Assembly: GCA_009936995.1 (NCBI GenBank)
Contig: JAACDH010000629.1
Coordinates: 1 to 38,605 of the forward strand
Reading direction: 5' to 3'
Source of the DNA: Rhodobacterales bacterium
GTDB taxonomy: Bacteria > Myxococcota_A > UBA796 > GCA-2862545
DNA length: 38,605 nt
Both the position numbers and the translations under genes were made by a program. Positions within the stretch are counted from its first letter, which is position 1. Every line of letters begins with the position of its first letter. Shown one piece after another: positions 1 to 38,605 of the stretch. Under the pieces are notes generated by a model. The model ran no database searches and was not told the DNA's origin. It saw only the letters and a program-made list of their open reading frames with translations.

Positions 1-213
1 AAAGTCAGATTGGCAACAGTCCAAGACTACGAGGGAAGCAGCCAATATCCAAGCAACTGCTACTGCATTCGGTGGACCGCGACACTGTCGCACACATCCT
101 TGAGTGACCGGCGAACAACGGAGAGCTTCCACCCATCACCTCGGTGACCGGTGAGCTGAAACGCTAGATAAACTCTGAAGGAACGTTCCATCGGTATGTG
201 CGGATGTCACTCA
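1..213. other. Left edge, no gene recognised
   Basis: I see no convincing coding frame and no tRNA or rRNA signature here. A strong plus-strand terminator follows directly at 214-250, so this stretch is probably the 3' untranslated end of a transcript that starts to the left of the window, or holds an unrecognised small RNA. Confidence 0.4.
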
Positions 214-250
214 AGCCCTCAGGCCTCATGGTCTGGGGGCTTTTTCTTTT
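214..250 (+). terminator. Rho-independent terminator
   Basis: A 12-bp stem (214-225 with 230-241, two G-U pairs) closes a TCAT loop and runs straight into a T-rich tract (241-250, nine T in ten). The T-run is only on the plus-strand side, so it ends a rightward transcript from outside the window. The leftward GNAT gene (ending at 285) may also be attenuated by the hairpin but has no T-run of its own. Confidence 0.85.
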
Positions 251-284
251 CGAAGGGCTGTTGCCGTGGGCAATACACGGAACC

Positions 285-845
285 TCAGCCCAAATCGACG
301 CCTCGGTGCTGGGCCCAGGACTCGCGGGTGACCTCCCAGCGCTCGCAGTCCGAAACGCCGCTGTGATGGGGCAGCTGGATGTGGTCGACCAAGACTGCGC
401 CTGTCTTCTCTTTTACTCGTCGGCTGGCTACGTTGTTGACGGCGTTGCAAACGAAGATTCGCGGTACCTTGAGATCGAAGAAGACGTAGTCCTGAAAGGC
501 CTCGACCGCCTCGGTCATGTAGCCTTTCCCTTGGTATTCAGTGGAAATCCAAAAGCCTCGATTGTCGGGGAGGTCGTCGCCGACGCGGTATTCGATGAGG
601 CCCACGGCTTCATCGGCCCCATCGAGGATGATGGCCCAGCACATTAACGAGCCGTTGGCCATACCAGGAAGACACACTTGGCGAATGAAGTCGTCCGCGC
701 CGTCCTCGGGGTAAGGCCACGGGACCGCGGTGGAGAGATGCTCGATGATCTCCCACCGCCCGAAGTGTCGCTGGATCGCCGGCGCGTCGGCTTGGTTGAC
801 GGCACGAAGCGTCAGGCGAGCGGTTTGTAGCTTGGGGGTAAGCAT
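285..845 (-). CDS. GNAT-family N-acetyltransferase (RimJ/RimL-like)
   Basis: A 186-residue protein with the layout of the GNAT_3 (RimJ/RimL-type) family. It opens with a TARLTLRAV start of the fold and has a central GLIEYRV strand. The acetyl-CoA pyrophosphate-binding segment reads EYQGKGYMTEAVEAF, and an N-x-A-S-x-R-V-x-E-K-x-G segment follows near the C-terminus, as usual for enzymes that acetylate alpha-amino groups of proteins or small amines. The substrate cannot be told from sequence. Length is normal. The gene is divergent from the selenoprotein peroxiredoxin with only 38 bases between start codons, so the two share a very short promoter region. Family is secure, specific function unknown. 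Confidence 0.88.
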   Translation of the reverse strand: MLTPKLQTARLTLRAVNQADAPAIQRHFGRWEIIEHLSTAVPWPYPEDGADDFIRQVCLPGMANGSLMCWAIILDGADEAVGLIEYRVGDDLPDNRGFWISTEYQGKGYMTEAVEAFQDYVFFDLKVPRIFVCNAVNNVASRRVKEKTGAVLVDHIQLPHHSGVSDCERWEVTRESWAQHRGVDLG

Positions 846-883
846 AGCCGATGATACCCTTGGCTACCTTAAGGAGAAAGTCC

Positions 884-1312
884 ATGCTCGACGTTGGTCA
901 GAAGGCCCCGGATTTCAGTGTGTCCGATCACATTGGGAATACCGTCCACCTCTCGGATTTTTCGGGTAAGAACCTAGTCATTTGGTTCTACCCAAAAGCC
1001 AGCACCGGTGGTTGAACGGTGGAAGGACGCGAGTTTCGCGACCTCATCAGTGACTTTGAAGCGGCCAACACGGCCATCCTCGGCGCAAGCTACGATACGG
1101 TGGCGGAGAATCTTCGTTTTGCCGAAACGAACGAATTTCCTTACCCATTGCTGTCTGACCCCGACCGCACGCTAGCGCCCTACGGCGCTGGCGAGACCGG
1201 AAATGCCAAGCGCATCGGTGTGATCATCAACGGCGAAGGTGTCGTGACCTGGTCCGGCAAGGCGTCGGTTCAGGGATTTGCGGCCGAGGCCTTGGCGCAC
1301 GTCCAGGGCTAG
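884..1312 (+). CDS. Selenocysteine-containing peroxiredoxin (AhpC/BCP type), TGA at 1013-1015 read as Sec
   Basis: A 142-residue thiol peroxidase of the peroxiredoxin fold, expected to reduce H2O2 or organic hydroperoxides in the cytoplasm. ATG 884 has a good ribosome site (AAGGAG at 871-876). The frame runs from residue 1 through a TGA at codon 44 to the stop at 1312. Both sides of the TGA are typical peroxiredoxin: VGQKAPDFSVSD, then LSDFSGKNLVIWFYPKAST, GG-U-TVEGREF, GASYDTVAENLRFAETNEFP, LLSDPDRTLAPYGA and NAKRIGVIING. The TGA sits exactly at the peroxidatic cysteine of the P-x3-T-x2-C motif (Pro37, Thr41, Sec44). The deduced protein has no cysteine, so it would be a one-Sec enzyme needing an external thiol; the Arg in AKRIG may be the conserved active-site Arg. 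A SECIS-like hairpin follows the TGA and selB lies in the same window. Without recoding, only a fragment from GTG 1019 lacking the active site would be made. Confidence 0.9.
1024..1044 (+). promoter_or_regulatory. Bacterial SECIS-like hairpin downstream of the Sec UGA
   Basis: Inside the peroxiredoxin reading frame, arm 1028-1032 (CGCGA) pairs perfectly with 1036-1040 (TCGCG) around a GUU loop (1033-1035). Below an A-A mismatch, 1024-1026 pairs with 1042-1044 (AGG/CCU). The loop G lies 17 nt after the UGA at 1013-1015. Known bacterial SECIS elements lie directly 3' of the UGA, with the apical loop about 16-37 nt away and a G (often GU) in the loop that SelB contacts, so this fits. Not experimentally shown. 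Confidence 0.72.
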
Positions 1313-1330
1313 GCGGCGTCTGCGCCCTAA

Positions 1331-3556
<2,226 letters not shown>

Positions 3557-3665
3557 GGGCGGTCTCTCTCGGTATAGAGGTCATCCGCAGCTGGGCGCGG
3601 AGTAAGGCGAAAAGGTCGCCGAACGAGGCAATCCACATATCCAATATTGGCGTTGCGCGCGCGAA

Positions 3666-4466
3666 CTATAAGGGCGTGATGCTCTGTCCATCGAGGAAGT
3701 AGGTGATGGTGCAGAATTCGTTGGTGAGCGTGGTGTCGCCGGTCCACGTGGAGAGGCCCAGGTGGACTTGGAATGCGCTGGCCGACTCGACGCCTTCGAT
3801 GATGATGGGAGTGAGGTTATTCGCTGGATTTACGGCGAGAAACAACGTCATGTATACCGTGCCCACTTCCATGTAGTTGGGGTCGAGGGGAGCGGTGCCA
3901 GGCGTGAAGCTGAAGAGCCAGGGCACCCAACCGATGTGGTAGCCATGGGCGAGACCCGCGGCCGAGAGCATGTTGGCTGCGGGAATATTGGTGCCGTTGC
4001 CCGAGGCGTCGAGCAGCACATTCATGCCATTGTCGACCTCGAACGCGTAGGTGACGAAGCTGACAGGATCGATGAACATGTCGCTGGTGAGTTCACCACC
4101 CATGAAATTATCGATGGGGTCGAGGCTGGCTGCTGCGACGTCGAGAATGTCTTGGGAGATGGCCCCGCCCATGCGGAAGTTCCACGCCATGTTGCCGAAT
4201 GTTGTGATGGGATCGCCCCAGAGGATGGGGTCGACGTTGCAGTCGCTGATGGCGTTCTGGGGATCGATGCCCGTCAGCATGGCGCCATTTGCCGCCGATC
4301 CGGTGGTGGTTGTGCCTACCGCAGCCGTGTCGGTCGCGTAGGTTGTTCCCCAGGTATTTGTGGGGGTGGATTGGGGAGGGAGGTCGGTGTCCACAAGCGG
4401 TTGCTGCTGGCTGCACCCCGCCAGAATTGAAGCGCTGATAAACAAGATGATGTGGGCATTCGACAT
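3666..4466 (-). CDS. Predicted lipoprotein of unknown function
   Basis: A 266-residue exported protein. ATG 4466 was chosen because it follows a GGAGAG ribosome site and opens a lipoprotein signal peptide (MSNAHIILFISASILAGC, lipobox LAGC, Cys18). A Thr/Ser/Pro-rich linker (about residues 25-60) follows, then an acidic globular part rich in Asp, Asn and aromatic residues with no motif I recognise. A longer in-frame start at 4616 would put about 50 charged residues before the signal peptide and is unlikely. It is probably anchored to an envelope membrane after processing by Lgt, which is encoded in this window (16825-17781). Function unknown. Confidence 0.8.
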   Translation of the reverse strand: MSNAHIILFISASILAGCSQQQPLVDTDLPPQSTPTNTWGTTYATDTAAVGTTTTGSAANGAMLTGIDPQNAISDCNVDPILWGDPITTFGNMAWNFRMGGAISQDILDVAAASLDPIDNFMGGELTSDMFIDPVSFVTYAFEVDNGMNVLLDASGNGTNIPAANMLSAAGLAHGYHIGWVPWLFSFTPGTAPLDPNYMEVGTVYMTLFLAVNPANNLTPIIIEGVESASAFQVHLGLSTWTGDTTLTNEFCTITYFLDGQSITPL

Positions 4467-4596
4467 GGTTCTCTCCGGGACGTGCGGCCACCATAACCGT
4501 CTTTGGGCAGTTTGCGTCCTAAGTTTGCTTCGGTGAGGCGTGAACGCCGACCCGACCCGCGTGGCGCGTTGTGAGTAAATGTCGAAGCAGTAGGCG

Positions 4597-4950
4597 CTAG
4601 TCTTGGTTGCGTCCAAAGTTCAGACCTGCCGGATCTGCCCCATCGCCTCGAGGCGGCGGTGGGTTGGAAAACAAAAACCAACCGGCGATCAACAGCCCGG
4701 TCGCGCCACCTATGGCGACTGCACCTTGAGTGTTACCGGTGGAGGCGATGTACAGGCCGAGGACGGTACCCGTGACGCCTACCCCATGTGGAATGTAGCG
4801 CGTCCAAGATGGCAGAGGCGTTGGTACATGCGCTTCCGAGTCATCTTTTCGCTTGACCAGCGCAGGGTCGTCGACCTGGCCCTCGTGGCAGCGTTTGTAC
4901 TTCTTCCCGCTTCCGCAGGGGCAGGGTTCATTGCGTCCGACCTTGGCCAT
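4597..4950 (-). CDS. SEC-C motif membrane protein
   Basis: A 117-residue protein opening with a SEC-C zinc-binding motif ([20 protein letters not shown], ligands Cys10, Cys12, Cys21 and His22), the module at the C-terminus of SecA and in many small proteins. It is followed by a charged stretch and two hydrophobic segments (roughly residues 50-70 and 74-95), then a Pro/Gly-rich tail. In SecA this motif binds zinc and contacts SecB or ribosomes; here, joined to membrane segments, the role is unknown. ATG 4950 has an AAGGA ribosome site eight bases upstream. Its start overlaps the start of the divergent kinase gene. Confidence 0.85.
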
Positions 4951-7900
4951 GGCGTTTGTCCTTGCTGGTGTCTACACTGTGGGGGTGGATGTCGACCCCG
5001 CCAACCCCATCGTACTGGGTCCGTTTCAGCTGGAAGAGCCTCTTGCCCAGGGTGGCATGGGGGAGGTTTGGCTCGCGCGGCACCGGATGTCTGGCGAGCC
5101 GGTGGCCATCAAGCTCCTCACGTCCAAGTCGGCGCAGAAGCCTAAGTTTAGGGCCGCTTTTCGCAATGAGGTCGGCGCAGTCGCCGCGCTAGATCACCCG
5201 CATGTGACCGCGGTCTACGACTATGGCGAGGTGGATGCGCCCGCGGTGCAAGCGAGCCTGAATCACCTTCGAGAGGGCACGCCCTGGTTGGCCATGGAGC
5301 TGGTCGCCGGCGGTACGCTCCACGACTTTTCTGGCCGATTGAACTGGGAGGAGCTTCGGCATGTGACGCGATGCCTGCTAGACGCCTTGGCGCACGCCCA
5401 TGCACGCGGGGTGATTCATCGGGATCTGAAGCCCGGCAATGTGCTGGTGAGTTGGCAGGAGGGAGAGCTCCCTCGGGTGCGGCTGACCGACTTCGGGTTG
5501 GCCCAAGAGGTGGAAGACGCAGGCCTGACCGAGGAGGACCATTTTTACGGCGGCACCCCGTCGTATATGGCCCCCGAGCAGTTTGCGGGAAGCTGGCGTG
5601 ATTATGGCCCATGGACCGACCTTTATGGGCTGGGCTGCTTGGTGTATTGTCTGGTTCGTGGTCAACCGCCCTTTGGCCCCCGAGCCACCTACGCCGAAAA
5701 GCGAAACCAGCACCTGACCGGTATCGTTCCACCGCTTGATGCGCCGTTCGGCGTGCCCGATGGCTTTGAGCGCTGGTTGCTCGGGCTTCTCGCAAAAGAC
5801 CCCGCCCTGCGTTTCCGCCGTGCCGCCGATGCCTCCTGGGAATTCCTTCAGCTGGATCCGCCCACAAGTAGGGGTGTAAATCCGCCGGAGCCGGAGGCCT
5901 TCGACGCCCAGACCTTGGTCCTCGACACCTTGGTTAGTTCGGCGCCGACGGCCACGTTGTCAGGTGTCCTTGAGCGGGTGTTCATCGACGCTTCGCTCAC
6001 CTTGGCGGCCAAGGACGCGAAGGTGCCGCCACTGTCGGAAGATTGGCGCGGTGCCTCGGGTGGTACCGAGCGAATAGCAAGTTCTGGATTGGGTTTATTC
6101 GGCCTGCGTAACATTCCTCTGGTCGACCGAACGTCGGAGCGCAGCGCGCTTTGGTCGGTGCTGAACAAAGTCGGAAAGACCAAGCAAGTGCACTTGGTGG
6201 CGCTCACGGGTGCGGTCGGCGTGGGCAAGAGCCGCCTCGCCGAGTGGTTCTGTGAGCGGGCGCACGAGGTGGGAGCGGTCTCGGTGCTCCGGGCGATTCA
6301 CAGTCCCAACACCGGTCATCGGCAGGGTTTGGGGCCTATGATTCGGCGGGCGCTTCGATGCCAAGATCTGGACTACAATGGTGTGTTGGCTAGGGTCGAG
6401 GCCATCTTTCGGGCCACGGGTGTGGACCATCCGGATGAATGGCGGGCGTTGACCGAGGTCATCGCTCCCTCGTCTGGGGCGGGCGCCATCCGTTTCCGCA
6501 CCAGCACCGAGCGTTACACCACAATTCGGCGGTTGCTCTACGGTCTCTCGAAAGAGCGAACGGTGATTTTGTACCTAGATGATGTTCAGTGGGGCATCGA
6601 TGCCCTGCGGTTCGCCCAGTACGTCATGACGCTCGCCTCTACCCGGTCTTTTCCGCTGTTGGTGGTGATGACCGGCACGGACGAAGCCCTCGCGTTGCGT
6701 CGAGAAGAGGCCAAGCTACTCGAAGAGCTGCTCGACCGAGAAAATACGTTAAAGCTGAATATTGGGCCTCTTCCGCAGACTGATCGTGCCACCCTGGTCG
6801 AGGGGCTGTTGGGCCTCGATCCGCAGCTCGCTCATCGCGTCCAGCAGCGAACCGGTGGTAACCCTCAGTTCGTGGTGCAGTTGGTGGGCGATTGGGTGCA
6901 GCGGGACCTGCTGGTTCCCGCCGTGAATGGCTATCGAATCCGTCCGGGGGCAGATGTACAGCTTCCGCGGGATGTTCGTGCGCTGTGGGCAGGCCGTGTC
7001 GAGCGTTTCTTGCTGACCCGCTCCGCTTCCGAGACCCGCGCCCTTGAGTTGGCGGCCACTTTGGGTGCCGACCTGGACCCCACCGAGTGGCACGGGGTGT
7101 GTGCGCGGGCCACGCGAACGTCCGAGGGGCTAGAAGCCACGCCCACCTCGGGGCTCCTCGACGCGCTCTTCGACCAACACCTCGCCATCTGTGGTTCGGG
7201 TGGCCCCGAGCGCGGTCGGAGTTTCGCCCACGGTATGCTTCGCGAAAGCCTGATAGAGCGCGCTGCGTCTTCTGGGATGCTCAAGTCGTATCATCGTGTT
7301 TGCGCCGGGTTCCTCAACGGACGCTATCGTGAAAGCGCTCGGTCCGACGCGTGGGTTGCCGAGCGACTGGGCCGCCATCTGGTGGCTGCTGGTCTCACAT
7401 CCCAGGCGCTTGCACCTCTGCTACGGGCCGCCGACGCCCGCGCTTTGGGCGGCGACTATCTCATCGCAGAGTCCCTGCTGGACGCCCGAGACTTGGCGTT
7501 GACGCAGGGCGGTATCCCCGACTCCGACGAGCGTGTAGGCGAGGGATGGGTCCTCCGCCAGCGAATCGCCACGGGCTACGGTCATTATGATGTGGCCAGC
7601 TACTGGGTGGAGCGACTCGAGACGGCTGCAGTCATCCACGATTGGACCGAAGTGCGGGTGCGCGCCATGTGCTTGCGCGGCGAGGCCGAACGATTGGCCG
7701 GCCGCTATCATGCGTCTCTGCAAACGCTGACGGTTGCCGAACAAGAGGCCGTTCAGCATGGCATACCCTTGTTAATTGCAGATGCACGCTACCTCTTCGC
7801 TACTGTGTTGACCGAACACGGCGACCTCGAAGAAGGTGAGAAGTGGATTCGGCTGGCGCTGGCCGACTTTAAGAGGGAGGACGCCGGCGTGGGCTATGCC

Positions 7901-8542
7901 CGCTGCACCCAAAGCCTGGGCCAGCTGATCACCGAGACCGGTCGCCACCCCGAGGCGGCGGCCATATTGCAGACGGCCGAGCTTCAGTTCGAAGAGCTCG
8001 GCGACCGTTGGGGAATGGCCTCTTCCATCAACTCCCAGGGCGATGTGGCTCGGTACCGAGGCCGACTCACCGAAGCAGAGGGCTGCTATCGGCGGGCTCG
8101 TGGCCTGTTTCGCGCCATTGGGTCGGCGTCGTGGATTTTTGCCGATTACAACCTGGGGCTGATTCAGCTACAACGGCGCGACTACGTAAACGCAAAAGCT
8201 GCTTTTGAACGTGCACTTCCCCAGTTCACCGCGCAGGGCCACCGCCGTGCGCTCACCGACGCGTTGGTAGGCCTGGCAGCTTGCGCCGCGGCCGACAACA
8301 AATGGCTAGTGTACGATGACTACCTCAATGAAGCGGCCACGTCGTTTCGCGCCACGGCCTCCGCCGACGAAGATTCCGCGCGCTTGCTGTCGATGGCAGG
8401 AGATACTGCCATGTCCAAGGGCGAAGAGTCGCGCGCGGTGGTGGCGTATCGATTGGCTCGTGGGCAGTGGCAGATCTTGGGACGCCAACAGGAGGTGGTC
8501 AACCTAGACCAGTTCCTGGCTCGTATTCGGATCGACAGGTAG
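4949..8542 (+). CDS. Ser/Thr protein kinase fused to AAA ATPase and TPR-like repeats
   Basis: A signalling protein of about 1197 residues. An N-terminal Hanks-type kinase has a glycine loop ([10 protein letters not shown], about 33-42, first Gly replaced by Ala), VAIK Lys55, HRDLKPGN (157-164), DFG (181-183) and APE (208-210), so all catalytic residues are present. A linker leads to a P-loop NTPase with Walker A GAVGVGKS (about 424) and Walker [12 protein letters not shown] (about 540), of the AAA type found in such kinases and in LuxR/MalT-like regulators. From about 830 to the end it is helical with TPR-like repeats, expected to bind partners. No membrane segment is evident. The start is uncertain: ATG 4949 has no ribosome site and overlaps the opposite gene's start, and GTG 4985 would leave a more usual short N-terminus. 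It is followed after nine bases by a MopE-like lipoprotein gene, probably co-transcribed. Confidence 0.92.
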
Positions 8543-8551
8543 GTGGGAGCC

Positions 8552-9610
8552 ATGCTGAACCTGGTTCACAACCTGCGCGTGTCGCCTCTCTTGCTGCTGT
8601 GCGTCTTCAGCGGGTGTTTTTGGGTGTCGTCCGACAACATCGAATCGCGATGGGACATCGATGGCGACGGTGTCGATCGGCCCGCCGATTGCGACGATGG
8701 AGACGTTGGCGTGGGTGTCATCACCTGGTATGCCGACGTCGATGGGGATGGGCGGGGCGACCCCTTTGCCACCACGACCAGCTGCACGCCGGTGGTGGGG
8801 AGCGTCGAAGACGGCACTGACTGCGACGATTCCGACGACGAAATCTACGCCGGCTCGGTCGAGCGGTGCAATGGTGTCGACGACAACTGCGATGGCGTGG
8901 CTGACGAGGGTCTCACGCTTCCGATCTGGTACCAAGACGTCGATGAAGATGGCTACGGCGATCCCGACGCAGCGGTCGAGGCCTGTCAACAAATGCCCGG
9001 TACCGTCGGCAACGCCGATGACTGCGACGACCTCCTCCCCCAGGTGAACCCCGCCGGTACCGAGATCTGCAACGGCATCGACGACAACTGTCGGGACGGC
9101 ATCGATCTGGACGACCCCTCCCTCGATCCCGCTGGCCACCAGTGGTACCGCGACGCCGACGGCGATGCCTATGGCGACGACCTCAGCGCGGTCGCGAGCT
9201 GCGACGATCCCAGCAGCTTTCCCGCCGAATACGTAGCGCTGCCGGGTGATTGTAACGACGGTGACCCACGTATTCATCCGTTCGCAGGCGATATCTGCGA
9301 AGATTTCGGACCGCAGATCGACAACGACTGTGATGGCAGCACGAGCAATCCTCTGGCGCCGATGTACCTGTACGACCTCGATGGCGACGGCTTTGGAGAC
9401 CCTGGGGTGTTGGTTCCCGCCTGCGAACAGCCGCCCAGCACCGTTCCGCTGACGTCCGTGGTCGACTGCGACGACACCGACGCCTGCATCAACCCCGCTG
9501 CGCTCGAAGTCTGCAACAACGGTATCGACGAGGACTGCGACACCCTGGATGGTACATCTGGCTGTGATACGGCACTAGGAACCGGCGGAACTGGGATGAC
9601 CTGTCCATGA
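8552..9610 (+). CDS. MopE-like 'putative metal-binding motif' lipoprotein
   Basis: A 352-residue exported Asp/Cys-rich protein. ATG 8552 follows a GGTGGGAG ribosome site; an in-frame GTG at 8543 is an alternative. The signal region LLLLCVFSGC has a lipobox with Cys22. The mature part repeats a unit of W/Y-Y-x-D-x-D-x-D-G-x-G-D (about four copies, such as WYQDVDEDGYGDP) followed by D-C-D-D and C-N-G-x-D-D-N-C-D-G motifs, the pattern of the MopE metal-binding-motif family (PF11617), common in Myxococcota surface proteins. The Asp ladders resemble calcium-binding thrombospondin type 3 repeats and the Cys pairs suggest disulfides. Its stop overlaps the next start (ATGA at 9607-9610), so the two are probably translationally coupled. 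Biological role unknown. Confidence 0.9.
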   Translation: MLNLVHNLRVSPLLLLCVFSGCFWVSSDNIESRWDIDGDGVDRPADCDDGDVGVGVITWYADVDGDGRGDPFATTTSCTPVVGSVEDGTDCDDSDDEIYAGSVERCNGVDDNCDGVADEGLTLPIWYQDVDEDGYGDPDAAVEACQQMPGTVGNADDCDDLLPQVNPAGTEICNGIDDNCRDGIDLDDPSLDPAGHQWYRDADGDAYGDDLSAVASCDDPSSFPAEYVALPGDCNDGDPRIHPFAGDICEDFGPQIDNDCDGSTSNPLAPMYLYDLDGDGFGDPGVLVPACEQPPSTVPLTSVVDCDDTDACINPAALEVCNNGIDEDCDTLDGTSGCDTALGTGGTGMTCP

Positions 9611-10440
9611 CTCGACTCATCGCCCTGTGGGTCGCGACGACCAATGTGGCGTTGGCCTCGACCTGTCCGGTAGCCACGTACAGCACCGACTTGTCCGAGT
9701 CCATCCACGACGCCAAAGACACCTTCGCCGACCTCGATATTGTGGCTTTCAAAGCCGCTACCGACCGTCTTGCCCAGATGATTCCGTGCCTCGAAGACCC
9801 CATTACCGGCAGCGTCGCCGCCGATGTGCACCGGCTTCAAGGTATTCGAGCGTTCAGCGACCGGGACGACCCGCTCGCCCAGATGATGTTCGCCGCCGCC
9901 CGGAAAATCGAGCCGAGCTACGTCTTCCCCGAGACCCTCATTCCCGCCGGAAATCCAGTCCGACTGGCGTACGAGGCCGCCGACCTCGGTGATGGCGCGT
10001 TCGTCGTCGTGCCGACGCCAGCGCAAGGCTATTTGCAGTTCGATGGCCGAACCACTCAGCGGCGGAACATCAGTTGGCCTACGTTGTACCAGCGCTTCGA
10101 CGGCGCGGGCGCTATCGTCGAGACGTCCTACCTGCTGCCCGAGGATGAGATGCCGACCTACCGGGTGCGACAGGGCGACGGCCAGCTGGTCTTACCGGAA
10201 GATCCTGACGTCGAGACCGATCCGCCAAAGGGGTTGCTCATCGCCACCATCGCTAGCGGAGCGGCGGCGGTGGCCTTGTACGGCGCGGCGGGCGTGTCGA
10301 AGGCCCGGTTCAACAACTTGAACACGGCGGACGACAAGCTGGAGGGGCTTGCAGGTCAGGCGAATGGCCTGGTGATCGCCTCCGGCCTCGCCGGTGCTGC
10401 CACCCTGGGGTTGGGCGTGGGCGTGGCGCTGCGCTGGTAG
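9607..10440 (+). CDS. Exported membrane-anchored protein, unknown function
   Basis: A 277-residue protein with a short signal peptide (MTRLIALWVATTNVALAST) and an alpha-helical N-terminal domain: DAKDTFADLDIVAFKAATDRL, then a segment around QMMFAAARKIEPSYVFP that resembles the repeat-like region of myxobacterial envelope proteins. A Pro-rich middle (LLPEDEMPTYRVRQGDG) follows, and two hydrophobic C-terminal segments (about 209-227 and 254-275) anchor it. It overlaps the MopE-like gene by ATGA and is third in a run with the kinase. No family recognised; co-expression with the MopE-like lipoprotein suggests a shared envelope role. Confidence 0.8.
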   Translation: MTRLIALWVATTNVALASTCPVATYSTDLSESIHDAKDTFADLDIVAFKAATDRLAQMIPCLEDPITGSVAADVHRLQGIRAFSDRDDPLAQMMFAAARKIEPSYVFPETLIPAGNPVRLAYEAADLGDGAFVVVPTPAQGYLQFDGRTTQRRNISWPTLYQRFDGAGAIVETSYLLPEDEMPTYRVRQGDGQLVLPEDPDVETDPPKGLLIATIASGAAAVALYGAAGVSKARFNNLNTADDKLEGLAGQANGLVIASGLAGAATLGLGVGVALRW

Positions 10441-10441
10441 T

Positions 10442-10478
10442 ATCGGCAGTTGTGTGGCGCTTTCCACACAACGCCGAT
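10442..10478. terminator. Strong hairpin between convergent genes, possible bidirectional terminator
   Basis: Nine perfect pairs (GTTGTGTGG 10449-10457 with CCACACAAC 10464-10472) close a CGCTTT loop and extend, past one bulged A (10448), by six more pairs (ATCGGC/GCCGAT). It starts two bases after the stop of the 9607-10440 gene and faces the end of gltA. No adjacent T-run in either direction, so an intrinsic terminator is possible but not canonical; an RNA-stabilising 3' hairpin is the alternative. Confidence 0.5.
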
Positions 10479-10509
10479 TCCACCTATTTTGCGCTCATGC
10501 CCTAGCAGG

Positions 10510-11772
10510 CTACTTGTCGTCGTTCCATCTGCGCAGGTTGGCGCCCGTGTAGACCTGACGCGGACGGTGGATGCGGACGCCGGGTTGCTCGCGCATTTCC
10601 TTCCAGTGGGCGATCCAGCCTGGCAGGCGGCCAAGCACGAACATCACGGTGAACATCTCGGTGGGGATGCCCATGGCACGGTAGATGATGCCGCTGTAGA
10701 AGTCGACGTTCGGGTAGAGGTTACGCTCGACAAAGTACGGCTCGGACAGCGCAGCTTGCTCCATCTCTTTGGCGAGGTTGAGGAGGGGATCATCGACGCC
10801 CATTTGGTCGAGGATGCGGTCGGCGGCTTTCTTGAGCAGCTGAGCGCGCGGGTCGAAGTTCTTGTAAACGCGGTGACCGAAGCCCATGAGCCGGACGCCG
10901 TCTTCCTTGTTCTTGACCTTGTTGAGGAAGTCGCGGTAGTCGCCGCCGTCGGCCAAGATGTTCTCGAGCATCTCGATGACCTTCTGGTTGGCGCCGCCGT
11001 GACGGGGACCCCACAGGGCACAGACCGCCGCAGAGGTGGACGCGTACAGGTTGGCCTCGGAGCTACCGACCATGCGCATGGTGCTGGCGCTGCAGTTCTG
11101 TTCGTGGTCTGCGTGCAGGATGAGCAGCAGGTTGAGGGCCTGTTCGATGATGGGGTCGACGGTGTACGGCTCGCTGGGAACCGCGAACATCATCCGCAGG
11201 AAGTTGGCGGGGTACGACAGGTCGTTTTGGGGGTAGATGAACGGCTGACCGATGCTCTTCTTGTAGGCGAAGGCGGCGATGGTCTTGGCCTTGGCGAGCA
11301 AGCGGATGATGTTGCTGTCGACGTCGGCGTCGCTGTCTGGGTAGTACGTGGCCATCGACGACATCATCGAGGCCATGATGGCCATGGGATGCGAGTTGGG
11401 GTGGTATCCCTCGAAGAACTTCTTCATGTCTTCGTGGAGAAGCGTGTGGCGGGTGAGCTCGTCGGTGAAGGTGGCCAGCTCCTCTTTGTTGGCGCGCTCG
11501 CCGTAGATGAGCAGGTAGCAGACTTCGCTGAACTTGGCGTTCTGGGCGATCTCTTCGATGGGGTAGCCGCGGTAGCGGAGGATACCCTCTTCGCCGTTGA
11601 TGAAGGTGATGGCGCTGGTACAGGAGCCCGTGGAGCCGTAGCCGGAGTCCAGGGTGATCAATCCGGTTTGCGCGCGGAGTTTACGAACGTCGATGGCGAT
11701 CTCGCCCTCGGAGCCCTCGACGACCGGAAGTTCGTACTCTTTGCCGTCATATGTCAGCTTGGCGGTGCCCAT
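10510..11772 (-). CDS. gltA: Citrate synthase
   Basis: A 420-residue type II citrate synthase condensing acetyl-CoA and oxaloacetate at the entry to the TCA cycle. Diagnostic segments include GYGSTGSCTSAITFINGEEG, ILRYRGYPIEEIA, the catalytic histidine region ILHADHEQNCS, the WGPRHGGANQKVIEML loop, MGFGHRVYK, and PNVDFYSG carrying the catalytic Asp. The C-terminal RPRQVYTGA segment is also typical. Length fits the hexameric Gram-negative type. ATG 11772 follows an AGAGGT ribosome site. It stands alone on the minus strand, with about 310 bases to the divergent DUF2330 gene. Confidence 0.97.
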   Translation of the reverse strand: MGTAKLTYDGKEYELPVVEGSEGEIAIDVRKLRAQTGLITLDSGYGSTGSCTSAITFINGEEGILRYRGYPIEEIAQNAKFSEVCYLLIYGERANKEELATFTDELTRHTLLHEDMKKFFEGYHPNSHPMAIMASMMSSMATYYPDSDADVDSNIIRLLAKAKTIAAFAYKKSIGQPFIYPQNDLSYPANFLRMMFAVPSEPYTVDPIIEQALNLLLILHADHEQNCSASTMRMVGSSEANLYASTSAAVCALWGPRHGGANQKVIEMLENILADGGDYRDFLNKVKNKEDGVRLMGFGHRVYKNFDPRAQLLKKAADRILDQMGVDDPLLNLAKEMEQAALSEPYFVERNLYPNVDFYSGIIYRAMGIPTEMFTVMFVLGRLPGWIAHWKEMREQPGVRIHRPRQVYTGANLRRWNDDK

Positions 11773-12084
11773 GATTTACCTCTGTGTTTCAGGCAGACTT
11801 CTTAACGTCCTTGGCCCGGGTGGGAAACCATTGTTGAGCGCGGATTCAGTATGGGGCGGTGGTGTCTTGAGGGCCTGAGGCGTTTTTGCCGCTAAAATAT
11901 AGGTGCATACTGGATGAAATGGATGCCTATTATGAAGCCATGGCGATCTCACCGGGTGAAATCATCTCGGTTTTCTGTAAATCGCGTTTCTGCACACTCA
12001 TTCGCTAAATCGCGGCATAGTTTGTGCAGAAGTGAGTTGCGCTGTCCGCTGATCGATCGCATTGTGAGTCTCGGAGGAACTCAA
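11773..12084. other. Divergent intergenic region between gltA and the DUF2330 gene
   Basis: About 310 bases that should hold promoters for both genes. The stretch near 11890-11905 is AT-rich (CTAAAATATAGG), a possible -10 region for the rightward gene, but I see no correctly spaced -35 box. An open frame continues upstream of the DUF2330 start back to 11914, but it lacks coding character and the signal peptide begins at 12085. Nothing else recognised. Confidence 0.4.
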
Positions 12085-13740
12085 ATGCACAATCTCACCC
12101 TGATGCTCTCAACGCTCTTATTCAGCCCGGCTGCCCACGCGTGTGGGAGTCTGTTCTGCGGTCCAACGGATCCGGTCGACCAGGCTGGAGAGAGCATCCT
12201 GTTCGCGGTAGACGAGGACGCCGGCGAGGTCACGGTCCATGTGCAGATTGAGTACGTTGGACCTGCGGAGGAGTTCGCGTGGGTGCTGCCCACTCCGGCT
12301 CAACCCGAGCTGGATATCGGCAACAATGCGGTGTTTGCGGCGCTGGGCAATACCCGGGCGCTCTTCAACCTGAACCAGGACACTGACGGTTGCGCGATTG
12401 CGGACTCCTTTGCATCCTCATCCGCCACAGTCGGTGGCGGTGGCGGTGGCGTCACCATCATCGCGTCGGAAGAAGTTGGACCCTACGAGACGGTCACCAT
12501 GCAAGCGAACAGCAGCGCAGAGCTGCTCACCTGGCTTCAGGACAACAACTTCAACGTGCCGACGGGCATGGATCCGGTCTTGGCGCCGTATGTGGCAGAG
12601 GGTAGCTACTTCGTCGCCCTTCGACTGGCGAAAGACAAGGATGCGGGAGATCTTGAGCCTTTGGTGATGACCTACGCGGGCACTCAGGCCAGCATCCCCA
12701 TCCGGCTGACCAGCCTCGCCGCGACGCCCGATATGCGGCTGCGCGTCTACGTCCTCGGCGACGAGCGGTCTGTGCCCCAGAGCTACCTACATGTGCAGAT
12801 CAACGAGCTGGCCATCGACTGGTGGACCCGGGGAGCCAACCTCGAAGACGTGATCACCCTGGCCGCAGATGAGGCTGGTGGACAGGCGTTCTTCACGGAC
12901 TACAGCGGTCCGACTGATCTGGTTGAGGACCAGGTCTTCCTCGCTGGCTGGGACCAGGCGGATCTTGAGCAAATGCAGGGCGTAGGCTCGTTCTTGCAGC
13001 AGGTGGTGAACTTCAACCTGCCTCTTGAGCCGGCGATGATGGACATCCTGGTGGCGCACACGGGACTTCCGCTCGGGGGTACCGCCATCAACCTCACCGA
13101 CACGTTGAATTGCCTGGCGCCGGGCTACTACGGCTACGCATATTTCGACTACGACGCCGGCGACTGCAACGCCGACTACCTGGCCTCACTGCCCTTCGAC
13201 GCCGTTGCCGCGGCCGCCGACATCGAGATCGACGTCTTGGGGCCCCGTCGACGCGTCGAGGCGTTGTTCGCCAAGTACTCGACCCTCACCCGGATGACGT
13301 CCTCGGTGAGTCCCGTCGACATGACCGTCGACCCCACCTTTGTGTTCAACCCCGACATGGGGCCCGTAGCTCAGACGCGTGAAGCCGACGAGATCTACCA
13401 CTGCGTTGACGGAGATGGGCTGTTCGATGCCGAGCGCACGTTGGTGTTGTCCGACGGTCGCCAGGTCGACCTGCCCTCTCAGAGCGAGCTGAGCCAGCTG
13501 GGCCTCTCCGAGATTGAGTGGCTGGCCGACCATGGACTGACCACGCCGGTCAACGCGGTCATCGAGCGCACGGGGTCCAGCGGTCAGCCCGAAGTGCTCA
13601 CCGACAACCGCGGGCTCCTCGCCGACCAGCTCGAGACGTATCTCACAGAAATTGAAGGGTGTGGTTGCAGCAGCGCACCTACCTCTCAAGGGTGGCTTGT
13701 AATCGGTCTTATCAGCCTGCTTCTCCGTCGCCGCAGCTAG
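12085..13740 (+). CDS. DUF2330 exported protein with MYXO-CTERM-like sorting tail
   Basis: A 551-residue secreted or surface protein. ATG 12085 has a GGAGG ribosome site and opens a signal peptide (MHNLTLMLSTLLFSPAAHAC). The mature start CGSLFCGPTDPVDQAGESIL and the following VHVQIEYVGPAEEFAWVLP are characteristic of DUF2330 (PF10092), found mostly in Myxococcota, Planctomycetes and cyanobacteria, function unknown. The last 27 residues hold a Cys motif (GCGCSSAP), a hydrophobic segment (GWLVIGLISLLL) and an Arg cluster (RRRS). That tripartite signal matches MYXO-CTERM, processed by myxosortase and linked to type II secretion to the cell surface. A poly-Gly stretch near residue 115 is low complexity. 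A lipoprotein gene follows 80 bases on. Confidence 0.9.
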   Translation: MHNLTLMLSTLLFSPAAHACGSLFCGPTDPVDQAGESILFAVDEDAGEVTVHVQIEYVGPAEEFAWVLPTPAQPELDIGNNAVFAALGNTRALFNLNQDTDGCAIADSFASSSATVGGGGGGVTIIASEEVGPYETVTMQANSSAELLTWLQDNNFNVPTGMDPVLAPYVAEGSYFVALRLAKDKDAGDLEPLVMTYAGTQASIPIRLTSLAATPDMRLRVYVLGDERSVPQSYLHVQINELAIDWWTRGANLEDVITLAADEAGGQAFFTDYSGPTDLVEDQVFLAGWDQADLEQMQGVGSFLQQVVNFNLPLEPAMMDILVAHTGLPLGGTAINLTDTLNCLAPGYYGYAYFDYDAGDCNADYLASLPFDAVAAAADIEIDVLGPRRRVEALFAKYSTLTRMTSSVSPVDMTVDPTFVFNPDMGPVAQTREADEIYHCVDGDGLFDAERTLVLSDGRQVDLPSQSELSQLGLSEIEWLADHGLTTPVNAVIERTGSSGQPEVLTDNRGLLADQLETYLTEIEGCGCSSAPTSQGWLVIGLISLLLRRRS

Positions 13741-13820
13741 GCGAATGGGCATTCTTTGATTCTTTTCTTTTTGATTTGTGGGTATGGCGGTTCCAATGGA
13801 CGAACGAACCAGGAGCCGCC

Positions 13821-14759
13821 ATGCGCATCGCCCAATTCTTGACCCTCTCCCTCGCTCTCTCCGCCTGCAGCACCGGCGGCGACGCCGACGCCTTTCGCGA
13901 GGTGCTTCCCGACAACCGTTTGTTGATCAACATGCCGGTGGATTTCGGCGGTTCTGCGCGGAGCAATCTGGGAGACGAGAGCGAGTACTATGTGCTCACC
14001 GCCGACGCGACCCTCGACATCAACCAAATCATCGGCGACGTGCTCGACGGCGTGGGCGAGATCACCGACTTCGATCCCACCTGGTCCAACGACGGCGGTA
14101 ACAAAGCACTGGGGGGCCCCTGGGGAGATGGCGACATCAACGGCCGTCTCTGGGTCCGCGAGCTGGCCGACGGCTCGTTCGACTGGGCCCTCGAGGCTAA
14201 ACGGGTCGCCGAGGGTGAAGACGCCTATCTACCCTTGTTTGCCGGTCAGGTGGACAGCGGATCCGATGCCGACATCAGCGGCGGGCGGTTTGCTATCGAT
14301 TTTGGCGCGCTCAGCACCTTTGACCCCAGCGAGGATCTCACCGGTGAGTTCTACGTGGACTACGCCGTGGACGGCGACATGTCCGAGGTCATGGCCGGCT
14401 GGCAGGACTTCTCCGAGAACGGCGGCGAGCCCGTGGACGCTGGGTACCACTACACCCAGGATGACACCGGCGGTAGCATGGATCTGGTCGTCGAGGCGGA
14501 CGCGACCGGCAATGACGTCGCCGAGCTGAACATCATCCGCAGCCGCTGGAACGACACCGGAGCGGGCCGGACGGATGCGTACCTCACCGAGGGAGATCTG
14601 GGCGCCTTAGTGTACACCGCCGCCGAGTGCTGGGACAGCTCCTACAGCGTAGTCTACTTCGAGGAAAATTACAGTCTAACCAGCGTTGGCGACGAAGCTC
14701 TGTGCGTGTTCACCGACGCCGAGTTCAGTGATTCCTCCACGGCTCCAGCGGCTCGCTGA
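13821..14759 (+). CDS. Predicted acidic lipoprotein, unknown function
   Basis: A 312-residue protein starting at ATG 13821 (AGGAG ribosome site), with signal peptide MRIAQFLTLSLALSAC (lipobox Cys16). The mature protein is very acidic, rich in Asp, Gly and Ser, with a beta-rich look and no recognised domain. Two late cysteines (in AAECWDSS and EALCVFTD) could form a disulfide. An intrinsic terminator follows at 14876. It is probably co-transcribed with or downstream of the DUF2330 gene and exported to the same compartment. Confidence 0.82.
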   Translation: MRIAQFLTLSLALSACSTGGDADAFREVLPDNRLLINMPVDFGGSARSNLGDESEYYVLTADATLDINQIIGDVLDGVGEITDFDPTWSNDGGNKALGGPWGDGDINGRLWVRELADGSFDWALEAKRVAEGEDAYLPLFAGQVDSGSDADISGGRFAIDFGALSTFDPSEDLTGEFYVDYAVDGDMSEVMAGWQDFSENGGEPVDAGYHYTQDDTGGSMDLVVEADATGNDVAELNIIRSRWNDTGAGRTDAYLTEGDLGALVYTAAECWDSSYSVVYFEENYSLTSVGDEALCVFTDAEFSDSSTAPAAR

Positions 14760-14875
14760 TCTTTTTCCTAAAGTTCTGGGGCTATTGCCCGAATACACAG
14801 GCAGCTGGCCAGCTAAGCAGAAGTGCGAACCGTTTGATCCCCCAAATGTTCGTGTGTATGCACCCCCAGAGTCTA

Positions 14876-14908
14876 AGCGCTCGGTTCGTAAGATCCGGGC
14901 GCTTTTTC
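14876..14908 (+). terminator. Rho-independent terminator
   Basis: Nine-base arms (AGCGCTCGG 14876-14884 and CCGGGCGCT 14895-14903) pair with one G-U, around a ten-base loop, and are followed by TTTTT (14903-14907). Oriented to end the lipoprotein transcript (gene stop at 14759). Confidence 0.75.
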
Positions 14909-14964
14909 TGGTTGGAACATGGAGGGTGTCGAATGGTGATGACCGGACGACGGGACAACGGCCC

Positions 14965-16809
14965 TTAGCTGGCCGGGCGCTTGTTGCTGTTGTACATGTC
15001 GTCGATCAGGTCGGCGTAGCGCTCGTAGACGACTTTGCGCTTCACTTTCAGTGAGGCCGTAAGCAGCTGATTGGCCGTGGTCATCGGCTCGACGATGCGG
15101 AAGTACTTCACCGTCTCGTACTTGGCGAGGGTGGTGTTCACTTGGTCGACGTGGGCTTGCACGGCCGCGCAGACGGCGTCGCTGTTGAGGTCGGCGCTGT
15201 TTCCGGTCTGCTTGGCCCAGTCGGCGAGCTCTTCGGGGTCGATGGCGATGAGGGCGGTGACGTAGTTTCGGGTATCGGCGACCGTGACCACCTCTTGGAT
15301 GATCGTGAGGTTCTTTAGACGACCTTCGAGCTTGGCGGGAGCGATGTACTTGCCGCCGCTGGTCTTCATCAGCTCTTTCTTGCGGCCGGTGATCTTCACG
15401 AAGCCGTCGGAGTCCATGGTGCCGAGATCGCCAGTCAGGAACCAGCCGTCGCTGTTGAAGGCCTCGGCGGTGGAGTCTGGGCGGGTGAGGTAGCCGCTGG
15501 TGATGTTGGGGCCCTTGGCGAGGATCTCGCCGTCGTCGGCGATCTTGATTTGGACGCCGGGAAGGGGGGGCCCAACCGTGCCGAGCTTGAAGTTGTTGGG
15601 GAGGTTGGCGGTGAGGCCGGGGCAGGTCTCGGTGAGGCCGTACGCTTCGACGAGCTCGAGGTTCAACGCCAGGAAGAACTCGTGGACTTCGACATTGAGG
15701 GGGGCGGAACCCGAGAGCATGGTGAGCATGCGATCCATGCCCAGCTTTGCCCGGATTTTGGACAGCACGAGCTTGTCGGCGAGCTTCAGCTTTAACTTCA
15801 GGCCGAAGGGCAGGGGTTGGCCCTTGCTGCGGTACGGGACCGTTGCCCGACCGGTGTTGATGGCCCAGTGGAAGATCTTTTGGCGGGTGGGGGGAGCGTC
15901 GGCGACGCCGCTCTCGAGACGGGCCTTGATCTTCTCGAAGACGCGAGGTGCGGCGGGGAAGAAGCCAGGCCGCGACGCGGTGAGGTCGGGAAGCAGCGTG
16001 GGGATCTCAGCGATGACGATGGGCGCATTGAAGAACGGTCCCGAGAACTCGATGAGTCGGCCGAAGCTGTGGGCCAGCGGCAGGAAGAGGAACAGGCCGC
16101 CCTCTTTGAGCTCGTTGGTGGACAATCCTGTTTTTGCGATGTTTTCGATGAACGAGAGCATGTTCTCGTTGGTCTGAATCACGCCCTTGGGCGGGCCAGT
16201 GGTGCCCGAGGTGTAGGTGTAGGTACACACCTGGTCGCGGGTGATGGGTGCCAATCGTCCGGCGCGATCGTCGGCGGTCTCGGAGAGCTTTGCAGTGCCT
16301 CGGGCTTCGAGCGCTTCGAGGGACTCCCAGTCGTCGGCGGCCTCGATGCCTTCCGGGTTCATGACAACGATGTGGCGGAGCTTGACCTCGTCGGCGCTGT
16401 ACTGCCTGTCGTAGAAGGTGAAACCCTTCCGCATGTCGCGGATTTTCTCTAGCCCTTCGGCGTTCTCGACGATGCAGATGATGGCCTGGGTGTCGGTGTG
16501 CAGGTAGCCACACTCTTCGGAGAGCAGGGTTGCGTACACAGGTACGGTGCGCAGACCGATGCTTAGGCAGGCGAAGTCACAGGCGATCCAGTCTAGGCTG
16601 GTGTTGCCCAGGACGGCGATGGCGGCGTGCTCCTCGACGGTGTCGACGGAAGTGAGGAGGCCTGCTGCGATGGTCTCCATGCGCTGGCCGAGCTGGGCCC
16701 AGGTGGTGTCGACGTAGTCGCCATTGGCGTTCTTGGACCGCACTGCGATGTCGGTGGGGTTCTCTTTGATGCGTCGGAGCACCAAGCCCCCGATAGTAGC
16801 GTCTGCCAT
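14965..16809 (-). CDS. Long-chain fatty acid--CoA ligase (AMP-binding)
   Basis: A 614-residue adenylate-forming enzyme of the long-chain acyl-CoA synthetase (FadD15-like) group, activating fatty acids with ATP and CoA. The P-loop motif A8-type segment TYTSGTTGPPKGV, the LPLAHSFGR segment, MLSGSAPLN, the A5 motif EAYGLTETCP, GWFLTGDLG and the hinge GRKKELMKTSGGKYIAPAKLE are all present in order. ATG 16809 starts 15 bases after the lgt stop, so it likely forms an operon with lgt and radC. It may supply acyl-CoA for beta-oxidation or lipid synthesis; substrate length cannot be read from the sequence. Confidence 0.95.
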   Translation of the reverse strand: MADATIGGLVLRRIKENPTDIAVRSKNANGDYVDTTWAQLGQRMETIAAGLLTSVDTVEEHAAIAVLGNTSLDWIACDFACLSIGLRTVPVYATLLSEECGYLHTDTQAIICIVENAEGLEKIRDMRKGFTFYDRQYSADEVKLRHIVVMNPEGIEAADDWESLEALEARGTAKLSETADDRAGRLAPITRDQVCTYTYTSGTTGPPKGVIQTNENMLSFIENIAKTGLSTNELKEGGLFLFLPLAHSFGRLIEFSGPFFNAPIVIAEIPTLLPDLTASRPGFFPAAPRVFEKIKARLESGVADAPPTRQKIFHWAINTGRATVPYRSKGQPLPFGLKLKLKLADKLVLSKIRAKLGMDRMLTMLSGSAPLNVEVHEFFLALNLELVEAYGLTETCPGLTANLPNNFKLGTVGPPLPGVQIKIADDGEILAKGPNITSGYLTRPDSTAEAFNSDGWFLTGDLGTMDSDGFVKITGRKKELMKTSGGKYIAPAKLEGRLKNLTIIQEVVTVADTRNYVTALIAIDPEELADWAKQTGNSADLNSDAVCAAVQAHVDQVNTTLAKYETVKYFRIVEPMTTANQLLTASLKVKRKVVYERYADLIDDMYNSNKRPAS

Positions 16810-16824
16810 GGATTATCTCTCTAC

Positions 16825-17781
16825 TTAGATTTCTTCTTCGTATTCGTCGTCGTGATCGAGCGGTATCTCGGGTGCGACGCCAGCGTTGCGGCGCACAATG
16901 TAGATCAGACCACCCAACAACACCATCCCGAAGCCGATGAACTGACTGGTGGTGAAGCCGATGACGCTGGTGCCCAGTTCGGTCCCTGCTTGTGACATGC
17001 CCGGTAGTGCCGTGGCGACCGCCTCTGAGACCTCCCAACTGAACGCGTATCCTCGATGGTCGGCGCGAAAGGCTTCGATGGTAGAGCGAAAGAGGGGCTC
17101 GATGATCAGCAATAGGGTGGCGAGTTGGCCGTCGAAGCGTCGGTGTTCCCAAAGAGAGAGCATCAGCACGGACAGACCGATGAGGATGCCGGAGGCCCAC
17201 AGCTGGGTGGGGTAGAGCGGCTCGTTGAGGAGTCGACCTACGCCCTCGTAGAATTCGAGGCTGATGAATGGGAACGTGGACGACATCCAGATTTGGCCGT
17301 GCAAGAAGTGATCATCGGACAACAGACCCGTGGCGTTGGCCCCAAGGGGGGCGAGTGCGCCGTGGCAACAACCGGCGAAGAAGCAACCAAATCGTCCGAT
17401 ACCCATGCCGATTAGGACGGAGGGGGCGGCGATGTCTGCCAGCTTCCAGAAGGGAATCTTCATGGGGACGGAGGCCGCGCTCACCGCGAGTGCGCCGCCG
17501 ATCAGACCGCCGTAGACCGCGAAGCCCGACGCCCCAAAGAGGGAAGAAGGATCGGCCATTGTGCGCTCATAATCTACGGCAAAGGCGTAGAGTAGGCGCC
17601 CTCCACCCATCCCACCGATGGCCGCAGCCAGGTAGATGGGCATCAGCTTCATCGGGTGTAGGCCCACCCGCATCGCGCGCCCATGGGCCACTAGGAACGC
17701 GGCCGAGAACGCCATCAGGATGAACAGACCGTAGGTGTGAACGCCCATGCCGTTGGCGGATTCGATGAGGGTTGGATGCAT
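16825..17781 (-). CDS. lgt: Prolipoprotein diacylglyceryl transferase
   Basis: A 318-residue polytopic inner-membrane enzyme that transfers diacylglycerol from phosphatidylglycerol to the lipobox Cys of prolipoproteins, the first step of lipoprotein maturation. Seen: N-terminal GVHTYGLFILMAFSAAF, conserved AAAIGGMGGGRLLYAF, FAVYGGLIGGALAV, and the signature region IGRFGCFFAGCCHG, the variant common in deltaproteobacteria and Bacteroidota in place of GRxGNFxNxE. A later YPTQLWAS segment and C-terminal GYAFSWEVSEA-type end follow. The C-terminus carries an acidic tail. It has many potential substrates here: at least six predicted lipoproteins are encoded in the window. It follows radC by 36 bases on the same strand. 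Confidence 0.93.
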   Translation of the reverse strand: MHPTLIESANGMGVHTYGLFILMAFSAAFLVAHGRAMRVGLHPMKLMPIYLAAAIGGMGGGRLLYAFAVDYERTMADPSSLFGASGFAVYGGLIGGALAVSAASVPMKIPFWKLADIAAPSVLIGMGIGRFGCFFAGCCHGALAPLGANATGLLSDDHFLHGQIWMSSTFPFISLEFYEGVGRLLNEPLYPTQLWASGILIGLSVLMLSLWEHRRFDGQLATLLLIIEPLFRSTIEAFRADHRGYAFSWEVSEAVATALPGMSQAGTELGTSVIGFTTSQFIGFGMVLLGGLIYIVRRNAGVAPEIPLDHDDEYEEEI

Positions 17782-17817
17782 GTGCCTGCCTAACCGCCCA
17801 GGGCCTCGGGTGTCGTC

Positions 17818-18483
17818 TCATCCTGTACACCAGCCGTCGAGGAGCCCATCTGTTACGGCCAAAGAGGTATATCGGATGCCGGCCACGACCAGATGGTCGA
17901 GGAGGGGCACGCCGAGAATCTGTCCTGCGCGGTGCACCCGGCGGGTGACTTCGCGGTCTTGATGGGACGGCGAGGGGTCGCCAGATGGATGGTTGTGGGC
18001 GATGATCACCGCGCTGGCACCCAGCTGGACGGCCGGCCGGAAGACCTGGCGAGGGTCGACCACCGTGTACGCGTCCGAGCCGCGGGTGAGGGCCCGTTGG
18101 GCGATGGGGTGGCGGCGCCGGTCTAAGTAGAGGGCGTGCAGCTCTTCGCATTCGAGGCCCCGTAGCATGGGCCCGAGCAGGCCGAATGCGTCGTCGGGGC
18201 TGACCACGGGCGCCGGATTGGGGCGGGTCCTCAGGCTGCGTCTTCCGGCGTGTAGCGCGGCGTGCAGGCGGATGGCTCGGGCGGTCCCAATGCCGTCCTG
18301 ACCGACCAGTTCGGACGGCTGCGCGCGGCTCACCGCCGACAGGTCTCCGTACCGACTCAGCAATCCGGCGGCGATCTCGAGGGCGCTGCGATGGGCCGTT
18401 CCCGTTCCGAGCACCAGGGCCAGCAGCTCGGCGTCTCCGAATTGGGTAGGCCCCTCATTGGCGTATCTCTCACGTGGTCGCAT
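17818..18483 (-). CDS. radC: RadC/JAMM-domain DNA repair-type protein
   Basis: A 221-residue RadC-family protein. ATG 18483 was chosen over the upstream in-frame start because of the GGAGG ribosome site and the family-typical opening RPRERYANEGPTQFGDAELLALVLGTG. An N-terminal helix-hairpin-helix region includes GQDGIGTARAIRL. The C-terminal MPN/JAMM metal site is HNHPSGDPSPSHQD. RadC proteins have been linked to repair and recombination, but the enzymatic role remains unsettled. First gene of a minus-strand group with lgt and the acyl-CoA ligase. Confidence 0.92.
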   Translation of the reverse strand: MRPRERYANEGPTQFGDAELLALVLGTGTAHRSALEIAAGLLSRYGDLSAVSRAQPSELVGQDGIGTARAIRLHAALHAGRRSLRTRPNPAPVVSPDDAFGLLGPMLRGLECEELHALYLDRRRHPIAQRALTRGSDAYTVVDPRQVFRPAVQLGASAVIIAHNHPSGDPSPSHQDREVTRRVHRAGQILGVPLLDHLVVAGIRYTSLAVTDGLLDGWCTG

Positions 18484-18522
18484 GGTGCTACCTCCAGGCG
18501 ACCGGAAGAAGCAAGGGCCGTG

Positions 18523-18550
18523 CCAGCCGATGCTCGGCGTTGGCTGGTTT
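18523..18550. other. Perfect 11-bp hairpin between divergent genes
   Basis: CCAGCCGATGC (18523-18533) pairs with GCGTTGGCTGG (18537-18547), with G-U pairs only as exceptions, closing a TCG loop, and is followed by TTT. It lies between the divergent starts of radC (18483) and the small membrane protein (18676). It may be a leader-RNA element, an operator or a remnant terminator; the T-run is too short to be sure. Confidence 0.4.
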
Positions 18551-18675
18551 CGTCGGTGACGAACGTCGGCGGTTTGGGTGACCAATGTCAGCGGAGATCA
18601 GCTGGTTCGGCTGCCACCCGTGCAATACGGGAAGACGGTGCAGCGTATTTCTGACACACGATTGGGAGATTTCCG

Positions 18676-18957
18676 ATGAGCGATGCAAGAGAACGCGTTC
18701 GAGGTCGATTCAACAAACAGGCTCTGGCGTTGTACAGCACCGCCTTCTTCATCGCCGTGGTTAGCTTTGTAGGGGTTATCCCTCGGCTTTTCATGCTCGT
18801 TGGGTTTAAGTCCCACGGCGAGTACGGCACGGATGTGCTGATCATCTCGTCTATCTTGGTCGTGTTGTCGGTGTTTGCGGCCGCTGTGGTCAGCTTTCAG
18901 CTGTCGGGCTTCTCGAAACGGGCGGTTCGGCGGCAAAGTAAGCGCAGAGAGGACTAG
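18676..18957 (+). CDS. Small two-helix membrane protein
   Basis: A 93-residue protein with basic ends and two hydrophobic helices (about 18-41 and 54-76), both likely membrane-spanning. ATG 18676 follows GGGAG. The C-terminus is strongly basic (RRQSKRRED), suggesting it stays in the cytoplasm. Its stop overlaps the stop of the convergent anti-sigma gene by four bases. Not a family I recognise. Confidence 0.75.
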   Translation: MSDARERVRGRFNKQALALYSTAFFIAVVSFVGVIPRLFMLVGFKSHGEYGTDVLIISSILVVLSVFAAAVVSFQLSGFSKRAVRRQSKRRED

Positions 18958-20087
18958 TTCGCTTCGAGGGGCTCGGCGGCTTCCATGGCGTCTTCGCTGA
19001 GCGTGCCCTGTTGGCTTGGCGCTGCGTTTTTTTGGCCGAAGGTATCGGGTTGGATTCCGCCGGTAACCTTGACCGTGAGGTTGAGGACCATCTGCTCGCC
19101 GTGTAGGCGGGTGTCGTTGGACCGTTGCTCGAGGGTGCCGATTTTCTCGAGTTCTTTAAGCAAGTCGGAGGTTTTTTCGGCGGGCAGGTTGACCAACAGC
19201 TGGGTGATGAACGCGTTGAACTCGGCCATCGAGACCAGCGAACCGTCGGAGTTCTGCAGTTCGCCCCCGTGGGCGCCGACAAGCCGCCGAATGGCGAGGA
19301 GGTCGGCGGGATCGTCGACGTAGAGGGTGTACGCCACCCCCGAGCCCACCAGTTGGGTGGGAATCTGCTTCTCTTGGGCCTCTTGTGCGGGCGCTTCTTC
19401 CATGCCGCCCGTATTGTCGATGGCCGTATTCTCGGGCCCAAACTCGGCGGTGTTTGCGGTATTCCCGGTGTTATCAGACTGTTCGGCGCCGCCTTTGGCG
19501 CCCAGGTCGACCTTCTTGTTGGTCTTGACAGACTTACCGGTGCGGCTGACGTAAGGGGCGGCGCCCTTCATGGTGGAGCCATCGGGCTCGTCGAGTGCAG
19601 CGACGCCATCGGTGAGATTGGCGTCGGCCTCGCCATTGACGAGCGCAGGCTTGGCCTTCTCTGAGGTGGTGTCTTCGACGGGAGCGGCGGCTGCGACCTC
19701 GGCGTCTACCTGATCGGGGATGCTGGCTAGGTCGGCGTCGTTGGGGGTTGGGGGCAAACTAGCCGGAAGAGCGACCCACAGCACCGTGGCGGCCGCGAGC
19801 GCCAAGACCATACCTTCGATGGGCACTCCGAAGGGGCGTCGCCACCAGGGAGCGGCCTGTGGCTGGGGCATTTGGGCCACTTTAGCCAGCACAGCGTCTT
19901 TGAATCCCTCGGGGGCGCGGACCGGGCCGTGGGCGCGAAGCAGCTGGGCAACCCGAGCGAGCTTGGCGAGCTCCTCCCGTAGGTCGGGATCATTCGCCAA
20001 CGCGACTTCGACCTCAGACACCTCGGCCTCATCGAGCTCACCGTCGAGGTAGGCTGAGAGCTGGTCATTGGCTTGGACGTGCTGCAT
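18954..20087 (-). CDS. Anti-sigma factor with periplasmic domain
   Basis: A 377-residue single-pass membrane protein. The N-terminal cytoplasmic part (SAYLDGELDEAEVSEVEVAL, ELAKLARVAQLLRAHG) matches anti-sigma factors of the zinc-finger/FecR-like class, although the HxxxCxxC zinc site is absent. A membrane helix lies at about 92-112. The outer part has an Ala/Asp-rich linker with many Asn-Thr repeats (about 195-230) and then a folded segment (YTLYVDDPADLLAIRRLVGA, LLVNLPAEKTSDLLKELEKI) that resembles the DUF4349-type sensor fold. It starts four bases after the ECF sigma stop, so the pair is translationally linked and it presumably holds that sigma inactive until an envelope signal arrives. 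Confidence 0.85.
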   Translation of the reverse strand: MQHVQANDQLSAYLDGELDEAEVSEVEVALANDPDLREELAKLARVAQLLRAHGPVRAPEGFKDAVLAKVAQMPQPQAAPWWRRPFGVPIEGMVLALAAATVLWVALPASLPPTPNDADLASIPDQVDAEVAAAAPVEDTTSEKAKPALVNGEADANLTDGVAALDEPDGSTMKGAAPYVSRTGKSVKTNKKVDLGAKGGAEQSDNTGNTANTAEFGPENTAIDNTGGMEEAPAQEAQEKQIPTQLVGSGVAYTLYVDDPADLLAIRRLVGAHGGELQNSDGSLVSMAEFNAFITQLLVNLPAEKTSDLLKELEKIGTLEQRSNDTRLHGEQMVLNLTVKVTGGIQPDTFGQKNAAPSQQGTLSEDAMEAAEPLEAN

Positions 20088-20091
20088 GGGT

Positions 20092-20709
20092 TTAGTAGAG
20101 GTCTTCTTGGCTGATTTTTTCGGAGAGAATGGACGCCATGGTGGATCTGGCGCGGTGTAGTCTGCTCTTCACTGTACCTCGGGCAAGACCCAGAATCTCG
20201 GCGATCTCTTCGTACGACAAATCTTGGACATCGCGGAGCACGATAATGCGTCGTTGCTCGGGGTCGAGGCGCTGAAGTGCTTGTTGGACCAAGCTGGCCG
20301 CTTCAGCCTGATGCGTTGTGGCATCGGTTCCGGGTTGGTGGGCCGCAAGTTGACGTTTGGGGGCATCTTCGCCGCGCCGGGTACCCTCTAGTGGTTCGTG
20401 GCGGTCGGTGTGTCGGCGTTTGCGGTACAATTTTCGATTCTTACAGTGGTTGATGACGACCCGGTAGATCCAGGTACTCAGGCGTGCGTCTCCCCGAAAG
20501 TTGTGCAGCGATTTGTAGAGGGCCAAGAACACGTCTTGGGAGACCTCTTCCGCGATTTGCCGATCGCCCATCCACCGAAAGCTCTGGGTAAAAACACGGT
20601 CCTGGTACCGCTCCACGATACTCGCGAAGGCGGCCTGGTCTCCTTGCTTGAACCTTCTGACGAGTTCGGCGTCCAGGTAATGAACGGCCATTGCCAGCAG
20701 TATCAACAT
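20092..20709 (-). CDS. ECF-type RNA polymerase sigma factor
   Basis: A roughly 205-residue sigma-70 family group IV protein. Region 2 is seen in FKQGDQAAFASIVERYQDRV, the core-binding segment EEVSQDVFLALYKSLHNF and RLSTWIYRVVINHCKNRKLY. Region 4 is LDPEQRRIIVLRDVQDLSYEEIAEIL with the helix-turn-helix GLARGTVKSRLHRAR. Start uncertain: in-frame ATGs at 20745, 20709 and 20691 all lack a clear ribosome site; 20709 is used as a compromise. Directly followed by its probable anti-sigma factor. Which genes it controls cannot be told here. Confidence 0.93.
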   Translation of the reverse strand: MLILLAMAVHYLDAELVRRFKQGDQAAFASIVERYQDRVFTQSFRWMGDRQIAEEVSQDVFLALYKSLHNFRGDARLSTWIYRVVINHCKNRKLYRKRRHTDRHEPLEGTRRGEDAPKRQLAAHQPGTDATTHQAEAASLVQQALQRLDPEQRRIIVLRDVQDLSYEEIAEILGLARGTVKSRLHRARSTMASILSEKISQEDLY

Positions 20710-20817
20710 CCTGGGAAACAGCTCCCTTGTTCCTTCAGACCCCATCGGGCTGAATCGGTTCCCGGGAGTCTACACAATCCCGCGATTTTGCGGGCTGTGG
20801 TGCCGGAACCGATGGGA

Positions 20818-21228
20818 CTAATCGTCGTCAGTGCGACGGTTCATGCGGACCTTTCGCCCGGTTTTTACGCTGACCATGATGTCTTCCATGGAAATGCGGT
20901 TGAAGGGGAAGATGGTCTTGCGAACCTTGGCGCCGCGGAAGGTGCAGCCCTCGATGTTGGCAAAATCTAGATCTGCCTCTTCGAGATTGCATTTATCGAA
21001 GCACGCGTCTTTGCAGTCGGCATGCCACAGCGATGACGCGGTGAGGTCGGTGCCGCGGAACGATGCGCGGGACAAGTTGGCCTCTGCCAGCTTACTGCGA
21101 GCGAGATCGGCACCGTCGAAGCAAACACCAGACAGGTCTACACCACGTAAATCGGTATCGGCGAGGGACTCGCCGCGATTGATGTGGTCTACAACTTGTT
21201 TTTTGGTGAGGGGTCGGGGAGAGCCCAT
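20818..21228 (-). CDS. Pentapeptide-repeat protein
   Basis: A 136-residue protein with consecutive A(D/N)LxX-type repeats between about residues 20 and 105: ADTDLRGVDLSGVCFDGADL, ARSKLAEANLSRASFRGTDL and on through NLEEADLDFANIEGCTFRGA. It should fold as a short right-handed quadrilateral beta-helix of about four coils, then a basic tail. Such proteins range from gyrase protectors to scaffold modules, and the short length gives no clue. Its first 40 bases overlap the 3' end of the ATP-grasp gene in a different frame, indicating translational coupling. Confidence 0.88.
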   Translation of the reverse strand: MGSPRPLTKKQVVDHINRGESLADTDLRGVDLSGVCFDGADLARSKLAEANLSRASFRGTDLTASSLWHADCKDACFDKCNLEEADLDFANIEGCTFRGAKVRKTIFPFNRISMEDIMVSVKTGRKVRMNRRTDDD

Positions 21229-22187
21229 GGTGTCCTCTGAACCTCGATCGGCTTGGTAAGTCGGTCGAGTATGATGTCGGAGAGTTGAGTTCCGTGTAGT
21301 CGGTCAGCGTGGTAGGTGCCGCCCGGATTGAGGGCATTTACCTCGATAATCTGTGCGCCGATAACGTCGAGTCCAGCCAGGCGGATGCCCAGTTTCAGGA
21401 GCGCGGGGGTGAGCTTGGCCACTGCCTTGTGTTCGAGGTCGGTGACCTCGGTGGGCAGGGGATCGGCGCCGCGCTTCAGGTTGTGCCTGAACTCTCCAGG
21501 CGCACGCTTTCGCAGGTAGCCTCCGATGACCTGTCCGTCCAGCCAGAGAAGTCGCTTCTCTCCGTCGTCGGCGGCTGGCAGATACGCCTGAACCACGACG
21601 TAGCCAGCATTTACGCCCCTCGCGATGTCGAATGCAGTATCTAGCCCCGCGTCATCTTCGTGTTGGACGAGGGATACCGCGTAGCCTCCACTGCCTCGGG
21701 CGGGCTTGATCACAACGCCGTGGGATTGCTCGGCGGCGAAGAGATGGGCGGTGGCACGGCTGCGGGTGACCAGGGTGGCGGGGGTGGGCACGTCCCGTAG
21801 AGATCCGAGCCAGCCTTTGTGCGAGACCTGCATCAGGCCAGCGGGGTTGTTCACCACATTCACGCCGCGCCCCGACGCCATCTGGGCGAAGCTCATGACG
21901 TCGCGATCCCAAGGTGCCGTACGCAGCATCAACAGGTCGAGGGCGTCGACGTTTACAAAGCGCCGGTCGGCCATTCGGTGGGCCAGTATGCTGGCGATCT
22001 CGTCGGCTGAACCGTAGGTGTCGATGGCGTGGGCGCGAGCGACCATTTTACCGGATTCGATCTGCCAGTCCCACGGTTCGATGAGTCGAACGCTCCACCC
22101 ACGACGCAGCGCAGCCTGGACCAAGGCGATGGTGGTCCAGGAGGCGTTCATGGCGCTTGCGCGTCCGATGGCCATTCCGATTCGCAT
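21189..22187 (-). CDS. ATP-grasp ligase resembling glutathione synthetase
   Basis: A 332-residue enzyme with the three parts of a prokaryotic GshB/RimK-like ATP-grasp protein. The N-terminal domain includes LLMLRTAPWDRDVMSFAQMA and a VVNNPAGL loop as in GshB. The ATP-binding region has VVIKPARGSGGYAV, then GEKRLLWLDGQVIGGYLRKR with APGEFRHNLKRGA. The metal-binding end is IIEVNALNPGGTYHAD, slightly altered from the usual E-V-N-x-x-S-P. It should join a carboxylate to an amine, glutathione synthesis being the best-known case, but no gshA is nearby, so the substrate is open. It is divergent from gpsA by 53 bases and coupled to the pentapeptide gene. Confidence 0.85.
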   Translation of the reverse strand: MRIGMAIGRASAMNASWTTIALVQAALRRGWSVRLIEPWDWQIESGKMVARAHAIDTYGSADEIASILAHRMADRRFVNVDALDLLMLRTAPWDRDVMSFAQMASGRGVNVVNNPAGLMQVSHKGWLGSLRDVPTPATLVTRSRATAHLFAAEQSHGVVIKPARGSGGYAVSLVQHEDDAGLDTAFDIARGVNAGYVVVQAYLPAADDGEKRLLWLDGQVIGGYLRKRAPGEFRHNLKRGADPLPTEVTDLEHKAVAKLTPALLKLGIRLAGLDVIGAQIIEVNALNPGGTYHADRLHGTQLSDIILDRLTKPIEVQRTPWALPDPSPKNKL

Positions 22188-22240
22188 CGCTGACTGCTAA
22201 CCCGCTGGACTCGTCGTAGGATGCGGCGACGGAGGTTCAA

Positions 22241-23239
22241 ATGCGCTGCACGGTTTTGGGAGCGGGCTCTTGGGGGACGGCGCTGGCGATTCAATTGGCT
22301 CGGCTCGGTCACGACACGCAGATATGGGATCGCAACCCGTACCGTTGTACTCAAATGAATGAGGATCGGAAAAACCCCCGATATCTCAAGGAAGAGTCCC
22401 TTCCAGCCGGACTGACTGCCGTGTCCGATCTCACCGCCGCCATCGACCATTGCGAGCTGCTGGTGCCTGTGGTGCCCAGTCACGCGCTGCGTCAGGTGTT
22501 GGTGGCGGGTGCCGATGCGGTGCGGGCCGATCATGTGATCTGCTCCGCGACAAAAGGCATCGAAGACGACACGCTGATGAATATGCACGAGGTTTTGGTC
22601 GACGTGCTGGGCGCCCCAGATCGCACCTCGTTGATCTATGGACCGTCCTTTGCCAAAGAAGTTGCTCGGGATTTACCCACAGCAGTTGTGGTCGCTGGCC
22701 CAGACGAGGCCAGCCGCATCGCCGCCGAGGCGTTCCACGGCAGTCATTTCCGCTGTTACCACACCGACGACATTACCGGCGTTTGCATTGGCGGATCTCT
22801 GAAGAACGTGATGGCGATCGCCTGCGGCGTGTCCGATGGCGTGGGCTTGGGCGCCAACGCGCGGGCGGCGTTGATCACTCGTGGACTCGCCGAGATCACT
22901 CGATTGGCGGTGACGATGGGGGCCAACCCGCTCACGATGATGGGCTTGGCGGGTATGGGCGACTTGGTGCTCACTTGTACGGGCAACCTGTCGCGAAACC
23001 GACGGGTCGGCTTGGCGTTGGGCGAGGGCCGCACCCTCGCCGACATCCTCGAAGAGCTGGGCGAAGTGGCCGAGGGTGTCACCACGGCAAGCTCTGCGTG
23101 GAAGCTGGCCCGCAAGGTTGGCGTCGAGATGCCGATCACCGACCAAATCCACGCGCTGCTCTACGAAAATCTGCCGGTGAACGACGCGATGGGCGCGCTG
23201 ATGGGCCGGGATCGGCGCGCGGAACGCGACGACGACTAG
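22241..23239 (+). CDS. gpsA: Glycerol-3-phosphate dehydrogenase [NAD(P)+]
   Basis: A 332-residue cytoplasmic enzyme reducing dihydroxyacetone phosphate to sn-glycerol-3-phosphate for phospholipid synthesis. The Rossmann motif GAGSWGTAL is at residues 7-15, followed by VPVVPSHALRQVL, ICSATKGIEDDTL, YGPSFAKEVARDLPTAVVV, GGSLKNVMAIACGVSDGVGLG with the catalytic Lys, and the C-terminal GLAGMGDLVLTCTGNLSRNR. ATG 22241 has a GGAGG ribosome site. Complete and normal length. Confidence 0.97.
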   Translation: MRCTVLGAGSWGTALAIQLARLGHDTQIWDRNPYRCTQMNEDRKNPRYLKEESLPAGLTAVSDLTAAIDHCELLVPVVPSHALRQVLVAGADAVRADHVICSATKGIEDDTLMNMHEVLVDVLGAPDRTSLIYGPSFAKEVARDLPTAVVVAGPDEASRIAAEAFHGSHFRCYHTDDITGVCIGGSLKNVMAIACGVSDGVGLGANARAALITRGLAEITRLAVTMGANPLTMMGLAGMGDLVLTCTGNLSRNRRVGLALGEGRTLADILEELGEVAEGVTTASSAWKLARKVGVEMPITDQIHALLYENLPVNDAMGALMGRDRRAERDDD

Positions 23240-23370
23240 GGCGGGCGCCTCGGGATCGCGCAGGGCCTTAAGCGCGCCCGGGTGGCCTCACGGGTAGGGA
23301 CGCTACGATTTTCTCACCAGGGCGCCTCCGGGAATGGTGGCTGTGCCAGGTTATCGGTTATGGCGCGAAC

Positions 23371-23628
23371 ATGGCAGATCCAACCGACAAATGGGAAGAC
23401 AACGTAGGCGGCGAGGCCGACGTCGAAGGTTCCCGGCACGTGTTCTACGTCGACCGCGAGTGCATCTTGTGTTCGGTGTGTTCCGACCACGCGCCGGCCA
23501 ACTTTCGCATGTCGGACGACGAAGACCACGACATCTGCTTCCAGCAGCCCCGCACTGCTGCGGAGCTGTCGGATTGCCGGTCGGCGATGGCGAACTGCCC
23601 GGTCGAGGCCATCGGCGACGACGGCTAG
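23371..23628 (+). CDS. Small ferredoxin, single 4Fe-4S cluster
   Basis: An 85-residue acidic protein with CILCSVCSDHAPANF (Cys31, Cys34, Cys37) and a distant CPVEAI (Cys76), the pattern of monocluster ferredoxins carrying one [4Fe-4S] (or [3Fe-4S]) centre. Two further cysteines (56 and 69) are not in ligand positions. The N-terminal extension of about 25 residues is polar. No clear ribosome site lies before ATG 23371. The stop codon abuts that of the convergent lipoprotein gene with no base between them. The partner enzyme is unknown. Confidence 0.88.
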   Translation: MADPTDKWEDNVGGEADVEGSRHVFYVDRECILCSVCSDHAPANFRMSDDEDHDICFQQPRTAAELSDCRSAMANCPVEAIGDDG

Positions 23629-24429
23629 CTACTCAATTAGCGCGCTCACGTCGGTGCCCACTTCGACCAACGCCGAGCCAAAGGCTAACAGGTCTTCGGT
23701 GGAGGTGAACGCAAAGGCGCACTCTTTCGCGCCATCGGCGTCGCCGGAGAGCACAGCTTCAAGATTGGCTAAGTCGAGGGAGCGCAGGCACTCGCGGGCA
23801 CCTTGGCGTCCGGCGTTGGCGTCTTCGATGCTGGCCTCTGGGGCGTAGAGGTCGTTGCTGATGCAGCTGGACGTCTGGAAGTCGAGCTTGCTGATGCAGT
23901 GGTCGGTGATCGTACCGAGCTCGTCGGTGACGGACTGGGGAATGGTGCCAAAGTCGGCCACCAGCTTTTCGTCCATGAGTACGCAGAAGTTGTTGGTGAA
24001 CCGAGTGCACAACCCTTCGCCGGACTCGGTGACCGAGTCTTGGGCGGCCTTGTACACCTCTTGGACCTTGCTGCCGGTGGCCGCACAGGCGGTGGGCGCG
24101 GTGGCGATCTTCAGGTCGTCGATGCGACCGGTCATGTCGTCGCAGGTGCCGGCGTCAGCCAGGTCGTTGATGGCGGTATTGCACTTCTCGACGGCCTCGC
24201 GGGCGATGGGGTTTAGCGAGCCATCTTCGGCGTTTGCACAGGTGGGGTCGGCAGCTTGGGTGCCTGCCAGGCACTCGGCTTCGAGGGTGGTGGCGTCGAC
24301 CGGACGGTCGGTCTCGGCACAGGTAATGGCGTGGTCGCACACAGTCTCGCAGTAGGAAGGTAGGGGCTCACCCTCGCCTCCGCAGGCGATGAGAAAGGGC
24401 AGCAACACGAGGGCACGTTTGAACAGCAT
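23629..24429 (-). CDS. Cysteine-rich lipoprotein, unknown function
   Basis: A 266-residue exported protein. ATG 24429 was preferred over 24444 because of the GGAGG ribosome site; it opens signal peptide MLFKRALVLLPFLIAC (Cys16). The mature part has many spaced cysteines (SYCETVCDHAITCAET, DPTCAN, EKCNTA, GTCDDM and others), so several disulfides are likely. A helical Cys-rich architecture of this kind is common among Myxococcota lipoproteins, but I recognise no domain name. Confidence 0.8.
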   Translation of the reverse strand: MLFKRALVLLPFLIACGGEGEPLPSYCETVCDHAITCAETDRPVDATTLEAECLAGTQAADPTCANAEDGSLNPIAREAVEKCNTAINDLADAGTCDDMTGRIDDLKIATAPTACAATGSKVQEVYKAAQDSVTESGEGLCTRFTNNFCVLMDEKLVADFGTIPQSVTDELGTITDHCISKLDFQTSSCISNDLYAPEASIEDANAGRQGARECLRSLDLANLEAVLSGDADGAKECAFAFTSTEDLLAFGSALVEVGTDVSALIE

Positions 24430-24500
24430 GGGTTTCCTCCGCAATGAGTCTACCGCTGATTGGCGGCTTTGGGAACTCCTAGACGTAGGATGCTGGCTTC

Positions 24501-27179
24501 CTATTCAGATTCGGCCTCGAAACCCTCGATGCCATCTGTGGTGGCCAGCTCGGTGAGATAGCTACGGACGCTCTCTCCGTGCGATTCGCGACCGGCTTTG
24601 CACAGCTTGAGGCTCTCGGTTCCCTCGGCGATGGCGCGTTCGGTGCCGGGTACTGCGCGGGACTCGTCGCTGAAGAAGGCCACACCCCGCGCCCAGATCT
24701 CCTCGTCGCAGTCGGCGCTCGCCATGCTGACCAAGTACGAGCGGAACTGGGGCGGCAGCTTTTCGGCGAGGGCCTCGTAGTGCTCCATGGTCCACTCCAG
24801 GGCGCGCTCGGGCTGGTCTTCGTCTTCGAGTGCGTTGAGTAGCGCGAAGCTGTCGCGCATGGGCACGTCGTTTTTGAGGGCCAAGGTGAGGGCGCGCTCG
24901 CGGGCCTCGTCACCGGGCACGTTTCCGGCGGCCGACAGGTATAGGTTGCGTAGCTTGGGGTCTTGGGTGTCGCCGGCGCGCTTGAGCAGCTCGGTCTGGA
25001 ACTCGAAGTCGGCGTGCTTGGCCCGGGTAGACAAGGCGAAGCCCGAGGACTCCGGCGCGACGGAGGTGGGGTCGGAAAGGAAATCCTCGGCCAAAGCTTG
25101 GGCGTGTTCGAGGACGTCTGCGTCTTCGGCCTCCTCGGCGAGGTGGCGCAGCAGTCGAGCGCGCAGACGGGGGACGTCGGCGCTTTCGTCGTCATGCGGT
25201 GTGATTCCGATGGCATCGAGCCAGGGCCGCTCGAGCTTTGAGACGTAGTGGGCGTAGGCCGGCTTGAGGGGGGCGTCGACCATATCGGAGGCGAATCCAA
25301 TGGCGTCGAGGACCTCGTTGATCACCTGCACATCGGTCTCGGAGGAGAAGCGTTCGAGGTGCTGAAGCAAGGTGCCGCCATCGAGGACGCCGGCGTACAT
25401 TAGGAGCTGGAGATTGCCTACCAGGGCCACGCGCTCTTGGGTGGTGAGGGCTTCGGGTGAGGCTTCGATGAGTGCGGCGAGCGGGGCCTCGGCGAGCGTC
25501 CAGGCCAGGTAGCCCACGGCGTCGGCAGCGGGGAGGAGCCACTTGAGCTCGCCCTTGACGGGGAGCTTGGCGTCGCCCTTTTGGCCATCGAGGAGGACGA
25601 CTTGGGTGTGGACGCCGTCGTCGTCGGCCCACTTTACGGCCAAAGGGATGGTCCAGAACTGCGTGGTCTTGGCGTCGGCGCCTTCTAAGAGGAAGCGCTC
25701 TTGGGTGAGGGTGAGGACGCCGTTTTCGCCGATAGTGATGTGGACCAGCGGTCCGCCAGGCGCATCGAGCCACGGCTTGAGCATGGTCTCGATGTCTTCG
25801 CCGGACGATTTGGACAGGGCGGCGAACAGGTCTTCGGCCGTGGCATTTTGGTCGGCGTGTTCTTTGATGTAGGCGCGGATCCCATCTTGGAAGGCCGTCT
25901 TGCCGATCCACCGCTCGACCATGGTGAGCAGCGCTTGGCCCTGGGGATAAGCCAGGAAGTTGGCGGTCTGGAAGATGTTGTTGGGGTCCACCTCGGTGCG
26001 CACGGGGCGCATGGTGGCCCGCCCGTCGGAGAGCAGCGCACCTTGGGCTTTGCGCGACGCTCGGAGTGCGTGACCCTCGTCTGGGTACAGTTCGTTGGCG
26101 ATGTGTTGACCCATCCAGGTGGCGAAAGACTCGTTGAGCCAGAAGTCGTCCCACCACTCGAGGGTGACCAGGTCGCCGAACCACATGTGGGCGACCTCGT
26201 GGGCGATGACTTCGCTGGCACGGGCCATATCTCGCTGGGAAGATCGCTCTGGATCGATGAGCAGTGCGTCGGTGAGGACGATGAGTCCGGGGTTCTCCAT
26301 GCCGCCGAATGCGAAGTCGGGCACCGCGAGGACGTCGAGCTTATGGTACGGATACTGCAGCTCAAACCAGTCTTCTGCATTGTCGAGCGACGGTGCGATT
26401 CGCTCGGCTAGGGCGCCCGCGTACTTTGCTCGACCTTCGACGGTCCACAGGTGTCCGGGAACCGAGAGCCCGGGGACATCGACCGAGGTGTAGGGTCCGA
26501 CGGCCATCGCCATCGCATAGGTGGGAATGCGGCGGGTCATTCGGAAACTGTGGGTGGTCCAGCCATCTTCGGTCTCGGCGTTGAGGACGTCGGCGTTTCC
26601 GAGGACCTTCAGACCCTCGGGCGCTTCGACCTCTAAGACGAGCTGCACCTTCTGATTGGGGAGGTCGATGCAGGGAAAGGCCTCGCGGGCGTCGTCGGCC
26701 TCGAACTGAGTGACGAGGTACGGCGTGCCCTCGTGCTCAAACTTGTAGAGCCCATAGGGTTGGGTATTGAAGTCGTTCTTAAAGGTGATGTTGACGGTGA
26801 CCCAGCTTGGACGTGCGTACAGCGGTTCTCCGCGAGCAGCGGCTTTTTTCCGCGGTAGCATGGCGCCCTCAACCTTGATGCCGCCTTTGGCCGGGCGGAC
26901 GGCGATGGTCTCGTCGCCGAGATCTTCCCAGACAGCGTTCCAGGTGCGATCTCCGCGGGAGAAGGACACCGAGAGGATGTCCATGTCGGCCGCGTGCAAG
27001 ATGACCTCTTCGATGGTGGTGGAGTGGAAGAGCATGACCCGGGACTCGCCGGTGTAGCTGTCTGCGGCCGGGTCCAATTTGAGCGACACGTACTGGCGGC
27101 GAGGCTCGACCACGCCGTACTCTTCTTGGGCGGTACCGGCGTGGGCGTATAGGGACAGGGACAGCAGGACGAGGGACAT
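24501..27179 (-). CDS. Secreted M1-family zinc aminopeptidase
   Basis: An 892-residue aminopeptidase that removes N-terminal residues from peptides. ATG 27179 was chosen: it has a GGAG site seven bases upstream and starts signal peptide MSLVLLSLSLYAHAGTAQ; a start at 27236 has no ribosome site and would bury it. The exopeptidase motif is GGMEN (292-296). The zinc site is HEVAH (327-331) with Glu350 in WLNESFATWMG, 18 residues on, exactly as in the family. The architecture is the N-terminal beta domain, catalytic domain, small beta domain and a long helical ERAP1-like C-terminus (about 530-892). Its export suggests nutrient peptide degradation, in keeping with a predatory or scavenging lifestyle, which is an inference. 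Confidence 0.95.
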   Translation of the reverse strand: MSLVLLSLSLYAHAGTAQEEYGVVEPRRQYVSLKLDPAADSYTGESRVMLFHSTTIEEVILHAADMDILSVSFSRGDRTWNAVWEDLGDETIAVRPAKGGIKVEGAMLPRKKAAARGEPLYARPSWVTVNITFKNDFNTQPYGLYKFEHEGTPYLVTQFEADDAREAFPCIDLPNQKVQLVLEVEAPEGLKVLGNADVLNAETEDGWTTHSFRMTRRIPTYAMAMAVGPYTSVDVPGLSVPGHLWTVEGRAKYAGALAERIAPSLDNAEDWFELQYPYHKLDVLAVPDFAFGGMENPGLIVLTDALLIDPERSSQRDMARASEVIAHEVAHMWFGDLVTLEWWDDFWLNESFATWMGQHIANELYPDEGHALRASRKAQGALLSDGRATMRPVRTEVDPNNIFQTANFLAYPQGQALLTMVERWIGKTAFQDGIRAYIKEHADQNATAEDLFAALSKSSGEDIETMLKPWLDAPGGPLVHITIGENGVLTLTQERFLLEGADAKTTQFWTIPLAVKWADDDGVHTQVVLLDGQKGDAKLPVKGELKWLLPAADAVGYLAWTLAEAPLAALIEASPEALTTQERVALVGNLQLLMYAGVLDGGTLLQHLERFSSETDVQVINEVLDAIGFASDMVDAPLKPAYAHYVSKLERPWLDAIGITPHDDESADVPRLRARLLRHLAEEAEDADVLEHAQALAEDFLSDPTSVAPESSGFALSTRAKHADFEFQTELLKRAGDTQDPKLRNLYLSAAGNVPGDEARERALTLALKNDVPMRDSFALLNALEDEDQPERALEWTMEHYEALAEKLPPQFRSYLVSMASADCDEEIWARGVAFFSDESRAVPGTERAIAEGTESLKLCKAGRESHGESVRSYLTELATTDGIEGFEAESE

Positions 27180-27413
27180 GGACACTCCGTAGCGGGACTT
27201 CCTAACGCGTCGGGTACGTGTGATCTGGACCCCCATGTGTTTGCATCAGCGATGCCATTTTTCTATCGTCCCGCGGTCCTGGGTGGAGAGGACACATTCA
27301 TGTAGTGAACGAAAAGTTTTGTAAAAGCCTAGTTATGGGATGAGCACCTAGAGCTGCCCGGGCGGTTCGTGGTAGGTAGGTTAGCTCCAAACTACACTTT
27401 CTCAGGAGACGTA

Positions 27414-28832
27414 ATGTCCGAGATCCAAACCCGCCTCGTCGCCCTCGGCGAATCCCGCATCACTCCTGCGGTACTCAATGCGCTTGACTTTGTCGTTCCC
27501 GGCGAATGGGAGAACGTCACCAGCCTCGAAGAGGCCATCGAGTCGTACCTCGACATCACCGATCCCGTCGAAGTGGCGAAGATCAAGGCGCGGGCCGAGG
27601 AGCTCTACGCCTCGCAGCCGCACTACGCCCGTGCCCTCAAGTTGTACGCAGCGGCCGACAGTGTCGACAAAGTTGCGGCCGCCGCTGTGTTGGCGAAACA
27701 AGCCGGCAAGGCCTTCGACCTCTTGTCTATTCTAGACCGATTCACGCCCAAGGCCGAGACCACCCAAGCCATCGACGCCGCCCTTAAATTGGCCGTCGAG
27801 CTCGCGGCCTTCGCCTGCTTGCGCGGCATTCCGCTCACCTCTTTGGCCGACGCGAAGGCCTTCCCGGCCACCCTGGCAACCTACGCCCGCGCCGACATGA
27901 TGCGCCTGGCCGCTTGGATCACCCTCGACGGCGTCATCCCGCTGGGCCCTGAGTTCGTCAGCAAAGTCCACGCCACCATCTCCGAGACCGATACGTCAAT
28001 TCTCACCAACAACGCGCTGTTCAAGCAGCTCGCCGGTGTGCTCCCCGGCGGCGACCCCGAGGGCCAGAAGGGCTTCATCCTGTCTTCTCTCGACAGCGCC
28101 AACGGCTACGTCACCGAGTTCGTGTCGGCCCAGGGTATTACCCAGGCGTCTCTCGCGGGAACAATGGGGACGTTGTTCAACGTCGCCGACACCAGCATGG
28201 ACGTGCTCGGTGCCACCCTCGACGCCTCCACCGACTACTTCGCCCACACGGGCGTGCAGTCCGTGGCCCGGGTGCTGGTCCACGACGCTGAAGAGAGTCT
28301 TGCGGCGACCGTTCCGCCGCCGCTTCCCGTGGCCCAAGCCGACGCGCCGGTCGTGGTCCCCGAAGAAGAGGCCGGTGTTTCTCCCTGGTTCAAGGCCGCC
28401 GCTGTGATCGGTGGTGGCGCCGCTGTGGTCGGTGCCGGCATCGCGGTGGGCAACATGCTCTTCCGTGGCAACGCCGATGACGAAGACGAAGATGAAGACG
28501 AGCTAGACGACGCCGATCTGGGTGTGGACGCCGAGCTCGACGGGCTCGACGACAACCAGCTCGAGGCCCGCGAGGCGGGTCTTCGGATGCGCGCGCGACG
28601 CGCCATGGACAACGGCGCCAGTGAGGAAGAGCTCGATGCGCTGCGCCAAGAACGACGTCGTATGCGTCGTGCCCGTCGACGTCGCGGTCGCGGTCGCGGT
28701 GGTCTTCGCGGTGGCGGTCGTCGCGGTGGCGGCGGCGGTCGTCGCGGTGGCGGTCGTCGCGGTGGCGGCGGTGGTCGTCGCGGTGGCGGCGGCGGTCGCG
28801 GTGGCGGTCGTCGCGGTGGCCGCCGAGGCTAG
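27414..28832 (+). CDS. Membrane protein with acidic linker and RGG-rich C-terminal tail
   Basis: A 472-residue protein, ATG 27414 with an AGGAG site. Residues 1-300 are mostly helical (MSEIQTRLVALGESRITPAV, AEELYASQPHYARALKLYAA) without a family I know, and contain no cysteine cluster or enzyme motif. A Pro-rich linker leads to one hydrophobic segment (about 325-350, FKAAAVIGGGAAVVGAGIAV). After it come an acidic run (about 353-382, DEDEDEDELDD), a charged helix rich in Arg and Glu, and a final 50 residues made almost only of Arg and Gly (from about 420). RGG/RG tails bind RNA or drive condensates in eukaryotes; in bacteria they are rare. By its basic charge the tail is probably cytoplasmic. 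Function unknown. Confidence 0.88.
   Translation: MSEIQTRLVALGESRITPAVLNALDFVVPGEWENVTSLEEAIESYLDITDPVEVAKIKARAEELYASQPHYARALKLYAAADSVDKVAAAAVLAKQAGKAFDLLSILDRFTPKAETTQAIDAALKLAVELAAFACLRGIPLTSLADAKAFPATLATYARADMMRLAAWITLDGVIPLGPEFVSKVHATISETDTSILTNNALFKQLAGVLPGGDPEGQKGFILSSLDSANGYVTEFVSAQGITQASLAGTMGTLFNVADTSMDVLGATLDASTDYFAHTGVQSVARVLVHDAEESLAATVPPPLPVAQADAPVVVPEEEAGVSPWFKAAAVIGGGAAVVGAGIAVGNMLFRGNADDEDEDEDELDDADLGVDAELDGLDDNQLEAREAGLRMRARRAMDNGASEEELDALRQERRRMRRARRRRGRGRGGLRGGGRRGGGGGRRGGGRRGGGGGRRGGGGGRGGGRRGGRRG
28677..28829 (+). repeat. GC-rich CGN/GGN low-complexity tract coding the RGG tail
   Basis: Imperfect tandem units of CGTCGCGGTGGCGG type encode Arg-Arg-Gly-Gly blocks. The tract is prone to slippage, so its length may vary between strains or assemblies. 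The minus-strand reading gives only spurious His/Asp/Arg-rich frames. Confidence 0.85.
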
Positions 28833-28854
28833 ATGCTGCCCGGGTGGCCAAACC

Positions 28855-29667
28855 CTACAGGGGTTGGCTGTCCATGCTGACCCGGGGGGCTTCGACAGAG
28901 CCGTTGAGCGTGCCCAGCAGGGGTACATCGCCGTTGAACGTCATGTCTATGCCGTAGTTATCGGGGTCGAGCTGACCGATCGCGGGGAAGTTGTACGTAA
29001 ACCAACCGACCAGGTCGACACCTGCGTCGCCGCTGATCACGCCGAGCTCGGTGATGTCGAGGTCGAACACGTAGTTGAGCGGGATGCTGATCACGATGGA
29101 AATGAGGCATTCGCCGTTGCCTTCGCCGCGGATGCCGTATTCATCGACCCAGATGACCGAGGAGCCGACGCAAGCCACGGGAATGTTCTGGATGGTGCCG
29201 TTGACCCTGAGGACGCCGGCATAGGTGCCGCCGCCCTTGGCCTGGACGAGCAGACCGCCCATCGTATGCGCCAGATGGTCGCCATTGGGCAGGGTAGCCT
29301 GGGCGGTGAGAGCGTGGATGCCTACGTCGAGATCATCCGCTTCGAACGCGAGGCCTTGGTGGAACCAGCTCTCTTGGCGGTCGCTGGACCACTCGACGTC
29401 GGTGGACTCGAGGAAGGTGCCATCGGCGGCGACCAGCTCGGCCTCGAAGGAAGCGACCTGGTCGTAGGTGATAAACTCGCCGCTGGTGGGCGACACGATG
29501 TGCAAGGTGGCGCCGTCGTATTGGCTGGTGTCGGGCGCCTCTTCTTCGGAGGGATCTTGGGCCCAGGGTTCTTCGACCCAGCCGCTGACTGACTCTGCGT
29601 CGCCATCGGGGAATTGGACGGTGCCAGGACTGCAAGCGACGAGCAAAAATAGGGGTATGAGACGCAT
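28855..29667 (-). CDS. Predicted lipoprotein with Ig-like features
   Basis: A 270-residue exported protein with a short lipoprotein signal (MRLIPLFLLVAC, Cys12). An acidic linker follows (about 15-50). The central part (LHIVSPTSGEFITYDQVASF, then EWSSDRQESWFHQG and GIHALTAQATLPNG) has the look of one bacterial Ig-like or cadherin-type repeat. A second beta-rich half follows (GVLRVNGTIQ to the end). It converges with the RGG-protein gene, 22 bases apart. Binding role plausible, not shown. Confidence 0.78.
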   Translation of the reverse strand: MRLIPLFLLVACSPGTVQFPDGDAESVSGWVEEPWAQDPSEEEAPDTSQYDGATLHIVSPTSGEFITYDQVASFEAELVAADGTFLESTDVEWSSDRQESWFHQGLAFEADDLDVGIHALTAQATLPNGDHLAHTMGGLLVQAKGGGTYAGVLRVNGTIQNIPVACVGSSVIWVDEYGIRGEGNGECLISIVISIPLNYVFDLDITELGVISGDAGVDLVGWFTYNFPAIGQLDPDNYGIDMTFNGDVPLLGTLNGSVEAPRVSMDSQPL

Positions 29668-29783
29668 GGGGAGTCTTTCCTAAGATCCAGATGACTGGGG
29701 TCTACACCATTTTTCGGTTTTCCGCTCGGGTTTGTTGAGCGGTTGACCACTTCGCGAGGGGCCCCGTTGGGATAAGCGGTGTC

Positions 29784-30743
29784 ATGCGCCTTGCTACCCC
29801 TGTCATCTCTGTTCGCGGTCTGAGTCGGACGTTTGGAGACCGCATCGCACTACAGTCGTTAGACTTTCAGATGGGTCTTGGCGAAGTCGTGGCGCTGCTG
29901 GGGCCGAATGGTGCGGGGAAGTCCACGTGCATGAAGGTGCTGACGGGCTACCTGGCGCCTTCGGCCGGCACCGTCGAAGTCTGCGGTGTAAACCTACTTA
30001 CCCATCCGCAACAGGCGCAGCAGCATCTGGGCTACTTGCCCGAGCATGCGCCGGCGGATGACGACGTGACCGTTCGGGCGTGGCTGCATTTCGCGGGGCG
30101 GGTTCGCGGTCTGGGCACGTCGGAGCGCGCTCGCGCTATCGAGCGAGTGACGGAGAGCTGCGATCTAACCGACCGGCTCGGTCAGATGATTGGGACGCTT
30201 TCCCGAGGGTATCGACAACGAGTTGGTTTAGCGAGCGCGCTGTTGCATAACCCCACAGTGCTGATTCTCGACGAGCCCACCACCGGCCTGGACCCCAATC
30301 AAATCGCCGAGATTCGCTCCGTTATCCGGCAAATTGGCGAGCGGCGCACGGTCATCTTGAGCACCCACGTGCTCTCCGAGGTGCAGGCGCTGTGCGATCG
30401 GGCGCTGGTGCTGCATCAAGGGCGTCTGGTCGCCGATCGAGATGTGCAGTCCTTGTCCGAAGAGGGGGATGGTCAGCGGCTTACACTGGGTCTTGGACAC
30501 GGCAAAGTGCAGATCGCCCAGGCCGAGCTCCTCCGTCAATTGGGCCAGCTGGAGGGTGTGCAGAAGGTCCACCTGGCGACCGCCGTCGATGAGGCCCATC
30601 GTGTGCAGCTACAGTCTCGGACGGATATTCGCGAAACCGTGTATCGCTGGGCGGTAAATGGGGGGCATGTGCTGGTGCACCTCGATATTCAGCATCAGCG
30701 TCTGGAAGAGGTCTTTCGGCAGCTCACCAAGGAGAACTCATGA
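29784..30743 (+). CDS. ABC transporter ATP-binding protein (GldA/ABC-2 export type)
   Basis: A 319-residue nucleotide-binding subunit. Walker A GPNGAGKST lies at about 38-46, the Q-loop region is YLPEHAPADDDVTV, the signature is LSRGYRQRVGLASAL and Walker B is VLILDEPTTGLDP, followed by the H-loop STHVLSEV. The PEHxPxxxDxTV segment and the extended C-terminus place it near the GldA and ABC-2 groups, which power export or gliding. No permease is adjacent: the next gene, overlapping by ATGA, is selB. The membrane partner must be encoded elsewhere or upstream of its own operon. Confidence 0.92.
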   Translation: MRLATPVISVRGLSRTFGDRIALQSLDFQMGLGEVVALLGPNGAGKSTCMKVLTGYLAPSAGTVEVCGVNLLTHPQQAQQHLGYLPEHAPADDDVTVRAWLHFAGRVRGLGTSERARAIERVTESCDLTDRLGQMIGTLSRGYRQRVGLASALLHNPTVLILDEPTTGLDPNQIAEIRSVIRQIGERRTVILSTHVLSEVQALCDRALVLHQGRLVADRDVQSLSEEGDGQRLTLGLGHGKVQIAQAELLRQLGQLEGVQKVHLATAVDEAHRVQLQSRTDIRETVYRWAVNGGHVLVHLDIQHQRLEEVFRQLTKENS

Positions 30744-32590
30744 GCGCAGGGCGCGGCCTAGTGGTCGGCACAGCGGGGCATATCGACCACGGGAAAACTT
30801 CTATGGTGCGGTCGTTGACGGGTGTGAACCTCGATCAACTCCCCGAAGAGCAGGCCCGAGGCATTACCATTGCGCTTGGGTTCACGGCGTTGGACTTGCC
30901 CACTGGCCGCCGGACCGCGTTCGTGGATTGTCCGGGTCATGAGCGTCTGGTTCGGACGATGGTGGCGGGGGCGACCGGGATCGACGCCGTGTTGCTCTGT
31001 GTCTCGGCCACCGATGGCATGATGCCTCAGACCCGTGAGCACTTGGCGATTCTTCAGCTGCTCGGATTGAGAACGGGCGCAGTGGTGCTCACCATGGCCG
31101 ATCTCGTCGACGAGGAGATGCTCGAGCTGTGCCTGGAAGACGTGGCCGAAGGTGTCGCGGGTACCTTCCTTGAAGGTGCACCTGTCGTGGCCTTCTCCGC
31201 GGTGACGGATGTCGGAAAGCAAGCGCTCATCGACGTGATCGACGCCTTCCCCGACACAGACAGAGGCGAGGACGGCCCGTTTCGACTGCCGGTTGACCGA
31301 ACCTTCGTCCGCGACGGCTTTGGCACGGTCGTCACCGGGACCACCTGGTCGGGCACCCTCAAAGACGGCGCCACTGTGCGCCTGCTTCCCGGCGACCAAA
31401 CGGCCCGAGTTCGCGGCATTCAGAGCCATGGACTGGCGTCGGGTGTGGCCACGTCTGGCGCTCGAACCGCGCTGAACTTGGCGGGCGTCGACCGCGATCA
31501 AGTGCCTCGGGGAACGGTGATCAGCGACGCCGAGCTGCCCTGTCCGCACATGATCGACGTGATGTACCGGCACCTTTCGTCCGCGCCTCCGTTGGAGGAT
31601 GGCAGCCCGGTCCGCGTGTTGTTGGGGACCAGCGAGTGCATGGGCCGCATCCACGCCGCGGCTGACCTCGACGTCTTCGCGCCCGGTGTGGCGAAGCCCG
31701 CGCAGATCCGTCTCGAAGCTCCGCTTCCCTGCCTCCCCGGTGACCGCTTCATTCTCCGTCGGACCAGCCCCATGGAGACGTTGGGCGGTGGAGAGATCCT
31801 CGACCCGTGGACCGTGAAGATGCGGCGAAAGAACCGGATCGCCTGGGGGGGCCAGCTGAAGCGCTTGGCCGCGGGCGACCCGTTGGTGTGGCTGGAGCGC
31901 GCCGGAGAGGAGGGCCTCGATCCAAAAGACTGGAAGCGACGGAGCGGAGACACCGAGAAAGCGTTGATGCTGGGCGGCCGGAGTTTTGCGCCGCGAATTG
32001 TGGGTCGACTCGAGGGCGTACTGCTGGAGTCCTTGGGTGCGTTCCACCTGGCCCAACCCATGGCGCTGGGGGCGCAGCGGCGAGAGTTGAGGCGGGCTCG
32101 CTTGGGAGATCTAGATGAGCGGGTCTTTGATGCCCTGGTGGAACGACTCTCCAGCGCCAACACCGTGTTGGTGGATGGCCCCATGGTCCGGGTGCGGGGC
32201 TTCGAGTTAGCGCTGACGCCCGCACAAGCGCGCTTGAAGAAGACCATCCAAGAGACGATTCACGCCGCTGGCCTGGACGGCCTGAAGCCCAAAGATCTAC
32301 ACGAGGTGCACAAGGACGACGAGGTGGCCGCGCTCCTTCGCTTGATCGAGGCCGAGGACTTCGCGCAGCAGACCGCTGGTTTGGGATGGATCTCCCGAGA
32401 TGCTCGGAACGAACTGCGAACCAAGCTCCAGGGTTGGTTGCAGGACCACGCCACCCTCAAGCCCGGCGACTTCAAAGCGCTCACCGGACTCACCCGTCGG
32501 GCGGCCATTCCGCTGATGGAGTACAGCGACGGCTTAAAGTGGACGGTTCGGGCGGCGGATGGGCGGGTGCCGGGGCCAGCGTTGGTCTGA
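30740..32590 (+). CDS. selB: Selenocysteine-specific elongation factor SelB
   Basis: A 616-residue GTPase that delivers Sec-tRNA(Sec) to UGA codons by binding the SECIS element. G1 is GTAGHIDHGKTS (10-21), switch I RGITIALGF (40-48), and G3 DCPGHE (63-68), the SelB-typical set. The guanine-specificity motif reads TMADLVDE where TKAD or NKxD is usual. EF-Tu-like domains 2 and 3 follow (FVRDGFGTVVTGT), then winged-helix repeats. The last (LKPGDFKALTGLTRRAAIPLMEYSDG) matches the WH4 SECIS-binding end, so the protein is complete. ATG 30740 has AAGGAG and overlaps the ABC stop. No selA, selC or selD is in the window. The peroxiredoxin at 884-1312 is a probable client. Confidence 0.97.
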   Translation: MSAGRGLVVGTAGHIDHGKTSMVRSLTGVNLDQLPEEQARGITIALGFTALDLPTGRRTAFVDCPGHERLVRTMVAGATGIDAVLLCVSATDGMMPQTREHLAILQLLGLRTGAVVLTMADLVDEEMLELCLEDVAEGVAGTFLEGAPVVAFSAVTDVGKQALIDVIDAFPDTDRGEDGPFRLPVDRTFVRDGFGTVVTGTTWSGTLKDGATVRLLPGDQTARVRGIQSHGLASGVATSGARTALNLAGVDRDQVPRGTVISDAELPCPHMIDVMYRHLSSAPPLEDGSPVRVLLGTSECMGRIHAAADLDVFAPGVAKPAQIRLEAPLPCLPGDRFILRRTSPMETLGGGEILDPWTVKMRRKNRIAWGGQLKRLAAGDPLVWLERAGEEGLDPKDWKRRSGDTEKALMLGGRSFAPRIVGRLEGVLLESLGAFHLAQPMALGAQRRELRRARLGDLDERVFDALVERLSSANTVLVDGPMVRVRGFELALTPAQARLKKTIQETIHAAGLDGLKPKDLHEVHKDDEVAALLRLIEAEDFAQQTAGLGWISRDARNELRTKLQGWLQDHATLKPGDFKALTGLTRRAAIPLMEYSDGLKWTVRAADGRVPGPALV

Positions 32591-32599
32591 CTGAGCCCA

Positions 32600-32928
32600 G
32601 CAAGGTGCACCTGGCGGCCGGCGGCCGAGCGCTGAGAGCCCTAAAGGAGTGGATGGTTCGTGCGCGCCACAGGCCAATTCAGCAACAAGCAGAGGCTCTC
32701 GCCCGATAGATGAGAGAGCATTACCGCTACGATGGTGTTCCGGGTAACTCGAGCGCCATTGCCAGGTTTCGCCATGTGGCGACCCGGCACGGGTGGCGAG
32801 CACTTGGCCGTCGTGGCCAACGGTATCTCTCTTGGGCTCGTTTCAGTCAAATCGAGCGCCGATACCCCTTACTGCGGGCCAGGCTGCCACCTTGGCGCCA
32901 CCGGCCAGTTCGAAAGGCAAATGTGTGA
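32600..32928 (+). pseudogene. Fragment of group II intron reverse transcriptase/maturase, C-terminal part with nonsense codon
   Basis: In one frame after the selB stop the sequence reads GGRALRALKEWMVRARHRPI, about ten residues, a TAG at 32707-32709, then MREHYRYDGVPGNSSAIARF, WRALGRRGQRYLSWARFSQI and ERRYPL. This is the maturase (X) domain end of bacterial group II intron-encoded proteins, whose usual text is LKEWxxxxRHxPL, LxxKLRGHYxYYGVxGN, then R-R-S-Q-R and W-x-R-F. The stop codon falls where the family has the Lys of KLRGHY, suggesting AAG to TAG. The reverse transcriptase core (YADD) is missing, so this is a 5'-truncated, inactive remnant. The exact left border is uncertain. Confidence 0.82.
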
Positions 32929-33024
32929 ACCGAGGAGCCGGATGCGGGAATTAGGCACGTCGGGATCTGTGGGGAGCCGGTGAGGGGAGTCACCGGTCTA
33001 CACGATCTCTCACCGGCCTACCCG
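32600..33024 (+). mobile_element. 3' remnant of a group II intron
   Basis: The maturase fragment is followed by a degenerate domain V starting GAGCCGGATGCGGGAA at 32935, retaining the AGC triad (32936-32938) and the CG bulge but carrying mismatches in both helices, so it probably cannot splice. A domain VI-like hairpin follows (CCGGTGA ... TCACCGG, 32978-32997), then CTAC. A near-copy, TCACCGG(T/C)CTAC(A/C)CGA(T/C), recurs at 32990-33006 and 33010-33026, so the 3' junction lies within one of the two. It sits just downstream of selB, which it does not disrupt. Confidence 0.75.
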
Positions 33025-33167
33025 ACCTCGTCAACAGTTGGGTCACGACGTTTCGGCTGCGGATTGCGGAGCTTCGTGGTTTGCGAGTTACGTCCGATAA
33101 CCAAGAAAATGTCAAGTGACCCGATATGGGGCGGCCTTGCGTTAATACGCAACACCACAGGTAGGAC
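33025..33167 (+). promoter_or_regulatory. Leader with inverted repeat at 33137-33152, possible operator
   Basis: TTGCGT (33137-33142) and ACGCAA (33147-33152) form a perfect inverted repeat with a TAAT spacer, ending 15 bases before the start codon at 33168. It could be a dimeric regulator site or an RNA hairpin near the ribosome site. No clear -35/-10 pair found. Confidence 0.3.
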
Positions 33168-34790
33168 ATGCTCTCTCTGCTCATTTTCGCCGCCCACAGC
33201 TGGGCCGCCGACCCCACAGTCGCCATTTCATTCTCCGACGACCTTGAGTTCCGATTCTACCAGGACGAAGCCCCCTACAAGTATGTGGAGCAAGTCAATA
33301 GGCTGAACACCTCCGCGACCTCCAATGCACTCACGTTGCAGCTGCAGGTTGATGAGGTGGTTCTGTTTGCGAATCAATACACTCAAGCGGGCACGCTCTA
33401 CACCGAGCGAGTTCTTGTCGACCCAGACCTGTTTTCTCCACTCCCTGGGTTTGCCTACGCCAACGTCGAGAAAATCAGGCTTCGCCTTGAACAAGACGAC
33501 TACTCACTGTCGCTTGGCGATGTGTATGCCGCGTTCGGGCGCGGTCTAGCGCTCAACGTGAATCGGAACGTCGACATCGACATCGACTCATCCATCCAGG
33601 GCGCCAAGATGGTATACCGTCCTGGTCCCTGGGATATTATCGTCGTAGCCGGCCAACTTAACCGCCAACAGGTTTTACAATACAACCCCAATGGTCCTAT
33701 CTATGGCGACCGGCGGCACGCCGTCGGTGGTGCACGCGTTGAACGGTTCGGTTTGGGGCCCGCAAACCTCGGGGCCCATGTCGTTGCCTACGATTTCGTC
33801 CGCGATACAGGATGGATTCCGGGTTTCGAAGAACTCGGCACTGCGATAGACACGCTTACGGCAGGTCTAACGCTGGAATTTTTTGGGGTTGCCGGGGCCG
33901 ACTGGTACCTAGAAGGCGATGTATTCACATTTCCTTCCGGAGAATTCCCCGCCGTTCTTGACGGAGAATACGATGGCCCCGGGCACGCCCTGTACGGGTC
34001 TACTAGCTTCTACCCTGGCAAATTCGTTTTTCTGATTGAAGGGAAAAAGTACCTAAGTACCGAGAGAGTCAATACCGGCCTCACTTTTGGAAACGAGCAA
34101 TACGAAGTCGTCGCGGGGCCAACGCTTGAGTACGAGCGCGCGATCAATTTAGGAAGCAGCAAGGCGTTGAACTCGAACGACATCTACGGTGGGCGATTGC
34201 GTGTCGACTGGGCAGCCATCCCAGCTGAACTCACACCCTACTTGGCCCTCGCGGTATCTCGAGACCTAGAGTACCACGATAGCGAAAGCGCAGAAACCAT
34301 TGTGCATGCTGTTTCGGGCGTCGAGATACTGGGCCACACATCAGCCATTATCAATTCCGGGTACCGCGTAGACAAGCGCGATAGAGTAGCACTCGGTGCT
34401 GATAAACAATGCCATGCCGATGCGGGCGTCGTGTTTCCAATTGCTGGAGCCTTCCACGGTGACATTGCTCTCGACGCCCAAAGATTAATACGAGGTGTCG
34501 ACAAGATTCAGGCCCCCGACTTTACTACGATCAGTAGCGGCGTCGGAGTTGCCACGGGCACAGCTTCTCTTACCTGGTTCACGGATTTCACCGATCAACC
34601 AGAGAGCGGCGTTGGCAATCTGGGAGAACACGTATTCGGAGCAGCAGAGCTACAGATCAAGACGTCTAGTCACCTCACGTTGAAAGCATTCGGCGGCGCC
34701 TACAAGGCTGGTATTCGCTGCGCGGGTGGCCAGTGTCGCGTTTTGCCTGGCTTTGCCGGCGGCAGAGTAAGCGCTCAGACTCAATTTTGA
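33168..34790 (+). CDS. Exported outer-membrane-barrel-like protein (DUF6029-like)
   Basis: A 540-residue protein with a short signal peptide (MLSLLIFAAHSWAADP), beginning at ATG 33168 after AGGTAGGA. The mature part alternates polar and hydrophobic residues with many aromatic turns (YEVVAGPTLEYERAINLG, GRLRVDWAAIPAELTPYLAL) and ends with an aromatic residue (QTQF), as in outer-membrane beta-barrels. The ending GIRCAGGQCRVLPGFAG and the overall layout recall DUF6029-type proteins, a tentative match. Codon use and GC (roughly 50%, lower in places such as 34021-34080) differ from the neighbours at over 60%, suggesting acquisition by transfer. It is first of three exported-protein genes. Confidence 0.8.
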   Translation: MLSLLIFAAHSWAADPTVAISFSDDLEFRFYQDEAPYKYVEQVNRLNTSATSNALTLQLQVDEVVLFANQYTQAGTLYTERVLVDPDLFSPLPGFAYANVEKIRLRLEQDDYSLSLGDVYAAFGRGLALNVNRNVDIDIDSSIQGAKMVYRPGPWDIIVVAGQLNRQQVLQYNPNGPIYGDRRHAVGGARVERFGLGPANLGAHVVAYDFVRDTGWIPGFEELGTAIDTLTAGLTLEFFGVAGADWYLEGDVFTFPSGEFPAVLDGEYDGPGHALYGSTSFYPGKFVFLIEGKKYLSTERVNTGLTFGNEQYEVVAGPTLEYERAINLGSSKALNSNDIYGGRLRVDWAAIPAELTPYLALAVSRDLEYHDSESAETIVHAVSGVEILGHTSAIINSGYRVDKRDRVALGADKQCHADAGVVFPIAGAFHGDIALDAQRLIRGVDKIQAPDFTTISSGVGVATGTASLTWFTDFTDQPESGVGNLGEHVFGAAELQIKTSSHLTLKAFGGAYKAGIRCAGGQCRVLPGFAGGRVSAQTQF

Positions 34791-34847
34791 TCGGTTATGG
34801 TGCTGTGTACGAAAGTGAATCCCGCGCCACATTAAAAGGGAAAACGG

Positions 34848-35377
34848 ATGCATAGCGTGATCTTCGGCGAGGCCACATTGCTTGGACTCACCACGTCAGC
34901 GACTGCGGCCGTCGTCAACTGTTGCGGCACAGCTAACAGCGATAGAATATTCAGCGCAAGCGGCGTTGATGTCATCATCGGACTCGATGGTGATGGTTTA
35001 ATTTACGGCATGGACGGAGGCGACATCATCTGCGCCGGCGAAGGAAACGATACGGTCATCGCAGGTGATGGTGATGATTTCGTCTGGGGTAGTGGTGGTG
35101 TCGACTACATCTGGGCAGCAACCCCCTCTACGGCACCGACGCCGTCGATAATATTTGGGGCAACGCTGGCGATGATGTCTTTAGGGGTGGCAAATTGGAG
35201 ACCACTGCCGTTGGCGACTTGGACGAAGACTGGATTGACGGCGGAAGCGGCACAGTCGACACCCGCTGGTACTGGGCCGGATACATCGGCGAATACACTC
35301 AGAACTGCGAGACGAACGACTACTTCGCTAACTCTCCAGCCTCGTCTGGCCAAGCTTGCGGCGAATCGGCCCCCTAA
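34848..35377 (+). pseudogene. Ca-binding (RTX-like) repeat protein, frameshifted
   Basis: From ATG 34848 (AAAGGG upstream) a signal-like start is followed by GGDIICAGEGNDTVIAGDGD, nonapeptide repeats of the haemolysin-type calcium-binding family that form a parallel beta-roll. At about 35112-35116 the natural text jumps frame. The +2 frame continues GSNPLYGTDAVDNIWGNAGD, DVFRGGKLETTAVGD and on to CGESAP, stop at 35377. One G appears to be missing (TGGGC for TGGGGC), so the intact product would be about 176 residues. As it stands the frame reads on to 35402 in unnatural Thr/Pro/Arg-rich sequence and overlaps the next gene's leader. Genuine mutation or sequencing error cannot be told apart here. 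Confidence 0.72.
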
Positions 35378-35403
35378 ACACTCACACTTTCTTCGGAGTT
35401 GAT

Positions 35404-35916
35404 ATGCGTCACGCCTGGATCTTTCTACTTCTCCTAGGATGCATACCCGACATCCCTGGTCCTGTGCTAGTAGAGGACTCCTCTGGGTACGAAAAGGGCG
35501 AAGTTGTGCCCGACTTTACCCTCATTGACCAGCACGGAGAGGAAGTGACGCTCTCGGAGTTTGAAGGCAGCGTCGTCGTGCTCGACGTCAGTACGATGTG
35601 GTGCGTACCCTGCCAAAAGCTCTCTGCTCACACAGAAGCGTTGTATCAAGAGCGTATCAACGACGACTTTATGTACCTCACCCTCCTACAAGAAGACGTG
35701 AACACTGCTCCGCCAACAATCGAGAACCTCAATCAGTGGGCTGATAGCTTTGGCATTACCGCGCCTGTACTCGCTGACGGCGACAAGAGTGTGGCCGCCG
35801 TCATCGACGGCACTTATCCAGCAGTGCTCGTGATAGATCGAGACATGACCGTTCACGAACGCGTGAACCCCGTTGATGATGCCCTGCTACGCGAAGTCGT
35901 AGACGAATTATTCTAA
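35404..35916 (+). CDS. Thioredoxin-fold (TlpA/AhpC-TSA) lipoprotein
   Basis: A 170-residue exported redox protein. ATG 35404 follows CGGAG and begins lipoprotein signal MRHAWIFLLLLGC (Cys13). The fold begins VVPDFTLIDQHGEEVTLSEF, the active site is WCVPC (Cys67 and Cys70), and the cis-Pro region is GTYPAVLVIDRD. It should exchange disulfides or reduce thiols in the periplasm. Two neighbouring upstream genes encode exported proteins of the same low-GC stretch, so it may maintain or deliver one of them. No selenocysteine here: both active-site Cys are ordinary codons. Confidence 0.92.
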   Translation: MRHAWIFLLLLGCIPDIPGPVLVEDSSGYEKGEVVPDFTLIDQHGEEVTLSEFEGSVVVLDVSTMWCVPCQKLSAHTEALYQERINDDFMYLTLLQEDVNTAPPTIENLNQWADSFGITAPVLADGDKSVAAVIDGTYPAVLVIDRDMTVHERVNPVDDALLREVVDELF

Positions 35917-36281
35917 ATCCGAAACGGGGCAAGGTCACACAGCTGCGATGGGGATGACCTTCGCGTGTTCCTGGCCACAATACGGGTCGGCGGCCTCCCC
36001 GATGCTGGCGGTCTCACGGGCGGCTCAAGCGGCGGCCCCCCAGCTGTGGGGGGCATTCGGGTCACGTTGCCGGCGGTGGTCGCCTCGGAGCACGAGGCGG
36101 ACGTGGCCATGCGTTTCATACTCCACGGTACTTCCTCGGGCGCTGTGCTCGTGATGGTCGAGGCCCTACGGCGTTTGAAGCCAATTTTAGAGGGAATAAC
36201 CGCGTCGTCCGTTCGGTGAATTTCACCAACCTCTGTCCAAAACCGCCTCCCCGGCCACACCCTCTGCGGTAAGTCTTGGAC
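35917..36281. other. Intergenic stretch with possible decayed coding sequence
   Basis: GC is high again here. A plus-strand frame to a stop at 36219 reads DDLRVFLATIRVGGLPDAGG, a Gly/Pro turn, GGIRVTLPAVVASEHEADVA and VEALRRLKPILEGITASSVR, which looks protein-like but has no good start codon or ribosome site. It may be the remnant of a gene displaced by the neighbouring insertion. No family recognised, no terminator seen. Confidence 0.35.
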
Positions 36282-37262
36282 ATGCGCTTCCTTCCCCTCG
36301 CTCTCCTGCTGTTCGCCGCCTGCGCCGCGCCACCCAAGCCCTTCGATCCAGACGCGCCGTCTCGGTATCGGGTGCTGCGAGGCGATACCTGGTCGACCAT
36401 CGGCTCCAAGCGCGAGTGCAGTCGCGAGGAGCTGCTGCTGTGGAACGGCCTGCCCGAGCGTCAGGTGCTGATTCCCGGCATGATCCTTTGGATTTATCCC
36501 AATGGAATACCGGATGATGTGCAGGTGGCGGTGGCTCCTGGGGCTGCGGACGATACGCCCAAAGACGCCGTCGTCGCAGCAGCAGCGCCGAAGACCGAGC
36601 GAACGCGCACGGCACCCCAGGTGGCGGTAGCGCCTGCCGATGCTCCTGAAATACCTGGACCGAGGGGGGGCGTGGCGCCGATCGGTGGCGGCACGAATCT
36701 GCTGTCCTTCCTCGACGACTTGGACGAAGGTCCCGAGCTTAAGGCAGTGCCGTCGGTTCGCGTCGACAAGACTCGGAGCTCGGCCCTGGGTAGCCGTGGC
36801 GACATGAGTGGCGGTACCGAAATCGACGACGCGACGGTGAAGATCGACCGGATTGTCGACCCGACCAGCGCCGCTCGATTGGACGGTCCCGCCTCTATTC
36901 CACAGCTTCCCAAGGCATCGGCCAAGACCTGCCTGGGGATCAACCTGTCGGCGCTTGCCGACCCTGGTGAGAAGGGCATGGTGGTGCCGGAAGGTCTGAG
37001 TAAACAGGCGATTCGGGCCGGTATGGGTCCGGCGCTGCGAGCGGTGAGCCAGTGTTTACCCGCAGACGCCAAAGGCACCTACGAGATTCATGTCGAGGTG
37101 AGTGTGGGCTGTGATGGTCTGGTGTACGGCAGCTATGTGGTGAAGAGCGGCGGTCTTCCCGAGTCCATCTCGTCTTGTGTGGCGGGGGTTACCGCTCAAC
37201 TGTCGTTCAACGCGGCGGCGGGCGCGACCACATTCCTGTACCCCTACCGCATCGCTCAGTAG
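36282..37262 (+). CDS. LysM lipoprotein with AgmX/PglI-like C-terminus
   Basis: A 326-residue envelope protein starting at ATG 36282 (a TTG at 36276 is in frame). The lipoprotein signal is MRFLPLALLLFAAC (Cys14). A LysM peptidoglycan-binding module (about 28-72; YRVLRGDTWSTIGSKRECSR, then LPERQVLIPGMILWI) is followed by a long Ala/Pro-rich linker. The C-terminal 100 residues (AIRAGMGPALRAVSQCLPAD, GTYEIHVEVSVGCDG, then a second Cys near SSCVAGV and FLYPYRIAQ) match the Cys-containing TonB-like AgmX/PglI C-terminal domain of myxobacterial gliding and envelope proteins. It probably ties an outer-membrane-linked process to the cell wall. Confidence 0.85.
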   Translation: MRFLPLALLLFAACAAPPKPFDPDAPSRYRVLRGDTWSTIGSKRECSREELLLWNGLPERQVLIPGMILWIYPNGIPDDVQVAVAPGAADDTPKDAVVAAAAPKTERTRTAPQVAVAPADAPEIPGPRGGVAPIGGGTNLLSFLDDLDEGPELKAVPSVRVDKTRSSALGSRGDMSGGTEIDDATVKIDRIVDPTSAARLDGPASIPQLPKASAKTCLGINLSALADPGEKGMVVPEGLSKQAIRAGMGPALRAVSQCLPADAKGTYEIHVEVSVGCDGLVYGSYVVKSGGLPESISSCVAGVTAQLSFNAAAGATTFLYPYRIAQ

Positions 37263-37293
37263 CAGCGCGCAAAGAGGCGCGTCCTGGGTGTCC

Positions 37294-37536
37294 CTAGAGA
37301 AGCACGGTTACGACTAGCGCTTCGCCCTCTTCTCGGGTTCCCAGAACCTGAATGCTCTCTTCGTCGTCGATCAACATCGTCAGCCCATCGCAGGCGTCGA
37401 GGGTCCAGGGCTTGATGGCCAGACTGGCGGTTTTACTGCGCGGAATGTGGACCTCGACCGCGTTTCCGCCCATCTCTTTGACGGTGGCGTTGTTCAGGTC
37501 GCGAAAGCGGGTGCGGCAGAGGATGGCGACGTTCAT
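37294..37536 (-). CDS. Small protein of unknown function, coupled to the MFS gene
   Basis: An 80-residue soluble protein (MNVAILCRTRFRDLNNATVK to EALVVTVLL). Its ATG (37536-37534) overlaps the MFS stop (ATGA), so the two are translated together. The beta-rich sequence with a VEVHIPRSKTASLAIKPWTL segment has no family I know. Confidence 0.75.
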   Translation of the reverse strand: MNVAILCRTRFRDLNNATVKEMGGNAVEVHIPRSKTASLAIKPWTLDACDGLTMLIDDEESIQVLGTREEGEALVVTVLL

Positions 37537-38605
37537 GCTTCGGTCCGTGGAGAGAGCTTGGCTTCGAGAGCGGCCCAGATGAGCAGACCGAATAGCGCGA
37601 CGACGGCGGTCCCGCCCAGCATGGGTCCGTCGCCGAATCGGTCTGCGATGACGCCCAGGACGGGCACGATGAGCAGCTTCACCAGGTCCCACAGGGCCGT
37701 ATACAGCGACATGGCGGCGCCACGCAGACTGTCTGGCGTGCGGGAGGCGGTCTGGGCGGCGAGCACCGGGAAGCAGTACCCATGGCCAAACCCGGCCAGC
37801 GCGCCGGCGAGGATGAACCCGGGCGTGTCCTGAGCCACCGAGACCACGCCCATGGCGATAATGTAGGAGAGCAGTGCCGGACCGAGCACTCGGGACAAGC
37901 CGATTCGCTCGGGCAGCGTGGCGCCTACGGCTCGGACCATTACCGCGCCGACCGCATACGAGAGCCAGGCGATGGTGGGGTCGGGCAGTCCGCGCGCTTC
38001 GGCGGTGACGTTCACGAAGGCCATGAACACGGCGACCAAGGTGGCGAACACGATGGTGGCCCACCAAACCGGCCACAGGGACCGATCGCGCAGGGCGTTG
38101 AGGGTCTCGGAGAGCGGCAGCGGTTTGCGGTCGTGGGCGGCATGGGACTCTGGGATGGGCAGCAGGAACAGCACCGACGCGGCGATGACCAGGCCCATCA
38201 TGGGCAGGAACCATTGGAGCGCGGGTGGGTCGATTCCCAGTCGGTTGGAGATCGGGTTGACCAGCATGGGAATGAGGCCGGCGATGCCAAACAAGGCCAG
38301 GCCCTCGGCCCGACGTGAGGTGGGCACCAGGTCGGAGGCGAAGGTGAAGTAGCCGGTGAACAGGGTGGCTAGACCGGCGCCCATTGCGATGCGCAGCGCA
38401 TAGATGTGCCAGTCGATGTGGTCGATGAAGTAGATGCCGAAGAAAGAGAACACCACCACCAACGTGCCAGCGTAAAGCGTAGGTTTTCGGCCGGTTCTGT
38501 CCAGCGCCCAGGCCACCAAGGGTCGGATGGCCAGGCCGCCGAAGCCCGAGATGGACATGACCAGGCCGATCTCGGTGCGGGTTGCGCCCAGGTGGTGCAG
38601 GTACA
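37533..38605 (-). CDS. MFS transporter, N-terminus beyond window
   Basis: At least 357 residues of a major facilitator protein; the frame runs off the right edge (HHLGATRTEIGLVMSISGFG precedes the first Met at 38558), so the 5' end is missing. The loop 2-3 motif is seen as RPLVAWALDRTGRKPTLYAG, and about ten further membrane helices follow, such as FVPTSRRAEGLALFGIAGL-like segments and GFILAGALAGFGHGYCFPVL. It exports or imports a small molecule that cannot be inferred. Confidence 0.92.
   Translation of the reverse strand, partial: YLHHLGATRTEIGLVMSISGFGGLAIRPLVAWALDRTGRKPTLYAGTLVVVFSFFGIYFIDHIDWHIYALRIAMGAGLATLFTGYFTFASDLVPTSRRAEGLALFGIAGLIPMLVNPISNRLGIDPPALQWFLPMMGLVIAASVLFLLPIPESHAAHDRKPLPLSETLNALRDRSLWPVWWATIVFATLVAVFMAFVNVTAEARGLPDPTIAWLSYAVGAVMVRAVGATLPERIGLSRVLGPALLSYIIAMGVVSVAQDTPGFILAGALAGFGHGYCFPVLAAQTASRTPDSLRGAAMSLYTALWDLVKLLIVPVLGVIADRFGDGPMLGGTAVVALFGLLIWAALEAKLSPRTEA

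Follow-up and report, generated by a model that had tools for sequence, protein, structure and literature searches.

Bacterial peroxiredoxins containing selenocysteine (Sec) were described in 2005 under COG1225, as 43 sequences with the motif TxxU from the Sargasso Sea set (PMC1088965), and a listing from 2006 includes three from Anaeromyxobacter (PMC1794560). A 2026 review also lists them, in a main text that contains no word beginning with "Myxococc" (PMC13188914). The bSECIS model given in that review places the loop of the hairpin 16-37 nt after the UGA, with a G in the first two loop positions. In peroxiredoxins of the PrxQ/BCP group, a Gly directly precedes the peroxidatic residue (PMC5302317). 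In one paper collection searched for Sec peroxiredoxins, bacterial SECIS elements, selenoproteins of Myxococcota and forms free of a resolving Cys, no Cys-free form was found in the titles and abstract openings of the matches listed.

The gene described here belongs to this known type of enzyme and, since Sec peroxiredoxins of the same COG have been known since 2005, is in itself less surprising than an earlier, sequence-only reading had held. What sets it apart is that this form is free of Cys, and that its RNA signal has largely been kept while the resolving Cys has been lost; it is a variant, not a unique case. It has in common with the bacterial Sec peroxiredoxins of COG1225 (the same COG by name alone) a Sec in P-x3-T-x2-U and a hairpin after the UGA. 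Its near relatives carry a Cys five residues after the Sec, whereas here that residue is an Arg (R49) and the protein has no Cys at all.

The window, i.e. the whole stretch of 38,605 nt that was analysed, belongs to a genome assembly of 5.6 Mb in 724 contigs, rated 78% complete. A MYXO-CTERM domain encoded in it suggests a member of the Myxococcota. The features discussed are collected in Table 1. Judging from its sequence, the peroxiredoxin locus is probably a real and functional selenoprotein gene. The sequence-only reading had claimed one frame from an ATG with a ribosome-binding site, broken only by a TGA at codon 44 that falls on the peroxidatic position, with peroxiredoxin-like sequence on both sides and a product without Cys, and all of this was borne out. 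The product, with Sec at the TGA, is 142 residues long and contains a single U and zero C. The Pfam AhpC-TSA match (residues 4-123, E 3.6e-29, 101.7 bits) spans the TGA, so both sides are parts of one protein; Redoxin is matched as well (Pfam, E 4.4e-15). In a 10-row alignment P37, T41, position 44 and R110, which we take by homology to be the active-site Arg, are invariant, and the in-frame TGA is aligned with the catalytic Cys of homologues. G43 is also invariant, which places a Gly directly before the peroxidatic residue as in PrxQ/BCP. A GTG, from which the sequence-only reading had expected a truncated redoxin to be annotated, does lie downstream of the TGA at 1019.

Table 1. Position of the features in the window
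Feature	Position	Strand	Remarks
GNAT acetyltransferase	285..845	-	divergent neighbour
AAGGAG ribosome-binding site	871..876	+	read in the sequence; 7-nt spacer to ATG 884-886
Probable Sec-containing, Cys-free peroxiredoxin, PrxQ/BCP type	884..1312	+	142 aa; TAG stop 1310-1312
In-frame TGA, codon 44	1013..1015	+	peroxidatic position; predicted to be read as Sec; relatives have TGA at the same codon
Bacterial SECIS-like hairpin	1025..1043	+	5' arm 1025-1032, apical loop GUU 1033-1035, 3' arm 1036-1043; 7 of 8 pairs, one A.A mismatch
Codon 49, CGC (Arg)	1028..1030	+	TGC (resolving Cys) in the near clade; within the 5' arm of the hairpin
Codon 110, conserved Arg	1211..1213	+	invariant R110 in the alignment
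Monomeric isocitrate dehydrogenase	1331..3556	-	convergent neighbour
Protein with four MopE copper-binding motif matches	8543..9610	+	PF11617
MYXO-CTERM domain	within 11914..13740
Glutathione-synthetase-like gene	21189..22187		below curated cut-offs
selB, selenocysteine-specific elongation factor	30740..32590	+	616 aa; TIGR00475, 289.9 bits (cut-off 242.25); same contig as the peroxiredoxin

With its AhpC-TSA fold, the P-x3-T-x2-(C/U) motif and the conserved Arg, the protein falls within PrxQ/BCP. It shares the fold and catalytic residues of the Cys enzymes of this group, differing from them in having Sec for Cys and from the longer forms in having about eight residues fewer before the conserved Arg. 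An AlphaFold model built with 11 relatives, Sec being modelled as Cys, reached a mean pLDDT of 96.5 and a pTM of 0.91, and its best fold matches in the PDB by Foldseek were BCP/PrxQ structures (9a4d_B, 5enu, 3hjp). By sequence, too, the solved relatives are mostly BCP-type peroxiredoxins, with 5enu best at 4.7e-20. The NCBIfam models of two equivalogs were matched below their cut-offs, BCP (NF006960) with 86.8 bits against 140 and PrxU (NF040737) with 33.6 bits against 270. With R49 and zero Cys, the protein has neither of the features that mark an atypical 2-Cys PrxQ, a Cys five residues on or another Cys. Its redox centre lies at the same place as in PrxU and in 1-Cys peroxiredoxins such as AhpE, which is among the fold matches; AhpE, however, uses Cys where the window gene has the predicted Sec.

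The UGA at codon 44 is very probably read as Sec, an insertion that would depend on SelB, tRNA-Sec and the hairpin that follows. From the sequence we consider it quite likely that the product is a cytosolic Sec peroxidase of the PrxQ/BCP group which works by a 1-Sec mechanism and is regenerated by an outside thiol. The cytosolic location is suggested by the N-terminus, where no extension was seen. In such a cycle the Sec44 selenolate, positioned by P37, T41 and R110, would attack H2O2 or a small hydroperoxide and become a selenenic acid. An internal selenenylsulfide would be impossible, as the resolving Cys is an Arg and there is no other Cys; with no thiol in the chain, the selenenic acid would need reduction from outside. 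The reductant might be a small thiol, such as glutathione, or else a glutaredoxin or a thioredoxin, much as 1-Cys peroxiredoxins and glutathione peroxidases are regenerated. Two matches to the GCS2 family in the genome are above cut-off, and the glutathione-synthetase-like gene in the window stays below the curated cut-offs (176.6 against 408, 164 against 272 and 151.1 against 299). Glutathione is a possible reductant, with glutaredoxin or thioredoxin equally open.

The lack of an internal thiol to complete the cycle would also suit a peroxide sensor or a chaperone that passes its oxidation on to a partner instead of turning over as a peroxidase, and chaperone roles of peroxiredoxins have been reported (PMC6590489, PMC4416765). 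This strikes us as unlikely, since neither a fused nor a co-directed partner gene is present: on one side lies a GNAT acetyltransferase gene in divergent orientation, on the other a convergent one for a monomeric isocitrate dehydrogenase. Moreover, outside thiols sustain the turnover of 1-Cys peroxiredoxins and glutathione peroxidases.

The closest of 93 relatives are L030 (55% identity, no stop), L031 (53%, TGA) and L032 (48%, TGA); no further genome of the same genus was returned, the nearest relatives being 48-55% identical. The TGA is found at the same codon in homologues from other genomes of the class and the phylum, and in a second, separate peroxiredoxin of the same genome, which goes beyond chance. 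It is present in 94 distinct peroxiredoxin rows, all of which match the window protein with E 2.3e-15 or better; these Sec rows were collected by similarity and pattern, and shares among them are no census. L115, with two hairpin pairs, was dropped from this set by the filter. A scan of 377 genomes of the phylum, using a pattern in which codon 49 was unconstrained, gave matches in 81.

In a tree of 68 rows the window lies in a clade dominated by Sec (37 rows, 36 Sec and 1 Cys, support 99/95), and within it in a subclade with L157, L160, L030, L031 and L032 (support 99/88), where its exact sister is unsure (93/57). The sole Cys member of the clade is L030 (1492-1935, genome G066; same gene in L153), which provides the orthologue with TGC at codon 44 that had been looked for. 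The family hairpin is almost complete in L030, with 7 of 8 pairs and an AUU loop, and the genome of L030 has SelB; the sequence suggests that Sec has reverted to Cys here and left a relic of its signal. A second clade of Sec peroxiredoxins comprises L003 and 53 other loci (54 rows, support 100/100), with N-terminal extensions that are lipoprotein-like in L003. In this clade the 19-nt hairpin is almost frozen at the nucleotide level over dozens of genomes. Another Sec peroxiredoxin, L159 (G270:C309), has two TGA codons listed in its frame.

Five residues after the Sec, the 94 rows have 72 Cys, 7 Arg, 4 Asn, 4 His, 3 Gln, 2 Lys, 1 Leu and 1 Ser. A scan of the class, in which one of 56 matches lacked the resolving Cys, had raised the idea that the window held the only Sec peroxiredoxin of this kind; this was rejected, as 22 of the 94 rows lack it. 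They include L117 and L118, both of the same order, as well as L113, L159, L162, L163, L170 and L197. Among the matches in the 377 phylum genomes, 17 of 91, counted by eye, are without Cys at codon 49. On the tree the 22 rows amount to 9 changes, at least 6 of them forced by well-supported branches. In the window the loss is secondary, because the five other rows of its subclade keep the Cys. Six of the 22 have another Cys at LLCD, where the window has Ser, and seven of the 94 rows, the window included, have no Cys at all from 43 residues before the Sec to the stop. The loss extends beyond Sec forms: of the 27 Cys peroxiredoxins sampled, 8 are also without the resolving Cys. Cys PrxQ enzymes can work without a resolving Cys.

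The codon of the resolving Cys lies in the 5' arm of the hairpin that follows the TGA, and 7 of 8 pairs remain with the Arg of the window in its place. The class was scanned with a pattern of fixed GG-TGA-AC, (G/C)A(G/A)GG and T(A/T)(C/T)CGNGA with seven free bases between, which gave 56 matches in 49 of 71 genomes and 0 in the reversed control. The sequence GGTTGCGGGT(A/T)CCGCGA is read in 55 of the matches; the window alone differs, with GGACGCGAGTTTCGCGA. Compared with the family form, an 8-pair stem with loop GU(A/U), the window has exchanged U.G for C-G through the change from Cys to Arg, and the closing G-C pair for A-U through a change from Gly to Glu and a change to TTT. In addition, a synonymous change in a Gly codon has turned U-A into A.A, which breaks one pair. 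The hairpin energy is -7.2 kcal/mol, against -11.9 for the family form. Both the Glu and the A-U closing pair of the window are already present in L157. In L161, L164 and L165 the closing pair is C-G, not G-C, and Gly has become Ala in the protein, a double-sided change. The Sec peroxiredoxins L117 and L118 fall outside the pattern and have a different hairpin. The same family 5' arm is present in 68 of the 94 Sec rows, and 8 pairs can form in 71 of them, 7 in 9, 6 in 10 and 5 or fewer in 4 (in this register L025 has 5, L158 and L163 have 4 and L113 has 3).

At 17 nt after the UGA, and with G and U as its first two bases, the loop GUU of the window falls within the published bSECIS geometry. 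No Rfam match was obtained in the window at gathering scores. Taken alone the hairpin is not significant: of 20000 synonymous recodings, 2716 also form 7 pairs and 1948 equal its energy, and 26 of 200 shuffles fold as well (z -1.04). The case for it therefore rests on its register and on covariation in the family. Over 72 distinct sequences, 92.5% of cells in the family stem are paired (87.6 when shuffled), both sides have changed in 21 cells (2.6 shuffled) and at 4 pairs (1.5 shuffled), and the covariation score is 0.186 against 0.098 for shuffles, which do not correct for relatedness. None of 500 shuffles reaches the observed cells, types or score, and three reach the 4 pairs. The named stem also beats versions slid along the sequence on cells paired, double-change cells and score; a slide of +3 has more double-change pairs (5) and 13 pair types against 9, and a slide of +2 equals the 4 pairs. 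With the codon usage of the window applied to all, 21 of 24 distinct Sec 19-mers exceed the synonymous expectation (mean +1.09 pairs), as do 19 of 27 Cys homologues (mean +0.26 pairs). The contrast between Sec and Cys homologues is thus one of degree.

With its resolving Cys and one pair of the hairpin gone, the gene might be decaying towards a pseudogene in which the UGA now mostly terminates. Several features speak for this: its hairpin is weaker than the family form and is the sole departure from a frozen sequence among the class matches, its terminal branch is fairly long (0.87 against a median of 0.4), and 11 of 58 columns invariant in the three nearest relatives have changed (47 are kept), including P42, C49 and G50 near the active site. 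The frame of 142 codons is nevertheless intact with all four catalytic residues, and 18 of the 19 columns that are invariant in the other nine rows of the wider alignment are kept. Downstream of the TGA the coding signal is highest in the true frame (0.246); in the short upstream part one antisense frame is slightly higher (0.178 against 0.154 for the true frame). Against decay, too, the closing pair was swapped for another standard pair, and 21 other Sec rows are also without the resolving Cys. We regard decay as improbable, more so than a sensor or chaperone role. A check of homologues for signs of a pseudogene found the frame intact and conserved, with TGA or, in L030, TGC at codon 44.

A functional Sec peroxidase, as the sequence-only reading had proposed, agrees with this intact and conserved frame and with the Sec machinery of the genome; Sec insertion and activity are both predicted. 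The earlier claim would have fallen with the absence of selA, selC and selD; all three are present above curated cut-offs, as is selB, so that the genome has the full set. Contig C692 carries selA (499.6 bits, cut-off 267.9), C320 selD (352 bits, cut-off 125) and C243 the tRNA-Sec gene selC (62.6 bits, gathering score 47), which ARAGORN also calls as SeC with a TCA anticodon. The C-terminus of SelB has two winged-helix domains (Pfam SelB-wing_2 and SelB-wing_3), and the protein is 63% identical to SelB of one genome of the same family. Among 14 control genomes, selC was above cut-off in 5, selA in 1, selB in 2 and selD in 2, while SelB was above cut-off in all 8 checked genomes with near relatives of the peroxiredoxin. 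The possibility of a contaminated bin was also considered: in tetranucleotide make-up the selA, selC, selD and C609 stretches agree with the window at r 0.90-0.96; the window's own 4-kb pieces agree at 0.88-0.95. This ties the sel contigs to the window only weakly, because one genome of the same family also reaches 0.89. For selB no such link is needed, as it is on the window's own contig.

Of 58 genomes counted by eye, 47 have a SelB match of E 1e-100 or better, and 36 of these contain the Sec-peroxiredoxin pattern, as do 7 of the other 11; this gives no clear association. Two of the latter 7 have C-terminal pieces of SelB, and the genomes are fragmented, but one (G054) is rated 93% complete.

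Further candidate selenoproteins are found in the same genome. The selD gene (G000:C320, L120) carries an in-frame TGA of its own in the motif SAGUAAKL, and SelD itself is probably a selenoprotein. Contig C609 carries the second peroxiredoxin with TGA at the same codon (L003), and a lipoprotein-like N-terminus comes before it in the same frame. On C607 (G000, L004) there is a peroxiredoxin-like protein with a U-x2-C motif (GHWUPYC), which resembles the known peroxiredoxin-like thiol:disulfide oxidoreductase selenoproteins. In the window TGA ends 3 of 12 genes with family matches and is therefore an ordinary stop and no general sense codon.

The TGA at codon 44 comes from a single draft assembly of partial completeness, but it is most improbable that TGC or TGG was misread here in sequencing or assembly, or that the codon stands for a residue other than Sec. 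Many separate genomes share the TGA at this position, mostly with the family hairpin after it, the full Sec machinery is present, and TGA is used as a stop elsewhere in the window. The near relative L030 has TGC there, which points to Cys as the equivalent.

For the family of Sec peroxiredoxins, we tentatively suggest that the location of the resolving-Cys codon inside the bSECIS hairpin may have shaped its fate. Once Sec had taken over, the Cys may have become dispensable and been replaced repeatedly (by Arg, Lys, Asn, Gln, His, Leu or Ser) through substitutions that the hairpin allowed or compensated. A PrxQ would thereby have turned into a glutathione-peroxidase-like, single-selenium, thiol-free enzyme, of which the window gene may be an end point. 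Neither this link between hairpin and resolving Cys nor a Cys-free form is described in the available portions of PMC1088965, PMC1794560 and PMC13188914. A gene finder that treats TGA as a stop would shorten many Sec peroxiredoxin genes in the phylum, where the pattern occurs in 81 of 377 genomes. If the proposed history is true, two codes, one for a redox residue and one for the insertion of Sec, share the same short piece of mRNA, and nature has removed the redox code while largely keeping the Sec signal. Two questions would then become testable: how far SelB tolerates changes of sequence in the hairpin, and whether a peroxiredoxin with selenium can dispense with its resolving Cys.
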